Assembly (NCBI GenBank): GCA_035279405.1
Contig: DATEHU010000049.1
Span: forward strand, 1 to 64,000
DNA: 64,000 bases
Source: Gammaproteobacteria bacterium
GTDB taxonomy: Bacteria > Pseudomonadota > Gammaproteobacteria > Natronospirales > REEB76
Direction: 5' to 3'
A program made the translations under genes and the position numbers. The notes under the pieces were generated by a model. That model saw only the letters and a program-made list of their open reading frames with translations, made no database searches and was not told the origin of the DNA. Below, one piece after another: positions 1 to 64,000 of the stretch (within the stretch, counting starts at the first letter, position 1; each line of letters opens with the position of its first letter).

Positions 1-296
1 GGATGCCAGGTAACGCCTGGGGGGCGCGAGCCCACGGACAGTGCCACAGAAAACACACCGCCGATGGCCGCAAGGCACAGGCAAGGGTGAAAAGGTGCGG
101 TAAGAGCGCACCGCGCGACGGGCAACCGTTCGCGGCACGGAAAACCCCATCCGGAGCAAGGCCAAATAGGGAAGCAGCGGGGCAACCTGCGCGTGCGGTC
201 CGCACGGCTTCCGGGTAGGCCGCTAGAGGCGCGCGGCGACGCGTGTCCCAGATGAATGGCTGTCCACGACAGAACCCGGCTTACAGGCCGGCTCCT
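1..296 (+). ncRNA. rnpB: RNase P RNA, 3' part (5' end outside window)
   Basis: This is the catalytic RNA that trims the 5' leader of pre-tRNAs. The sequence matches the bacterial type A consensus through the downstream two thirds: GGTAAGAGCGCACCGC near 99-114, GGAGCAAGGCCAAATAGG near 152-169, GGTAGGCCGCTAGAGG near 214-229, and the conserved 3' block GATGAATGGCTGTCCACGAC at 251-270, then AGAACCCGGCTTA. The first roughly 80 nucleotides of the gene, including the 5' half of P4, lie left of the window. The 3' end is placed by comparison with the E. coli gene. The final CCGGC/GCCGG stem is followed by a T-rich stretch (294-305) that may act as the terminator. Open reading frames across this stretch are chance. 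Confidence 0.95.
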
Positions 297-371
297 TATT
301 TTTCAATTGCCACAGCAGCACCGCTGACCAGGGAGGGTCAGGGTGCCGTCTCGTCGAAGCCGGAGGACACC

Positions 372-1214
372 ATGCAGAACGATTCAACGCAGAAGCGCAG
401 GGCCGAGTTATTGCGCAGCCTGCATCGGACGCCGCCGATACTGGTGTTGCCCAATGCCTGGGATGCGGCCAGCGCTGCGCTGTTCGCGCGTGCCGGTGCG
501 CGTGCCGTCGCCACCACCAGTGCCGGTGTCGCGAATGCGCTGGGCTTTGCCGATGGTCAGGCGGCGCCGCTTGCGCAGGTGCTTGCGGCGACACAGCGCA
601 TGGCCGCGGCGGTGCAAATCCCGGTGAGCGCCGATCTTGAAGCGGGTTATGCGGAAACACCGGCGGCTCTGCAGGCCGTGATGCGCCAACTGCTGGCGAC
701 CGGTGCCGTGGGCGTCAATCTTGAAGACGGCCTGCCTCCAGGTTCCTCGCAACCGCTGCGTGACATCGCGGATCAGCAAGCACGTTTGCGTGCCGCGCGC
801 GCGGCTGCCGATGAGGCGGGAATCCCGCTGGTGATCAATGCGCGCACCGATGTTTTCCTTCATCAGGTAGGAGCACCGGACAGTCGCCTCGGCGAAACTC
901 TGCGGCGACTCCAAGCGTACGCCCAGGCCGGCGCCGATTGCCTGTTTGCGCCTGGAGTTGCGGATGCCACCACCATTGCGGCTCTGGTACGGAGCCTGAA
1001 GTTGCCGCTGAACGTGCTCGCCGGGCCCGCGACGCCTGCGGTTGCCGAGCTCGAAAAGCTGGGCGTGGCACGAGTGAGCATCGGGTCGGGCCTGCATCGC
1101 GCCAGTCTGGCATTTGCAGAGCGGCTGGCCCGTGACATCCTTGCCGGCGGTGGATTCCAGGCTCTGGCCACGGATTTGACTTACACCGCGCTCAACAATC
1201 TGCTGAAGCATTAG
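372..1214 (+). CDS. Isocitrate lyase/PEP mutase-family protein
   Basis: This 280-residue protein has the alpha/beta barrel of the isocitrate lyase/phosphoenolpyruvate mutase superfamily. Family signs are the N-terminal LPNAWDAASA segment, the metal-site region SADLEAGY, NLEDG near the middle, and NARTDVF after it. Members of this short subgroup cleave or form C-C or C-P bonds next to a carboxylate, for example oxaloacetate decarboxylase or 2-methylisocitrate lyase-like enzymes. I do not see the KKCGH catalytic loop of true isocitrate lyases, so the substrate is unknown. The start at 372 is chosen because GGAGG lies just upstream (362-366) and the family begins near here; a longer frame from 243 would run through rnpB. 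It stands alone between rnpB and the dcw promoter. Confidence 0.85.
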   Translation: MQNDSTQKRRAELLRSLHRTPPILVLPNAWDAASAALFARAGARAVATTSAGVANALGFADGQAAPLAQVLAATQRMAAAVQIPVSADLEAGYAETPAALQAVMRQLLATGAVGVNLEDGLPPGSSQPLRDIADQQARLRAARAAADEAGIPLVINARTDVFLHQVGAPDSRLGETLRRLQAYAQAGADCLFAPGVADATTIAALVRSLKLPLNVLAGPATPAVAELEKLGVARVSIGSGLHRASLAFAERLARDILAGGGFQALATDLTYTALNNLLKH

Positions 1215-1441
1215 GCTCCCATCCAGAGTAAAACGGGGTGAACCGGGGCTCTCCCGCGCCTCACTTGATGCTTGCCACCGCAATGGCGGCGTAATCTTTC
1301 AGTCCACAATTCGCCACAATCTGATACCGGCTCTAGGATGGCCTTCCAAGCTACTGATTGATAGGCACTTATTTTTGCCAATTTCCATCACGATTCGCGC
1401 CTAAGTCCCTGTCCGACAAGCACTTTTTTTACAGTTCACCC
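1215..1441. other. Intergenic region before the dcw promoter
   Basis: Together with the promoter and operator that follow, this makes a 312-base gap between the isocitrate lyase-family gene and mraZ. This left part is more AT-rich than its surroundings. I see no convincing gene, RNA or terminator in it. Confidence 0.5.
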
Positions 1442-1470
1442 TTGACTGCATGCCAATCGCTTCCTATAGT
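1442..1470 (+). promoter_or_regulatory. Sigma-70 promoter of the dcw cluster (Pmra)
   Basis: TTGACT at 1442-1447 and TATAGT at 1465-1470 are separated by exactly 17 bases, a strong match to the -35/-10 consensus. It lies 57 bases upstream of the mraZ start, and the three MraZ boxes follow directly. It is probably the main promoter for the division and cell-wall genes downstream. Confidence 0.8.
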
Positions 1471-1478
1471 GTTCGAAG

Positions 1479-1503
1479 TGGGTAAAAGTGGGATGAAATG
1501 GGT
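1479..1503 (+). promoter_or_regulatory. MraZ operator: three TGGGN boxes at 10-bp spacing
   Basis: TGGGT (1479-1483), TGGGA (1489-1493) and TGGGT (1499-1503) repeat with an exact 10-base period. MraZ of E. coli binds three TGGGN repeats separated by 5 bases. Here the boxes begin at about the expected transcription start, so bound MraZ would block the promoter: negative autoregulation of the cluster. Confidence 0.8.
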
Positions 1504-1526
1504 TTCCAGGACTCCGGGGTGGGCAT

Positions 1527-1982
1527 GTGTTTCGCGGGGTAAACAGCCTGACGTTGGATGCCAAGGGCCGGCTCGCCGTGCCGGCACGCTACCGTAAGCG
1601 TCTCGCGCAGGTGTGTGACGGCAAACTCGTGGTCACGATTGACCGCGGCTATTACCTGCTGATTTACCCGTTACCCACCTGGGAAGAAATCGAAGCCAAA
1701 CTCGTGCACTTGCCCAGCCTGCAGCCGCAAGTGCGCGAGCTGCAGCGCCTGCTGGTCGGACACGCCACCGAAATTTCCATGGACAGCCACGGGCGCGTGC
1801 TGTTGCCCGCCGAGCTGCGCGAATTCGCCAAGCTGGAACGCGATGTCGTGTTGCTTGGCCTCATGAACAAATTCGAGTTGTGGGACAAATCCGCCTGGGA
1901 CGCGCGTCGTGAGCACAGTCTTGCGGCGGATCACGCTGCAGCCGCGGGCCTGCCGGAGGAGCTGGCCAGGCTGGCGCTGTGA
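1527..1982 (+). CDS. mraZ: Transcriptional regulator MraZ
   Basis: MraZ is a ring-forming AbrB-like DNA-binding protein that represses its own operon. The protein has 151 residues, the usual size, with two SpoVT/AbrB-type repeats: the first begins FRGVNSLTLDAKGRLAVPAR, and the second has MDSHGRVLLPAELREFA around residues 85-101. The start is GTG at 1527, because MFRG is the conserved N-terminus; the ATG at 1525 is out of frame. The gene overlaps rsmH by the GTGA junction at 1979-1982, so the two are probably translationally coupled. Its binding boxes lie just upstream. Confidence 0.95.
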   Translation: MFRGVNSLTLDAKGRLAVPARYRKRLAQVCDGKLVVTIDRGYYLLIYPLPTWEEIEAKLVHLPSLQPQVRELQRLLVGHATEISMDSHGRVLLPAELREFAKLERDVVLLGLMNKFELWDKSAWDARREHSLAADHAAAAGLPEELARLAL

Positions 1983-2923
1983 ACCACACCGCAGCCGGGC
2001 ACACGCACCAGCCGGTGATGCTCGAAGAAGCGGTGATGTGTCTGGCGGTGCGCGCGGATGGCGTGTATGTGGATGCCACCTACGGGCGCGGTGGTCACAG
2101 CCGCGAAATCCTCAAGCACCTGGGTGCGGAGGGGCGGTTGATCGCGGTGGACCGCGACCCGCAAGCGGTGGCGGCGGCACAAATGGAATGGAACGGTGAC
2201 AGGCGAGTTACGGTGCATCGAGGTGCGTTTTCCATGCTTGAGCGCATCGCGCAGCAACTCAGTGTGTGTGGACAGGTGAACGGCGTACTGCTGGACCTGG
2301 GAATTTCTTCGGCGCAGCTGGATGATGCGCAGCGCGGCTTCAGCTTCCTGCGCGATGGGCCGCTCGACATGCGCATGGACCCGGAAAGTTGCGAGAGCGC
2401 GGCGGATTGGCTCAAGCGCGCCACGCCGGCGGAAATTGTCGCGGTGATCCAGCGCTACGGGGAGGAGCGCTTTGCCCGGCGCATTGCACGTGCCATCGTC
2501 GCCGTACGCGAGCGTGCGCCGATTACCCGCACGCAACAGCTCGCCGACATTGTGAGCGCTGCGGTCCCGACGCGCGAGCGTCGCAAGCATCCGGCCACGC
2601 GCACATTTCAGGCACTGCGCATCCACATCAACCGCGAGCTGGAGGAACTCGCCGCATGCCTGGATCAGTGTCTCAGGGTGCTGGCGCCGGGCGGACGGCT
2701 GGTGGTGATCAGCTTTCATTCCCTCGAAGATCGCGTGGTGAAACGCTTCATGCGCGGGCACGCACGCGCCGCAGCGCCCGATCCCAAGGCGCCCTGGCTG
2801 TCGCCGGCCACGCGTCCGAGCCTGAAGCTGGTGGCCAAAGCCACGCGTCCGCAGGCCGCGGAGATCGAGCGCAACCCGCGCGCGCGCAGTGCAGTGCTGC
2901 GCATAGCGGAGCGTCTGGCATGA
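1979..2923 (+). CDS. rsmH: 16S rRNA (cytosine(1402)-N(4))-methyltransferase RsmH
   Basis: RsmH (MraW) uses S-adenosylmethionine to methylate N4 of C1402 in the ribosomal P site. The protein has 314 residues. It begins with HQPVMLEEAV and carries the SAM-binding segment VDATYGRGGHS, LLDLGISSAQLDD, and the C-terminal VVISFHSLEDRVVKRFM motif, all typical of the family. The start is GTG, sharing bases with the mraZ stop, and the end overlaps the ftsL start by ATGA. It belongs to the dcw operon by position although its substrate is rRNA. Confidence 0.97.
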   Translation: MNHTAAGHTHQPVMLEEAVMCLAVRADGVYVDATYGRGGHSREILKHLGAEGRLIAVDRDPQAVAAAQMEWNGDRRVTVHRGAFSMLERIAQQLSVCGQVNGVLLDLGISSAQLDDAQRGFSFLRDGPLDMRMDPESCESAADWLKRATPAEIVAVIQRYGEERFARRIARAIVAVRERAPITRTQQLADIVSAAVPTRERRKHPATRTFQALRIHINRELEELAACLDQCLRVLAPGGRLVVISFHSLEDRVVKRFMRGHARAAAPDPKAPWLSPATRPSLKLVAKATRPQAAEIERNPRARSAVLRIAERLA

Positions 2924-3189
2924 GATTCACGCGCGCTATTCTGGCGCTGCTGCTCGCGGCCGTGATGCTGAGCGCGCTGGCGGTAATTGATGCGCGCCAC
3001 GAGAACCGCATGCTGTTCACGCAACTGCAGCAGTTGCGCCAGCAGCGCGACCAGCAGAATGTCGAGTGGGGCCAGCTGCTGCTCGAGCAAAGCACCTGGT
3101 CCACGCATGCACGCGTCGAACAGATGGCCACCCAAAAGCTCAACATGCAATCGCCGTCCCATCCCAGGATCGTGGTGGTGCACCCGTGA
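2920..3189 (+). CDS. ftsL: Cell division protein FtsL
   Basis: FtsL is a small bitopic inner-membrane protein of the FtsQLB complex that helps activate FtsWI at the division site. The 89-residue product has a short basic N-terminus, one membrane segment (about residues 5-24, rich in Ala and Leu), and a periplasmic coiled coil rich in Gln and Leu (about 30-62). Sequence is poorly conserved in this family; the call rests on size, topology and position between rsmH and ftsI. The start at 2920 overlaps the rsmH stop (ATGA), and its stop overlaps the ftsI GTG start. Confidence 0.92.
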   Translation: MRFTRAILALLLAAVMLSALAVIDARHENRMLFTQLQQLRQQRDQQNVEWGQLLLEQSTWSTHARVEQMATQKLNMQSPSHPRIVVVHP

Positions 3190-4904
3190 CGCGCGGCGCC
3201 GAGCCCGGAGCGTCCTGGAACTGGCGCAGCGCGCTGGTGCTTGCGGTGTTCTTGCTGCTGGCTACGGCCTTGCTGGGCCGCGCCGTGTACCTGCAGATGT
3301 TCGACGAGCAGTTCCTGCAGGCCCAGGGCAAGGAACGGCACCTGCGCGTGGTGCAGATTCCCGCGCATCGCGGCATGATTCTCGACCGCAATGGCCAGCC
3401 GCTGGCGGTGTCCACGCCCGTGGATTCCATCTGGATGGATCCACAGGAACTGGCGGGCGCCGAGACGCGCGTGCCGCAGTTGGCGCATGCCCTGGGCATG
3501 CCGAGCGCGGACCTGCGCACGTTGCTGCGCCAGAATCGTGACAAGGAATTCGTGTATCTGCAGCGCGGGCTGGACCCGTATGCGGCCAAGCGCGTGACGG
3601 CGCTGGATATTCCCGGTGTTTACAGCCAGCGCGAATATCGCCGCTATTACCCGGCGGGCGAGGTGGCCTCCCAGGTGCTGGGCTTCACCAACGTGGACGA
3701 TGTCGGCCAAGAGGGACTGGAACTCGCCTACAACGACTGGTTGCAGGGCACGCCCGGCGCCGAGCGCGTGATCGTGGACCGCTACGGGCACTGGGTGCAG
3801 GACGTGGAAAGCCTGCGCGCACCGCGGCCCGGCAAGGACCTGGTATCGAGCCTGGATCTGCGCGTGCAGTACCTTGCCTATCGCGCGCTCAAGCAGGCGG
3901 TACAGCAACAGGGTGCGCGTTCCGGATCCATCATCGTCATGGATGCCAAAACCGGCGAAGTGCTGGCCATGGCGAACCAGCCGTCTTTCAATCCTAACAA
4001 TCGTGCCGACTACGCCCCGGCGTCGTACCGCAACCGCGCGGTCACCGATCAGTTCGAGCCCGGCTCCAGCATGAAGCCGTTCAGCATCCTGGCCGCGTTG
4101 CTCTCGGGGCGTTACACCCCGAATACCGTGGTCAACACCGCGCCGGGTTTCTACAAGGTCTCCGGTTACACCATTCGCGACGACAGCGATTACGGCGCCA
4201 TCGATCTCACCACGGTGCTGGAAAAATCCAGCAACGTGGGCGCCAGCAAAATCGCCTTGACGCTGCCGCCGCAGTTGCTGTGGAATACGCTCAGCGCGTT
4301 CGGATTCGGACAGCTGAGCGGCAGCGGCTTTCCCGGCGAGGTGCCGGGGTCGTTGCCGCCGTATCGCAGCTGGTCGCAGGCGCGCCAGGCGACCATTTCC
4401 TACGGCTACGGCGTGGCGGTCACCGCGCTGCAACTTGCCGATGCCTACGACATCATCGCCGACAACGGCGTGCGGATCCCGTCGAGCTTCGTGCGCGTGG
4501 ACGCGCCGCCGCGCGGCCAGCAGGTAATTCCCGCGCCGGTCATGGTGACGCTGCGGCGCATGCTGGAAACCGTGGTGTCGAATGAAGGCACCGGCCGGCT
4601 GGCGGACGTGGCCGGTTACCGCGTGGCCGGCAAGACCGGCACCGCGCACATCGCGCAGCACGGCGGCTATTCCGACACCGATTACATATCCGTGTTTTGC
4701 GGCATGGCGCCCGCCAGCGATCCGCGCCTGGTGACGGTGGTGGTGATCCGCGAGCCCAGCCGCGGCGAATATTATGCCGGCACCGTGGCCGCGCCGGTGT
4801 TCGCGCGCGTCATGAGTGGCGCATTGCGCCTGCTCGACATCGCGCCGGACAACTTGGGCAACCTCACCACCGCGTTCGTGGTGAACCTGGACCACAGCTC
4901 ATGA
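3186..4904 (+). CDS. ftsI: Septal peptidoglycan transpeptidase FtsI (PBP3)
   Basis: FtsI is the class B penicillin-binding protein that cross-links septal peptidoglycan together with FtsW. The product has 572 residues: a membrane anchor near residues 15-37, the pedestal domain including RGMILDRNGQPLA, and a transpeptidase domain with the three active-site motifs. These are SSMK (catalytic Ser about residue 294, Lys 297), SSN in EKSSNVGAS, and KTGT in VAGKTGTAHI. The start is GTG at 3186, overlapping the ftsL stop (GTGA); a longer frame from 3066 would run through ftsL. The end overlaps murE. Confidence 0.97.
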   Translation: MTRGAEPGASWNWRSALVLAVFLLLATALLGRAVYLQMFDEQFLQAQGKERHLRVVQIPAHRGMILDRNGQPLAVSTPVDSIWMDPQELAGAETRVPQLAHALGMPSADLRTLLRQNRDKEFVYLQRGLDPYAAKRVTALDIPGVYSQREYRRYYPAGEVASQVLGFTNVDDVGQEGLELAYNDWLQGTPGAERVIVDRYGHWVQDVESLRAPRPGKDLVSSLDLRVQYLAYRALKQAVQQQGARSGSIIVMDAKTGEVLAMANQPSFNPNNRADYAPASYRNRAVTDQFEPGSSMKPFSILAALLSGRYTPNTVVNTAPGFYKVSGYTIRDDSDYGAIDLTTVLEKSSNVGASKIALTLPPQLLWNTLSAFGFGQLSGSGFPGEVPGSLPPYRSWSQARQATISYGYGVAVTALQLADAYDIIADNGVRIPSSFVRVDAPPRGQQVIPAPVMVTLRRMLETVVSNEGTGRLADVAGYRVAGKTGTAHIAQHGGYSDTDYISVFCGMAPASDPRLVTVVVIREPSRGEYYAGTVAAPVFARVMSGALRLLDIAPDNLGNLTTAFVVNLDHSS

Positions 4905-6415
4905 TGGCGCAACCGCGCCCGCGCGCCGGCCCGACGCTCGCAACGGTATTGCAGGATGTGGCGCCGGTCGCGCCGGAGCGCGATCAGCCGCTGCAGGGCG
5001 TGGCGCTGGACAGCCGCGAAATCCGGCCGGGCTTCCTGTTTCTCGCGGTGCGCGGCCACGATCACCACGGCCTGCAACACCTCGCCGATGCCCGCCGCCG
5101 GGGCGCGATCGCGGTGGCCTACGACCCCGAAGGCGCGGTGCAGTATCTTCCGGGTCTCAACGGGCTGCCGGCGTTTGCGGTGCGTGCGCTGGCCCAGCAG
5201 ACCGGCCAGATCGCCGCGCGTTTTTATGCCGATCCTTCGGCTGCGCAAAGTGTGATCGCGGTTACCGGCACCAACGGCAAAACCTCGGTGAGCCTGCTCA
5301 GCGCGCAAACCCTCACGCAGCTCGGCAAACCCTGCGGGCTGCTGGGTACGCTGGGCTACGGCGTATACGGCGATCTGCAAACCGGCAGCCACACCACCCC
5401 GGATGCGGTGAGCATGCAGGTCTGGTTGGCGCGTTTCCGCGCTGCGCGCGTGCGCCATGTGAGCCTGGAAGCCTCCAGCCATGCGCTCGATCAGGGCCGG
5501 CTGAACGGCGTGCACTTCAACACCGCCGTGTTCACCAATCTGACCCGCGATCATCTGGATTACCACGGCGACATGCAGGCCTACGGCGCCGCCAAGCGCC
5601 GCCTGTTCGAGATGCCGGGATTGCGCCACGCGGTCATCAACCTGGACGATGCCTTCGGATGGGAACTTGCCGCTACATTGTCGTCCGACATCACGCTCAT
5701 TGGCTACAGCCTGGAGAATCGTCGCGCACCGCGCGGCCAGACCCTGCAGGCCACGCAACTGTTGCTGAGCGCCAGCGGTTTGCAGTTCGACGTCAGCGGC
5801 GCGGGCGACAACGGGCAAGTGAACGCGCGCCTGCTCGGACGTTTCAACGTGCAAAATCTGCTGGCGGTTTTGGGCGTGTTGCTGTCCCAGGACGTGCCGT
5901 TCGCGCAGGCGCTTGCGGCCTTGCATCAGGCGCGCACCGTTCCGGGGCGCATGGAATGTTTCGGCGGCGCGGGTCAGCCGCTGGTGGTGGTGGATTACGC
6001 GCACACGCCCGACGCGCTGGAAAAGGCCCTGACCGCGGCGCGCGCGCATTGCACGGGAGAGCTCTGGTGCGTGTTCGGCTGCGGCGGCGAGCGCGATCGC
6101 GGCAAGCGTCCGCAGATGGGCGCGCTCGCCGAAAAGCTGGCCGATCACGTGATCGTCACCGATGACAATCCGCGTCATGAGGACGGTGACGCCATCGTCG
6201 CGGAAATCCTGGGCGGCATCACGCAGCGCCGGCATGTGCGCGTGCAGCGCGATCGCGCGCGTGCGCTGGCCGAGGCACTGCAGGCCGCGCGCGCCGGCGA
6301 TGTGGTGCTGCTGGCCGGCAAGGGACATGAGCAGTATCAGATCGTCGGCGACCGCTATCTGAATTACAGCGATCGCGACACGGTACAGCAACTGTTGCGC
6401 GGGGTGCCGGCATGA
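4901..6415 (+). CDS. murE: UDP-MurNAc-tripeptide synthetase MurE (meso-DAP adding)
   Basis: MurE is the cytoplasmic ligase that adds the third residue to UDP-MurNAc-L-Ala-D-Glu. Mur-ligase features in the 504-residue protein are the P-loop VTGTNGKTSV, the central-domain EASSHALDQGRL, and the C-terminal domain with VVDYAHTPDALE. The DNPR motif in TDDNPRHEDGD is the signature of enzymes that add meso-diaminopimelate rather than lysine. Two in-frame ATG codons (4901 and 4904) overlap the ftsI stop; either may be used. The end overlaps murF by ATGA. Confidence 0.97.
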   Translation: MMAQPRPRAGPTLATVLQDVAPVAPERDQPLQGVALDSREIRPGFLFLAVRGHDHHGLQHLADARRRGAIAVAYDPEGAVQYLPGLNGLPAFAVRALAQQTGQIAARFYADPSAAQSVIAVTGTNGKTSVSLLSAQTLTQLGKPCGLLGTLGYGVYGDLQTGSHTTPDAVSMQVWLARFRAARVRHVSLEASSHALDQGRLNGVHFNTAVFTNLTRDHLDYHGDMQAYGAAKRRLFEMPGLRHAVINLDDAFGWELAATLSSDITLIGYSLENRRAPRGQTLQATQLLLSASGLQFDVSGAGDNGQVNARLLGRFNVQNLLAVLGVLLSQDVPFAQALAALHQARTVPGRMECFGGAGQPLVVVDYAHTPDALEKALTAARAHCTGELWCVFGCGGERDRGKRPQMGALAEKLADHVIVTDDNPRHEDGDAIVAEILGGITQRRHVRVQRDRARALAEALQAARAGDVVLLAGKGHEQYQIVGDRYLNYSDRDTVQQLLRGVPA

Positions 6416-7794
6416 ACGTGCGGCGGCTTTCGGATGTGGCCGCGGCCACCGCCGGCCGGCTGCTGGGCGCGGACCGCAATTTCCTGCGCGTCAGCGCCGA
6501 TACCCGCAGGCTTGCCGCGGACGAGCTGTTTGTGGCCTTGCGCGGCGAACATTTCGATGGCCGCGACTATGTGGCGCAGGCCGGACAACTGGGTGCTGCA
6601 GGCGCTTTGGTCGGACATCCGGTGGCTGCGCCACTGGCGCAGATCGTGGTGGCGGATACCCGGCGCGCGCTCGGCGCCTATGCCGCACATTGGCGGCGTG
6701 GTTTCGGGATTCCCGTGGTGGGCGTCACCGGCTCCAACGGCAAGACCACGGTCAAGGAGATGATTGCCAGCATCCTGCGCCAGCGCGGCGAGACCCTGGC
6801 CACGCGCGGCAACCAGAACAACGACATCGGCGTGCCACTCACGCTGCTCGAGCTGAACGCGCAGCATCGCGCCGCGGTCATCGAGATGGGCACCAATCAT
6901 CCCGGCGAGATCGCGTATCTGGCGTCGCTGGTCGCGGCCAGCGTGGCGGTGGTCACCAATGCCGGGAGCGCGCATCTTGAGGCGCTGGGCAGCATGCGCG
7001 GCGTGGCGCTGGAGAAAGGCGCCTTGTTCGCCGGTTTGCCTGCCGGCGGCACCGCGGTAATCAATGCCGATGATGAATGCGCACCGTTGTGGCGCGAAAT
7101 GGCCGGCCGCCACGTGCAGCGCAGTTTTGGCCTGAGCGCGTCAGCCGACTTTCATCCGGCAGCCGATTCCATGCGCCAGCTGGCTGACGGTGCGTGGGAG
7201 TTCACGCTGCAGGCACCGGACGGCGCGGTCCCGGTGCACCTGTCCTTGCCGGGGCGCCACAACGTCATGAATGCATTGGCCGCAGCGGCCGCGGCACATG
7301 CGGCCGGCGCGAGCCTCGCGGAGATCAGCAGTGGATTGGCGCGGGTGCCGCAAACCCACGGCCGCCTGATCGTGTTGTGGGGTTTGCACGGCTGCCGCCT
7401 GATTGACGACAGCTACAACGCCAATCCCGTATCACTCAAGGCCGCGGTGGAGTTCGCCGTGAGTCTCGGTGATCCGGTGTGGCTGGCGTTGGGCGACATG
7501 GGCGAGCTCGGTGCCGGCGCGGCCACGCTGCATGCCGAGTGCGGCGCGCTGGCGCGGCGCCTTGGCGTACTGCGCCTGTGGACCTGCGGCAGCCTGAGCC
7601 GGCATGCCAGCGCGTCATTCGGTGCAGGCGCCGAACACTTTGGCGACTGCGAGGCGCTCATTGCGGCGCTGCGCGGCAATCTGCGCTCTGGCATCACCAT
7701 ACTCATCAAGGGTTCACGCAGCATGCGCATGGAGCGCGTGGTCGAAGCACTGCGTGCATCACCGGCGCTGGCGGGCGCCGCAGGCGGAGGCTGA
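6412..7794 (+). CDS. murF: UDP-MurNAc-tripeptide-D-alanyl-D-alanine ligase MurF
   Basis: MurF adds D-Ala-D-Ala to the UDP-MurNAc tripeptide, the last cytoplasmic peptide step. The 460-residue protein has the MurF-type N-terminal domain with SADTRRL and [14 protein letters not shown], the P-loop [23 protein letters not shown], and [10 protein letters not shown] in the C-terminal part. D-Ala-D-Ala must come from a Ddl encoded elsewhere, since no ddl is present in this cluster. The start overlaps murE; mraY follows after 5 bases. Confidence 0.97.
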
Positions 7795-7799
7795 CATCC

Positions 7800-8882
7800 A
7801 TGCTGCTGATGCTCACCGAATACCTGACCCGCTATCACTCGGCGTTCAATGTCTTTTCCTATCTCACCTTTCGCGCCATCCTCGGCGTGCTCACTGCACT
7901 GGTGCTGTCGTTTGTCACCGGCCCGGCCATGATCCGCAGCCTGAGCCAACGCCAGATCGGCCAGCAGGTGCGTGACGACGGGCCGCAATCGCATCTCACC
8001 AAAGCCGGTACGCCCACCATGGGCGGCACGCTGATTCTGGTGACCATCATCATCACTACGCTGCTGTGGTCGGATTTGCACAATCGTTACGTGTGGATCC
8101 TGATCGGCGTGAGCGTGGGTTTCGGCCTGATTGGATTCGCCGACGATTACAAGAAACTTGTGCTGCGCGACACGCGCGGCCTGAAGCCGGCGCTCAAATT
8201 CCTGTTGCAGTCGTTGTTGGGTCTGGCCGCCGCCGTGGCCTTGTATGCCGGTCACCACAATGTGGCCGAGATCGCCTACATCGTGCCGCTGCTCAAGCAC
8301 GTGTCGGTGAGCCTCGGCGGATTTTTCATCCTCATCACCTGGTTCGTGGTGGTCGGCATGAGCAATGCGGTGAATCTCACCGACGGGTTGGACGGTCTGG
8401 CCATCATGCCGGCCGTGATGGTGGCCGGCGCCCTGGGAATCTTCGGCTACGCGGCCGGCAATTTCGTGTTTGCGCATTACCTCACGATCCCCTACCTGCC
8501 GGGTGCCGGCGAAGTGGTGGTGTACTGCGGCGCGCTCGTGGGCGCGGGCCTTGGATTCCTGTGGTTCAACGCCTATCCGGCGCAGGTGTTCATGGGCGAC
8601 GTGGGCGCGCTGTCCCTGGGCGCGGCGCTCGGTACGCTGGGCGTGATCGTGCGTCAGGAGATCGTGCTGTTCATCATGGGCGGCGTATTTGTCATGGAGA
8701 CCGCCTCGGTGATTCTCCAGGTCGGGTCCTTCAAGCTCACCGGCAAACGCATCTTCCGCATGGCGCCGCTGCATCATCACTTCGAGCTCAAAGGCTGGCC
8801 GGAGCCGCGTGTGATCGTGCGCTTCTGGGTGCTGACCGTGATCCTGGTGCTCATCGGTCTGTCCACCCTCAAGGTGCGTTAG
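7800..8882 (+). CDS. mraY: Phospho-MurNAc-pentapeptide-transferase MraY
   Basis: MraY transfers phospho-MurNAc-pentapeptide to undecaprenyl phosphate, making lipid I in the inner membrane. At 360 residues it has the same length as the E. coli enzyme and is strongly hydrophobic throughout, consistent with ten membrane segments. Diagnostic motifs are [24 protein letters not shown], and the cytoplasmic MAPLHHHFE histidine loop. The start at 7800 follows the murF stop closely; a longer upstream frame would run through murF. Confidence 0.97.
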
Positions 8883-8892
8883 GGAGCCGCGC

Positions 8893-10236
8893 ATGCACAT
8901 CCCGCCCGCACACAACAAGACTCTGGTCGTGGGGCTCGGCCGTACCGGCCTGTCCTGCGTGCGCTTTCTGGCGGCGCGCGGCGCCGAAGTGGCGGTGACC
9001 GACAGCCGGGCACGGCCGCCGGCGCTGTCGCAACTGCGCGAACTGGTGCCGCAGGCGGCGGTGTTCGTGGGCGGATTTTCCGAGCAGGCCCTGGCGGGCG
9101 CCGAGCAGGTGCTGGTGTCGCCGGGCGTGGCGGCCAACGCGCCGTTTCTTGAGACCGCGCGTGCACGCGGCCTGCCGGTGTTCGGGGACATCGAGTTGTT
9201 TGCGCGCACGGTGCGCGCCCCGGTGGTGGGCATCACCGGCTCCAACGGCAAGAGCACGGTAACCACGCTCGTGGGTCGGATGGCAGAGCGCGCCGGGGTC
9301 GACGTGCGCGTCGGCGGCAATCTGGGTACGCCTGCACTGGATTTAATCCGCGCTACTGAACCCGCGCTTTACGTGCTGGAGCTTTCGAGTTTTCAGCTCG
9401 AAGTCACCGATTCATTGCACTGCGCGGTGGCCACGGTGCTCAACATCTCGCCGGATCACATGGACCGCTACGCGCGCGTTGCGGACTATGCCGCCGCCAA
9501 GGCGCGCATCTTCCGGCACTGTGTAACCGCGGTCATCAACCGCGAGGATACGCAAGTGCGCCGCATGGTGCAGGCGCAGCAAAAACAAATCAGCTTCGGT
9601 CTGGACGCCCCCCGGGATGCGAACTATGGAGTGCTCAAGTCCGGCGCTAAGGACTGGTTGGCACGCGGCGCTGAAAGGCTGTTGGCCGTTTCCGAGCTGC
9701 GTATCCGCGGCACACACAATGTCGCCAACGCGCTTGCGGCCCTGGCGCTCGGCGAAGCCGCCGGTCTGCCGTGGCCTGCGATGCTCGCGGCGCTCCGGGA
9801 GTTCCCCGGCCTCCCGCACCGCATGCAGTACTTGGGCACGCGACGCGGCGTCGAGTATTACGACGATTCCAAGGGCACCAACGTGGGCGCGACGCTGGCC
9901 GCAGTCGCCGGCGTCGGTCAGCCGCTGGTGTTGATCGCCGGCGGCGACGGCAAGCACCAGGACTTCGCGCCGCTGGCGCAGGCGCTGGTCGGAAAGGCAC
10001 GCGTCGTGGTGCTGCTCGGCAAGGATGCGGCGGTCATTGAACAAGCACTCGCCGGGCGCGTGCCCAGCGTACGCGTCAAGGACATGCAGGTCGCCGTGGC
10101 GCAAGCCGCAGCGCACGCGCAGGCGGGAGACTGGGTGCTGCTGTCGCCGGCCTGTTCAAGTCTCGACATGTTCGACAATTTCGAGCACCGCGGCCGCGTG
10201 TTTGCCGACGCGGTGGGGAGGCTGGGCGATGGCTGA
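8893..10236 (+). CDS. murD: UDP-MurNAc-L-alanine:D-glutamate ligase MurD
   Basis: MurD adds D-glutamate to UDP-MurNAc-L-Ala. The 447-residue protein has an N-terminal Rossmann-like domain (VVGLGRTGLSCVRFL), the Mur-ligase P-loop GITGSNGKSTVTT, the central LSSFQLE segment, and YYDDSKGTNVGAT in the C-terminal half, all typical of MurD. It starts 10 bases after mraY and overlaps the ftsW start by 8 bases. Confidence 0.97.
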   Translation: MHIPPAHNKTLVVGLGRTGLSCVRFLAARGAEVAVTDSRARPPALSQLRELVPQAAVFVGGFSEQALAGAEQVLVSPGVAANAPFLETARARGLPVFGDIELFARTVRAPVVGITGSNGKSTVTTLVGRMAERAGVDVRVGGNLGTPALDLIRATEPALYVLELSSFQLEVTDSLHCAVATVLNISPDHMDRYARVADYAAAKARIFRHCVTAVINREDTQVRRMVQAQQKQISFGLDAPRDANYGVLKSGAKDWLARGAERLLAVSELRIRGTHNVANALAALALGEAAGLPWPAMLAALREFPGLPHRMQYLGTRRGVEYYDDSKGTNVGATLAAVAGVGQPLVLIAGGDGKHQDFAPLAQALVGKARVVVLLGKDAAVIEQALAGRVPSVRVKDMQVAVAQAAAHAQAGDWVLLSPACSSLDMFDNFEHRGRVFADAVGRLGDG

Positions 10237-11395
10237 GGTCCGTGCCATCGCCGGCCGCCGTACGCTCGCGCCCGACCGCGCGCTGTGGATGACGGCAGCG
10301 CTGATTCTCGGCCTGGGGCTGGTGATGGTGGCCTCGGCTTCGATTACGCTGGCTGACAAGACCACCGGCAATCCCTTTTATTTTTTCGAGCGCCAGTTTG
10401 TCTATGCGCTTGCGGGCCTGATCGTGGCGGGCGTGGTTTACCACGTGCCGCTCAGCTGGTGGTTGCGCGGCACTTTTCCGCTGCTGATGCTGGCGCTGGC
10501 GATGCTCGCGGTGGTGCTGATCCCGGGCATCGGCCGCTATGTCAACGGCAGCATTCGCTGGATAGACCTCGGGCCTTTCCGCCTGCAGGTGTCGGAGCCG
10601 GCGCGCCTGCTGATACTCATATATATAGCCGGCTACGTGGTGCGGCGGCAGGCGGAACTCGCGGAGCGCTTCAGCGGCTCGCTCAAGCCCATGCTCGTGG
10701 TAGGCCTGGCGGCGCTGTTGCTCTTGATGGAACCGGATTTCGGCGCCGCCATGGTGCTGATCGCCACGGCCATGGCCATGCTGTTCTTCGGCGGCGCGCG
10801 CCTGCGCGATTTCACCGGCCTGGCCGCGCTCGGCGTGCTGGGTTTCGTGGTGCTGGCCGTGGCCTCGCCGTACCGGCTGGAACGTCTCACCGGCTTCCTG
10901 CATCCCTGGAGCCATCCATTCGACAGCGGCTTCCAGCTCACCAATTCGCTGATTGCCATCGGGCGCGGCGGCTTCTTCGGCGTGGGCCTGGGCGAGAGCG
11001 TGCAGAAGCTGTTCTACCTGCCGGAAGCGCATACCGATTTCCTGTTCGCGGTGCTGGCCGAGGAACTCGGGCTGCTGGGCTGTATGGCGGTGATTGCGCT
11101 GTATTTCATGCTCACCTGGCGCGCGGTGGTGATCGCACGCCGGGCGGCACGTGCTGGCCAGCTGTTCGGTGCGCAACTCGCCTTCGGCCTGGGTCTGTGG
11201 ATCGGCCTGCAGGCGTTCATCAACATGGGCGTGAACATGGGCGCGCTCCCGACCAAGGGTCTGACGCTGCCGCTCATGAGTTACGGCGGCAGCAGCCTGA
11301 TCGTGATCTGTGCGGCCATCGGTTTGATTCTGCGCGTGAACATGGAAACACGCTCCAGTCGCAACTGGCTGGAACGCAGCGCGGCCGGCACGTGA
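10229..11395 (+). CDS. ftsW: Septal peptidoglycan glycosyltransferase FtsW
   Basis: FtsW is the SEDS-family polymerase that makes septal glycan strands from lipid II together with FtsI. The 388-residue protein is a polytopic membrane protein. SEDS features include WIDLGPFRLQVSEPARL, the loop with LMEPDFGAAMV, and the C-terminal PTKGLTLPLMSYGGSSL block. The start at 10229 is chosen because MAEVRA opens directly before the first membrane segment; the longer frame from 10025 would lie within murD. A palindrome-rich stretch separates it from murG. Confidence 0.95.
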   Translation: MAEVRAIAGRRTLAPDRALWMTAALILGLGLVMVASASITLADKTTGNPFYFFERQFVYALAGLIVAGVVYHVPLSWWLRGTFPLLMLALAMLAVVLIPGIGRYVNGSIRWIDLGPFRLQVSEPARLLILIYIAGYVVRRQAELAERFSGSLKPMLVVGLAALLLLMEPDFGAAMVLIATAMAMLFFGGARLRDFTGLAALGVLGFVVLAVASPYRLERLTGFLHPWSHPFDSGFQLTNSLIAIGRGGFFGVGLGESVQKLFYLPEAHTDFLFAVLAEELGLLGCMAVIALYFMLTWRAVVIARRAARAGQLFGAQLAFGLGLWIGLQAFINMGVNMGALPTKGLTLPLMSYGGSSLIVICAAIGLILRVNMETRSSRNWLERSAAGT

Positions 11396-11452
11396 ACACG
11401 GAGACCGAGAAATGCATGTAGTGCTGATGAGCGAGCGGGTCCGGGGTATTCA

Positions 11453-11536
11453 GCGGAATGCCGGTGGCATTCCGCCCCGGCCGAGCGCCGGTACATGGAT
11501 GTACCGGCTGGTGAACGCACCATGGATGGGTCCATG
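11453..11536. repeat. Cluster of palindromic repeats between ftsW and murG
   Basis: Three hairpins follow one another. GCGGAATGCC and GGCATTCCGC surround the loop GGT (11453-11475). GCCGGTACAT and ATGTACCGGC surround GG (11487-11508). CATGGA and TCCATG flank TGGG (11521-11536). The same layout (a GGT-loop stem, then a 10-bp stem around GG with an ATGGAT core, then ACCATGGATGG-like sequence) recurs inside the 3' end of ftsQ. It is probably one repeat family that inserted twice in this cluster. Confidence 0.8.
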
Positions 11537-11551
11537 CACAACGAGAGGTCC

Positions 11552-12628
11552 ATGAAGATCGTGATTATGGCCGGCGGCACTGGTGGACACGTCTTCCCCG
11601 CTCTCGCGGTAGCCGATGTGCTGCGCGCGCGTGGGCACGAAGTTGCCTGGATCGGCACGCGCCAAGGTCTGGAAGCGCGCGTGGTGCCCGCGGCCGGCAT
11701 TCCCATGGAATGGATTGACGTTGGCGGTCTGCGTGGCAAGGGGTGGAGAACTCTTTTGATGTCGCCGTGGCGCCTGGTACGTGCCGTGCAGCAGGCGCGG
11801 CGGATTTTCCGGCGGCTGCGGCCGGCGGTGGCGCTCGGCATGGGCGGATTCGCGAGCGGGCCGGGCGGTTTGGCGGCGCGCCTGAGCGGCTGTCCGCTGG
11901 TGTTGCACGAACAAAATTCCGTGCCGGGCGTTACCAACCGCGTACTGAGTCACATGGCGCGGCGCGTGCTCGAAGGTTTTCCCGGCAGCTTCAGCGCCGC
12001 ACGCGGTGCCGAATTCATAGGCAATCCAGTGCGCGGCGCGATTGCCGCCTTGCCTCCGCCGGAGCTGCGCTTTGCCGGCCGCAGCGGCGCCCTGTGTGTG
12101 CTGGTGATTGGCGGCAGCCAGGGCGCGCGCGTCCTGAATCAGACAGTGCCGGACGCGATTGCACTGTGGCCAGCGCTGCCGCGTCCGGAGGTCTGGCATC
12201 AGACCGGTGCGCGCGATGCGGAATCCGTGGCTGCCGCGTACCGCGCGCAGGGCATAAAGGCGCGCGTCGCTCCGTTCATCGAGGACATGGCCGCGGCCTA
12301 TGGCTGGGCGGATGTCGCCGTGTGCCGCGCCGGCGCACTTACGATCGCGGAACTCACCGCAGCCGGATTGGGCGCGGTGCTGGTGCCATTCGCGGCCGCG
12401 GTGGATGACCACCAGACCCGCAATGCGCAATTCCTGGTGCGTGCCGCTGCGGCCGAACTGTTGCTGCAAGCGGCGCTGTCCGCTGAAAGTCTGCAAGCCG
12501 TGCTGCAACGCATGGCGAAGGATCGCCAGATGTTGCTGGCCATGGCGCAGCGCGCTCGCGCGCTCGCCAAACCGCAGGCCGCGCTCAGGGTGGCCGAAGC
12601 CTGCCTGCAGGCGGGAGGCGCGGCATGA
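11552..12628 (+). CDS. murG: Lipid II synthase MurG
   Basis: MurG (GT28) transfers GlcNAc to lipid I to give lipid II, on the cytoplasmic face of the membrane. The 358-residue protein begins with the G-loop [16 protein letters not shown] and has the second glycine-rich loop [12 protein letters not shown]. The donor-binding region includes [23 protein letters not shown]. The start at 11552 (MKIVIMAGG) has GAGAGG upstream and fits the family. A frame open from 11495 would add 19 residues made only of palindromic repeat sequence. The stop overlaps murC by ATGA. Confidence 0.96.
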
Positions 12629-14064
12629 GCGAACTCATGCGCCGCATCCGCCGCATCCATCTGGTCGGCATCGGCGGCGCCGGCATGGGCGGTATCGCCG
12701 AAGTGCTGTTGAATCTCGGCTATCAGGTGAGCGGCTCGGATCTGCGCACCAACGCCATCACCCGGCGTCTCACCGGCCTGGGCGCGCGCGTGCTCGCGGG
12801 CCACCGCGCCGAGAATCTGGGCGACGCGGACGTGGTGGTGATTTCGAGCGCGGTCCACGAGGACAACGTGGAAGTAGCTGCGGCGCACGCGCGACGTACA
12901 CCCGTGGTGCGGCGCGCGGAAATGCTCGCCGAGCTCATGCGCTTCCGCTTCGGCATCGCCGTGGCCGGCACCCACGGCAAGACCACCACCACCAGCCTGG
13001 TGGCGAGCGTGCTGTCCGAGGGCGGGCTGGATCCCACGTTCGTGATCGGCGGCCGGCTGATCAGCGCCGGCAGCAACGCGCATCTCGGCACCGGACGTTA
13101 TCTGGTGGCCGAGGCCGACGAAAGCGACGCCTCGTTCCTGCACCTGCAGCCGCTGATTGCCGTGGTCACGAACATCGACGCCGACCACCTCGGCACCTAT
13201 CAGGGCGATTTCAGCCGGCTGCGCACCACCTTTGTGGAATTCCTGCAGCACCTGCCGTTTTACGGTCTCGCGGTGCTGTGTCTGGACGATGCCGAAGTGC
13301 GCGAGGTGCTGTCGCAAGTGGCGCGACCAATGCTCACCTACGGCACCGACGCAAGCGCGGATTTCCGCGCCGGCGACATTCGCCGCGACGGCCGCAAGAC
13401 GCATTTCAAGGCATGGCGGCCCGGCCAGCGCGCGCCGCTGGAGGTCACGCTGAATCTGGCCGGTCGCCACAACGTGTTGAATGCCCTGGCCGCCATGGTG
13501 GTGGCGCAGGATCTGGGCGTGAACGACGACGCCGTGCTCAAAGCGTTCGCCGGTTTTCAGGGCGTGGGCCGGCGCTTCCAGATTCACGGCGAGATCAACA
13601 CCGCCGCCGGCCGGGTGTTGCTGGTGGACGACTACGGCCACCATCCGCGCGAACTCGCGGTCACGATTCAGGCGGCGCGCGAAGGCTGGCCGGGACGGCG
13701 GTTGGTGGTGGCCTTCCAGCCGCACCGCTACAGCCGCACGCGCGACCTATTCGAGGACTTCGCCGAAGTGCTGTCGCAGGTGGATGCCCTGGTGTTGCTC
13801 GAGGTGTACGCCGCGGGCGAAGCGCCGATTGCCGGCGCGGATGCGCGTGCGCTGGCGCGCTCCATCCGTAACCGTGGGCGCGTGGATCCGGTATTCGTGT
13901 TGCACACCCAGGATTTGCCGCAGGCACTCGCGGGCGTGCTGCGCGACGGTGATCTGCTGCTCACGCTGGGTGCCGGCGACATCGGCGTGATGGCGGCCGA
14001 GTTGCCGCAGCATCTGGCTGCCGCGCACGCGCCTGTCGTCCCCGACCAGGAGGCGCACTCATGA
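12625..14064 (+). CDS. murC: UDP-MurNAc:L-alanine ligase MurC
   Basis: MurC adds the first amino acid, L-alanine, to UDP-MurNAc. The 479-residue protein has the N-terminal [17 protein letters not shown] loop, the P-loop [26 protein letters not shown], and [13 protein letters not shown] in the C-terminal region. It overlaps murG at its start and ftsQ at its end (ATGA each). In many gammaproteobacteria murB and/or ddl lie between murC and ftsQ; here there is no room for either. Confidence 0.97.
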
Positions 14065-15110
14065 ATACGCGCATTTCCCGCATCGGCCTGCACGTCACGC
14101 GGGGGCAGGTGATCGGCGCCAGCCTGCTGGGTTTGCTGCTGGCTGCGGGAATCGCCTCGGCCGTGCATTACACGCGGCCGCTGCTGGCCGGGCCCGCGCT
14201 CACGCAATTGGTGATTACCGGCAGGCTCGAGCATGTACCGCCGCAGGCCGTGCAGGACGCAGTGCGCTCGGCGTTAGGCAGCGGATTCTTCACCACGCAC
14301 GTGGATGCGGTGCGCAGCGCGGTTGCGGCGCTGCCGTGGGTGGCGAGCGCTGCGGTGCGCCGCAGTTGGCCGCACACGCTGTACGTCGAGGTCACCGAAG
14401 AGCAGCCGGTGGTGCGCTGGAATGGCAACGGACTGATGGATACCGGCGGCCGCGTGTTCGTGCATTCCGATGACAGCGCCTGGGCCCGGTTGCCGGTGCT
14501 GAATGGCCCGGACGGCAGCGAAGCGGATCTGCTGGCCGAGTATCACACCTTCGCCGCGTTGCTCGCGCCACATGCACTCGTGCTGCGGCAGCTCACGGTG
14601 GATGCGCGCGGCGATGCCAGCCTGCAGTTGGGAAATGGCCTGGAGGTGCGCCTCGGTCGCGAAAACGCCGAGCTGCGGCTCGAACGTTTTGTGAGCGTGG
14701 CTTTGCCGACGTTAGCGGCGCAATTGCCTGGCGTGGCCTATGTGGACATGCGCTACACCAATGGGTTTGCCGTCGGTTACATGCCGACCTGCCGGTGGCA
14801 GGTCGGCGCCGACGGCAAACGCCGCGCCATGGATGGCGCGGCTGGACAGCGCACCAGGGATGGTTCTCAGGCCTGCAATGCTCCTTGCGTGGCGTCTACT
14901 CAGCCAACAGCGGTCGGCGCCGACGGCAACCGTCGCGGCAGGGGCGAGAAGCAAAGCTTCGAGCGGGCTGCCAAGGATGGCAGCACTGGGCTGATCACCA
15001 TGGATGGTTCGCAGAGCTGCAGCGCGCCTTGCGCGGCGGTCGGTCCGGGCTCCATGGGTGGCTCGCCAGGAACCTGCGCAACTACCAACGAGGTTCGTCC
15101 TAATGGTTAG
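14061..15110 (+). CDS. ftsQ: Cell division protein FtsQ with repeat-derived C-terminal tail
   Basis: FtsQ links FtsL/FtsB and recruits later division proteins. Residues 1-240 look normal: a membrane segment near 15-35, a POTRA domain (about 47-117, including ITGRLEHVP and [14 protein letters not shown]), and a beta domain ending [15 protein letters not shown]. Typical FtsQ proteins end close to this point. Here the frame continues for about 109 residues made of two imperfect copies of a Gly/Ala/Arg/Asp-rich unit (starting VGADGKRR at about 248 and VGADGNRR at about 285). They are encoded by palindromic DNA repeats. The last residues, RPNG, overlap the ftsA start by 8 bases, which may be the ancestral junction. 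The tail is probably disordered; whether it is kept in the mature protein is unknown. Confidence 0.9.
14783..15060. repeat. Palindromic repeat array inside the 3' end of ftsQ
   Basis: The array opens with GCCGACCTGCC/GGCAGGTCGGC around GGT (14783-14807), then GCCGCGCCAT/ATGGCGCGGC around GG (14821-14842). A second, diverged copy follows. GGATGG-containing segments recur at 14829 and 14973 (144 bases apart), each followed by CTCAG or CGCAG, TGCA and CCTTGCG blocks. GTCGGCGCCGACGGCAA recurs at 14802 and 14913 (111 bases apart). Both offsets are multiples of three, so the ftsQ frame stays open. The second copy has about 33 extra bases including GAAGC/GCTTC. Confidence 0.85.
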
Positions 15111-16344
15111 AAAGACCGACAAGCAACTGATTGTTGGACTCGACGTCGGCACCTCCAAAGTCGTAGCCATCGTCGGAGAAATCCTCGCCGATGGCAGCAT
15201 CGAAATCGTCGGCATCGGGTCGCACCCCTCGCGCGGCCTGAAGCGCGGAGTGGTGGTCAACATCGAGTCCACGGTGCAGTCCATTCAGCGTGCCGTGGCC
15301 GAGGCCGAATTGATGGCCGGTTGCCAGATCCACTCGGTGTACACCGGCATCGCCGGCGGCCACGTGCGCAGCCTGAACTCGCACGGGGTCGTAGCCATCC
15401 GCGACAAGGAAGTGACCGCGGGCGACGTGGAGCGCGTGATTGACGCGGCGCGCGCCGTGAGCGTGCCGGCGGACCAGAAAATCCTGCATGTCCTGCCGCA
15501 GGACTTCGTGATTGACGGCCAGGACGGCATCCGTGAGCCCGTGGGCATGTCCGGGGTGCGCCTTGAAGTGCACGTGCACATCGTCACCGGCGCGCTCAGC
15601 GCCGCGCAAAACATCGTGCGCTGCGTGGAGCGCTGCGGCCTGAAGGTGGACGACATCATCCTCGAGCAACTGGCCTCCAGTTATGCAGTGCTCAACGAGG
15701 ATGAGAAGGACCTGGGCGTATGCCTGGTGGATATCGGCGGCGGTACCACCGACATCGCGGTGTTTACCGAAGGTGCCATCCGCCACACCGCGGTGATCCC
15801 GATCGCCGGCGACCAGGTCACGAACGACATTGCGGTGGCCTTGCGCACGCCCACGCATCATGCCGAGGACATCAAGATCAAATACGCCTGCGCACTGCCG
15901 CAACTCGCGAGTGCCGACGAGACCATCGAAGTGCCGAGTGTCGGCGAGCGGCCTGCGCGGCGCCTTGCGCGCCAGACGCTCGCCGAAGTGGTCGAGCCGC
16001 GTTACGAGGAACTCTTCAGCCTGGTGCACGCGGAGTTGCGGCGCAGCGGGTTCGAGGACGCGGTGCCCGCGGGCGTGGTGCTTACCGGCGGCAGCGCCAA
16101 GATGGAAGGCGCGGTGGAACTCGCCGAAGAAGTATTCCACTCGCCGGTGCGCCTGGGCGTGCCGCAGTACGTCACCGGACTGGCGGACGTGGTGCGCAAT
16201 CCGATTCACGCCACCGGCGTGGGCTTGTTGTTGTTCGGCGCGCAAAGCCTGCCGCGCGACGGCAGTTCGCGGCGCCTGGCGGGCAACGTGAATGTCAAAG
16301 ATGTATGGCAACGCATGAAGCAGTGGTTTCAGGGTTCGTTTTGA
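15103..16344 (+). CDS. ftsA: Cell division protein FtsA
   Basis: FtsA is an actin-like ATPase that ties FtsZ to the membrane. The 413-residue protein begins VGLDVGTSKVVAIVGE (phosphate-1 motif) and has CLVDIGGGTTDIAVF (phosphate-2) and VVLTGGSAKMEG (adenosine motif). The 1C subdomain lies near residues 80-165. It ends in the amphipathic membrane-targeting helix DVWQRMKQWFQGSF. The start at 15103 overlaps the end of the extended ftsQ frame by 8 bases, with only a weak ribosome-binding site (GAGG near 15090). Confidence 0.97.
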   Translation: MVRKTDKQLIVGLDVGTSKVVAIVGEILADGSIEIVGIGSHPSRGLKRGVVVNIESTVQSIQRAVAEAELMAGCQIHSVYTGIAGGHVRSLNSHGVVAIRDKEVTAGDVERVIDAARAVSVPADQKILHVLPQDFVIDGQDGIREPVGMSGVRLEVHVHIVTGALSAAQNIVRCVERCGLKVDDIILEQLASSYAVLNEDEKDLGVCLVDIGGGTTDIAVFTEGAIRHTAVIPIAGDQVTNDIAVALRTPTHHAEDIKIKYACALPQLASADETIEVPSVGERPARRLARQTLAEVVEPRYEELFSLVHAELRRSGFEDAVPAGVVLTGGSAKMEGAVELAEEVFHSPVRLGVPQYVTGLADVVRNPIHATGVGLLLFGAQSLPRDGSSRRLAGNVNVKDVWQRMKQWFQGSF

Positions 16345-16377
16345 CTGAATTCAGCAACCAGCAGAGGAGACCGGGAC

Positions 16378-17550
16378 ATGAACTGGACAATTGAAGAGGA
16401 CGTGAATCAGAGCGCGGTCATCAAGGTGGTGGGCGTGGGCGGCGGCGGCGGCAACGCCGTGCAGCATATGCTGGCGAGCGGCATCGAGGGCGTGGATTTC
16501 GTCGCCATCAATACCGACGCGCAGGTACTGAAGAAAATCAACGCCCGCACCACGTTGCAGATCGGCAGCAATCTCACCCGCGGACTGGGGGCCGGCTCCA
16601 ATCCGGAAACCGGCAAACAAGCCGCGCTCGAGGATCGCGACCGCCTGGAAGAGGTGCTGCGCGGCAGCGACATGGTGTTCATCACTGCGGGCATGGGCGG
16701 GGGCACCGGTACCGGGGCCGCGCCGGTGGTAGCGCAAGTGGCCAAAGAACTGGACGTGCTGGTGGTGGCCGTAGTCACCAAGCCGTTTCCGCATGAAGGC
16801 AGCAAGCGCATGAAAGTGGCGGAACAGGGCTTGACCGAGCTCGCGCAATACGTGGACTCGTTGATCGTGATTCCTAACGAAAAACTTTCAGCCGTGCTGG
16901 GACGCGATTTGCCCGTGCTGCAGGCCTTCCAGGCGGCCAACGAAGTGCTGCATGGCGCAGTGCGCGGTATCGCCGACATCATCACGCGGCCGGGACTCAT
17001 GAACCTGGACTTTGCCGACGTGCGCACGGTGATGGCCGAGATGGGCACCGCGATGATGGGTACCGGTCACGCGAGCGGCGAGGGCCGTGCACGTCGCGCC
17101 ACCGAGGCCGCGGTCACCAGTCCATTGCTGGAAAACATCAACCTGCAGGGCGCACGCGGCATTTTGGTGAACATCACCGCGGGCATGGACCTGACCATGG
17201 GCGAATACGAGGAAGTCATGGACATCGCCCACGGTTACGCGGTCGAGGATGCGTCCATCAAGGTCGGTACCGTGCTCGATCCATCCATGAACGACGAAAT
17301 CCGCGTGACCGTGGTGGCTACCGGCCTGACGCGGCCGCAGGCGCAGACCGTTACCGCGGTGAAGCCCGTGCCCGTGGCGGTGCCCGCACCCGAGCTCGTG
17401 CCCTTGGCACGTACGGGCACCGATGAACGCCCGGACTGGAAAAAACTCGAGCGCCCCGCTTATGCGCGGCAGCGGGACCGGAATGATCATGACCCTCAAA
17501 GTCAGGACTACCTCGACATCCCCGCCTTTCTGAGGCGACAGGCGGACTGA
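16378..17550 (+). CDS. ftsZ: Cell division protein FtsZ
   Basis: FtsZ is the tubulin-like GTPase that forms the Z ring. The 390-residue protein has [14 protein letters not shown] near the N-terminus, the tubulin signature [10 protein letters not shown], and the T7-loop region [13 protein letters not shown] variable linker (about residues 318-375) leads to the conserved C-terminal peptide DIPAFLRRQ, which binds FtsA, ZipA and other partners. A purine-rich ribosome-binding site (AGAGGAG) lies just upstream. Confidence 0.98.
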
Positions 17551-17578
17551 AAAAACCGGATGTAAGGTTATGAAATCC

Positions 17579-17606
17579 TTGAGGCTGGAGGCGGCGCTGT
17601 GATACC
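17579..17606 (+). promoter_or_regulatory. Possible lpxC promoter
   Basis: TTGAGG (17579-17584) and GATACC (17601-17606) are 16 bases apart in the 196-base gap between ftsZ and lpxC. The match is modest. A separate lpxC promoter downstream of ftsZ is common in gammaproteobacteria. Confidence 0.3.
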
Positions 17607-17746
17607 GTACACGCTCGTTCACCATCAGGCGCGCGTGGAGGGTAGCCCGTGGCAAACTGCCAAACTTGGCACAAGCTACACGAAGGCGCCCGTCAACCGG
17701 GGCCCGACAGGCACGCGATTCCTGACAGGGCAGATTGCACGACCGC

Positions 17747-18658
17747 ATGTTGAAACAGCGCACGCTCAAGAATTCGATCCGCGCCACCGGCGTGGGACTG
17801 CACACCGGCGAAAAGGTTTACATGACCCTGCGCCCGGCGGCACCCAATACCGGAGTGCTGTTTCGTCGCGTGGATCTGGAACAACCCGTCGAGATCCGCG
17901 CTAACGCCGAACACGTCGGCGACACCATGTTGGGCACCACGCTGGTGGACGGCGAGGTGCGCGTTTCCACCGTTGAACACCTGTTGTCCGCCTTCGCCGG
18001 CTTGGGCATAGACAACGCGTATGTGGACCTGAGCGCCCCGGAAGTGCCGATCATGGATGGCAGCGCCGGTCCGTTCGTGTTCCTGCTGCAGTCCGCCGGC
18101 ATCGAAGAGCAGAACGCCCACAAGCGCTTCATCCGCATCCGCGACACCGTGGAAGTGCGCGACGGCGACAAATGGGCGCGCTTTGAACGCTTCGATGGAT
18201 TCAAAGTCAGCTTCCAGATCGACTTCGATCACCCGATTTTCAAAAAGCACACGCAGAGCGCGAGTGTGGATTTCTCCACCACCTCCTTCGTCAAGGAGGT
18301 AAGCCGCGCGCGCACCTTCGGATTCATGCGCGATATTGAAATGCTGCGCCAGAAGCACCTGACGCTGGGCGCGTCGCTGGACAACGCCATTGCGCTCGAT
18401 GACTACCGTATCCTCAATGAGGACGGCTTGCGTTACGAGGACGAGTTTGTCAAACACAAGATTCTGGATTCCATTGGGGATTTGTATCTGCTCGGCCACA
18501 GCCTGATCGGAGCATTCAGTGCTTACAAGTCCGGTCACGGTCTCAACAATACTTTGCTGCGCGCACTGCTCGCGCAGAAGACGGCTTGGGAAGAAGTCAC
18601 TTTTGATGACGCAGCCGCGGCACCGATTTCCTACATGACTCCGGTGCACGCGCTTTAG
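17747..18658 (+). CDS. lpxC: UDP-3-O-acyl-N-acetylglucosamine deacetylase LpxC
   Basis: LpxC is the zinc amidase that commits precursors to lipid A. The 303-residue protein matches the E. coli enzyme from its first residues ([20 protein letters not shown]). It keeps the zinc ligands and catalytic residues: STVEHLLSA (first His), MDGSAGPFV, and [15 protein letters not shown] (His and Asp). SGHGLNN supplies the active-site His. The start at 17747 is set by that N-terminus; an in-frame TTG at 17735 is less likely. It closes the dcw cluster and faces the oppositely oriented dciA. Confidence 0.97.
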
Positions 18659-18687
18659 GCGTATGCGGTAGTTGCGCTGGGCGGAGA

Positions 18688-19131
18688 CTACGGCCGCGAA
18701 CTGCGACGGCGCGCCAGGTTGTGGAGCGAACGACTGAGGGGGCCATCCTCCAGCCCCGCGGCCGTGCTCTGCAGCATGGCGCGGACGGATTCGGGCAAGG
18801 AACGGGACACGTGTGTGGGAGTCGGCGGTGCAACCGCGGGTGGCAGGATGCGCACCTTGAGGTGTTGGCAGGACAGCCGCCGGCTTGCGAGTTGGGACAG
18901 AAGTTGGCGTTGCTGGTAACGGATCAGTGTGGCGTTGGCCGCGTTGTCCATGTAGATGACCAGCGTATCGGCCTGCTGCTCAATGCCCAGACAGTGACTG
19001 CGCAGGGAATCGGGCAGCAAACGGCACACCGTAGAGTGCAGTTGCTGCAGCTCACGGGCGGTCGCCGTCAGTTGTCTTAATCCGGCGTCGCCGCTGAGCA
19101 ACGCTTTGAGTGACTGGGATTTCGGTTGCAT
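18688..19131 (-). CDS. dciA: DUF721 protein, probable DciA helicase operator
   Basis: DUF721/DciA proteins load or operate the replicative helicase DnaB in bacteria that lack DnaC. The 147-residue product has the family core (about residues 22-88) with VCRLLPDSLRSHC, LVIYMDNAANATLIRYQQ and LSCQHLKVRIL, followed by a basic tail ending LARRRSSRP. The start at 19131 (MQPKSQ) is preferred to a 46-residue-longer frame that would overlap the divergent M23 gene. Position between lpxC and secA is the same as for the Pseudomonas gene. Only 32 bases separate its start from that of the M23 gene. Confidence 0.8.
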   Translation of the reverse strand: MQPKSQSLKALLSGDAGLRQLTATARELQQLHSTVCRLLPDSLRSHCLGIEQQADTLVIYMDNAANATLIRYQQRQLLSQLASRRLSCQHLKVRILPPAVAPPTPTHVSRSLPESVRAMLQSTAAGLEDGPLSRSLHNLARRRSSRP

Positions 19132-19163
19132 CGTATGGGACAGGTTACGCGGAAATTGGGTAT

Positions 19164-20117
19164 ATGAGCCAGATTCTATTTCTAAAACAGGGTCGCGTGC
19201 GCCAGTTTGATCTGGCGCGACCTGCCTGCCTTGCGGGTACCGCGTTTGCCGGCCTGCTGGCGGCGGCACTGTTGTTCGTGGCCGGTTATTTCACGTCCAG
19301 CTGGATGGCCAGGCCTTCCAGCCATGTGCAGGCGTTGCAGGCACAGTTCAATACCCAGGCGCGCGAGGTGGCCCAGGCCAAGCAAGTCGCGCAAGTGAAC
19401 ATCGATGCCCTGTCGGCCAAGGTGGGCGCACTGCAGGCGCATATCACCCGGCTGGATGCCCTCGGGCAGTTGCTTACGCGCATGGCCGGGCTGAAACACG
19501 GCGAATTCAATTTTGGCGCCCCGCCGGCCGAGGGCGGCCCCGAGATCAGCGCCCCGCTGCAGCATGTGGGACTGCCTGATTTCCTCGGCGATCTCGACCA
19601 GCTTTCGGACCAGATCAACAGCCGCGAACAGCAGCTTACGGTGCTCGAAGGCCTGCTGATGCATCGGGCCGTACAGCTGCAGGCGCGACCCTCCGGTCCG
19701 CCGGTGGTGGAGGGTTACGAGAGTTCCCCGTTTGGCATGCGCATTGACCCGTTCACTGGCGAGCTGTCATTTCATCCGGGCATTGATTTTGCCGGTCCGC
19801 AAGGCGAACCCGTCAAGGCCGTGGCTGCCGGCGTGGTGACCTGGGCCGGTCCGCGCGCGGGCTACGGTGACATGGTGGAAATCGATCACGGCAACGGCTA
19901 TTCAACGCTCTACGGCCATAGTGAAAAACTGCTGGTGCATGTGGGCGACGTGGTGAAAAAGGGTCAGGAAATCGCCTTGCTGGGGTCCACCGGCCGCTCC
20001 ACCGGCCCCCACGTACATTTTGAAGTCCTATACAATGGCAAGCCGGTCAATCCGGCCCAGTTTGTGAACAGTGTGGGGCAGCTGCGGGTCGCCGCGGTGC
20101 CGCACAGCTTGGACTGA
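19164..20117 (+). CDS. M23-family peptidoglycan endopeptidase
   Basis: This 317-residue protein has one N-terminal membrane segment (about residues 17-44), a periplasmic coiled coil (about 50-110), and a C-terminal LytM/M23 domain (about 185-300). The domain has the zinc motifs HPGIDFAG (HxxxD) and GPHVHFEV (HxH). It should cut peptide cross-links in peptidoglycan or, if part of an activator system, control other hydrolases. The start MSQILFLKQGR at 19164 is common to homologues found between dciA and secA in other gammaproteobacteria. Confidence 0.9.
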   Translation: MSQILFLKQGRVRQFDLARPACLAGTAFAGLLAAALLFVAGYFTSSWMARPSSHVQALQAQFNTQAREVAQAKQVAQVNIDALSAKVGALQAHITRLDALGQLLTRMAGLKHGEFNFGAPPAEGGPEISAPLQHVGLPDFLGDLDQLSDQINSREQQLTVLEGLLMHRAVQLQARPSGPPVVEGYESSPFGMRIDPFTGELSFHPGIDFAGPQGEPVKAVAAGVVTWAGPRAGYGDMVEIDHGNGYSTLYGHSEKLLVHVGDVVKKGQEIALLGSTGRSTGPHVHFEVLYNGKPVNPAQFVNSVGQLRVAAVPHSLD

Positions 20118-20208
20118 AGCAGCGCGCCGCACTGCGGCTTTCCGGCTGCCCTGTTCCCGCTGCCGGCCGAGTCTGACCCGGTCCGGCGGCCAAATCCCAG
20201 CAACCGCC

Positions 20209-20235
20209 TTGAATTCACGCCCGTGCGCCTATATG
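20209..20235 (+). promoter_or_regulatory. Possible secA promoter
   Basis: TTGAAT (20209-20214) and TATATG (20230-20235) are 15 bases apart in the 179-base gap before secA. The spacing is short. Downstream, GGCGGG at 20239-20244 can pair with CCCGCC at 20259-20264, giving a stem-loop in the 5' leader. No secM gene is present. Confidence 0.35.
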
Positions 20236-20296
20236 GCAGGCGGGTTTGCGGGCCGCAGCCCGCCACGACACTTTACGCGGGTGGTTCCCAACACGC

Positions 20297-23014
<2,718 letters not shown>

Positions 23015-23033
23015 GCGCAGACTTTCCACATCC

Positions 23034-23990
23034 ATGGACCAGGGCAATCTGCCCACGCTTGCCGTAGTCGCCGCGGTGCTCAAGGACGGGCAGGGACGGG
23101 TACTGGTCAACCAGCGGCCTACCGGCAAGCCCTGGGCGGGATATTGGGAGTTCCCCGGCGGAAAAATCGAAGCCGGTGAAACGCCGCGTGCGGCGCTGGA
23201 GCGCGAACTTCTGGAGGAGCTGGGACTCGCGGTGCATACGGCTCAAGCGTGGCTGCAGCTGAGTTTTGACTATCCCGAGCAGCGAGTCGAGCTGCAGGTC
23301 TGGCGAGTGCAGCGCTACAGCGGTATAGCGCAGGCGCACGAGCACCAGGCACTCGCCTGGATACGGCCGAAGGCACTCGGCGGACTGAAGCTGTTGCCGG
23401 CCGATGCCCCGATTGTCAGGGCACTGCGGTTTCCGCCGCAAATGTTGGTTACACCTTCACCCGGCGCCGATCGAGCAAAGTTTCTCCGCCAACTTGGCGA
23501 TGCCCTGCAGCACGGCGTGGAATTCGTGCAACTGCGGGCGCCCGCATTGGCCGCGGCCGACTATGCCGGCCTGGCACGCGAGGTCATCAGTCTCTGCCGG
23601 GATTTCGATGCGCGCGTAGTGCTGAATGCGGAACCAGGGTTGGTGCGTGAGCTGGCCGCGGACGGCGTGCATCTGAACAGCGCGCGCTTGGCACAGATTA
23701 AACACCGGCCGATTCCACGGGAATTTCTGTGCGGGGCATCCTGTCACGACGCGGCGCAAGTTCGCCGGGCGCAGGATCTTGGCCTGGATTACGTTGTTGT
23801 GGGTCCGGTTTTGCCTACGCCTAGCCATGCGCAAGCCAACCCACTCGGGTGGGACGGCTTCAAATCCCTCGCGGCCCGCAGTGAATTGCCGGTGTATGCG
23901 ATTGGCGGCATGCGTGCGGAAACGTTGGCGAAAGTCCGCGAGCTGGGCGGACACGGGGTAGCAGGAATCCGCGGTTTCTGGCGTGGTTAA
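23034..23990 (+). CDS. Nudix hydrolase (MutT-like) fused to a ThiE/TenI-like domain
   Basis: Residues 1-130 form a Nudix domain resembling MutT (8-oxo-dGTP clearance). The Nudix box is complete: [24 protein letters not shown] contains the GX5EX7REXXEEXGL pattern. Residues 139-318 resemble thiamine-phosphate synthase, with VQLRAP, GASCHD and [12 protein letters not shown]. In this domain the LNAEP stretch stands where active ThiE has an Asn-Asp metal ligand, and the Lys after QLR is missing, so thiamine synthesis is doubtful. This fusion is found in many gammaproteobacteria near secA. It overlaps the convergent yacG end by 4 bases. Confidence 0.88.
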
Positions 23991-24190
23991 TCCGGCGCAT
24001 CTTCCCCGGGTACCGGTTCGGTTTCGCCCGGGATTGCATGCTTGCCCGCCAACCAGCCGCCAAGGTCAATGAGACGGCAACGTTCGCTGCAAAAGGGCTT
24101 GTATTCCGATGCGGCATCCCAACTGACGGCTGCGCCGCAATGCGGGCAGGAGACGACCGGCGCAGATGTGGTGTGCGGGTCGGCCGACAT
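23987..24190 (-). CDS. yacG: DNA gyrase inhibitor YacG
   Basis: YacG is a small zinc protein that binds GyrB and inhibits gyrase. The 67-residue product has the four-cysteine zinc knuckle CPHC and CSERC, followed by [11 protein letters not shown] and an acidic tail, as in E. coli YacG. The start at 24190 shares bases with the zapD stop (TGATG), which implies coupled translation; an in-frame start 5 codons earlier is possible. It is last in the pilB-pilC-pilD-coaE-zapD-yacG string. Confidence 0.93.
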
Positions 24191-24996
24191 CACAGCTGGC
24201 AGCACACCAGTCTGAAGCTGATGTCGGACTTGACCAGCTGCGCGCGCCCACCGGTATCCTGACGCTCCAGAAAATGTATGGTGATGCGCTGGCGTCCGGC
24301 GCTGATTTCCGGGAACACGCTGCTGGTGGCCGGCACCATGACGCGCACCAGCGGACAGGATGCGGCGTCCAGAATCCGCATGAACATACCCTGTTCGGCC
24401 ACCTCGCGCGTGGGTGTGGCACTCTCCCGGCTGAGCGCCAGCAGCAGGCTGATAGTGTCGCGCAGCGGGCGGATTTCATCCAGCCACGCCTGCATGTCGG
24501 GATGGCGCTTCGCATGCGGCTGGCTGAGCCAGGCATGGTACACGGGCAGATCGAACTGGCAGGTACCGCCGGGAATCGCCATGCGATTGCGGATGGTATT
24601 GAGAAATTCGTTGTCCTTGAGCATTTGGCCGAGAGGCCGGCCGTCGCCGTTCATTGCCTTGCGCAGGGTCTCGAGTTCCGCCAGCACCGACTGCAGGCGC
24701 GTGTTGTCCACCTCGGGGCTGCCGGCAAGCCGGTTCAGGAAATACAGGCAGCGCTCGAGTTCCTTGAGCACCTCGGTGCGCACGTCGCCGCGGGTGAGCA
24801 ACGCGCCAATCTCGAGAATGGCGGCGAGCGCCGCGCGGCTGTCCCAGGGCGACGTGAGCCGCAGGTGATGGTCGCATTGCTCGAACAGGAATTCCAGGCG
24901 CAGGAAGGTGCGGATACGCTCGGTAAGCGGCTGTTCATAAACCAGCCATTCCACCGGCAAAAGTTCTGCAACCGGATCCTGCTCGGCGTTCAACAT
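24190..24996 (-). CDS. zapD: Cell division protein ZapD
   Basis: ZapD (YacF) bundles FtsZ filaments by binding the FtsZ C-terminal peptide. The 268-residue product has the expected size, with family segments near [14 protein letters not shown] at residues 27-40 and the mainly alpha-helical N-terminal half. The C-terminal beta-rich part has [10 protein letters not shown] and [11 protein letters not shown]. The coaE stop lies 1 base from its start. Confidence 0.94.
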
Positions 24997-24997
24997 A

Positions 24998-25648
24998 TCA
25001 GATGCCAGTACCGCTCATAGGTGGCCGCGCCGCCCGCCGGGACTGCGCCCGCGGGCCGGCGATATCCATGTACAGTTGGTGCAGCTCAGCCACGTGTGCG
25101 ACCAGTTCGTGCCGCGTGCCCGTGTTGATGAGAATATCATCTCCCGCCGCCAGCCGCAGGCTGCGGGGCGCCTGGGTTGCCAACATGGTTTGTGCCGTGG
25201 CTTCGTTCTCGCCATCACGTGACATAAGCCGCGAGAGTTGCAGGGGCTCGGGGCAGTCCACAACCAGTACGCGCTCCACGAGCGTACGCGCCGCCGGCGC
25301 TTCGATGAGCAGTGGAATTACGGCCAGCGCGTAACGCGTCTTGCAGGTGTCGAGCGCGGCTTGCAGGCGCTGGATTATCAACGGGTGCAGAACGGCTTGC
25401 ACACGTGCGCGCAGGCCCGCGTCAGCAAACAGCTGCCGGCGCAAGGCCGCCCGTTGCAGTTGGCCGTGCCGGTCCAGTATCTGCGCGCCGAGCGCCGCAA
25501 CCAGTTGCGCAAGGCCCGGCGCACCCGGAGCCGTCAGTTCACGGGCTATGACGTCGGCATCCACTACGGGTACGCCCAGCCGGGAAAAGGCGGCAACGGC
25601 CTCGGATTTGCCGCTGGCGATTCCGCCGGTCAGGCCTACTCTGAGCAT
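24998..25648 (-). CDS. coaE: Dephospho-CoA kinase CoaE
   Basis: CoaE phosphorylates the 3'-OH of dephospho-CoA, the last step of coenzyme A synthesis. The 216-residue protein begins MLRVGLTGGIASGKS with the P-loop, then VVDADVIAREL, HPLI near residue 105, and VIPLLIEA. The start at 25648 is set by that N-terminus; a longer frame would run into pilD, whose stop is 4 bases upstream. Confidence 0.96.
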   Translation of the reverse strand: MLRVGLTGGIASGKSEAVAAFSRLGVPVVDADVIARELTAPGAPGLAQLVAALGAQILDRHGQLQRAALRRQLFADAGLRARVQAVLHPLIIQRLQAALDTCKTRYALAVIPLLIEAPAARTLVERVLVVDCPEPLQLSRLMSRDGENEATAQTMLATQAPRSLRLAAGDDILINTGTRHELVAHVAELHQLYMDIAGPRAQSRRAARPPMSGTGI

Positions 25649-25652
25649 GTCG

Positions 25653-26522
25653 TCAGGCCACGCCCCAAAGCGAGAAATAGGCGCGTGTGATCTCGGGGCC
25701 CCACACCAAGGCAATCCAGCCGGCCACGGTCAGATACGGTCCGAAGGGAATCGGCTTGCCACGCTGGCTGCGGCGCGTGGCAATCAGGCCGATGCCGACG
25801 ATCGCGCCTGAAGCCGCGGCGATCAGGATGATCAGTGGCAGGCGCTGCCAACCCAGCCAGGCGCCGAGCATGGCATACAACTTGAAGTCGCCGTGACCCA
25901 TGCCTTCCTTGCCGGTGATGAGTTTGAAAATCTGGTAGATACACCACAGGCTCAGATATCCGGCGAGCGCGCCGATAATCGCTGAGCGCAAATCCGTGAA
26001 GGTGTGATCGAGGTTGAAGATCAGCCCCAGCCACAGAAACGGCAGGGTAATCTTGTCAGGCAGCAGTTGGGTGTCGAAATCAATGACGGCCAGCGCCAGC
26101 AGGGCCCAGGTCAGCAGCAAGGCCCCGCCGGCCGCCCAAGTGAAGCCGAAATGCCATGCGAGCCAACCCGAGAGCAGCCCCGAGATCAGCTCCACGCTCG
26201 GATAACGCGGAGAAATGCGCGCGGCGCAATGGCGGCAGCGGCCGCGCAGCCACAGGAAACTGAGCAGCGGGATGTTGTCCAGGGCATGGATCAGGTGGCT
26301 GCAGTGCGGACAGCGTGAGCGCGGTACCACCAGATTGTAGGGTTCACCCGTGGCGGCCGTGGTGCCGTTCAGTTCCGCACAATGCTCGCGCCATTCGCGC
26401 TCCAGCATGATGGGCAGGCGGTGAATCACGACGTTCAGGAAACTGCCGATGATCAAGCCGAGGCAGACCGCCACCACGACCCAGGCCCAGGCCGTGGCCT
26501 GGAAAAATGCTATCAACCACAT
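25653..26522 (-). CDS. pilD: Type IV prepilin peptidase PilD
   Basis: PilD is the inner-membrane aspartic protease that removes prepilin leaders and N-methylates the new terminus. The 289-residue protein has a first membrane segment, a cytoplasmic loop with two zinc CxxC pairs (CPHC, CRHC), and about seven further membrane segments. The catalytic aspartates lie in VIDFDTQLLPD and GMGHGDFKLY. The start at 26522 (MWLIAFFQ) lies just after the pilC-pilD hairpin; a frame 38 residues longer would read through that hairpin. Substrates in the window are the two pilins at 40604-41768. Confidence 0.95.
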   Translation of the reverse strand: MWLIAFFQATAWAWVVVAVCLGLIIGSFLNVVIHRLPIMLEREWREHCAELNGTTAATGEPYNLVVPRSRCPHCSHLIHALDNIPLLSFLWLRGRCRHCAARISPRYPSVELISGLLSGWLAWHFGFTWAAGGALLLTWALLALAVIDFDTQLLPDKITLPFLWLGLIFNLDHTFTDLRSAIIGALAGYLSLWCIYQIFKLITGKEGMGHGDFKLYAMLGAWLGWQRLPLIILIAAASGAIVGIGLIATRRSQRGKPIPFGPYLTVAGWIALVWGPEITRAYFSLWGVA

Positions 26523-26537
26523 GCGGCCAGCCTTTAT

Positions 26538-26566
26538 GGACGGGGGCGCCGCAGGCGCCCCCGTCC
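26538..26566 (-). repeat. Perfect hairpin between pilC and pilD
   Basis: GGACGGGGGCGCC and its exact complement GGCGCCCCCGTCC flank a GCA loop, a 13-bp stem. No T-run follows on the reverse strand, so it is not a standard terminator. It may slow transcription or protect the upstream pilBC message, lowering pilD relative to pilC. Confidence 0.75.
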
Positions 26567-26580
26567 AGCGAGAACGATAA

Positions 26581-27801
26581 TCAGAACGCGTTGCCGAGAT
26601 TGAAGATCGGCAGGTACATGGCCACCACCAATCCACCGATCAGGATGCCCAGGATCACCATGATCATCGGTTCCATGAGGCTCGACATGGCGTCCACGGC
26701 ATTGTCCACTTCCTCTTCGTAAAAATCCGCAACCTTGGAGGCCATGGTGTCAATCGAGCCGGCTTCCTCGCCGATGGCGATCATCTGCACCACGGTATGC
26801 GGGAAAATGCCGGTCTGCGCCATGGCCAGATTTAGTTGCTGGCCGGTGGACACCTGGTCGCGGATCTTGAGCGTGGCCTTTTCGTAAATGATGTTACCGG
26901 TGGCGCCGGCCACCGAGCCCAGGGCATCCACCAAATTTACGCCCGCCGCGAACATGGTAGCCAGCGTGCGGGTGAAGCGCGCAATGCAGGCCTTCGTGAG
27001 TATCATGCCGATGATCGGCAATCTCAGGATGACCCGGTCCACAAATTCGCGAAAGCGCGCCGAGCGTTTGTGCGTCATGACGAAGCCGACGATGATGGCA
27101 ATGATCACCAGCAGATACAGCCAGCCTTCCTGGCGCACGGATTTCGACAGGTTGATCACCATCTGGGTGAAGGCCGGCAGGCTGGCGCCGGCGCCCTGGA
27201 ACAGGGACTGGAACTCGGGAATCACGAAAATCAGCAGTATCGCGGTCACGACAAAGGCCACGACCAGCACCGCTGCCGGGTAAAACATCGCCTTTTTGAT
27301 TTTTTTCTTGATGGCTTCGGTCTTTTCCTTGTAGGTGGCGATACGGTCCAGCAGGGTTTCGAGCGTGCCGGACTGCTCGCCCGCGCGCACCAGGTTGGTG
27401 TACAAATGGTCGAAATACAGGGGCTGTTTGCCGAGCGAATCCGCGAGGTTGTTGCCGGATTCCACGTCCGCCTTGATGCCGAGCACCATGTCGCGCATGC
27501 GCGGGTTGGCGTGGCCGCGGCCGATGATGTCAATGGCCTGCATCAGTGGCACGCCGGCGCTCATCATGGTGGACAACTGACGCGTGAAAAATGCGATGTC
27601 GCCCGACTTGATCTTCTTGCCACGCCCCAATGCGGAGAGAAAACTCTCCTTGCGGATACGCACCGGAACGATACCCTGGCGGCGCAGATCCGCCTTGACG
27701 GCGGACTCGGTCGAGGCCGTGGTCTTGCCCTTGATGCGTGCACCTTTCTTGTCGGTGCCTTCCCAGAAATAATTGGATTGCTTGACAGCTGCAATGGCCA
27801 T
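26581..27801 (-). CDS. pilC: Type IV pilus inner-membrane platform protein PilC
   Basis: PilC is the polytopic platform on which the PilB and PilT motors act. The 406-residue protein has two copies of the T2SSF domain (about residues 73-196 and 276-398) with membrane segments near 173-195, 223-243 and 380-400. Family motifs are FTRQLSTMMSAGVPLMQA and FTRTLATMFAAGVNLVDAL. It is 20 bases downstream of pilB in the same direction. Confidence 0.96.
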   Translation of the reverse strand: MAIAAVKQSNYFWEGTDKKGARIKGKTTASTESAVKADLRRQGIVPVRIRKESFLSALGRGKKIKSGDIAFFTRQLSTMMSAGVPLMQAIDIIGRGHANPRMRDMVLGIKADVESGNNLADSLGKQPLYFDHLYTNLVRAGEQSGTLETLLDRIATYKEKTEAIKKKIKKAMFYPAAVLVVAFVVTAILLIFVIPEFQSLFQGAGASLPAFTQMVINLSKSVRQEGWLYLLVIIAIIVGFVMTHKRSARFREFVDRVILRLPIIGMILTKACIARFTRTLATMFAAGVNLVDALGSVAGATGNIIYEKATLKIRDQVSTGQQLNLAMAQTGIFPHTVVQMIAIGEEAGSIDTMASKVADFYEEEVDNAVDAMSSLMEPMIMVILGILIGGLVVAMYLPIFNLGNAF

Positions 27802-27821
27802 GATGCTTGACTCCCGGTGCG

Positions 27822-29525
27822 CTATTCCACGGTAACCCGATTCAATTCCTTGAGGCTGGTGATCCCAGCCATTACCTTGTGCAGACCTGCCTGGCGCAGG
27901 TCCCAGATGCCTTCCTTGTGTGCCTGATCCGCAATCATCGTGGCGTTGCTGCCCTCAGTTAGTATCAGACGCCGCAAAGCATCGGAAATGGGCATCACCT
28001 GGTAGACGCCGGTGCGCCCGCGGTAACCTTCCACACACTGATCGCAACCCACTGCATCGAATACCTTGATCCCGGCCTTGATTTGGGCCTCCGAAAAGCC
28101 TTCCCGCAGCAGGTCTCCGGCCGAAAGCTTTTGCGCTTGTTTGCAATGCTGGCAGAGCTTGCGCGCCAGGCGCTGGGCGATGATCAGGTGCACGGAGGTC
28201 GCGATGGCATAGCGTGGAACACCGAGTTCCACGAGGCGCGTCAATGTCTTGGGCGCATCGTTGGTGTGCAGCGTCGACAACACCAGGTGTCCGGTCTGAG
28301 CCGCGGTAACCGCGATCTTGGCGGTTTCCTCATCGCGGATTTCGCCCACCAGAATCACGTCCGGATCCTGGCGCAGGAAGGCACGCAGGGCATTGGCGAA
28401 CGTGAGGTCCACCTTGGTGTGGATGTTTACCTGATTGATGCCCGGGATCTGGATTTCCACCGGATCCTCGACGGTGCAGATGTTGCGGTCCGGTGTATTC
28501 AATATGTTGATGCCGGTGTACAGCGATACGGTCTTGCCGCTGCCGGTCGGGCCGGTGACCAGTATCATGCCGTAAGGACGGTCGAGAGCGCTCAGGTACT
28601 GTGCTTTCTGGAGATCCTCGTAACCCAGGGCGTCAATTCCAAGTTTGGTACTCGAGGAATCGAGGATGCGCAACACCACTTTCTCGCCCCATAGGGTGGG
28701 GCAGGTATTCACACGGAAATCAATCGCGTGGTTCTTTGACATCTTGAGCTTGATACGGCCGTCCTGTGGGACGCGCTTTTCCGATATGTCCAGGCGTGAC
28801 ATGACCTTGATGCGCGCCGTCAGTTTTGCCGCCTGGGCGCGCGGCGGCTGCGCCAGTTCGTGCAACATGCCGTCAATGCGCAGACGCACGCGGTAATATT
28901 TTTCGTAAGGTTCAAAGTGGATGTCCGAGGCATTCTTGTTGATGGCGGCCATCAATACCTGGTTTACATAGCGCACCACCGGTGCATCAATTTCACCGTC
29001 GTCGCTGGTGGTGGGAGCGTCATCGGCAGTCTCGAGGAAGTCGGCGTCGGTTTCCTGGAGGTCCGCTATATTGGATGTGCCGCGCTGGACTTTTTCGATG
29101 GCATTTACCAGCTTGTCTTCTTCCACCACCACCGCGTCCACGGTGAGCCCGGTGGTGAAGCGGATTTCACCGAGGGCCTGAAGGTTGGTGGGATCGGAAA
29201 TTCCCACGAAAATCTTGCGACCGCGCCGGTACAGCGGCAGCACGTGGTACTTTTCCATGACCTCGAATTCCATTTCCTTGACCGGCGCATCCGTGAGATC
29301 CACGCAATCAATATCCAGAACCGGTACACCGAATTCATCCGCGGCAATGCGCGCGAGCTTGTGGGCATCGAGTTTCTTGTGGCGCACCAGATAGGAAACC
29401 AGCAGCAGCTTTTCCTGGGCCGCTGCGCGCGTAACGTCCCAGGCCTCGGCTTCCTTGAGCAGGCCCTCCGCGACCAGGCGGCGCGGCAGGCCGGTCAGGT
29501 TTACTTTGACATTTGTGGTTGCCAT
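27822..29525 (-). CDS. pilB: Type IV pilus extension ATPase PilB
   Basis: PilB is the hexameric ATPase that powers pilus extension. The 567-residue protein has an N-terminal MshEN-type domain and the GspE-type core with Walker A VTGPTGSGKTVSLY, Asp box and Walker B region (LRQDPDVILVGEIRDEETA), His box (TGHLVLSTLHTNDA), and the tetracysteine zinc motif (CQHC, CDQC). The start MATTNVKVN fits homologues. It heads the reverse-strand operon pilB-pilC-pilD-coaE-zapD-yacG. Unlike the usual arrangement no pilA lies next to it; the pilins are about 11 kb away. Confidence 0.97.
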   Translation of the reverse strand: MATTNVKVNLTGLPRRLVAEGLLKEAEAWDVTRAAAQEKLLLVSYLVRHKKLDAHKLARIAADEFGVPVLDIDCVDLTDAPVKEMEFEVMEKYHVLPLYRRGRKIFVGISDPTNLQALGEIRFTTGLTVDAVVVEEDKLVNAIEKVQRGTSNIADLQETDADFLETADDAPTTSDDGEIDAPVVRYVNQVLMAAINKNASDIHFEPYEKYYRVRLRIDGMLHELAQPPRAQAAKLTARIKVMSRLDISEKRVPQDGRIKLKMSKNHAIDFRVNTCPTLWGEKVVLRILDSSSTKLGIDALGYEDLQKAQYLSALDRPYGMILVTGPTGSGKTVSLYTGINILNTPDRNICTVEDPVEIQIPGINQVNIHTKVDLTFANALRAFLRQDPDVILVGEIRDEETAKIAVTAAQTGHLVLSTLHTNDAPKTLTRLVELGVPRYAIATSVHLIIAQRLARKLCQHCKQAQKLSAGDLLREGFSEAQIKAGIKVFDAVGCDQCVEGYRGRTGVYQVMPISDALRRLILTEGSNATMIADQAHKEGIWDLRQAGLHKVMAGITSLKELNRVTVE

Positions 29526-29592
29526 GCTTGCGTCCCTAAAGGCATCCCTGAATCACCCCGAGGCCTCCCCGGCCCCGCATCAACACTTTTAC

Positions 29593-29621
29593 ATGGTAGT
29601 TTATCGGCCGGAAATGTCCAA
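29593..29621 (-). promoter_or_regulatory. Possible pilB promoter
   Basis: On the reverse strand TTGGAC (29621-29616) and TACCAT (29598-29593) are 17 bases apart, about 70 bases before the pilB start. The -10 element is weak. Confidence 0.3.
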
Positions 29622-29940
29622 TGGGCTGAAGCATCAATGAGTTAGCGTTGAGACATTACTTGAGGAACTGTTCTGATCTTTGGCGCTGGGGACGGCCTGT
29701 GCGGCGCCGCCGGGATTCCGTGGCCGGGCCGCGTCCATGTGTGACGCCGATGAGCGGTGTATTGGCAACGATGAGCGGTTCCGAAGCCAAGGCCCGCGAA
29801 TCGCACCGATCGATGACCAACTGCGCGGAGAATGTTTACGTGCCAACGGTTAACTGCAGTGTGTGCGCCTTGCGCTGGCAGGCAGACAGCCCGATGCCGC
29901 GTGCCAGGCTCGGTGCACACCGGCCGCGACTGGAAGCCCC
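29622..29940. other. Intergenic region between pilB and the flippase gene
   Basis: The two genes diverge across 415 bases. Besides the possible pilB promoter I find no convincing gene, RNA or strong hairpin here. The stretch marks the left edge of the glycosylation region and may hold the flippase promoter. Confidence 0.4.
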
Positions 29941-31209
29941 ATGATTTCGATTACCCAGGGTCCGATTGCCCGCGGCACCATGCGCACGAGCTTCGTGCTC
30001 GGGCTGCGTCTGGTGGTGCAGGCAGGCACGCTGCTCCTGATTGCCCGTATGCTCGGGCCACGCGAGTATGGCGCGTTCGCGGGCGTCGCCGCGCTCGCGG
30101 TGATGCTTGGCACGCTTGCCACTTTTGGTACGCACCTGGTGCTGCTCGGCGAAGTGTCGCGCGGACCAGCGCGGCGCAAGGACGTACTGCCCTACGCGGT
30201 GCCGTTCACGCTGCTGTGCGGTGGCGCGCTGCTCGTGATTTATCTCTTGATCTGTACCTTCGCGCTGCGCGAGGCGGGCGTGGCGATTAAGGTACTGGTC
30301 GCAATCGGCATCACTGAAACATTACTGCAACCCCTGTTCAGCTTGCCGGCGGCGGAACACTTGGCACTCGGGCGCATCGCGCGCTCACAGTTACTGACCA
30401 CGTTGCCGCTGGCACTGCGTCTCGCTGCCGCCGCTGCCGTGTTTCTGCTGCATCCGGGCGATCCGTTGGCTGCCTACGGCTACGGCTATTGCATCGCCTC
30501 ATTGCTCGCACTCGCGGTCGCGACCGTCACGATGCCGGCGCCCTGGCCTGCGCCGCACCTCTGGCGATTCCCCAAAGCGGCCGAGCTGCGTGAAGCCGCC
30601 GGCTACGCCGCGCTCAATATCACCGCTACCACGCCTGCCGAACTCGACAAGACGCTGGCGACCAAGTTGCTGCCGCTCGCAGCCAGTGGTTTGTACGCGG
30701 CCGGCGCGCGCGTAATCGGCGCCGCGACGCTACCGGTGATCGCGATGATGTTGTCGGCGTTACCGCGCCTGTTTCGTGAAGGCCAAGACAAGTCCAGGCG
30801 TACTGCGCGCCTGCTTCGATGGCTGTTCGCCGCCGCGTTTGGCTATAGCCTTGCGTTGGCCGTCGCGCTGTGGTTTATCGCACCGGTGTTCGTGTGGCTG
30901 TTTGGCGCGAAATACGACGGCATCCAGCACGTGATCCACTGGTTGTGTCTTGCCGTGCCGGGAATGGCACTGCGCATGGCTGCGGGTAGCGTATTGATGG
31001 CACTCGGCAAACCATGGATGCGGGTAGGATTTGAATTGGCCGGTCTGGTCGTGCTCGTGGTTGCTGCTCTATTACTGATCGCCCATTTTGGAACTACCGG
31101 CATGCCATTAGCGCTAGTGTGCTCGGAATGGGCCATGGCCGTAGTTGGCGTGGCATTCGTCATCAGCACGAGGGATTCAGTCGGGAGACTTAAGGCGCCG
31201 GTGGCGTGA
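29941..31209 (+). CDS. Polysaccharide/oligosaccharide flippase (Wzx-like, MOP superfamily)
   Basis: This 422-residue protein has about 12 hydrophobic segments and the PST/MATE-like N-terminus of lipid-linked oligosaccharide flippases (RTSFVLGLRLVVQAGTLLL, LGPREYGAFAGVAAL). Such proteins move undecaprenyl-linked sugars to the periplasmic face. The start at 29941 is preferred to one 26 codons earlier, because MISITQGPIARG directly precedes the first membrane segment. It faces the glycosyltransferase string, and its last 20 bases overlap the convergent GT2 gene. Its substrate cannot be told from sequence. Confidence 0.82.
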   Translation: MISITQGPIARGTMRTSFVLGLRLVVQAGTLLLIARMLGPREYGAFAGVAALAVMLGTLATFGTHLVLLGEVSRGPARRKDVLPYAVPFTLLCGGALLVIYLLICTFALREAGVAIKVLVAIGITETLLQPLFSLPAAEHLALGRIARSQLLTTLPLALRLAAAAAVFLLHPGDPLAAYGYGYCIASLLALAVATVTMPAPWPAPHLWRFPKAAELREAAGYAALNITATTPAELDKTLATKLLPLAASGLYAAGARVIGAATLPVIAMMLSALPRLFREGQDKSRRTARLLRWLFAAAFGYSLALAVALWFIAPVFVWLFGAKYDGIQHVIHWLCLAVPGMALRMAAGSVLMALGKPWMRVGFELAGLVVLVVAALLLIAHFGTTGMPLALVCSEWAMAVVGVAFVISTRDSVGRLKAPVA

Positions 31210-32086
31210 AACTGCGGCAACGGCCACGCACGACATCGAACGTTGCAGCGATCAACCCTTTCCATGCCACCCACGATCGGAATCGCATGCTCCGGACCGT
31301 TGCGCGGAGCGGTAGTGTCACGCAGCGCGCTGCCAGGAACAGAGCTATTTCAAAGCGGTTTTTAGCCAATTTGCGTGCAAGTAACCAATGTCCCCGGTTC
31401 AGGTGGTATTCGTAAAACAGCGAACCGTTTTTGGCACTGCCAGAGCCGGCATGAACGACCACAGCGGACGGACACTGCACAACATCCACACCACGCGCTC
31501 GCAATTTGAGGCCGAGCATTACGTCCTCACCGTAAAAGAAGAAATCCTTGTCGAATAATGGTGACCCGGCCATCTCTGCGCGCAACAGCAAGCAGCAGCC
31601 GCTTGGATACCTTACGCAACCCGGCTGATACTTGCGCAACACGAGCGCAAACATGCGTTGGTAATATCCAAAGAGCGAAGAGGCGGGAGCGCCCGGTCGT
31701 GGTCGCACCAGCGGCATTGATACATGCGCATTGCCCAAGCCTTGCACCAGTAGCGCCAATGCGCCGTGCTCCAAGCGTGCATCAGAGTTGATAAGCAATA
31801 CGCTCGAGGGGCTGGCAGCCACAGCTCGCGTCAGTCCCGCATTCACACCTCGTGCAAATCCCATGTTCTGCCCGGACGTTACTACGTCTATTGTCAATCC
31901 CGACGTCTTTAACTCGTCCAAGTGAACTTGCATGGCTGCCAGGGACTTGCCGTCATCTTCGGAGTTGTCGACTACTACGGCGTGTCGTATGCCTTCGGCA
32001 TGCAGCGAGCGTAGACAGGATATCGTCTGTGCCGGAGTGCGAAAATGCAGGGTGAGGCCAACAACTGGCATTACTTCATCATGCAT
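31190..32086 (-). CDS. GT2-family glycosyltransferase
   Basis: This 298-residue protein resembles rhamnosyltransferase-type GT2 enzymes. It has VVGLTLHFRTP at the N-terminus, HAVVVDNSEDD, GQNMGFARGVNAGL, the metal-binding LLINSDARLE, YPSGCCLLLR, and FFFYGEDVMLGLKLRARG. They transfer a nucleotide-activated sugar to a growing glycan on the cytoplasmic face. The start at 32086 overlaps the upstream methyltransferase by 8 bases; an alternative ATG at 32071 gives a start with no overlap. It is last in the reverse-strand glycan operon. Confidence 0.85.
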   Translation of the reverse strand: MHDEVMPVVGLTLHFRTPAQTISCLRSLHAEGIRHAVVVDNSEDDGKSLAAMQVHLDELKTSGLTIDVVTSGQNMGFARGVNAGLTRAVAASPSSVLLINSDARLEHGALALLVQGLGNAHVSMPLVRPRPGAPASSLFGYYQRMFALVLRKYQPGCVRYPSGCCLLLRAEMAGSPLFDKDFFFYGEDVMLGLKLRARGVDVVQCPSAVVVHAGSGSAKNGSLFYEYHLNRGHWLLARKLAKNRFEIALFLAARCVTLPLRATVRSMRFRSWVAWKGLIAATFDVVRGRCRSFTPPAP

Positions 32087-33080
32087 GTTGTATTGCCGGC
32101 CGGCGTGCCATGACGATGGTCTCCTCACCCCAGCGGGGCGTAAGCGTCGAAAGCAAGTCGCCCACGCGACGGACGGTAGTCATCCACGCGCGAGAATGCG
32201 CTGTCCCCTCACGCTCAGCAATGCGAACCGACTCACGCCACAGCCCCGGACTCTGCATGCCGCGCCGGACGAATCGTACGTCGGTAAACCCGGCGTGCTG
32301 CAACCACTCGCGCAGTTTCCGCTGGCTCGGGATCAGGAGGTGGAAGGGCGGGTGCAACCCTTTCCAGCCGCGTCCGAAAAGTGTGACGCCCAATGCACCG
32401 GGGTTTGGCAGTGCCAGCCAAAGCGTGCCACCGGGCTCAAGCAATGCCAGCAATTTACCGAGCAAACGCGACGGGTCAGTAACGTGCTCAATCACGTGAT
32501 TCAGCGTGATGTAGGCGAACGACCTGTCTGGGTAGGCGGCCGTCCATACATCACCCGCCACGACGTTCAGGCCCGCCTTCCGGCAAGTTGCAGCGGCAGC
32601 AGGATCCGGCTCGCAGCCTTGGGCTTCAATGCCCATTTCGACTGCGCGGCACAGGAATGCACCGTTCCCACACCCCACGTCCAGCAGGCGCGTTTGCCCC
32701 CGGCATAATGCCATTGGGATATGGCGGCCGTACACATCCAGCTTCATCCGCAGCGGCGCGAGCGCTCCGAATACCCATGCGCCTGCACGCAGTGCGGGAT
32801 GACGCCGCATGTGAAACCTTGCGTTCAAATAGCCACTGATGAGTCGCGCCACCGGACCGCGTGCATTACCCGACGCGAAGTCATCCGGCTCGGATTCATG
32901 CGTGTAGTAACTCTCGTATGCTCTTGGCAGCGACTCATCATCGGGCCGCTCAATCAAGTACATGGAGCCGCAGTTACCACACCGAGCCACATTCCATATG
33001 TCCTCGAGCGCAAGCACGTCGTCGCGACGGGAATAGATTGCAGACACGACTCTTGCCCCACAGGCGGGGCAAGCACGCAT
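32079..33080 (-). CDS. Class I SAM-dependent methyltransferase with zinc-ribbon N-terminus
   Basis: The 333-residue product begins MRACPACGARV and has CGNCG about 30 residues later, a likely zinc ribbon. A class I methyltransferase domain follows, with motif I LLDVGCGNGAFL, an acidic strand end in GCEPDP, and LNHVIEHVTDPSRLLG. Proteins of this layout modify sugars or lipids in surface-glycan clusters. The start at 33080 is 4 bases after the GT4 stop; a frame 59 residues longer would overlap that gene heavily. The acceptor is unknown. Confidence 0.82.
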   Translation of the reverse strand: MRACPACGARVVSAIYSRRDDVLALEDIWNVARCGNCGSMYLIERPDDESLPRAYESYYTHESEPDDFASGNARGPVARLISGYLNARFHMRRHPALRAGAWVFGALAPLRMKLDVYGRHIPMALCRGQTRLLDVGCGNGAFLCRAVEMGIEAQGCEPDPAAAATCRKAGLNVVAGDVWTAAYPDRSFAYITLNHVIEHVTDPSRLLGKLLALLEPGGTLWLALPNPGALGVTLFGRGWKGLHPPFHLLIPSQRKLREWLQHAGFTDVRFVRRGMQSPGLWRESVRIAEREGTAHSRAWMTTVRRVGDLLSTLTPRWGEETIVMARRPAIQHA

Positions 33081-33084
33081 CAGA

Positions 33085-34137
33085 TCAAGTCGGCCGCGCG
33101 ACCAGTGGGTGATTGCTGATGCAGGTTGCATACACATTCTCGTAAGCGGTGCACATCGCATCAATGGAAAATCTCTGCGCTGCCAGACTCCTGGCACTCC
33201 GAGATATCTTGCCGAACAACGCGCCGTCGTGCGCCAGTGTCCTCGCGGCATTCGCAAACATCACGACGTCGTCTTGGCGGCACAGTATACCGGTAACGCC
33301 ATCGTCGACGATTTCCGGTATCGAGGATGCCTGCACGGCGATCACCGGCAATCCGCACGCCATCGCTTCCGCTGCGACCAGGCCAAAGCCTTCGCTGCGC
33401 GAGGGGAATAGCAACGCATCGGCTTCCTGCATGGCCGCGATCACGGCGTCCTCGCTTTTCAGCCTGCCGATATCGCGCATGTTGTCCGGCATGTCTCGCC
33501 GGTCCCGTTCGGCCGTCGTGCCGCTGGTATAACGCAGTTCAAATCCATTGCCGAGGTCGCGCATGATCGGAGCCAGCAGGTCCACACCTTTCAGCTTCTT
33601 CCAGCTTCCCACATACAACAGCCGGAATGGTTCGTCAGCGCGACGCTGGCGATTACCCGGTCGCCATCGATCGGTATCAATGCCGTTGTAGATGACCTGT
33701 ATCGGCATATTCACCAAGGTTTGCATGGTGGTGTCGGCCACAAAGCGGCTGACTGCCACGACACGGTCGGCGCGACGCAGCACACGGCGTTCGTTGGGCG
33801 CGATCCAGTATCGGTGATACACGGCGCGGGCGGTCCCCTTGTAGGCCCTGGCATCAGGGTGGTGCACCGCGTGATGGATGGTCGCAACCACGGGCAAGCT
33901 TGTCGGCAGAAACCGTGAATGCAACCAGGTGTTGACGTGCACAACATTGGCCCAGACCGGAGGTGGTGGAATGGGGACGGTCCATGGCGCGTACTCCGCG
34001 TGCAGCGGCAGCCAGGTGATTTCAGCACGCATGCCGCGCTCGATCAGCCCGTTGGCAAGCCGCTGTGTAAATACATCCGCACCTGTTCTAGCGCGCACCG
34101 CCGGCAACCAGACTGCAGGCCCTCGCCTGGCGTTCAT
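33085..34137 (-). CDS. GT4-family glycosyltransferase
   Basis: This is a 350-residue GT-B enzyme of family GT4. The N-terminal domain begins AVWLPAVRARTGADVFTQ. The C-terminal domain has LLYVGSWKKLKGVDLL and the nucleotide-sugar site FPSRSEGFGLVAAEAMACG (EX7E motif), then VIAVQASSIPEIV. The start at 34137 overlaps the stop of a small upstream ORF by ATGA, which suggests coupling. The sugar is not predictable. Confidence 0.87.
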   Translation of the reverse strand: MNARRGPAVWLPAVRARTGADVFTQRLANGLIERGMRAEITWLPLHAEYAPWTVPIPPPPVWANVVHVNTWLHSRFLPTSLPVVATIHHAVHHPDARAYKGTARAVYHRYWIAPNERRVLRRADRVVAVSRFVADTTMQTLVNMPIQVIYNGIDTDRWRPGNRQRRADEPFRLLYVGSWKKLKGVDLLAPIMRDLGNGFELRYTSGTTAERDRRDMPDNMRDIGRLKSEDAVIAAMQEADALLFPSRSEGFGLVAAEAMACGLPVIAVQASSIPEIVDDGVTGILCRQDDVVMFANAARTLAHDGALFGKISRSARSLAAQRFSIDAMCTAYENVYATCISNHPLVARPT

Positions 34138-34307
34138 GCGGCTAGTGTGTCGAAGCGGTAAATCAAGGCAGGATTAATCCGGAGCAATGGCATCACCGCT
34201 GAATCAGGCGCGTTGCCCGTCAGGCGTTCAATCATCAGGGCCTTGCAGTCGTGCGATGACAAGTCGAGCATTGCATGCGGCTGACATTCCAGGCTGTGTG
34301 TGTTCAT
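34134..34307 (-). CDS. Small hypothetical protein, coupled to GT4 gene
   Basis: I do not recognise this 57-residue product (MNTHSLECQPHAML to IYRFDTLAA). It fills the only real gap in the glycosyltransferase string, starting 13 bases after the stop of one GT4 gene and ending by an ATGA overlap on the start of the next. It has no membrane segment or signal peptide. Either it is a real small protein or a leader frame whose translation delivers ribosomes to the next gene. A longer version from 34673 is rejected because that part is antiparallel noise within the neighbouring gene's coding region. Confidence 0.4.
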   Translation of the reverse strand: MNTHSLECQPHAMLDLSSHDCKALMIERLTGNAPDSAVMPLLRINPALIYRFDTLAA

Positions 34308-34320
34308 GTCTGCCCGAATA

Positions 34321-35469
34321 TCAGCGTAGCTGTGGGACGACGTGCGCCAGCTGTGCGACGATTTGTATGCCAAATTCCGGCCAGGCGAATTGCTGGGCAA
34401 ACTCAATGCTGCTGGCATGCAACGCATCGCGGCCGGCGAGAATACGCAATACGCTGTCTGCAAAAGCCGTGTAATCGCCGGGCGCAACAAGATGCCCGGA
34501 GCGATCTTCTGCGACGGCATCAACGACACCGCCGGTGGCAAACGCCACCGTGGGCAGTCCGTTTGCCGCAGCCTCCACGGCCACCATGCCGAAGCCTTCC
34601 GGGTCACCCCCGATTTCCCGCACGGGAAATACATGCACGTCCGCGGCAGCGTAAATTGTGCTGAGTTCGTCATAGTCGGTAATCACACCCAGGAAGCGGA
34701 TGTTGCCGGCCACGCCCGCTGCTGCAGCCGCAGCGGTGATGCTCTCCGGCGTTTGCGCTTGGGCGTGCAAGGCCTGTCGGGGTGGAGCGCCGACGATCAG
34801 CAGCGCCGTGTCCGGAGAATGCGCCACGATACGCGGCAGGCAATGGGCGACGAACTCTCTTAGCCCTTTGCGGCTGGAGAGTCTGCCTACGGACAGCAGT
34901 ACGGGTTTGTCCCCAAGCGCATGCCGCAGCCGGAAATCATGCAGGCGCTGTGGATTTATCTTCGGGTCTGGCAGCGTGACTCCGGGGTGTACGATGCCGA
35001 TACGCTCGGGCGATACACCCGCTGCGCGGCATCCATCGGCTGTGGCACGACTGTTGGCGATGACGCGCTGCATGCGCCTGATTGCCGGCAGCCACAGTGC
35101 ACGGTAAATCGCGTTCTTGGCCGCGACATCCAGCCCATGTACGTAGACTGCGGTGTGAGCGTTGCAGCGGCGTGCGGCGGAACGGGCCAGTGGTGCGGTG
35201 AGTCCGCTTCCCGCGATTACGATATCCGGTCGCCAATGTTCGGCTGCGTGCCGTGCCAGTTGTCGCGCGCGCACAAGATATCGGACCAGGGGTTTCAGAG
35301 GTGCCTCGAGGACTTGAACGTGTTTTGGCGCCAGGGCGGCGGACCCGACCGGGCCGACCACGCGTACTTCGGCGCGTTTTGCCAACTCGTCTGCCATATG
35401 CCAGTTCAGGCGCTCCATCCCGCCCACCAACGGCGGCAGGTTGCGGGTTATCAGCAGGATGCGTGTCAC
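34321..35469 (-). CDS. GT4-family glycosyltransferase (second)
   Basis: A 382-residue GT-B enzyme of family GT4. It starts MTRILLITRNLPPLVGGMER, typical of PimB/mannosyltransferase-like members, and has VIANSRATADG, IVHPGVTLPD, LLSVGRLSSRKGL and the EX7E site GGDPEGFGMVAVEAAANGLP. It lies 18 bases after the GT2 gene upstream. It probably adds a hexose to a lipid-linked glycan; the sugar is unknown. Confidence 0.87.
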   Translation of the reverse strand: MTRILLITRNLPPLVGGMERLNWHMADELAKRAEVRVVGPVGSAALAPKHVQVLEAPLKPLVRYLVRARQLARHAAEHWRPDIVIAGSGLTAPLARSAARRCNAHTAVYVHGLDVAAKNAIYRALWLPAIRRMQRVIANSRATADGCRAAGVSPERIGIVHPGVTLPDPKINPQRLHDFRLRHALGDKPVLLSVGRLSSRKGLREFVAHCLPRIVAHSPDTALLIVGAPPRQALHAQAQTPESITAAAAAAGVAGNIRFLGVITDYDELSTIYAAADVHVFPVREIGGDPEGFGMVAVEAAANGLPTVAFATGGVVDAVAEDRSGHLVAPGDYTAFADSVLRILAGRDALHASSIEFAQQFAWPEFGIQIVAQLAHVVPQLR

Positions 35470-35487
35470 CAGTCTACAGTCCGTGCG

Positions 35488-36360
35488 TCAGTTTTTATTG
35501 CCACGGATGAACAACAGGTTGGTAATCTGTTCCGATATCAGGCCGATAAGAAATACCAGCACGGCCGTGACAAACAGCAACGCGCTCATGACGGTGAAAT
35601 GATGAGTCGAGATAAAGGTGTAGATGTACCACGCCAATCCAAGCAGAAAGAACACGACACTGATCGGCAGGAATATCTTCAGCGGCGAATACAGGGTCGC
35701 AACCTTGAATATGATGAGCAGAAAACGTATGCCATCGTGCAGCGGCCGGATGTGGCTTTTGCCGATGCGCTTTGCGGCGGCAATCGGTACATAAGCGATA
35801 CCGTAACCGGCGCGGAAAAACGCCATGGTGCTGGTAGTGGGATAGGAAAAAGTGTTGGGCAGCAGATGCAGGAATTCCCTGAATCGTTCCGCCCTGACGG
35901 CGCGAAACCCGGAAGTCAGGTCCTGGATGCGGTGCCCAACCATCCAGCTTGCTAGCAGGTTATAAACACCGTTCGCAAAACTGCGCCCGAATGAAGCCTG
36001 GGAATTGCGGGTGCGCGCGCCGACCACCATGTCAAAGCCTTGTTCGAGACACTCCAGTAAACGGGCAATGTCATTCGGATTATGCTGGCCGTCGGCATCC
36101 ATGAACACCAGAATATCGCCGCCGGCAGCGCGCACTCCGGATTTGATGGCCGCACCATTGCCCATGGAATAGGGGTGGTGGATGATCCGGGCCCCGCATT
36201 CGCTTGACACTTTGGCGGTGGCGTCTCTGGAGCCGTCATCCACCACCAACAGTTCGGCTTGCGGATAGAGCTTATGCAGACTGCCCAGCACGCTGGGTAG
36301 TGCCGCAGCTTCATCTTTGGCGGGCAAAATGATACTGAGTGACGGGAATTGCTTTGACAT
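35488..36360 (-). CDS. Polyprenyl-phosphate hexosyltransferase (GT2, GtrB/DPM1-like)
   Basis: This 290-residue enzyme has a cytoplasmic GT2 domain (LSIILPAKDEAAALPSVLG, LLVVDDGSRDAT, GNGAAIKSGV, VFMDADGQHNP, GFRAVR) followed by two C-terminal membrane segments (about residues 225-245 and 257-280). Proteins like this load a sugar, often mannose or glucose, from a nucleotide donor onto undecaprenyl phosphate. GT-C enzymes then use it on the outer face. The two GT-C-like TMTC proteins encoded just upstream are likely users. Confidence 0.85.
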   Translation of the reverse strand: MSKQFPSLSIILPAKDEAAALPSVLGSLHKLYPQAELLVVDDGSRDATAKVSSECGARIIHHPYSMGNGAAIKSGVRAAGGDILVFMDADGQHNPNDIARLLECLEQGFDMVVGARTRNSQASFGRSFANGVYNLLASWMVGHRIQDLTSGFRAVRAERFREFLHLLPNTFSYPTTSTMAFFRAGYGIAYVPIAAAKRIGKSHIRPLHDGIRFLLIIFKVATLYSPLKIFLPISVVFFLLGLAWYIYTFISTHHFTVMSALLFVTAVLVFLIGLISEQITNLLFIRGNKN

Positions 36361-36402
36361 GGAATATGCTCGGTCCCCGAACCGCGCGGCACTATAGCAT
36401 TG

Positions 36403-38421
36403 TCAATCGCCGCTCGCAGCGCCCGGCGCCGGCGGCACCGGTCTGGTGGTTGCCTCGGGCACCCGCTCGAGGTCATCAATCTGCTTTTGCAGATTGGCAA
36501 TGGTTGCGCGTAGATTGCCCAGCTGGTTGAGCGCGCGGACTTTCTGCAAATCGCGCTCCGCCCTGGCCGGATCCTGCAGGGCAATATCCAGGATGACCAC
36601 GTTGATGCGGTATTGGGGCTCGGACGGCACCGCGTCAGCGGCCTGTTGCATGAGGCTGCGGCTTTTTTTCAGGTCCTTGTCCTGTCCCTGGCCGAGGAAA
36701 TTCCCGTAATCGGTAAGAATGTTTGCGTAGGTGCCGGAAACCTTCCGCAGGCGCGGATTCGCCATGGCCGCTTCGAACAGCGCGCGCAGTGCCGATGGCG
36801 GGAAATGGCAATTATCGGCGTTCTGGCACTGAACCAGCGCCACCAGCCCCTGCTGATCGGAAGCCGAAATGGGACGGGTGCGCAGGCGCTGCGCCATGTG
36901 GGCAAAGTTGGCCGGATCGTTGTTCCCGGTGGTCTGGCTTTCAAGCAGCGCGAGCGCGGCGCCCGCGATGATGCCGGAATTGGGCAAGTCCGCCGAATGC
37001 CGCAGGGCCTCAATGGCCGCAGGCAAAAGTTTATTTTCTCCCGCCAAAACCTCATTGGTCAGCGCTTCACCGAGTGCATAGGTGGCATAGGGCGAACGTG
37101 GATGATTGGCTGCCTGTACTTCCACGAGCGACAGTGTGCTGCGCCAGATATAGGCGCGCATACCGGTGAGCGCGCCGAAGGTGAGGGTGAATGCGACCAG
37201 GATGCCGACGCGCAGCGGCGTTTTGATATAGCGCGAGGGCTCAGTGAGGATGAAACCGAACACTGCGACGAGCACGCCCATGTCCGCTAGGTAATTGCGG
37301 TGCTCGAAGGCGATCTCCAGCGGAAAAACCGTGGACTCCAGCAGCTGGCCGGTGAAAAACCAGAGAATGCCGAAACAGATCCAGGGCCGCCGGTTGCGGG
37401 TGAATGCAGCGGCCACGAGCAACGCCACGAGGCCGAGGATGGACAGCAGCGTGGTGACCGGCGCCAGCAGGCCTTGAGAAATCGGGATGTCATCGTGATA
37501 CAGGCCCAGATCCGGCAGGCGCGGGTACAGCGTCCAGCGGATGTAATCCCAGACCACGCGCGACTCGGTGAGCAGCCGTTCGCCGAGGGTGTAATCCCGG
37601 CTGGCATAGCTGAACGCCAGGCCATGATGCAGGACGAACAGCCAGAGAATGCCGATGCCCAGCGGCAGCGCCAGAAACACCAGATAAAAAATCCACAGCC
37701 CGTAGCGTGACAGGACCTTTACGGATCCCCCCGGGTCTGCTGGCTGAATGGCAAAGCGGAATACGCAGAACTCCAGCACCAGCAGATAGACCGGCAGCAG
37801 CACGGCGGTCTCTTTGCTGGCAAATGCCAGCAGGCCGGCGACGGCAGTACCGGGAAAAATCCACCACCAGCCCCTGTGCCCGGACAACAGCCGCAGCCGG
37901 CCGTGGCAATACAGCACGCAGCCCAGCAGCATGAAGAGCGAACACAAGCTGGTTTCGCGCTGCACCACGTACAGCACGGCGGTGACATTCAGCGGATGCA
38001 GCAGCCAGGCGCCGGTGCACAACAACGGCAGCCATTGTGCTGCGGCGGCCGATGCGATGGCTCCGGTGCGGTGCCAGAAGCCAAAAACCTGTTGCAGCAG
38101 GACCAGAAACAGCAGCCCGCACAACAAATGAATGGCGAGATTCACCGCCTTGAAAGCGGAGGGTTCCAGTCCTGCGAAATAGATGTTCAGCGCAAACGAC
38201 AGCGAGCTGAGCGGCCGTCGCGTGGGCCCGGCATCGGAAGACAACGCCGCGTGCATGAACTGGTCCCAGCGCAGGCTGTGGATGGCCAGCGCGCCGTTTT
38301 GGACTACGTTGGTGATGTCATCGAAAACGAACGGTCCGCGCAGGCCCGGGAAATAGGCCGCCACGGTCAGGATCAGGATTCCTGCAATCGCGGCATACGT
38401 GTAGATCCGGCGCGGGAACAT
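36403..38421 (-). CDS. TMTC-like membrane protein with TPR-like tail (putative GT-C O-glycosyltransferase)
   Basis: The 672-residue protein has a first membrane segment (8-26) followed by FVFDDITNVV, where Asp34-Asp35 match the acidic pair of GT-C enzymes. After that come RRPLSSLSFALNIYFAGLEP, FKAVNLAIHL and LLHPLNVTAVLYVVQR. This is the same order as in eukaryotic TMTC proteins (GT105, O-mannosyltransferases of cadherins): acidic pair, RPL, N-H, then HP..T.AV...R. Around ten membrane segments end near residue 420, and a helical, TPR-like periplasmic region follows. The function is inferred; the paralogue beside it and the nearby pilins suggest protein glycosylation. Confidence 0.7.
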   Translation of the reverse strand: MFPRRIYTYAAIAGILILTVAAYFPGLRGPFVFDDITNVVQNGALAIHSLRWDQFMHAALSSDAGPTRRPLSSLSFALNIYFAGLEPSAFKAVNLAIHLLCGLLFLVLLQQVFGFWHRTGAIASAAAAQWLPLLCTGAWLLHPLNVTAVLYVVQRETSLCSLFMLLGCVLYCHGRLRLLSGHRGWWWIFPGTAVAGLLAFASKETAVLLPVYLLVLEFCVFRFAIQPADPGGSVKVLSRYGLWIFYLVFLALPLGIGILWLFVLHHGLAFSYASRDYTLGERLLTESRVVWDYIRWTLYPRLPDLGLYHDDIPISQGLLAPVTTLLSILGLVALLVAAAFTRNRRPWICFGILWFFTGQLLESTVFPLEIAFEHRNYLADMGVLVAVFGFILTEPSRYIKTPLRVGILVAFTLTFGALTGMRAYIWRSTLSLVEVQAANHPRSPYATYALGEALTNEVLAGENKLLPAAIEALRHSADLPNSGIIAGAALALLESQTTGNNDPANFAHMAQRLRTRPISASDQQGLVALVQCQNADNCHFPPSALRALFEAAMANPRLRKVSGTYANILTDYGNFLGQGQDKDLKKSRSLMQQAADAVPSEPQYRINVVILDIALQDPARAERDLQKVRALNQLGNLRATIANLQKQIDDLERVPEATTRPVPPAPGAASGD

Positions 38422-38522
38422 GCAGGGATGAATTCAGGTGTTGCCGGGCAACTCAGGATAACCCATGCCCGGAAAATTTGTCGCGTAATCGGTGTTCACA
38501 AGTCGGTGGTTATGCGTGGCTG

Positions 38523-40529
38523 TCAGTGGAGTGTTTTGGCACCCGGTGTCCCATTCGTTTCCGGCGTCTCGTCATTGGCGCGGGTGCGTGCGCTCGCCAG
38601 ACGTTCGTTGAGTTGCCGGATATCGGTATCCAGGTGGCCGAGAAAGTTGAGCCGCTTGAGCGCCTGTATCTGCTGCTCAGCGGCCGGCAAATCCCCGGTG
38701 ACTATGTAACCTTTTGCCAGATTGATGCGGTAGATCGGAACTGTTGGAGCCAAGGCCGCTGCTTTTTCCAGGGTAGCGACCACCTCGTTCAGCGGCCGGC
38801 CGGTGAAAGTCAGATAATTGCCGTAAATTACCCAGAAGTTCGGATTGCTGAGTGTCGTACGCGCACGGCTTCCCGGCCTGAGCACGCTGTCGAACAGCAC
38901 ACCAGCCTGTGGCATTAGCACCTTGCAGCTTGTGGGAAGACAGTTCACCAGACTGTCGAACGAGGCCTCGTCCTGCGAATTGAAAGGCAGGTTCTGCAAC
39001 AGCCATTGGGCATGATTCTCCCAAGCGGGTTCGATGGGCAAATTCAATCCGGCCGCCACGATCATCATGGCCACGTCCGGCATGATGTCGTTGCTGAGCT
39101 TGGCGCTCTTGGCCAGCGTCTGCACCGCAAGCTCCGGATTTTTCAAGTTACCTCTCAAGGCCAGATTGGCATAAACCTGGCCGAGTCCGTACTGTGCGCG
39201 CTGCGACTGGGGATGATGCAGGGTTTCGTAATACGAGAAGCTCAACGGGTCTTTCCACTCCCAGGATCGCAGCAACAAGGCGCCAAACAGCACCGGCAGG
39301 ATGATGGCCGCGAGCGTCCAGCTCAGTGAAGCGCGCAGATACCTGCGGCCGGTGTGGACCGGCAACAGCAACAGGCTGAAGAACGCCAGAATCAGGCCGT
39401 AGTCGGGCAGGTAATTGCGATGCTCGAACGCGAGTTCCAGCGGCAGCACCGTGGATTCCATCATCTGCCCGGCGAAGAAAAACAGGATGCCGAGACACAC
39501 AAGCGGGCGTTTGCGACGCTGCCAGAATGCCAATGCCAACATTGCGATCAGCGCCAACAGGCTCCAGAGCGTGGTCAGCGGATGCAGCAGGCCCGTGGAG
39601 GCCCGGATGTCGTCGTGATACAGCGCCAGCTCGCGGATGTCGGGAAAGAAGGTCCATTTCACGTACAGCAACACCACCCGGAACTCGGTCAAGACCCTTT
39701 CCGGCAGGGTGAAATCGCGGCCTGCAAAACCCTCCCAGAAACGCTGGTGGATGAGCAGGGCGCCGCCCGCCAGTCCCGGCAACACCAGTCCCAGCGCATA
39801 AAATGCCAGCACATTTCTCGACGTCTGTCCGTGCTGGTTGCGGAAGCCGAACACCAGCCACTCGATGACCAGCAGATAGAGCGGCAGCAGCGCCGCATCT
39901 TCTTTGCAGAACAGCCCGATCACGCCGAACAGGGGTGTGAGCAGCCATACCAGCGGCCAGCCGCGTCGGCCGGCGAGGGAGCGCTCGCGGCCGTACATGT
40001 AGGCCAGCATGGCCGCCAGCGTGCACAGCGCGGCGAGACTGGTCATGCGCTGCACGATGTAGAGCACGGCGGTGAGATTCAACGGATGCAGCGCCCACGC
40101 CGCGGCGATGATCACGCTCGCCCAGTTGAGGGTGCTGGAACTCCACTCGAACCCGTAACGGCGCCGGCAGTTGCTGAGCATCCGCCGGGTGAGCCAAAGC
40201 ACGAGCAGCGCATTCGCCAGGTGGATGACCACGTTCACGAGCTTGAAGGAATACGGGTGCGGTCCGAAAATGTACAGGTTGAGCGCGAAGCTCAGCATGC
40301 TGATGGGCCGGTACAGCGGACCGGAGCGCACCGAGAAGGCCGCACGCAACAGCTCGTGCACACTCAGATGGTCGAGCGGCAGGAACGGGTTCATGACGAT
40401 GTTGGTGATATCGTCGAACATGAAATCCCCGCTCAGCCCCGGCGCGTAGGCCAGCGCCACGGCCGCGAGCAGGGCCGGCACGGCGATCGTCAGCAGCAGG
40501 CGCTGCACGCGCAGAGTCGGGGATTTCAC
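38523..40529 (-). CDS. TMTC-like membrane protein, paralogue (putative GT-C O-glycosyltransferase)
   Basis: This 668-residue paralogue has the same layout as the gene downstream. Asp39-Asp40 lie in FMFDDITNIV, followed by YRPISMLSFALNLYIFGPHP, FKLVNVVIHLANA and ALHPLNLTAVLYIVQRMTS. Many membrane segments follow and a helical repeat tail (about 450-645, with AQYGLGQVYANLAL). It begins 75 bases after the pilA stop and lies beyond the pilA terminator, so it may be read at a low level by read-through or from its own promoter. Two such genes next to two pilins suggest each may serve one pilin, or each may add a different sugar. Confidence 0.7.
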   Translation of the reverse strand: MKSPTLRVQRLLLTIAVPALLAAVALAYAPGLSGDFMFDDITNIVMNPFLPLDHLSVHELLRAAFSVRSGPLYRPISMLSFALNLYIFGPHPYSFKLVNVVIHLANALLVLWLTRRMLSNCRRRYGFEWSSSTLNWASVIIAAAWALHPLNLTAVLYIVQRMTSLAALCTLAAMLAYMYGRERSLAGRRGWPLVWLLTPLFGVIGLFCKEDAALLPLYLLVIEWLVFGFRNQHGQTSRNVLAFYALGLVLPGLAGGALLIHQRFWEGFAGRDFTLPERVLTEFRVVLLYVKWTFFPDIRELALYHDDIRASTGLLHPLTTLWSLLALIAMLALAFWQRRKRPLVCLGILFFFAGQMMESTVLPLELAFEHRNYLPDYGLILAFFSLLLLPVHTGRRYLRASLSWTLAAIILPVLFGALLLRSWEWKDPLSFSYYETLHHPQSQRAQYGLGQVYANLALRGNLKNPELAVQTLAKSAKLSNDIMPDVAMMIVAAGLNLPIEPAWENHAQWLLQNLPFNSQDEASFDSLVNCLPTSCKVLMPQAGVLFDSVLRPGSRARTTLSNPNFWVIYGNYLTFTGRPLNEVVATLEKAAALAPTVPIYRINLAKGYIVTGDLPAAEQQIQALKRLNFLGHLDTDIRQLNERLASARTRANDETPETNGTPGAKTLH

Positions 40530-40546
40530 GCTATCAGCGTCCGGGC

Positions 40547-40576
40547 AAAAAAATGCCCCGGCTGAAAGCCGGGGCA
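40547..40576 (-). terminator. Rho-independent terminator after pilA
   Basis: On the reverse strand TGCCCCGGCT and AGCCGGGGCA form a 10-bp stem around a TTC loop, followed directly by seven T residues (40553-40547). It lies 27 bases after the stop of the pilin gene at 40604 and should end most pilA transcripts. Confidence 0.9.
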
Positions 40577-40603
40577 GGAATCATACCAAACAAAGTGCGT
40601 CGT

Positions 40604-41104
40604 TTACGGACGGCAGTTCGAAGGCAGATACTTGGAGGGTACCGTGGTCCCTGCTCCCGTAACTGATTTGTTGTTGACAGTGGCAGTGGCATTGCCGCAA
40701 ACCCAAGCCACAGAAGCCGCACCTGTCACAGCCGTCATAACCAGTAGTTGGCCGCTCGCCACACCGCCGCCCACCTGAGCGTTATAGGTGATGGAGATGG
40801 TCAGAGGGTTCGTTCCCGTACTGAGCAGAACGCTCTTTATGTATTTGCCCTGGATGCTCGCAGCGGCCGGCAGGCCGAAGCTGTTGCCGCTCGCCGCATT
40901 GCCGCTGCCCGGCATGTGGCCGAAGGACTGATAGGTTTCAGCAACTGCCGTCTCCGGCGCCTGGACCAAGCTCAGGCCTTCCGTGACTTTGGAACGGGTC
41001 ACATAGTCCTGATACTGCGGAATGGCGATGGCCGCCAGGATGCCGATGATCGCGATGACGATCATCAGTTCGATGAGGGTAAAACCCTTCTGGACCTTGT
41101 TCAT
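40604..41104 (-). CDS. pilA: Type IVa major pilin-like protein PilA (copy 1)
   Basis: A 166-residue prepilin with the short leader MNKVQKG, cut before Phe by PilD, and the hydrophobic [20 protein letters not shown] helix with Glu at mature position 5. Two cysteines near the end (WVCGN and SNCRP) can form the D-region disulphide loop. The C-terminus is ...CRP. GGGAG lies 8 bases before the start. It has its own sigma-54 promoter upstream and a strong terminator downstream, so it is expressed as a single unit. The second pilin shares most of the globular domain pattern, suggesting tandem duplication and divergence. Confidence 0.96.
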
Positions 41105-41155
41105 GAGTTGTCTCCCAAAAGCTAGTGGTGCGCACGTGCGCGGTCACAATTACTC

Positions 41156-41173
41156 AAGCAATCCCCATGCCAA
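41156..41173 (-). promoter_or_regulatory. Sigma-54 promoter of pilA copy 1
   Basis: The reverse strand reads TTGGCATGGGGATTGCTT, with GG (-24) and GC (-12) separated by exactly 10 bases; this closely matches TTGGCACG-N4-TTGCW. The expected start of transcription is about 43 bases before the coding start. RpoN with PilS/PilR drives pilA in Pseudomonas and relatives. Confidence 0.85.
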
Positions 41174-41264
41174 CGTAAGCCCCTTGGATTTCCAGCCTTT
41201 GCGATGCTTTCGTTTGGGTGCCGCGGCGTGCGGCAGGCAAAATTGTCGGTTTGTGACAAAAGTG

Positions 41265-41768
41265 TCAGCTACGGCAGTTTGCGGGCAGGTATTTGGCTGG
41301 CACATTGGTGCCCGAACCCGGGCCGCCGACGGTCTGGCCGGCGACAGTCACGGCAGCGTATCCGCAGGCCCAAACAACCGCACCATGCACGATTGTGCCG
41401 GGGGTGAGCACCAACACATTCCCGCTGGCCACCCCGCCGCCGACCTGGCTGTTGTAGGTAATCGTCACCTTGCCCGTGCCGCCGGCAACCGCGACGCTGG
41501 AAACGTACTTGCCCGTAATGCTGGTTGCCGGAGGCAGGCCGAAGCTGTTGGCCGAGCTTGCGTTGCCGCCTGCCGGCATGTAGCCATACGACTGGAATGA
41601 GGCGGCCACCGCAGTCTGGGCCTCGTCGGAGAGAGTCAGCCCCTCCATGACCTTGGTGCGTGTAATGTAGTCCTGATACATGGGCACGGAAATGGCCGCC
41701 AGGATGCCGATGATGGCAATCACGATCATCAACTCGATGAGCGTGAAACCCCAGTCATTCTTTTGCAT
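41265..41768 (-). CDS. pilA: Type IVa major pilin-like protein PilA (copy 2)
   Basis: A 167-residue prepilin with leader MQKNDWG and the [20 protein letters not shown] helix (Glu5 present). The body parallels copy 1: [31 protein letters not shown], and VPAKYLPANCRS. It ends in Ser directly after the disulphide-loop Cys-Arg, whereas copy 1 ends in Pro. A C-terminal Ser is the glycosylation site of Pseudomonas group I pilin. The start at 41768 is set by the leader; an upstream-extended frame to 42020 is spurious. It has its own sigma-54 promoter. Confidence 0.95.
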   Translation of the reverse strand: MQKNDWGFTLIELMIVIAIIGILAAISVPMYQDYITRTKVMEGLTLSDEAQTAVAASFQSYGYMPAGGNASSANSFGLPPATSITGKYVSSVAVAGGTGKVTITYNSQVGGGVASGNVLVLTPGTIVHGAVVWACGYAAVTVAGQTVGGPGSGTNVPAKYLPANCRS

Positions 41769-41805
41769 GACAAAATTCCCAAAAAGCATGCTCTGTCCCG
41801 TAATC

Positions 41806-41823
41806 AAGCACGTGGCGTGCCAA
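41806..41823 (-). promoter_or_regulatory. Sigma-54 promoter of pilA copy 2
   Basis: The reverse strand reads TTGGCACGCCACGTGCTT, with GG and GC separated by 10 bases and a perfect TTGGCACG -24 element. The coding start is 37 bases downstream of the element, leaving a leader of about 29 bases. Confidence 0.83.
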
Positions 41824-41988
41824 CTGCATGGCGACTGGGAGGGCTTTATACACCTCGGGACGGCAACATGAATCAACACTCCGGGGTCTGCGCAATATGA
41901 CGATTTTTGCCCTGGGCAGGTCATCAAGCGTACCCGCACGCCCGCTGCGTGGCCTTTGCCTTGGAACGGGGGGGGGCCGGACGGTAAA

Positions 41989-43287
41989 TCACAGGATCGC
42001 GGCGTAATCGTCCTGGACACGGGCGAGATCCAGTTTGTTGAGGAAGCTGGAATAGCACATCCACGCGGACAGTCCGTTGAGATCGGCGAACGGTGGCGGC
42101 AGAAACCGGGGCGGCGCGACGATGCCTTCGTCCACGGCGTGCGCGAGCGTGCGCACGTCTTCGAGCGTGGTCTTGCCGCAGAACAGCAGGGGAATGCGCT
42201 GCAGCATGCCCTTGTGCACCGCCAGGCGCAGGTAGTTGTAGATCATGATGAAACCCTTGTTGTACGACAGGTCCTTGGTGAAGGGCGGGCCGTCGGGCAG
42301 GCTGCCGCGGAAGATGCGTGCCGCGTTGGCGTAGCTCGCCGGTTCGCCAAGGTTCTGATAGAGGTAGAACTTGTACACGTCCAGGAAGTTGCCGCCCTGC
42401 TCGGCAAGCTGCACCGCGCGGATGCGGTTGGCCAGGCGCTTGAGGCGGCTCGGGTAGGACGCGAAGGTAATAATTTCGACCAGCACCGCCAGACCTTCCT
42501 GGGTGATGGTCGAAGACGGCGGACCCTTGGACAGAAACGTGCATACCGGCTGGGTCGCGCCGTTGAATGTGGTGCCGAGATGCACCCAGCCCTCGTGCAC
42601 TTCCAGCAGCCGCAGGTCGCGCGCGTTGAAGCGCGCGTCCTTGCGCAGTTTGATGTAATCGGCGCCGGCGGCGGCATCGGCCTCGATGCCGTCCGAGATC
42701 TTCACGCGCGCGGTATTTTCCGATTCCCGGAACGACTGGTTGAGTCGCTGCTGCAGGATTTTGACGGCATCTTCGGCCGCGATGTGCTTGGGTGGCGGCT
42801 TCAGCAGCTCGCTTTGGTCAATGTTGGCTATCGCCCTGGCGAGCGACTCGCCGAGATCCACAAGCGTCGGGCCGCCCTCATGGAAGGCGTCGCCGGCCGA
42901 GCCGTAAAGCTGTTGCGACAGCGCGCCGAAATCCTCTGTACCGCGCGCTTCCAGCATGCGCACCACCTGGGTGTATTCGCGGCACATGCGCGCCATGATG
43001 GCGCCGAGCGGATTCTCCGGGCCGAGTTTGCGGCGGATGTCGAGCTCGATCTGGTGGAATTCGTCGCGCTTGGACGGTGCGTCAAAGCCAAGCGGCCGGG
43101 CCTGGTAATACGCACGGTCAATTCCGGGCAGTTGCCGGGCGCCGTTGCGGAAAAATTCCTCCTGGATGCTGCTGTCCCATTTGACCTGGTCGAGGATGCG
43201 GATAGGCTTTTGCGCCGCCACGATGCGGTCGGAGAGCGACCGCAGGATTTGCCGGTACTCGTCCGTGATGCCCGGGGCGGTCACCAA
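41989..43287 (-). CDS. DUF1704 putative metallopeptidase (QEGLA-motif protein)
   Basis: This 432-residue protein belongs to DUF1704, often annotated as flavohemoglobin expression-modulating QEGLA motif protein. Two likely metal-site motifs are visible: HEGWVH (HExxxH) in LLEVHEGWVHLG, and TQEGLAVLVE further on with a Glu. The animal relative MATCAP is a tubulin tyrosine carboxypeptidase of this fold, so a zinc peptidase activity is plausible here; the substrate is unknown. The start is GTG, 3 bases after the glutamate dehydrogenase stop, so the two are probably co-transcribed. Confidence 0.82.
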   Translation of the reverse strand: MVTAPGITDEYRQILRSLSDRIVAAQKPIRILDQVKWDSSIQEEFFRNGARQLPGIDRAYYQARPLGFDAPSKRDEFHQIELDIRRKLGPENPLGAIMARMCREYTQVVRMLEARGTEDFGALSQQLYGSAGDAFHEGGPTLVDLGESLARAIANIDQSELLKPPPKHIAAEDAVKILQQRLNQSFRESENTARVKISDGIEADAAAGADYIKLRKDARFNARDLRLLEVHEGWVHLGTTFNGATQPVCTFLSKGPPSSTITQEGLAVLVEIITFASYPSRLKRLANRIRAVQLAEQGGNFLDVYKFYLYQNLGEPASYANAARIFRGSLPDGPPFTKDLSYNKGFIMIYNYLRLAVHKGMLQRIPLLFCGKTTLEDVRTLAHAVDEGIVAPPRFLPPPFADLNGLSAWMCYSSFLNKLDLARVQDDYAAIL

Positions 43288-43290
43288 GCG

Positions 43291-46200
43291 CTATCCGCTC
43301 TTGGCGCGCGCCAGCTTGCGCACTTCCTGCACGGCGACCGACAGACTCGGGAAATCGGCGATGTTGGCGGTTTTCATGTCGGCCAGCATGCGCTGCACAT
43401 GCTGCGTGCGGGTGGCAGCTCTGCCAAACCAGGCATCCAGTTTATCCATGGCAGCACGCGCATCCTTGGCGCCGGTGAGCGCCTGCGCCGCGAGGGCGCG
43501 TTGCTGGGCGTACAGGTCTTCGCGCAACGTGGCGCGCGCTTGGGCCTGCCAGTGACCTTCCACGGCCAGTGTCTCGATCTGCCCGCGCAGCCAGTCGAGA
43601 CCGAGTTCGCGGCCAATGTGGAAATACACGCGTGCCACCACCTCCACCGGCAAACCGGTGTCGCGTGCCACATCCACCAGATCCAGCGCCGGATACAGCG
43701 TGGCCAGCGCGGCAATCTGCTGCGCGAGCGCCGCCGGCACGCCCACATCGAGATATTGCTGCTGCAGGGCATGAAACGTTTCGAGCTGGCTGTCACCGAG
43801 CACCGCGGCCATGTGAGTGGCAAGCGTCTCGATGCCCGGGCGATACTGCGGCACCACCGCCGCGATATCCAGTTGTCCGTGCAGATGATCCAGCAGCCAG
43901 CGCGTGGCGTGCCGCAGCAGCCGCGCGGTCTGCACCGACATGGCCACCTGCACGTTGGCGGGAACCTTGTTGTCAAGCGCTTCAATCGCCGACCAGATGC
44001 CCACCGTATCGAAGCTCTCGCGCGCGATGGTGTAGGCGCGCGCCACCGAGGCCACGCCCACGCCGGCCTCCTCCTGCATGCGCTGCGCGAAGGTCGGACC
44101 CATGCGGTTTACGAGGCTGTTGGTGATGGCGGTACAGACGATTTCGGACCGCAGCCGGTGTCTGGGCATGAATGCGCGGTATTTGCGCCGCAAGGGCGTG
44201 GGGAAATAGTTTTCCAGCTCGTTGGCGAGATACGGATCCTCGGCGACGTCCGACGCGAGCAGCGCGTTGTAGATGGCGATCTTGCTGTAGGCCAGCAGCA
44301 CCGCCAGTTCCGGGCGCATCAAGCCGCGTTTGGCGGCGCGCCGTTTCTTCAGTTCCTCGTCGCCCGGCAGGAATTCGATGCCGCGGTTCAACACGCCGGA
44401 CTTTTCCAGCGCGCGCATCAGGTAGGTGTGCTCGCTGATACGCGCCGGTGCCTGGGATTCGGCGATGGACAGCGCCTGGCTCTGCATGTAGTTGTCGCGC
44501 AGCACCAGTGCGCCGACTTCGTCGCTCATCGAGGCCAACAGCGTGTTGCGTTGCGCTTCGGTCAGCGTGCCGTCGGCCACCGCCAGATTCAGCAGAATCT
44601 TGATGTTGACCTCGTGATCGGAGGTGTCCACGCCCGCGGAGTTGTCTATGAAATCCGTGTTGAGCCGGCCGCCGTTGAGCGCGTACTCGATGCGTCCCAA
44701 CTGGGTTAAGCCCAGGTTGCCGCCTTCGGCCACCACCTTGCAGCGCAATTCGCGGCCATTGATGCGCAGCACGTCGTTGGCGCGGTCGCCGCACTCCGAG
44801 TTTTCCTGATCGCCGGATTTCACGTAGGTGCCGATGCCTCCGTTCCACAGCAGGTCCACCGGTGCCTTGAGGATGGCGCGCATGAGTTCCATGGGCGTGA
44901 GCTGTGCGGCTTCGATGCCCAGTGCCCGCTGCGCTTCGCCTGACAGCTTGACGGTTTTGGCGCTGCGCGGGAACACGCCGCCGCCTTTGGAAATCAGCTT
45001 GGCATCGTAATCCGCCCACGAGGAACGCGGCAGATTAAACATGCGTTCGCGCTCCTTGAAGCTGACTTGCGGATCAGGACTGGGGTCGAGAAAGATGTGA
45101 CGGTGATCAAAGGCCGCCAGCAACTTGATGTGGCGCGACAGCAGCATGCCGTTGCCGAACACGTCACCCGACATGTCGCCGATGCCGACCGCGGTGAATT
45201 CCGTGCTCTGCGTGTCCATGCCCATTTCGCGGAAGTGGCGCTTCACCGATTCCCACGCGCCCTTGGCGGTGATCCCCATTTTCTTGTGGTCATAACCGGC
45301 CGAGCCGCCGGAGGCGAAGGCGTCGTCCAGCCAGTAGCGATACTCGCGCGCCACGCCGTTGGCGATGTCGGAAAACGCGGCCGTGCCCTTGTCGGCCGCC
45401 ACTACCAAATAGGGATCGTCCTCGTCGTGACGCACTACTCCGGGCGGCGGCACGATCTTGCCGTCCACGATATTGTCGGTCAGGTCCAGCATGCCGCGCA
45501 TGAAGGTCTGGTAACAGGCAATGCTTTCCTTGAGCGTATCCTCGCGGTTGCCGCTCGCCGGCGGCCGCTTCACGTAATAGCCGCCCTTGGATCCGACCGG
45601 CACGATCACCGTATTCTTGACCATCTGTGCCTTCATCAGCCCGAGTACCTCGGTGCGGAAGTCCTCGCGCCGGTCCGACCAGCGGATGCCGCCGCGTGCC
45701 ACTTTGCCGCCGCGCAAGTGCACCGCCTCGACGCGCGGCGAGTACACCCAGATTTCGAACATCGGCTTGGGCAACGGCAGTTCCGGCAATTGCGCGGGAT
45801 CGAACTTGAAGGCGATATAAGGCTTGTGTCCGCCGTCCTTGAGGGTCTGGAAATAATTGGTGCGCAGCGTGGCGCGCGCCACGTTGAAGAAGCTGCGCAG
45901 AATGCGGTCGTCGTCGAGACTCGCTACCGACTCCAGCGCCTTGTCGATTTCACCCGCGTAACGCGCGCCGAGCGTATCGCGATCCTTGCCGCCTTCGGGG
46001 TCATGGCGCGCCTCGAAGTATTTCACCAGCAGCGCCGCAATCTGCGGATTCGCCGACAGCGTGCGCTCCATGTAGGCCGGACTGAATGTCAGACTGGTCT
46101 GCAGCAGGTACTTGCAGCAGGCGCGCAGCAGCGTGGTCTGGCGCCAGTTGAGCCCCGCGGTCAGCACCAGGCGGTTGAAGCCGTCGTTTTCCGCTTCGCC

Positions 46201-48123
46201 CTGCCACACGCGCGCAAACTGCTCGTGGAAGCTGTCGCGCACCGCGTCCACGTCCAGCTCGCCGGCATAAATCAGTTCGAAGTCCTGGATCCAGAAAATG
46301 GACTCGTCCGCCAGCCTGATGTCGTAGGGGCGCTCGCCCATGACGCGTACGCCCAGGTTTTCCAGCATCGGCAGGGCATCGGAAATCGAGATTTCCTGCT
46401 CGCGGTGGAATATCTTGAAACGCAGATATCCGGCGGCGCTGTGTTTCGGGCGGTACAGACTCAGGCGCAGGCCCTCGTCGGTGGTGAGGGCGTCGAGCTG
46501 TTCGATGTCGAACACCGCGGCTTTGGCCTTGACGTCGTCCTGGTAGGCGGCTGGAAAGGCACTGGCATAGCGCGCCAGCAACTGCAGGCCGCGCTCTTCG
46601 CCGAATTTTTCGACCAGCGCCTCCTTGAGTTCGTCTTGCCAGGAGCGTACCGCGCGCGCTATGTCCTGTTCGAGCGCAGCATGCTCAAAGGCGGGCAGTT
46701 TCCAGGGCGTGGTGTGCACGATGAACTGGATGCGCGCCAGCGCCGATTCCGAAAGGAATACATCGTGCTCGGCGCTCTTGCCGTTGAGCGCCGTGAGCAG
46801 AATGCTCTGGATCTTGCCGCGCACCTGGCTGTTGTAGCGGTCGCGCGGCAGGTACAGCAGGCAGGAGAAGAACCGGCCGAAACTGTCGCGCCGGATGAAC
46901 AGCCGGACGCGCGCGCGTTCCTGCAACTGCACCACGCCCATGGCTGCGGTATACAGCTCTTCGGTCGTGCTCTGGAACAGTTCGTCGCGCGGGAACGTCT
47001 CGAGGATGTGCATCAGCGCCTTGAGGTCGTGGCTGCCGCTCGGCAGCTGCGAGCGCTGGCGGATTTCCGCAACTTTGCGGCGCACCACCGGAGTGTCGGC
47101 CGGGCTGCGGCTGTATGCGGTGGAGGTGAACAACCCCAGGAATCGCCATTCGCCGCTGACGTTGCCGGCCTGGTCGTAACGCTTCACGCCCACGTAATCC
47201 ATGTAGCCCGGGCGGTGCACCGTGGCCGTGGAGTTGGCCTTGGTCACGATCATGAATTCGCGCGTGCGTGCGCGCCGGCGCACGTCCTTGGGCAGCACCA
47301 GAAAGCTCTGCGAGACCTTGGCGCTGCTGTCGCGCAGGATGCCGAGGCCGGAGCCGGGCACGATGCGCAACAAGTCCTCGCCGTTTTCCTCCACCAGCCG
47401 GTATTCGCGGAATCCCAGGAAGGTGAAGTGGTTGTTGGCCAACCATTCGAGAAAACGCTGGCCCTCGTCCACTTCGTCATCGCCGAGGATCGTGCGGTAG
47501 GCATCGGTGGCGGCGCAGATCTCGCCCACCTTGTCGCGTATCAGGTGCCAGTCGTCCACCGTGGCGCGCACGTCGCTCATCGCCGCGCGCAGCTCATTTT
47601 CGAGCTTCTTCAGCGTGGCGGCGTCGCTCTGGTGGTCAATCTCAATGTGCATCCAGGATTCCACCAGACCGCTCTCGTGCGCCGCATCGCCGCTGTCGAA
47701 GCGCGTGATCACGCCGTGTTTGTCGCGCGCCAGATACAGGATCGGGTGCACCGTGAGATGCACGCCGAGGCCGTTGCGCGTCAGCGTCATGATGGTGGTG
47801 TCCACCAGGAACGGCATGTCGCCATTGACCATCTCGATGATGGTATGCGGGCTTTTCCAGCCGTCGCGCTTGACCGTGGGATTGAACACCCGCAGCCTGA
47901 ATTCGCCGGCCGGACGTTCGCGCCCGAATTCCCAGTGGCTGCGGGCCGCGCTGCACAGGTATTGCGGCGTGTACTGCCGCAGGTCTTCTTCGGCGATGTC
48001 GTGATAATACTGTTGCAGGAATTGTTCGAAGCTTGGAGAGGGGGCGTGCTGCTTGGCGAGTGCGGTGACTTTTTCGAGACGCTTGTTCTTGCTGTTGGAA
48101 TAGGCGCGCTGCATGATGGTCAC
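43291..48123 (-). CDS. gdhB: NAD-specific glutamate dehydrogenase, large (about 180 kDa) type
   Basis: This enzyme oxidises glutamate to 2-oxoglutarate and ammonia with NAD+, a catabolic role. The 1610-residue length is typical of the giant bacterial class. The N-terminal regulatory half (to about residue 700) includes ACT-like segments. The catalytic core has VPVGSKGGYYVKRPP (substrate lysines), VAADKGTAAFSDIAN, GIGDMSGDVFGNGML, and LDPSPDP. The tail beyond about residue 1250 is helical. The start is GTG at 48123 or ATG at 48114; neither can be excluded. It fits the surrounding amino-acid catabolic genes. Confidence 0.95.
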   Translation of the reverse strand: MTIMQRAYSNSKNKRLEKVTALAKQHAPSPSFEQFLQQYYHDIAEEDLRQYTPQYLCSAARSHWEFGRERPAGEFRLRVFNPTVKRDGWKSPHTIIEMVNGDMPFLVDTTIMTLTRNGLGVHLTVHPILYLARDKHGVITRFDSGDAAHESGLVESWMHIEIDHQSDAATLKKLENELRAAMSDVRATVDDWHLIRDKVGEICAATDAYRTILGDDEVDEGQRFLEWLANNHFTFLGFREYRLVEENGEDLLRIVPGSGLGILRDSSAKVSQSFLVLPKDVRRRARTREFMIVTKANSTATVHRPGYMDYVGVKRYDQAGNVSGEWRFLGLFTSTAYSRSPADTPVVRRKVAEIRQRSQLPSGSHDLKALMHILETFPRDELFQSTTEELYTAAMGVVQLQERARVRLFIRRDSFGRFFSCLLYLPRDRYNSQVRGKIQSILLTALNGKSAEHDVFLSESALARIQFIVHTTPWKLPAFEHAALEQDIARAVRSWQDELKEALVEKFGEERGLQLLARYASAFPAAYQDDVKAKAAVFDIEQLDALTTDEGLRLSLYRPKHSAAGYLRFKIFHREQEISISDALPMLENLGVRVMGERPYDIRLADESIFWIQDFELIYAGELDVDAVRDSFHEQFARVWQGEAENDGFNRLVLTAGLNWRQTTLLRACCKYLLQTSLTFSPAYMERTLSANPQIAALLVKYFEARHDPEGGKDRDTLGARYAGEIDKALESVASLDDDRILRSFFNVARATLRTNYFQTLKDGGHKPYIAFKFDPAQLPELPLPKPMFEIWVYSPRVEAVHLRGGKVARGGIRWSDRREDFRTEVLGLMKAQMVKNTVIVPVGSKGGYYVKRPPASGNREDTLKESIACYQTFMRGMLDLTDNIVDGKIVPPPGVVRHDEDDPYLVVAADKGTAAFSDIANGVAREYRYWLDDAFASGGSAGYDHKKMGITAKGAWESVKRHFREMGMDTQSTEFTAVGIGDMSGDVFGNGMLLSRHIKLLAAFDHRHIFLDPSPDPQVSFKERERMFNLPRSSWADYDAKLISKGGGVFPRSAKTVKLSGEAQRALGIEAAQLTPMELMRAILKAPVDLLWNGGIGTYVKSGDQENSECGDRANDVLRINGRELRCKVVAEGGNLGLTQLGRIEYALNGGRLNTDFIDNSAGVDTSDHEVNIKILLNLAVADGTLTEAQRNTLLASMSDEVGALVLRDNYMQSQALSIAESQAPARISEHTYLMRALEKSGVLNRGIEFLPGDEELKKRRAAKRGLMRPELAVLLAYSKIAIYNALLASDVAEDPYLANELENYFPTPLRRKYRAFMPRHRLRSEIVCTAITNSLVNRMGPTFAQRMQEEAGVGVASVARAYTIARESFDTVGIWSAIEALDNKVPANVQVAMSVQTARLLRHATRWLLDHLHGQLDIAAVVPQYRPGIETLATHMAAVLGDSQLETFHALQQQYLDVGVPAALAQQIAALATLYPALDLVDVARDTGLPVEVVARVYFHIGRELGLDWLRGQIETLAVEGHWQAQARATLREDLYAQQRALAAQALTGAKDARAAMDKLDAWFGRAATRTQHVQRMLADMKTANIADFPSLSVAVQEVRKLARAKSG

Positions 48124-48241
48124 TGGCCCCGGAGGGCGAATTGCGGTGCGCCTATTTTATGCCTTTTGCCCGGCGGTTGCGGCCAGTGCGCCCATGGGGA
48201 AAAGTCGTAATGGCCGCCGTCCAATGCATCGGCACGCGAAT

Positions 48242-49498
48242 TCAGACTGAGCGTTCCAGATCCTTGATGACCGCCGCCAGGAAACGGCAGGCGGTTCCGC
48301 CGGTGATGCAGCGGTGGTCGAAGGTCAGCGATAGCGGAATGCGCTTGTGCACCTCGATGCCGCCCAGCACCGGCACCACATCGTGGCGCAGGCCTCCGGT
48401 GCCGAGGATGGCCACCTGCGGCGGCACCACCACCGGCGCGGCGTAGCGGCCCGCCAGCATGCCGAAGTTGGACAGCGTGATGGTCGGGTCCTTCATGTCG
48501 GCGGGGGCTACCGTGCGGTTGCGCGTCGCCTGTTTGGTGCGGTTGAGATCGTCGCGCAGCTGCGCACTGTTCTTGGCATCCACATTGCGCAGTACCGGCA
48601 CGATCAGTCCGTCGGGGGTATCCACCGCCATCGCGAGGTCCACCTGGCGGTGCAGGATGCGTTCCAGCTTCTCGCCGTTGTACCAGGCGTTCAGCTCCGG
48701 CTCGGCGCGGCAGCCGGCGACCATCGCGCGAATGACGCGCACCGTGATGTCCTGACCCGGCGCCCAGTTGTGGATGTCGGCGTCGTCGAACAGCGCACAT
48801 GCGGCCACTTCGCTGCGCGACTTGCTCATGGTGGCGTGCATGGCGCGCCGCGGTCCGCGCAGCGGTTCGGCCACGCCGTATTTGACATCGGTACGCACCG
48901 GCGGCGGATACCACGCCGCGGCCGGCGCGGCGCCCGGCGCAACTGCGCGTACGGCACCTGCGCCTTCCGAGGCGCGCCGTACATCGTCCGCCGTGACCGT
49001 GTCGTTTTTTCCGCTGGGTTCACAGGCAGTCAGGTCCACGCCCATTTGCCTGGCGAGAATGCGCACCGACGGCAGCGCCTTGACGTGCGCCGGCGCTTTT
49101 TTCTGTTGCTTGCGGATGATCGCGGTTTCCGCCACCAGCGTCGTGCTCGTGGGCATGCTGCCCACGACTGTGCCGCTGTCTTCGGCAATGGGGACGGATT
49201 TACTCGCGGCGGGTTTGGCCGCGGTCGCCGGTTTGGCGGGCGCGCTGCTTGAGGAGGCCTCGCCCTCGAGTGCGAAATCCACGAGCGGCGCGTGCGTGGG
49301 AATGATGTCGCCGGCCTTGCCGTGCAATTTCAGAATCTTGCCGGACCAGGGGGCGGGCACGTCCACCACGGCTTTGGCGGTTTCCACCGACACCAGCGGC
49401 TGTTCCGCCTTGACGCTGTCGCCTTCCTTGACCAGCCAGTTGACGATCTCGGCTTCCTGCAGACCTTCGCCCAAGTCGGGAAGATTGAAGGTTCTCAT
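48242..49498 (-). CDS. 2-oxo acid dehydrogenase E2 (dihydrolipoyl acyltransferase)
   Basis: E2 carries the acyl group on lipoate and passes it to CoA. In the 418-residue protein, residues 1-80 form a lipoyl domain with the lipoyl Lys in SVETAKAVVDVP. A peripheral subunit-binding domain with LPSVRILARQMGVDL follows an Ala/Pro linker, and the C-terminal half is the acyltransferase core. The active-site segment reads DHRCITGG, so the Asp of the usual HRxxDG is Thr. The start MRTFNLPDLGEG at 49498 has GAGG upstream; a 12-codon-longer frame is less likely. No E3 gene is present here. Confidence 0.92.
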   Translation of the reverse strand: MRTFNLPDLGEGLQEAEIVNWLVKEGDSVKAEQPLVSVETAKAVVDVPAPWSGKILKLHGKAGDIIPTHAPLVDFALEGEASSSSAPAKPATAAKPAASKSVPIAEDSGTVVGSMPTSTTLVAETAIIRKQQKKAPAHVKALPSVRILARQMGVDLTACEPSGKNDTVTADDVRRASEGAGAVRAVAPGAAPAAAWYPPPVRTDVKYGVAEPLRGPRRAMHATMSKSRSEVAACALFDDADIHNWAPGQDITVRVIRAMVAGCRAEPELNAWYNGEKLERILHRQVDLAMAVDTPDGLIVPVLRNVDAKNSAQLRDDLNRTKQATRNRTVAPADMKDPTITLSNFGMLAGRYAAPVVVPPQVAILGTGGLRHDVVPVLGGIEVHKRIPLSLTFDHRCITGGTACRFLAAVIKDLERSV

Positions 49499-49552
49499 TT
49501 CAAAATCCTCATCATTGCTGCCCTGTGCCGCCATGATTTCCCCCTCACCCTA

Positions 49553-49575
49553 CCCTCTCCCGCCGGGGGAGAGGG
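49553..49575. repeat. Palindromic intergenic repeat between E1 beta and E2
   Basis: CCCTCTCCC and GGGAGAGGG form a 9-bp stem, preceded by CCCTCACCCTA. This resembles a palindrome common between genes in many proteobacterial genomes. It lies in the 110-base gap within the operon and could influence the relative level of E2. Confidence 0.6.
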
Positions 49576-49608
49576 GACAAGGAGGCGCCGCGATGCGGCG
49601 CATGAAAT

Positions 49609-50586
49609 TTACGTCTCCAGAACCCTGCGAATTCCCTTGATCACCCGCTCCACGCTCGGCATGTAGTCGTGCTCCAGCTTGAATAATGGCATCGGGGTAT
49701 CGTAGCCGGTGATGCGCTCCACGGGTGCTTGCAGCGAATAAATCGCCTTTTCGGCCACCGTGGCTGCGATCTCGGCGCCCACGCCGCAGTTCCGCGGCGC
49801 CTCGTGCACGATCACGAGCCGGCCGGTTTTTTCCACCGATCCCAGGATGGTCTCGAAATCAATAGGACTTACCGTCGCCAGGTCAATGACTTCGCAGCCC
49901 ACGCCTTCTTCCGCGAGATTGGCCGCGGCCTGCAGACTTTCGTGGATCATCGCGCCCCAGGATACCAGCGTCACGTCCTCGCCTTCGCGCAAGACGAAGC
50001 AGGTATCGAGCGGCAGGGCCTGGCCGTTGTCCTCGACTTCCTGCTTGTTCATGCGGTACAGCCGCGTGGGTTCGAGGAACACCACCGGATCGGGGTCGCG
50101 GATCGCGGCGAGCAGCAAGCCATAAGCGCGCGTCGGCGAGGAGGGCATGACCACGCGGATGCCCGGCATATGGGCAAACAGCGCTTCGTTGGATTCGGAA
50201 TGATGCTCGGGCGCGTGGATGCCGCCGCCCGACGGCGCGCGCAGCACCATGGGCACGTGCAGCCGGCCGCGGGTGCGGGTGCGCAGCCGCCCGGCGTGGT
50301 TGATCATTTGGTCCACGGTGGGATAGATGAAGCCCGAGAACTGGATTTCCGCCACCGGCTTCAGGCCCATGGCCGCCATGCCGATGGACAGGCCGGCGAT
50401 CAGGGCTTCCGCAAGCGGCGTGTCCATGACGCGTTCCTTGCCGAAGCGCTGCTGCAGACCGTTGGTGGCGCGGAACACGCCGCCGTTTATGCCCACGTCT
50501 TCGCCCAGTACCACCACGGCCGGGTCGTGCTCCAGCTCGTAAGCCATCGCCTGGGTAATGGCTTCCACCATTGCGAGCTTAGCCAT
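49609..50586 (-). CDS. 2-oxo acid dehydrogenase E1 subunit beta
   Basis: E1 beta pairs with E1 alpha to decarboxylate a 2-oxo acid with thiamine diphosphate. The 325-residue protein has MVEAITQAMAYELEHDP, VVLGEDVGINGGVFRAT, the conserved DTPLAEALIAGLSIGMAA, and a C-terminal transketolase-C domain with DLATVSPIDFETI and EAPRNCGVGAEIAA. The sequence does not separate pyruvate from branched-chain types; neighbouring amino-acid catabolic genes favour branched-chain 2-oxo acids. It overlaps the E1 alpha end by 8 bases. Confidence 0.93.
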   Translation of the reverse strand: MAKLAMVEAITQAMAYELEHDPAVVVLGEDVGINGGVFRATNGLQQRFGKERVMDTPLAEALIAGLSIGMAAMGLKPVAEIQFSGFIYPTVDQMINHAGRLRTRTRGRLHVPMVLRAPSGGGIHAPEHHSESNEALFAHMPGIRVVMPSSPTRAYGLLLAAIRDPDPVVFLEPTRLYRMNKQEVEDNGQALPLDTCFVLREGEDVTLVSWGAMIHESLQAAANLAEEGVGCEVIDLATVSPIDFETILGSVEKTGRLVIVHEAPRNCGVGAEIAATVAEKAIYSLQAPVERITGYDTPMPLFKLEHDYMPSVERVIKGIRRVLET

Positions 50587-51658
50587 GGTGCTCGCCCTCC
50601 GCGATCGCAGCGGCGCGCTGTTCGATGAGGCTCTCCGGCAGGTTGGCGAACATGTGATCGAACATGGATGCCACCGGCGGCTTGCCGGTGTCCTTATATA
50701 CCTTAACCTCCGTGTCTATCTGTGCGGCGCATTCGGCCAGCAGCTGATCCTCCTGCTTCTGATTCCAGGCGCCGATGTCCATGAGGTACTTGCGGATACG
50801 GATCAGCGGTTCTTTCCTTTTGGCGTCTTCCACTTCGTCCTTGCTGCGATAGCGCGTGGCGTCATCTGCGGTGGTGTGATCGCTGATGCGGTAGGTAAGT
50901 GCCTCGACCAGGGTCGGACCTTTGCCGGAGCGCGCCTTGTCGAGCGCGTATTCCATGGTGTCGCGCACCGCGATGATGTCGTTACCGTCCACCTGCACGC
51001 CCTCGAAGCCGCCGGCGATGGCCTTCTGCGCCAGCGTTTCGCAGGCGGTTTGCGCGGCGAGCGGTACGGAAATCGCCCATTTGTTGTTGGTGACCACGAA
51101 CACCACCGGCAGTTGATAGGCGCCCGCAGCGTTCAGGGATTCGTAGAAATCGCCTTGCGAAGTGCCGCCGTCGCCGATCACGGTCACCGCCACGCGCTTC
51201 TCCTTGCGCAGCTTGAAGGCCAGCGCCGCGCCGGCCGCATGATGATATTGCGTGGCGATGGGCACGCACCAGGCAAAATCGTGTGTGGGTCCGGAGAACA
51301 CGTTGCCGCGCTCGTCGCCGCCCCAGAACAGCAGCACTTCGTGAGGCTTTACGCCTCGCCAGAACTGCGTACCGTACTCGCGGTACATGGGGAAGAACGC
51401 GTCTTCGGGTTTCATGGCCGCGCCGATGCCGACGTGCGTGGCCTCGTGACCCAGAGAGGACGCGTACGTGCCCAACTGGCCGGTGCGCTGCAGCGCGATG
51501 GCCTTGGTATCGAACACACGCACCAGCGACATCATGCGGTACATCTTCACGAGTTCGCCCGTGTCCTGGGCGAACCCGGGCAGGGCCTTCTGCGTGAGCT
51601 TGCCTTGCGGGTCGAGGTACTGCCGGAATTTTATTTCGAAGGTGGCGACGGTCTTCAA
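50579..51658 (-). CDS. 2-oxo acid dehydrogenase E1 subunit alpha
   Basis: This 359-residue subunit carries the thiamine-diphosphate motif GDGGTSQGDFYESLNAAG followed by NNKWAISVP, and the phosphorylation-loop-like YRISDHTTADDATRYR. The start is probably TTG at 51658 (LKTVATFEIKFRQ): GAGGAG sits 8 bases upstream, no in-frame ATG is near, and an ATG 8 bases earlier is out of frame. A longer frame to 51742 would cross the likely promoter. It heads the operon E1 alpha, E1 beta, E2. Confidence 0.92.
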   Translation of the reverse strand: MKTVATFEIKFRQYLDPQGKLTQKALPGFAQDTGELVKMYRMMSLVRVFDTKAIALQRTGQLGTYASSLGHEATHVGIGAAMKPEDAFFPMYREYGTQFWRGVKPHEVLLFWGGDERGNVFSGPTHDFAWCVPIATQYHHAAGAALAFKLRKEKRVAVTVIGDGGTSQGDFYESLNAAGAYQLPVVFVVTNNKWAISVPLAAQTACETLAQKAIAGGFEGVQVDGNDIIAVRDTMEYALDKARSGKGPTLVEALTYRISDHTTADDATRYRSKDEVEDAKRKEPLIRIRKYLMDIGAWNQKQEDQLLAECAAQIDTEVKVYKDTGKPPVASMFDHMFANLPESLIEQRAAAIAEGEHHG

Positions 51659-51740
51659 ACTGCATGCTCCTCGAGGGCTGCGGGGAGAAATGTCCGTAAC
51701 GGCTTGAAACGCCGGGATTCCCGCGCACCGCGGGCCCGCC

Positions 51741-51746
51741 ATTATA
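51741..51746 (-). promoter_or_regulatory. Possible -10 element for the E1 alpha operon
   Basis: The reverse strand has a perfect TATAAT, about 83 bases before the TTG start. No good -35 sequence lies 17 bases upstream, so any promoter would need an activator. Confidence 0.35.
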
Positions 51747-51824
51747 CAGGAGGCCCGCGGCGCGACCGGTCGGCATGCGACCGGGCTCGGCTAGAATGCC
51801 TTCATTGCCAAACCGGATACCGCC

Positions 51825-52679
51825 ATGACTGCGAACAAGCGCGAGCTGGAGCAGGGCATCCACACCGATCTGCGCGATCGCCTGACGTACTCGGGTTACC
51901 TGCAACTGGAGCGCCTGCTCTCGGCGCAGGTGCCACTCAGCCGTCCCGAGCACCACGACGAGATGCTGTTCATCATCCAGCACCAGACCTCGGAACTGTG
52001 GATCAAATTGCTGCTGCATGAACTCGAAGCCGCGCTCGGCCACGTGCAGCACGACGCGCTCGAGCCGTGCTTCAAGATCCTGGCGCGCGTCAAGCACGTG
52101 CAGATGCAGTTGTTCAACCAGTGGGCGGTGCTCGAGACCCTGACGCCAAGCGAATACGCGGAGTTCCGCTCGGTGCTGGGGCATGCTTCGGGATTCCAAT
52201 CGGTGCAGTACCGCGCGCTCGAATTCATGCTCGGCAACAAGGCCGCGGAGTTGCTGCGCGTGCACCGGCATGATCCCAAGGCGTACGCCTGGCTGGAGTC
52301 GCTTCTCAAGCGCCCGAGCCTCTACGACGAATTCCTGCGCTATCTGGCGCGCCGCGGCCTGCCGGTGCCGAAGGAGCGCGTCGAGCGCGACTGGTCCGAG
52401 CCCTACGAACGCCATTCCGGAGTGGTCGCCGTGTTCAAGCTGATTTATCAGGACACCGCGCGCTGGTGGGACGCCTACGAGATGTGCGAAAAGCTCGTGG
52501 ATGTGGAGGAATATTTCCAGCTCTGGCGCTTCCGCCACATGAAAACCGTGGAGCGCATCATCGGTCACAAGCAGGGCACCGGCGGCTCCTCGGGCGTGGG
52601 ATTCCTCAAGCAGGCGCTGGACCTGACGTTTTTCCCCGAATTGATTGACGTGCGCACCGAAATTGGCGCGACTGGCTGA
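51825..52679 (+). CDS. kynA: Tryptophan 2,3-dioxygenase
   Basis: This heme enzyme opens the tryptophan indole ring to N-formylkynurenine. The 284-residue protein has the family segments [45 protein letters not shown], and [16 protein letters not shown] with the heme-ligand His. GTGGSSGV follows shortly after. The rest of the kynurenine pathway is not in the window. It diverges from the 2-oxo acid dehydrogenase operon and is followed after 90 bases by hpd. Confidence 0.97.
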
Positions 52680-52769
52680 TCTCCGCCTTGGGCCGGTTCC
52701 CGGCCGGACGGTATAATTGCAGCATCACTGCGCGCTGTTTGCCGCTTGCGTTGCGGCAGGAGGAACACC

Positions 52770-53858
52770 ATGAGCGCCCAACCCAATATCGGCATGCGCC
52801 CCACCACCTTCGAGAATCCCATGGGGGTGGACGGCTTCGAGTTCGTGGAATTTGCCGCGCCCGACGCCAAACTCCTGCACGATCTGTTTCCCCGCCTCGG
52901 CTTCACGCGGGTGGCCAGGCACAAGCGCCGCAAGATCAGCCTGTATTGCCAGGGCGAGTGCAACTTCCTGGTGAACGAAGAGCCGGATTCATTCGCCGCC
53001 GACTTTGCGAAAAAGCACGGGCCCTGTGCCTGCGGTTTTGCCATTCGTTTCAGCAAACCGGCCGCCCAATTGCAAGAGCAGGCACTGGCCAAAGGCGCGG
53101 TGAAAATCACCCACAAGGAAGCCAGCAAGGCGGTGAACGTGCCGGTGATTGCCGGCATTGGCGGCAGCATGCTGTATCTGGTGGATCGCTATGGCGCCCA
53201 GGGCGAAGTGTACGACGCGGAGTTTGAATATCTGCCGGGCGCGGAGCGGCATCCAAAAGGCTTCGGTCTCACCTTCATTGACCACCTCACGCATAATCTG
53301 TATTTCGGCAACATGGAAAAGTTCGCGGATTTCTACCAGCAGCTGTTCAATTTCCGCGAGATCCGCTACTTCGACATCAAGGGCGCGCGCACCGGCCTGG
53401 TGTCCAAGGCCATGACCGCTCCGGACGGCATGGTGCGCATTCCGCTGAACCAGTCCTCCGACAAGAAAAGCCAGATCAACGAGTATCTGGACGAATACAA
53501 GGGCGAGGGCATCCAGCACGTCGCGCTGTTCACCAACGACATCTACGTCACGGTGGAAGCCATGCGCGCGAAAAAAGTGGCATTCCTGGACACGCCGGAT
53601 GCCTATTACGAGATCATTGACGAGCGCATTCCCGGCCACGGCGAAGACCTGGCGCGCATGCAGAAGAACCGCATCCTCATGGACGCGGACGATGAAACCA
53701 AAAAGAAGCTGCTCCTGCAGATCTTCACCCAGAACTGCATCGGCCCGATCTTCTTCGAGATCATCCAGCGCAAGGGCAATGAGGGGTTCGGCAACGGCAA
53801 CTTTACCGCGTTGTTCGAATCCATCGAGCGCGAACAGATGAAGCGCGGGGTATTGTAG
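52770..53858 (+). CDS. hpd: 4-hydroxyphenylpyruvate dioxygenase
   Basis: The enzyme converts 4-hydroxyphenylpyruvate to homogentisate with O2 and Fe(II). The 362-residue protein has two vicinal-oxygen-chelate halves. The iron ligands are the His of TFIDHLTHNL, the His of GIQHVALFTND, and the Glu of GPIFFEIIQRKG; the C-terminal helix with GFGNGNFTALFESIE closes the site. A strong AGGAGG lies just before the ATG at 52770. It opens the tyrosine-degradation series. Confidence 0.98.
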   Translation: MSAQPNIGMRPTTFENPMGVDGFEFVEFAAPDAKLLHDLFPRLGFTRVARHKRRKISLYCQGECNFLVNEEPDSFAADFAKKHGPCACGFAIRFSKPAAQLQEQALAKGAVKITHKEASKAVNVPVIAGIGGSMLYLVDRYGAQGEVYDAEFEYLPGAERHPKGFGLTFIDHLTHNLYFGNMEKFADFYQQLFNFREIRYFDIKGARTGLVSKAMTAPDGMVRIPLNQSSDKKSQINEYLDEYKGEGIQHVALFTNDIYVTVEAMRAKKVAFLDTPDAYYEIIDERIPGHGEDLARMQKNRILMDADDETKKKLLLQIFTQNCIGPIFFEIIQRKGNEGFGNGNFTALFESIEREQMKRGVL

Positions 53859-53871
53859 CCATGGCGTTCAT

Positions 53872-54362
53872 GTAAATACCGTTCACCCTGAGCCCTTCGG
53901 CAAGCTCAGGACAGGCGTAGCCCGAAGGGCGAAGTCGAAGGGTCCTGAATTGGAGTGCCACGGATGGCAATGTTTACACTGTATATCCTGAAGTGTGCCG
54001 ATGAAACGCTGTACATCGGTCACACCGATAATCTAAGCCGACGTTTACAGCAGCATGAACAGAGTAAAGTAGATGCCTATACTGCAAGGCGATTGCCATT
54101 GAAACTGATTCATGCTGAGGAATTCGAAAGCCGCTACGAAGCGCTTACTATGGAGCGTAAGTTAAAAGGTTGGAGTCGCGCCAAAAAGCTGGCATATGTA
54201 GCCAATGACTGGGCAGAGGTAAGCAGACTAGCCAAGAGCAAACCCAAAAATGATTGAAAAATCCGTTCGTACTGAGCTGGTCGAAGTACGAACGGGTCTT
54301 GCTATTATCTCAGCGTTCAGAAACCGGCACCCTTCGACAAGCTCAGGGTGAACGGATTTAAG
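53872..54362 (+). mobile_element. Small inverted-repeat-bounded element carrying a GIY-YIG gene
   Basis: The left end reads TAAATACCGTTCACCCTGAGC (53872-53892) less one base, and the right end carries nearly the same sequence inverted (54362 back to 54341). Left palindromes include CCTGAGC/GCTCAGG (53887-53910) and GCCCTTCGG/CCGAAGGGC (53892-53930). On the right are CCGTTCGTAC/GTACGAACGG (54263-54295) and CACCCT/AGGGTG (54328-54350). The motif CTGAGC..GTCGAA is shared by all. Only the GIY-YIG gene lies inside. It interrupts the hpd-hmgA interval. Mobility is inferred from the layout. Confidence 0.6.
53964..54257 (+). CDS. GIY-YIG nuclease-family protein
   Basis: This 97-residue, single-domain protein has the GIY-YIG core written as LYILKCADETLYIGHTDNL, then RRLQQHE and the catalytic-region Glu (about residue 62-66 in ALTMERKLKGWSRAKK). 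Its relatives (the YhbQ/UPF0213 group) are small DNA nucleases of uncertain role. GGAG lies 9 bases before the ATG at 53964; a GTG three codons earlier is possible. It is flanked on both sides by inverted palindromic repeats, a pattern that suggests it travels with, or acts on, those repeats. Confidence 0.88.
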   Translation: MAMFTLYILKCADETLYIGHTDNLSRRLQQHEQSKVDAYTARRLPLKLIHAEEFESRYEALTMERKLKGWSRAKKLAYVANDWAEVSRLAKSKPKND

Positions 54363-54477
54363 AACATCGGAAGGCACTGAACGCATGGAGGGAAACGCGC
54401 CAGCTTCTCTCCCGTGTGGGCCGTAGAATGAGCAGTGCCTGACGACTGATAGCTATCGGATTCGTGAGGTCTCAACG

Positions 54478-55836
54478 ATGGAGCAAAAGCTTGGCAAGCG
54501 TGAATCGAAAAGTACGATGTTGACGAGCAAAACTGTCCATTACCAATCCGGTTTCGGCAACGAGTTTTCCACCGAAGCGCTGCCGGGCGCACTGCCCGTC
54601 GGCCAGAACTCTCCGCAGACGGTGCCCTATGGGCTGTATGCCGAACAGTTCACAGGTAGCGCGTTCACCGCGCCGCGCGCCGCCAACCGCCGCAGTTGGC
54701 TGTACCGCATCCGCCCGGCCGCCGTGCACATGCCATTCAAGTTGTTGCGCGTGGGCCGTTTTCATAGCCGCTTCGATGAATTGCCGGTCACGCCCGAGCG
54801 TCTGCGCTGGAATCCGTTCCCGATGCCACGCAAGCCCATGGATTTTCTCGACGGCCTATTCACGGTTGCTGGCAACGGCAGTCCCGCCACCCAAAGCGGC
54901 TGCGGCATCCATATCTATTGCGCCAACCGCTCCATGCAAGCACGGTTTTTCTACAACGCCGACGGCGAGCTGATCATCGTGCCGCAGCAGGGACGGCTGC
55001 GGATTGCTACGGAGTTGGGTGTGCTCGACCTCGCGCCGCTGGAAATCGCGGTGATTCCGCGCGGCACGCGCTTTCGCGTGGAACTGCTCGACGCAAGCGC
55101 ACGCGGTTACGTGGGAGAAAATTTTGGTGCGCCGCTGCGCCTGCCGGAACTCGGACCCATCGGCGCCAACTCTCTGGCCAACGCGCGGGATTTCCTGTAT
55201 CCGGTTGCCGCCTACGAGGACGTACAAGGCAAGTGTGAACTGGTCGGCAAATTCCAGGGCCGGTTGTGGTCGGCGGAGCTGAACCACTCGCCGCTCGACG
55301 TGGTGGCCTGGCACGGCAATCACGCGCCGTACAAGTACGACCTCACGCGATTCAATACCATCGGCTCCATCAGCTACGATCACCCGGATCCTTCGATTTT
55401 CACGGTGCTGACTTCGCCGAGCGATACGTCCGGCACGGCCAACGTGGATTTCGCGATTTTTCCGCCGCGCTGGCTGGTCGCCGAGCATACTTTTCGGCCG
55501 CCGTGGTTTCACCGCAACGTGGCGAGCGAATTCATGGGCCTCATCACCGGCGTGTACGATGCCAAGGAGGGCGGCAAGGGCGGCGGCTTCGTGCCGGGCG
55601 GCGCTTCGCTGCACAATTGCATGAGCGGTCACGGGCCGGACGCCGCCAGCTACGAGAAGGCGCTTGCCACGGATACCTCGAAACCCCAGCACGTTACCGA
55701 TACCATGGCTTTCATGTTCGAGACACGCCTGGTGATCCACCCGACCAAACAGGCCATGCTCGCGGGGGAATTGCAGACTGATTACTGGCAGTGCTGGCAG
55801 GGCATCAAAAAGCATTTCAATCCGACCCAGCGCTGA
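54478..55836 (+). CDS. hmgA: Homogentisate 1,2-dioxygenase
   Basis: The Fe(II) enzyme opens the homogentisate ring to maleylacetoacetate. The 452-residue protein has [19 protein letters not shown] near the N-terminus, the iron ligands in [16 protein letters not shown] (His, Glu) and the His in [12 protein letters not shown], and [16 protein letters not shown]. The start at 54478 has GTGAGG upstream; a shorter form from 54517 ([10 protein letters not shown]) is possible. The palindromic GIY-YIG element lies between it and hpd. Confidence 0.97.
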
Positions 55837-55939
55837 GTACATTTCTGCCTGGCATGCGGGCAAGAGCAGGTATCCCGGGACTCGATGATGCCGGATCCCT
55901 GCTGGCGCAGAATGACGACTGACAAAAGGAGCTGCGAGT

Positions 55940-56932
55940 ATGCGACTGGCGAGCCTCAACAACGGCCGCGACGGCACGCTGATTATTGTGGACAAAAAAC
56001 TGGAGAACGCGACGCGGGTTCCGGATATTGCCGGCAGTCTGTTATTGGCGCTGGAGAGCTGGTCTGAAACCGAATTGAAGCTCAAGGCTGAGTTCGACAC
56101 ATTGGCAGCCGGCAAGGCTACGGGTGTTTTCAAGGTGACTATCAGGGAGTTGGCGGCGGCCATGCCGCGTGCACCGCAGTTCGTGGACGGCAGCGCCTAT
56201 CTCGCGCATGTGGAACGGGTACGCAAGGCGCGCAGTGCGGAGATGCCGCCGAGTTTCCTTACCGATCCGCTCATGTATCAGGCGGCGAGCGATGCGTTTC
56301 TCGCACCCAGTGCGCCCATCCAGGCCGCGAGCGAGGACTACGGCATAGATTTCGAATCAGAAGTCGGCGTGGTGGTGGACGATGTGCCGATGGGTGTTAC
56401 GCCCGAGGCGGCGGCCAAGCACATCAAGCTGATTCTGCTCATCAACGACGTATCGCTGCGCAGCCTGATTCCCGCGGAACTCGGCAAGGGCTTCGGCTTC
56501 CTGCAAAGCAAGCCGCGCTCGGCGCTCTCGCCCATCGCGGTGACGCCGGACGAGCTGGGCGATGCGTGGAAGGACGGCAAGGTGCATCTGCCGCTGATCA
56601 CGCACCTCAACGACAAGCTGTTCGGCGAGCCCAATGCCGGCGCGGATATGCAGTTCAATTTTCCGCAGTTGATCGCACATGCGGCCAAGACGCGGCCGCT
56701 GGCTGCAGGCACCATCGTCGGTTCCGGTACCGTGGCCAACCAGGACGAATCCAGAGGTTCCTCCTGCCTCGCCGAGAAGCGCGTGCTGGAGATCATCAAG
56801 GACGGCAAGCCGACCACGCCGTTTATGAAATTCGGCGACCGGGTGCGCATCGAGATGTGCGATGCGGACGGCATGTCTGTTTTCGGCGCGATTGACCAAG
56901 TGGTGGAGAAATATCAACCGCAGATCGGGTGA
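55940..56932 (+). CDS. fahA: Fumarylacetoacetase (FAA hydrolase family)
   Basis: The enzyme splits fumarylacetoacetate to fumarate and acetoacetate. The 330-residue protein is of the short bacterial type: an N-terminal cap, then the FAH fold with the metal ligands in DFESEVGVVVDD and the segment LLINDVSLRSL. FGFLQSKPRSALSP, GSGTVANQDESRGSSCL and MKFGDRVRIEM follow. AAAGGAG lies upstream of the ATG. It follows hmgA by about 100 bases. Confidence 0.95.
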   Translation: MRLASLNNGRDGTLIIVDKKLENATRVPDIAGSLLLALESWSETELKLKAEFDTLAAGKATGVFKVTIRELAAAMPRAPQFVDGSAYLAHVERVRKARSAEMPPSFLTDPLMYQAASDAFLAPSAPIQAASEDYGIDFESEVGVVVDDVPMGVTPEAAAKHIKLILLINDVSLRSLIPAELGKGFGFLQSKPRSALSPIAVTPDELGDAWKDGKVHLPLITHLNDKLFGEPNAGADMQFNFPQLIAHAAKTRPLAAGTIVGSGTVANQDESRGSSCLAEKRVLEIIKDGKPTTPFMKFGDRVRIEMCDADGMSVFGAIDQVVEKYQPQIG

Positions 56933-57005
56933 ATCTGCCGATCCCGACGTTGCGGCCCCGCATTTTGGGTCTTGCCGCACTTAGCTCAAGTTGCAGAAGA
57001 GACAC

Positions 57006-57650
57006 ATGGAGCTTTACACCTACTTCCGTTCTTCCGCCGCCTACCGCGTGCGCATCGCACTCAACCTCAAGGGCTTGAAGGCGGATTACCGCTACGTGCA
57101 TCTGGTCAAGGACGGCGGCCAGCAGCACCAGCCGGAATACCTGGCGCTGAATCCGCAGGGCCTGGTGCCGGCACTGGTGGACAAGGGACACGTGCTCACG
57201 CAATCCCTCGCCATCATCGAGTACCTGGACGAAACCCATCCCCAACCGCCGCTGTTGCCGAAGGATGCGCCCGGCCGCGCGCGCGTGCGTGCACTGGCGC
57301 AAATCGTGGCCAGTGACATTCATCCGGTGAACAATCAGCGGATTCTGAAGTACCTAGAAAAGGAATTCCGCGCTGACGAAGCCGCGCGCAGCAAGTGGTA
57401 CCGTCACTGGATCGTCGAGGGATTCAACGCGCTGGACAAACTGTTGGGCAGCAGCCCCGCCACCGGCAAGTTCTGCCACGGCGATCAGCCCACGTTGGCC
57501 GACATTTGCCTCGTGCCTCAGGTATTCAATGCCCGGCGTTTCAAGATAGATCTCGCGTCGTTTCCCGCCATTGAGCGCATCAATGCCACCTGTCTGGCAC
57601 TGGCCGCATTTGCGGATGCTGCACCGGATAGGCAGCCCGACGCTGAATGA
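57006..57650 (+). CDS. maiA: Maleylacetoacetate isomerase
   Basis: This zeta-class glutathione transferase turns maleylacetoacetate into fumarylacetoacetate. The 214-residue protein has YFRSSAAYRVRIALNLKGL with the catalytic Ser-rich loop, NPQGLVPALV, LTQSLAIIEYLDET, and a C-terminal all-helical domain with DQPTLADICLVPQVFNARRF. The start at 57006 (MELYTYF) fits the family and follows AGAAGAG. It completes the lower tyrosine pathway. Confidence 0.96.
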   Translation: MELYTYFRSSAAYRVRIALNLKGLKADYRYVHLVKDGGQQHQPEYLALNPQGLVPALVDKGHVLTQSLAIIEYLDETHPQPPLLPKDAPGRARVRALAQIVASDIHPVNNQRILKYLEKEFRADEAARSKWYRHWIVEGFNALDKLLGSSPATGKFCHGDQPTLADICLVPQVFNARRFKIDLASFPAIERINATCLALAAFADAAPDRQPDAE

Positions 57651-57690
57651 TCCGCGCGGGACGGAAAATCATCAGCCCGGATTGCGAGCG

Positions 57691-57726
57691 GTAAAAAAGC
57701 AAGGCGGCATTTCTGCCGCCTTGCTT
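57691..57726 (-). terminator. Rho-independent terminator of the SlyB-like gene
   Basis: On the reverse strand AAGCAAGGCGGCA and TGCCGCCTTGCTT form a 13-bp stem with a GAAA loop, and a run of T residues follows (57698-57693). It lies 21 bases after the stop codon at 57748. It may also stop maiA transcripts coming from the other side, though no T-run follows there. Confidence 0.88.
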
Positions 57727-57747
57727 GGGTGTCACGAACCGCGTCGC

Positions 57748-58248
57748 TTACGGCTTCAGCGCCAGTACCCGGGCAGTGCCGTCGGCTGGATTCTCCAGTA
57801 CCTCCACGCGTTGCCCGACCTGGAAAATCAGGTTCGGGTCCACGCCCTGGGTAATGGCGACCGTGCGGCCGCTGTCCATCTTGACGGTGATTATCACAGC
57901 CTGTGCGGTGCCAGCCGCTTTACCTACCGCGTTACCGGCGATGCCGCCCAGCACCGCGCCGGCGAGCGTGGTCAGCGCTTGGCCGCGGCCGCCACCGGCG
58001 GCGCTGCCCGCAATGCCGCCGGCTACTGCGCCGACGCCGGTGGCCAGCGTGTTTTCACCCTTTCCGGGCGTAACTTTCGCCGCTTCCAGGGACACGACGG
58101 TGCCGTAGCTCACCTGCTGCTCGGTGCGGGTCGCGGCCCCGCTGTAAGTCGTGGCGCCGTAAGGGTTGGGTCCGAGATTCGCGCATCCGGCCAGCAACAG
58201 CGCGGCGGCGGCACCCCAAGTCGTGCGATTAACGATGGTTTTCAGCAT
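57748..58248 (-). CDS. SlyB/PcpC-like glycine-zipper outer-membrane lipoprotein
   Basis: This 166-residue protein has a lipoprotein signal with lipobox LLAGC (Cys about residue 22). The middle (about 69-110) is a glycine zipper: GVGAVAGGIAGSAAGG and LAGAVLGGIAGNAVG. A C-terminal beta-type domain follows with VIITVKMDSGRTVAI and VGQRVEVLEN. Such proteins sit in the outer membrane and affect envelope integrity. It has its own strong terminator. Confidence 0.9.
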   Translation of the reverse strand: MLKTIVNRTTWGAAAALLLAGCANLGPNPYGATTYSGAATRTEQQVSYGTVVSLEAAKVTPGKGENTLATGVGAVAGGIAGSAAGGGRGQALTTLAGAVLGGIAGNAVGKAAGTAQAVIITVKMDSGRTVAITQGVDPNLIFQVGQRVEVLENPADGTARVLALKP

Positions 58249-58343
58249 GTTTCTGCTCCTCCTGAGCGTGTGAGTGAATGAAAACTTGGACCGCGTGCAA
58301 TCGCGGGTGTTCCGCTCATTTAACGCAGCGCGCGGCCAACGGC

Positions 58344-58829
58344 TTACTGCTGCGCGGCTTCATGATCAATGCGGAACAGCGGCAGGCCCTCGGCGGTCCA
58401 GCGGCGGTCGTCGTTCATCAACATGTAAAGCCACTCCGCGCGCCCGGCGATGTTGCTGCTCACGTCCTGCCAGTTGATTTCGCCGCCTTGCTTCGGGCTG
58501 GTGTCACCGCCGCCGCCTTGTTCCAGGCGCGCCGCCTCCATCTGCCACTTGAGCGCAAAAAATCGCGCTGCCTCACGGCAGCTCTTGGCCGCGCTGGCTT
58601 CGGCATGGTCGGTCGGCACCACCCCGGTAATGACCCAGAGTTTGGGACGCCCGCCGTGCTTCGGCCATACACGGCCAAGCATGGCGCGCTGCGGTACCAC
58701 CCACAGCCATTCGCCGGTGATGTCGGTCTCGAACACCTGAAGCCTGCGCAGGTAGTCGGCCACCTGCTGCTGTTGGGTCTTGTGCCATTCGGCAAACGCG
58801 GCTTCGTCAAGAGGCTGGGCGGAAGACAT
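58344..58829 (-). CDS. Hypothetical protein, possibly DUF4826 family
   Basis: This 161-residue soluble protein has no signal peptide or membrane segment. Segments such as EWHKTQQQQVADYLRRLQV, GEWLWVVPQRAMLGRVWP and KLWVITGVVPTDHA recall DUF4826, whose function is unknown; this match is from memory of the pattern. The C-terminal half has an inserted Gly/Ser/Lys-rich stretch. It lies 30 bases downstream of zapE and may share its transcript. Confidence 0.65.
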   Translation of the reverse strand: MSSAQPLDEAAFAEWHKTQQQQVADYLRRLQVFETDITGEWLWVVPQRAMLGRVWPKHGGRPKLWVITGVVPTDHAEASAAKSCREAARFFALKWQMEAARLEQGGGGDTSPKQGGEINWQDVSSNIAGRAEWLYMLMNDDRRWTAEGLPLFRIDHEAAQQ

Positions 58830-58859
58830 GACAACCTCGGGATTTCCGGATGCGGCATT

Positions 58860-59957
58860 TTACGGTAGATGTGGCGCGCACAGGTACTCCCGGCTCTGCA
58901 TTTCGGTGAGGCGGCTTGCGGTGCGCTGGAATTCAAACGTCAGACGTTTGCCGCTATACAGCTGTTCCAGCGGCACGGCTGCCGAGAGCGCGAGCTTTAC
59001 CCGGCGGTCGTAGAATTCGTCCACCAGCGTCACGAAGCGACGTGCTTCGTCTTCCTGCTCCGCGCCGAGTACCGGGATGTCCGACACCAGCACCGTGTGC
59101 CACGCGCGCGCGATCTCGATGTAATCCGCGGCGCTGCGCGGTCCGCCGCAGAGGTTCCGGAAACCGAACCACACCACGCCATCGGCGTGTTCCTTGACGG
59201 GAATTTCCCGCTCATTGATGAGCAACGGCGCCGTGCTGCTGTGCACGCCGCCCGACAGTTGCCGGAAGAATGCCTGCAAATGGCTGTCGGCCTCGGCGCC
59301 GGCCGGCACGTAATACAGGCGGGTTCGTTCCAGATGCCGCAGGCGGTAATCGCTGCCGCCGTCGAGATGCAGCACATAGGTATGCTGTTTCAGCGAGCGG
59401 ATGGCGGGCAGGAAGCGCTCGCGCTGCAGGCCGTCCTTGTAGAGCGCATCCGGCGGCAGGTTGGAAGTTGCCACCAGCGTCACGCCGTCTTCGAACAGGT
59501 ATTGCAGCAGGCGTCCGAGCAGCATGGCGTCGCCGATGTCGGACACAAAGAATTCGTCAAAGCACAACACCCGCGCCTGCTCGCTGAAGTGTTTGGCGAC
59601 CACGCGCAGGGGATCTTCCTGATCCGGCAACGCCTTCAGGCGCGTGTGTACCATCTGCATGAAATGATGGAAGTGCAGGCGCTGCTTTTCCGCAAATGGC
59701 AGGCACTCGAAGAAACAGTCCATCAGGTAGGTTTTGCCGCGGCCGACCGCGCCCCAGAGATACAGCCCCTTGGGCGCAGTGGCCGCGCGGCCGCGCCAGC
59801 GCCGCCACCACGGGACCGGGTGGGCGAGCAGATGGTGATAAAGGATATCCAGCGCCGCCACGGCTTTCGCCTGGGCGGTGTCTTTCACGAATCCCGATCT
59901 GGCCAGATCCGCTGCGTAATGTTGCCGCGGCGTGAGTGGCGTTGGTGCGTCATTCAT
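58860..59957 (-). CDS. zapE: Cell division ATPase ZapE
   Basis: ZapE is an AFG1-type AAA ATPase that acts at the Z ring late in division or under low oxygen. The 365-residue protein has Walker A GAVGRGKTYLMDCFF, Walker B RVLCFDEFFVSDIGDAM, and VTLVATSNLPPDALY (sensor 1). The start at 59957 (MNDAPTPLTPRQHY) is family-like; the frame open to 60086 runs through a palindromic repeat. Confidence 0.95.
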   Translation of the reverse strand: MNDAPTPLTPRQHYAADLARSGFVKDTAQAKAVAALDILYHHLLAHPVPWWRRWRGRAATAPKGLYLWGAVGRGKTYLMDCFFECLPFAEKQRLHFHHFMQMVHTRLKALPDQEDPLRVVAKHFSEQARVLCFDEFFVSDIGDAMLLGRLLQYLFEDGVTLVATSNLPPDALYKDGLQRERFLPAIRSLKQHTYVLHLDGGSDYRLRHLERTRLYYVPAGAEADSHLQAFFRQLSGGVHSSTAPLLINEREIPVKEHADGVVWFGFRNLCGGPRSAADYIEIARAWHTVLVSDIPVLGAEQEDEARRFVTLVDEFYDRRVKLALSAAVPLEQLYSGKRLTFEFQRTASRLTEMQSREYLCAPHLP

Positions 59958-59997
59958 ATTGTTTGCAACATCAGGAATAACACTAATTCTTTTCTTC

Positions 59998-60071
59998 GTG
60001 GGAGCGATCGTCCCGACCGCGATAAGACTCGAATCGCGGCGCGGACCCATGGGTCCGCTCACCGCTCCCAC
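59998..60071. repeat. Composite palindromic repeat between aacS and zapE
   Basis: GTGGGAGCG (59998-60006) and CGCTCCCAC (60063-60071) bracket two inner palindromes: CGCGAT/ATCGCG, and GCGGACCCATGGGTCCGC (perfect). GTGGGAGCG-type palindromes are common between genes in Pseudomonas and Xanthomonas relatives. It lies in the 161-base gap before zapE, and any RNA would fold strongly. Confidence 0.75.
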
Positions 60072-60118
60072 AAACACAGGTCGCATAAGGTTTCGCTATG
60101 CCGCATGCCCATGTGTGC

Positions 60119-62071
<1,953 letters not shown>

Positions 62072-62265
62072 GGGGGTCCGGAACGGCGGGACAGGTCGGC
62101 ATTATCGCAAATTTCGTTCGGCACCGGTGCGCATGGTTCCGCTGCCGAGCGGGGGCGAGACAGGCACGCAGGGATGGGTTATTGTGCGCGCGACCTGGAC
62201 GATACCAACGGGATCGGCGGTGCATCCGCCGCGGTCTTGAATCTCAATAATCGGGAGCATCGCCC

Positions 62266-64000
62266 ATGCAGGTTTCGGCGTTCAACGACATGAAGTCGGT
62301 CGGGGAATTCACGCTGCGCGGTCTGCTGATCGGCGTCATCATCACCGTGGTGTTCACGGCGGCCAACGTGTACTTCGGCCTCAAGGCGGGGCTCACTTTT
62401 TCCACCTCGATTCCCGCCGCCGTGATTTCCATGGCGATCCTGCGCGGATTCAAGAACTCCACCATGCAGGAAAACAACATCGTGCAGACCGTGGCCTCGG
62501 CCGCCGGCACGCTGTCCTCGATCATCTTTGTGTTGCCGGGCCTGATCATCGTCGGCTGGTGGAGTGGCTTTCCGTTCTGGATGTCCTTCGGCGTGTGTGT
62601 CACCGGCGGCATCCTGGGCGTGATGTACACCATCCCGCTGCGCCGTGCGCTGGTCACCGATTCCGATCTGCCGTACCCCGAAGGCGTGGCCTGTGCCGAA
62701 GTGCTCAAGGTCGGCTCGGGCGGCCCGGGGGTGGCGGCCGAATCGGTGGAATCGGGCGGCGCGGGGCTCAAGGCCGTGTTGGCCGGCGGTGTGGTCTCGG
62801 CGGTGTTCTACGTGATCGTTCAGACCAGAATTTTTGCAAGCGATGTCGCCGGATATTTCCGCATCGGCCACAGGGGTTCGGCCACCGGCTTCGATTTTGC
62901 GCTGTCGTTCGCGCTCTTCGCCATCGGTCATCTTGTGGGATTGTGGGTAGGCGTCGCCATGCTGGTCGGCGCCATCATCGGCTGGGGCTGGGGTGTTCCG
63001 CATTTCACCTTGCTGCATCCGCTCGCGGGCTCAGCTTCCGATGTCGCGCAAGGCGCGTGGAGCCACTATGTGCGTTTCGTGGGCGCCGGCACCATCGGCG
63101 TGGCGGCCATCTGGACGCTGGCCACGCTGGTCAAACCGGTAGTCGCGGGATTGCGCGGCGCCATGGCCGCGGCGCGCGTGCGCAAGGCCGGCAAGGCCGA
63201 TACTTTGCCGCGTGTGGAGCGCGACATTCCCATCGGCATGGTCGGTCTGGTTTCGCTCGCCTGCCTGATCCCGGTCGCGTATCTGCTGTGGCACTTTAGC
63301 GTGGTGAGCGGCCTCGGTTCACACGCCATCCTGCTGACGGTCGGCGGCGTGATCTTCGTGGTGATCCTGAGCTTTCTGGTCTCGGCAGTGTGCGGCTACA
63401 TGGCCGGCCTGATCGGCTCATCCAACAGCCCGCTGTCCGGTATCGGCATCCTGGTGGTGGTGATTGCCGCGCTGCTGCTGGTGCTCGGCGTGAAACCCCA
63501 TCTGCCGCCTGAAGCCGGCAAGGCGCTGGTGGCGTTCGCGCTGTTCATTACCTCGGTAGTGTTCGCGGTGGCGTCCATCGCCAACAACAACCTGCAGGAC
63601 CTGAAGACCGGCCAGCTGGTGGATGCGACTCCGTCCAAACAGCAGTGGGCGTTGGTCATCGGCGTGATCGCGGGCGCGCTCATCATTCCGCCGGTCCTCG
63701 ACCTGCTCAGCAAAGCCTACGGTTTCCTGGGCGCTCCCGGCGTCAATCCGGCGCACGCGTTGCCGGCGCCGCAGGCGGGATTGATTTCGGCGCTGGCGCA
63801 GGGCGTGATTACCAACAACATTGACTGGTCGCTGATCGGCATCGGCGGCGCCATTGGCGTCGCCGGCATCCTGCTCGACGAGGGTCTCAAGCGCACCGTG
63901 AAACGGGTGAGCTTGCCGCCGCTCGCGGTGGGTCTCGGCATTTATCTGCCGACCTCGACCACGCTCATGGTGGTGGTCGGCGCACTGGTCGGCGCCTGGT
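62266..64000 (+). CDS. OPT-family oligopeptide transporter (3' end outside window)
   Basis: The gene runs off the right edge; 578 codons are visible with no stop. OPT proteins import small peptides or metal complexes with protons. The visible part has many membrane segments and family motifs: FTLRGLLIGVIITVVFTAAN followed by VYFGLKAGLTFSTSIPA. NIVQTVASAAGTLSS, DLPYPEGVACAEVL, GLIGSSNSPLSGIGIL, ANNNLQDLKTGQLV and LDEGLKRT come later. GGGAG lies 8 bases before the ATG. The window context suggests peptide uptake feeding amino-acid catabolism. Confidence 0.93.
   Translation, partial: MQVSAFNDMKSVGEFTLRGLLIGVIITVVFTAANVYFGLKAGLTFSTSIPAAVISMAILRGFKNSTMQENNIVQTVASAAGTLSSIIFVLPGLIIVGWWSGFPFWMSFGVCVTGGILGVMYTIPLRRALVTDSDLPYPEGVACAEVLKVGSGGPGVAAESVESGGAGLKAVLAGGVVSAVFYVIVQTRIFASDVAGYFRIGHRGSATGFDFALSFALFAIGHLVGLWVGVAMLVGAIIGWGWGVPHFTLLHPLAGSASDVAQGAWSHYVRFVGAGTIGVAAIWTLATLVKPVVAGLRGAMAAARVRKAGKADTLPRVERDIPIGMVGLVSLACLIPVAYLLWHFSVVSGLGSHAILLTVGGVIFVVILSFLVSAVCGYMAGLIGSSNSPLSGIGILVVVIAALLLVLGVKPHLPPEAGKALVAFALFITSVVFAVASIANNNLQDLKTGQLVDATPSKQQWALVIGVIAGALIIPPVLDLLSKAYGFLGAPGVNPAHALPAPQAGLISALAQGVITNNIDWSLIGIGGAIGVAGILLDEGLKRTVKRVSLPPLAVGLGIYLPTSTTLMVVVGALVGAW

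Follow-up and report, generated by a model that had tools for sequence, protein, structure and literature searches.

A clade of small GIY-YIG nuclease genes is paired with a class of DNA hairpins that have a tandem G·A mismatch within the stem, and this widespread nuclease-repeat pairing is real. One such gene lies in the window (the whole stretch of DNA analysed, 64,000 nucleotides), where it is enclosed by inverted hairpins. We lean towards the view that the small GIY-YIG gene and the inverted hairpins, which would serve as its own recognition sites, form the autonomous unit of a repeat family. Such a unit is probably selfish and mobile, combining a nuclease specific for the hairpins with the repeats cognate to it; the mobile-element reading is plausible but unproven.

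The unit in the window

The unit comprises the following features:

53879..53943, plus strand: left terminal inverted hairpin, with the outer tail CCGTTC followed by ACCCTGAG...TCGAAGGGT; the same class of left arm is present in homologous loci
53964..54257, plus strand: GIY-YIG nuclease gene, 97 aa from ATG, of the KGWSRAKK-type clade
54263..54295, no strand assigned: perfect 33-nt palindrome CCGTTCGTACTGAGCTGGTCGAAGTACGAACGG, an extra copy within the unit, just past the stop codon
54328..54355, minus strand: right terminal inverted hairpin CACCCTTCGACAAGCTCAGGGTG, with the outer tail (G)AACGG; the hairpin proper spans 54328-54350

The 97-residue GIY-YIG gene between inverted repeats, as proposed by the first-pass annotation, is indeed present, as can be seen from its reading frame, its only Pfam match (PF01541, E 6e-17) and the complementary arms; an alternative GTG start at 53955 would yield a protein of 100 aa. 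The terminal inverted repeats had been put at about 20 bases. The inverted ends are real, but the exactly matching arms (53879-53893 and 54341-54355, 100% complementary) are 15 nt long, with a weak match beyond. Further palindromes with a common core had also been described, and the core is carried by the hairpin at 53885-53943, which is compound and has a long loop with a nested hairpin (CCTTCGGCAAGCTCAGG, GCCCGAAGGGC), by the palindrome at 54263-54295 (DNA fold of -10.7 kcal/mol, z -5.4) and by the hairpin at 54328-54350.

Within the 64-kb window, TGAG...TCGAA hairpins of this class are found only at the unit. The genome-wide count that the first-pass annotation had suggested retrieved 14 occurrences of CTTCGACAAGCTCAGG with at most one mismatch in the 2.46-Mb genome and none of the reversed control, so that the objection raised in advance, that the genome would hold no further copies, did not hold. 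GIY-YIG domains are encoded three times in the source genome, namely by the window gene, by a 612-aa frame that is probably uvrC and by a 106-aa UPF0213-like paralog.

The AlphaFold2 model of the window protein has a pLDDT of 91.4, and the nearest folds retrieved by Foldseek are UPF0213 (1zg2/1ywl) and Slx1, a structure-specific nuclease. The presumed catalytic positions Y7, Y17, G19, R27 and E64 are conserved in the alignment of the clade. An assignment as a defence gene was rejected, the PADLOC matches to PDC-S14 being weak (E above 1e-4).

Hairpins accompany one clade of GIY-YIG nucleases

The motif TTCG-N3/4-GCTCAG is present within 500 bp of the gene in 66 of 80 homologous loci, with 146 matches in the 100.6 kb near the genes versus 25 in 636 kb farther away (reversed control, 1 and 3). 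A general hairpin motif was found in 79 of the 80 loci (201 matches near versus 38 far; control, 0 and 1). When all 106 clade genes were considered (the 80 homologous loci, 25 additional relatives and the window), 102 had a hairpin within 500 bp, compared with 3 of 30 other GIY-YIG paralogs (p 5e-21), many of which come from the same genomes and from which one duplicated fragment was omitted. GIY-YIG genes thus do not occur equally without repeats, as the first-pass annotation had allowed they might; its remark that related repeats occur in many genomes with such a gene close by agrees with the recurrence of the pairing in many bacteria. In a phylogenetic tree, long, supported branches separate the hairpin-bearing genes from the other GIY-YIG paralogs, with many forks left open for so short a protein.

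Nine of the 10 genomes of a nuclease sub-clade scoring 101-128 bits contain a variant, second hairpin (CCTTCGAG...CTCAGG). This speaks for a joint change of hairpin and nuclease.

In another GIY-YIG clade, a sister group marked by the motif GTLYIGVT...W.R.WK...NP.W.DL, about 10 of the 37 loci have CGTC-type hairpins. These hairpins stand beside the sister-clade genes of L173, L278, L286, L288, L285, L277, L171 and L166, and in the first four they form an inverted pair around the gene. The presence of CGTC-type hairpins in the sister clade supports a general rule by which one nuclease branch goes with one repeat class.

Structure and conservation of the hairpins

The tandem G·A mismatch (GAG...TCGA in the folded strand) within the stem is invariant across 136 distinct hairpins aligned. 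Since these were gathered with the core TTCGAC-NN-GCTCAG fixed, covariation was tested by the outer pairs only. In hairpins from homologous loci, outer stem pairs are Watson-Crick in 133 and 128 of the 136 sequences, with maxima of 97 and 64 in shuffles. The innermost T-A pair is replaced by C-G at two other genes, and the tail CCGTTCG (outward; CGAACGG in inverse) is conserved beyond the stem. The two arms of a single unit often differ in stem sequence; each hairpin is therefore conserved as a structure and not as a copy of its partner. Hairpins lying at most 60 nt upstream of the gene are in minus orientation in 38 cases and plus in 2, while those downstream are plus in 47 cases and minus in none.

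Were the hairpins signals for transcription termination or RNA processing that bracket a small gene by chance, they could also be intergenic, as they are in the regions read, and terminators covary too. An invariant tandem G·A mismatch, a conserved tail beyond the stem, an inverted orientation at the upstream end, a copy number that follows a single nuclease clade and the lack of any Rfam match for the hairpins make this explanation hardly credible.

Repeat number across genomes

In the genome searches, the gene was scored as present among the matches listed, and genomes counted as gene-less may hide a gene. All 11 of 299 Pseudomonadota genomes with a GIY-YIG match of at least 130 bits carry hairpins (17-160 per genome), and 6 of the other 288 have at least 10 (p 3e-16, with genomes counted as independent of kinship). 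Among 151 genomes of one genus, those with a stand-alone gene contain a median of 40 copies versus 2 (p 1.7e-6, kinship ignored), with exceptions both ways. At least 20 repeats are present in 14 of 59 genomes of one genus that are gene-less among the matches listed, and a few stand-alone genes occur with a very low number of short-form repeats. Some large f46-family genomes have the second hairpin and no high-scoring gene among the matches listed. The short form reaches 319 copies in one genome, and sphingomonads and rhizobia-like genomes are among those in which the hairpins abound.

Several further observations were made on the repeats. Genomes G030 (L224-L243) and G341 have 91 and 110 short hairpins, respectively, and no small clade GIY-YIG gene among the matches listed; their repeats may be orphans, or the partner may have been missed. 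Repeats are translated into recurrent spurious peptides (PSTSSGRTE, VRPELVEG, FDKLR.NG and LRQAQPER) in predicted proteins of L049, L059, L083 and L080. A long-loop form (CTGAGGAG... or CTGAGTAG...) is found with GIY-YIG genes in L043, L076, L089 and numerous genomes of the genus g93; at a conserved place, these genes either run on into an RNA methyltransferase-like gene or immediately precede it, and the short-form repeats that accompany them are few. In L012 (G000:C40:79207-79268), a head-to-tail CCCTTCGACAGGCTCAGGACAGG array with a 23-bp period occupies the loop of a larger hairpin.

Locations of the units and evidence for mobility

Clade genes, 81 in number, fall into about 34 gene neighbourhoods, many of them stable within a genus. 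The rnc-era locus of one genus is found with the gene-bearing unit, with doublets lacking the gene, with remnants or as an empty junction, and its flanks are too diverged to place exact junctions. In 400-kb stretches of three genomes, 17 of 21 hairpin pairs at most 150 bp apart are plus-minus. In some doublets, the spacer reproduces the inner flank of the unit that bears the gene. The likeness to REP-RAYT units drawn in the first-pass annotation is borne out as far as many locations and REPIN-like inverted doublets are concerned, but its other part, movement driven by the nuclease, is not: target-site duplications at hairpin ends were found in none of 89 units, and the one CTAG duplication seen lies at an outer repeat.

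This duplication comes from the comparison of empty sites that had been suggested, which thus revealed nothing at the hairpin ends and a duplication in a single copy. Two doublets of the source genome, L008 (1472-1631) and L010 (1465-1633), are located within larger inverted repeats like TAGA[AG]CC[CT]ATCTCAAAAT. L008 is bounded by CTAG on both sides, versus CTAC at the empty site of G002 (G002 compared with G000), the only precise empty site. Since CTAG flanks the larger inverted repeat outside the doublet, the L008 copy was probably carried by an IS5/MITE-like element. As there is no duplication at hairpin ends and the sole exact empty site belongs to a larger carrier, movement of the units by the nuclease itself is something we infer.

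L008 and L010 might suggest that the hairpins are parts of MITEs of DDE transposons (IS5-like, CTAG target) and that the GIY-YIG gene is a passenger. This we regard as very improbable: the outer TAGA[AG]CC[CT]ATCTCAAAAT-type repeat was not found at the window unit, the flanks in other lineages show no more than a scarcity of G on the left and of C on the right, and the restriction of the hairpins to one GIY-YIG clade and the stem covariation would be left unexplained.

No Y1_Tnp match was detected in 10 of 14 genomes selected for the family, and in the other four none was hairpin-flanked; RAYTs are therefore an unlikely agent in those 10. As for viral spread, tblastn against IMG/VR revealed no relatives, and doublets were present in only 15 viral contigs; plasmid and phage matches were below 60% identity.

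The lack of target duplication also agrees with a resident nuclease resembling Ssn, which would cut single-stranded DNA at cognate repeats, modulating DNA uptake or recombination, and would move nothing, the repeats spreading otherwise or slowly by repair. A precedent is Neisseria Ssn, whose cleavage site on single-stranded DNA lies at a repeat that occurs hundreds of times; the UPF0213 and Slx1 folds and the sister clade with its CGTC-type hairpins, some in inverted pairs, point the same way. Against it, the gene lies inside the hairpin pair in a fixed inverted geometry in about 34 contexts, and the presence/absence pattern between rnc and era resembles that of a moving unit. We consider a purely resident role rather unlikely, and a mobile unit remains our preferred reading.

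The hpd-hmgA site

The element had been said to separate hpd from hmgA, and this is consistent with its absence between the two genes in seven same-family genomes in which both are readable; the gap there is short in some and holds a small unrelated reading frame in others. The same hpd-hmgA spot is common to the window unit and 11 Rhodanobacteraceae/Lysobacterales-like loci, whose genes are related. In the tree, the window unit is nearest to a Lysobacterales unit at this spot (grouping with L020 at 95/94). The window hpd, in turn, is nearest to that of its own genus (92% aa) and closest to G003 throughout. A recombination tract around the unit was considered and rejected, hmgA having no consistent shift to a Rhodanobacter-like donor and the flanks no clear transfer tract.

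Exchange via flanking homology and homing could both explain the shared spot. A free-standing GIY-YIG homing gene would cut an unoccupied hpd-hmgA junction and be copied in by repair, the palindromes being incidental or binding sites; related units at a common spot, next to a native hpd and flanking genes lacking a clear transfer tract, are in its favour. Homologous recombination of the intergenic segment accounts equally well for the common spot, though, and a single-site homing gene sits poorly with the specificity for the hairpins, with doublets that lack the gene and with about 34 contexts. With no conserved target seen outside the hairpins, we judge homing improbable.

Proposed mechanism

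The reading as a mobile hairpin-nuclease unit is based on the specific association, the fixed inverted geometry, stem covariation, the hairpin variant of the sub-clade, the many locations and the occurrence of repeats without Y1, all of which are observed. The nuclease would recognise the hairpin by the tandem G·A mismatch in a short stem and by the CCGTTCG tail, upon extrusion of the hairpin from single-stranded DNA, e.g., the lagging-strand template, and would cut it at the foot. Repair or strand joining after the cuts would copy or move hairpin-bounded segments, i.e., the gene-bearing unit and gene-less inverted doublets, and the window unit may have come in between hpd and hmgA in this way. 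That the nuclease binds and cuts the hairpin is very likely; that such cutting drives movement is evenly balanced in our judgement. More tentatively, a GIY-YIG nuclease and not an HUH or DDE transposase might recognise and spread tandem-G·A hairpins, as gene units and REPIN-like doublets, in Pseudomonadota and Chloroflexota, and a parallel branch would drive the CGTC repeats.

Pairing of the hairpins with one nuclease clade provides a testable agent and brings a second nuclease fold within the REP-RAYT concept. For the CGTC repeats, which were remarked to lack a transposase (PMC3733652), the sister-clade link points to a possible answer, and hairpin-specific nucleases are candidates for tools.

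Comparison with known systems

The literature covered, which did not include the primary reports on Ssn and on RIME (Osteras 1995), contained no account of a GIY-YIG/hairpin pairing or of a partner for the repeat. Like REP-RAYT/REPIN systems (REPtrons; PMC2817692, PMC3116915, PMC3733652), the family has hairpin repeats, inverted doublets, multicopy dispersal, a nuclease gene flanked by its own repeats and orphan repeats in gene-less genomes. It differs in the GIY-YIG fold, with no HUH Y1 (RAYT) transposase between the repeats, and in the absence of a GTAG tag at the hairpin foot, where the tail is CCGTTCG/CGAACGG. CGTC-tagged REPs, including Neisseria dRS3, are palindromic, mostly head-to-head dimers that are abundant in Alphaproteobacteria and reportedly have no associated transposase gene; they have a CGTC tag, an 8-9 bp stem beginning with AT and a CCA tail (PMC3733652). 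The hairpins of the clade studied here differ from them in sequence, stem and consensus, and only one clade gene has a CGTC hairpin nearby.

The window protein shares its fold and sequence family with UPF0213 (1zg2, 1ywl), but sampled UPF0213/YhbQ-like paralogs rarely have hairpins, unlike the window clade. Free-standing GIY-YIG homing endonucleases are likewise GIY-YIG nuclease genes, and possibly mobile ones, yet have a single cognate site, in contrast to the about 34 contexts and own hairpins of this family. Unlike DDE insertion sequences and MITEs, its 89 units have no target-site duplication at the terminal hairpins.

Ssn nucleases of Neisseria, reportedly described by Chenal et al. (Nat Commun, 2025), are GIY-YIG enzymes that act site-specifically on single-stranded DNA and have cognate NTS repeats. 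The likeness lies in a small GIY-YIG nuclease, a cognate repeat that is multicopy in the same genome, and differing homologs with differing repeats. In the window family, a multicopy repeat in the same genome was found by position and copy number, and its role as substrate is what we infer. Compared with Ssn, the family is distinguished by G·A-mismatch hairpins with CCGTTCG tails, by a gene enclosed by inverted hairpins, by many insertion contexts and by REPIN-like doublets. Of the known kinds, the Ssn family comes closest, so that the system described here is in all likelihood a variant and not a new category.
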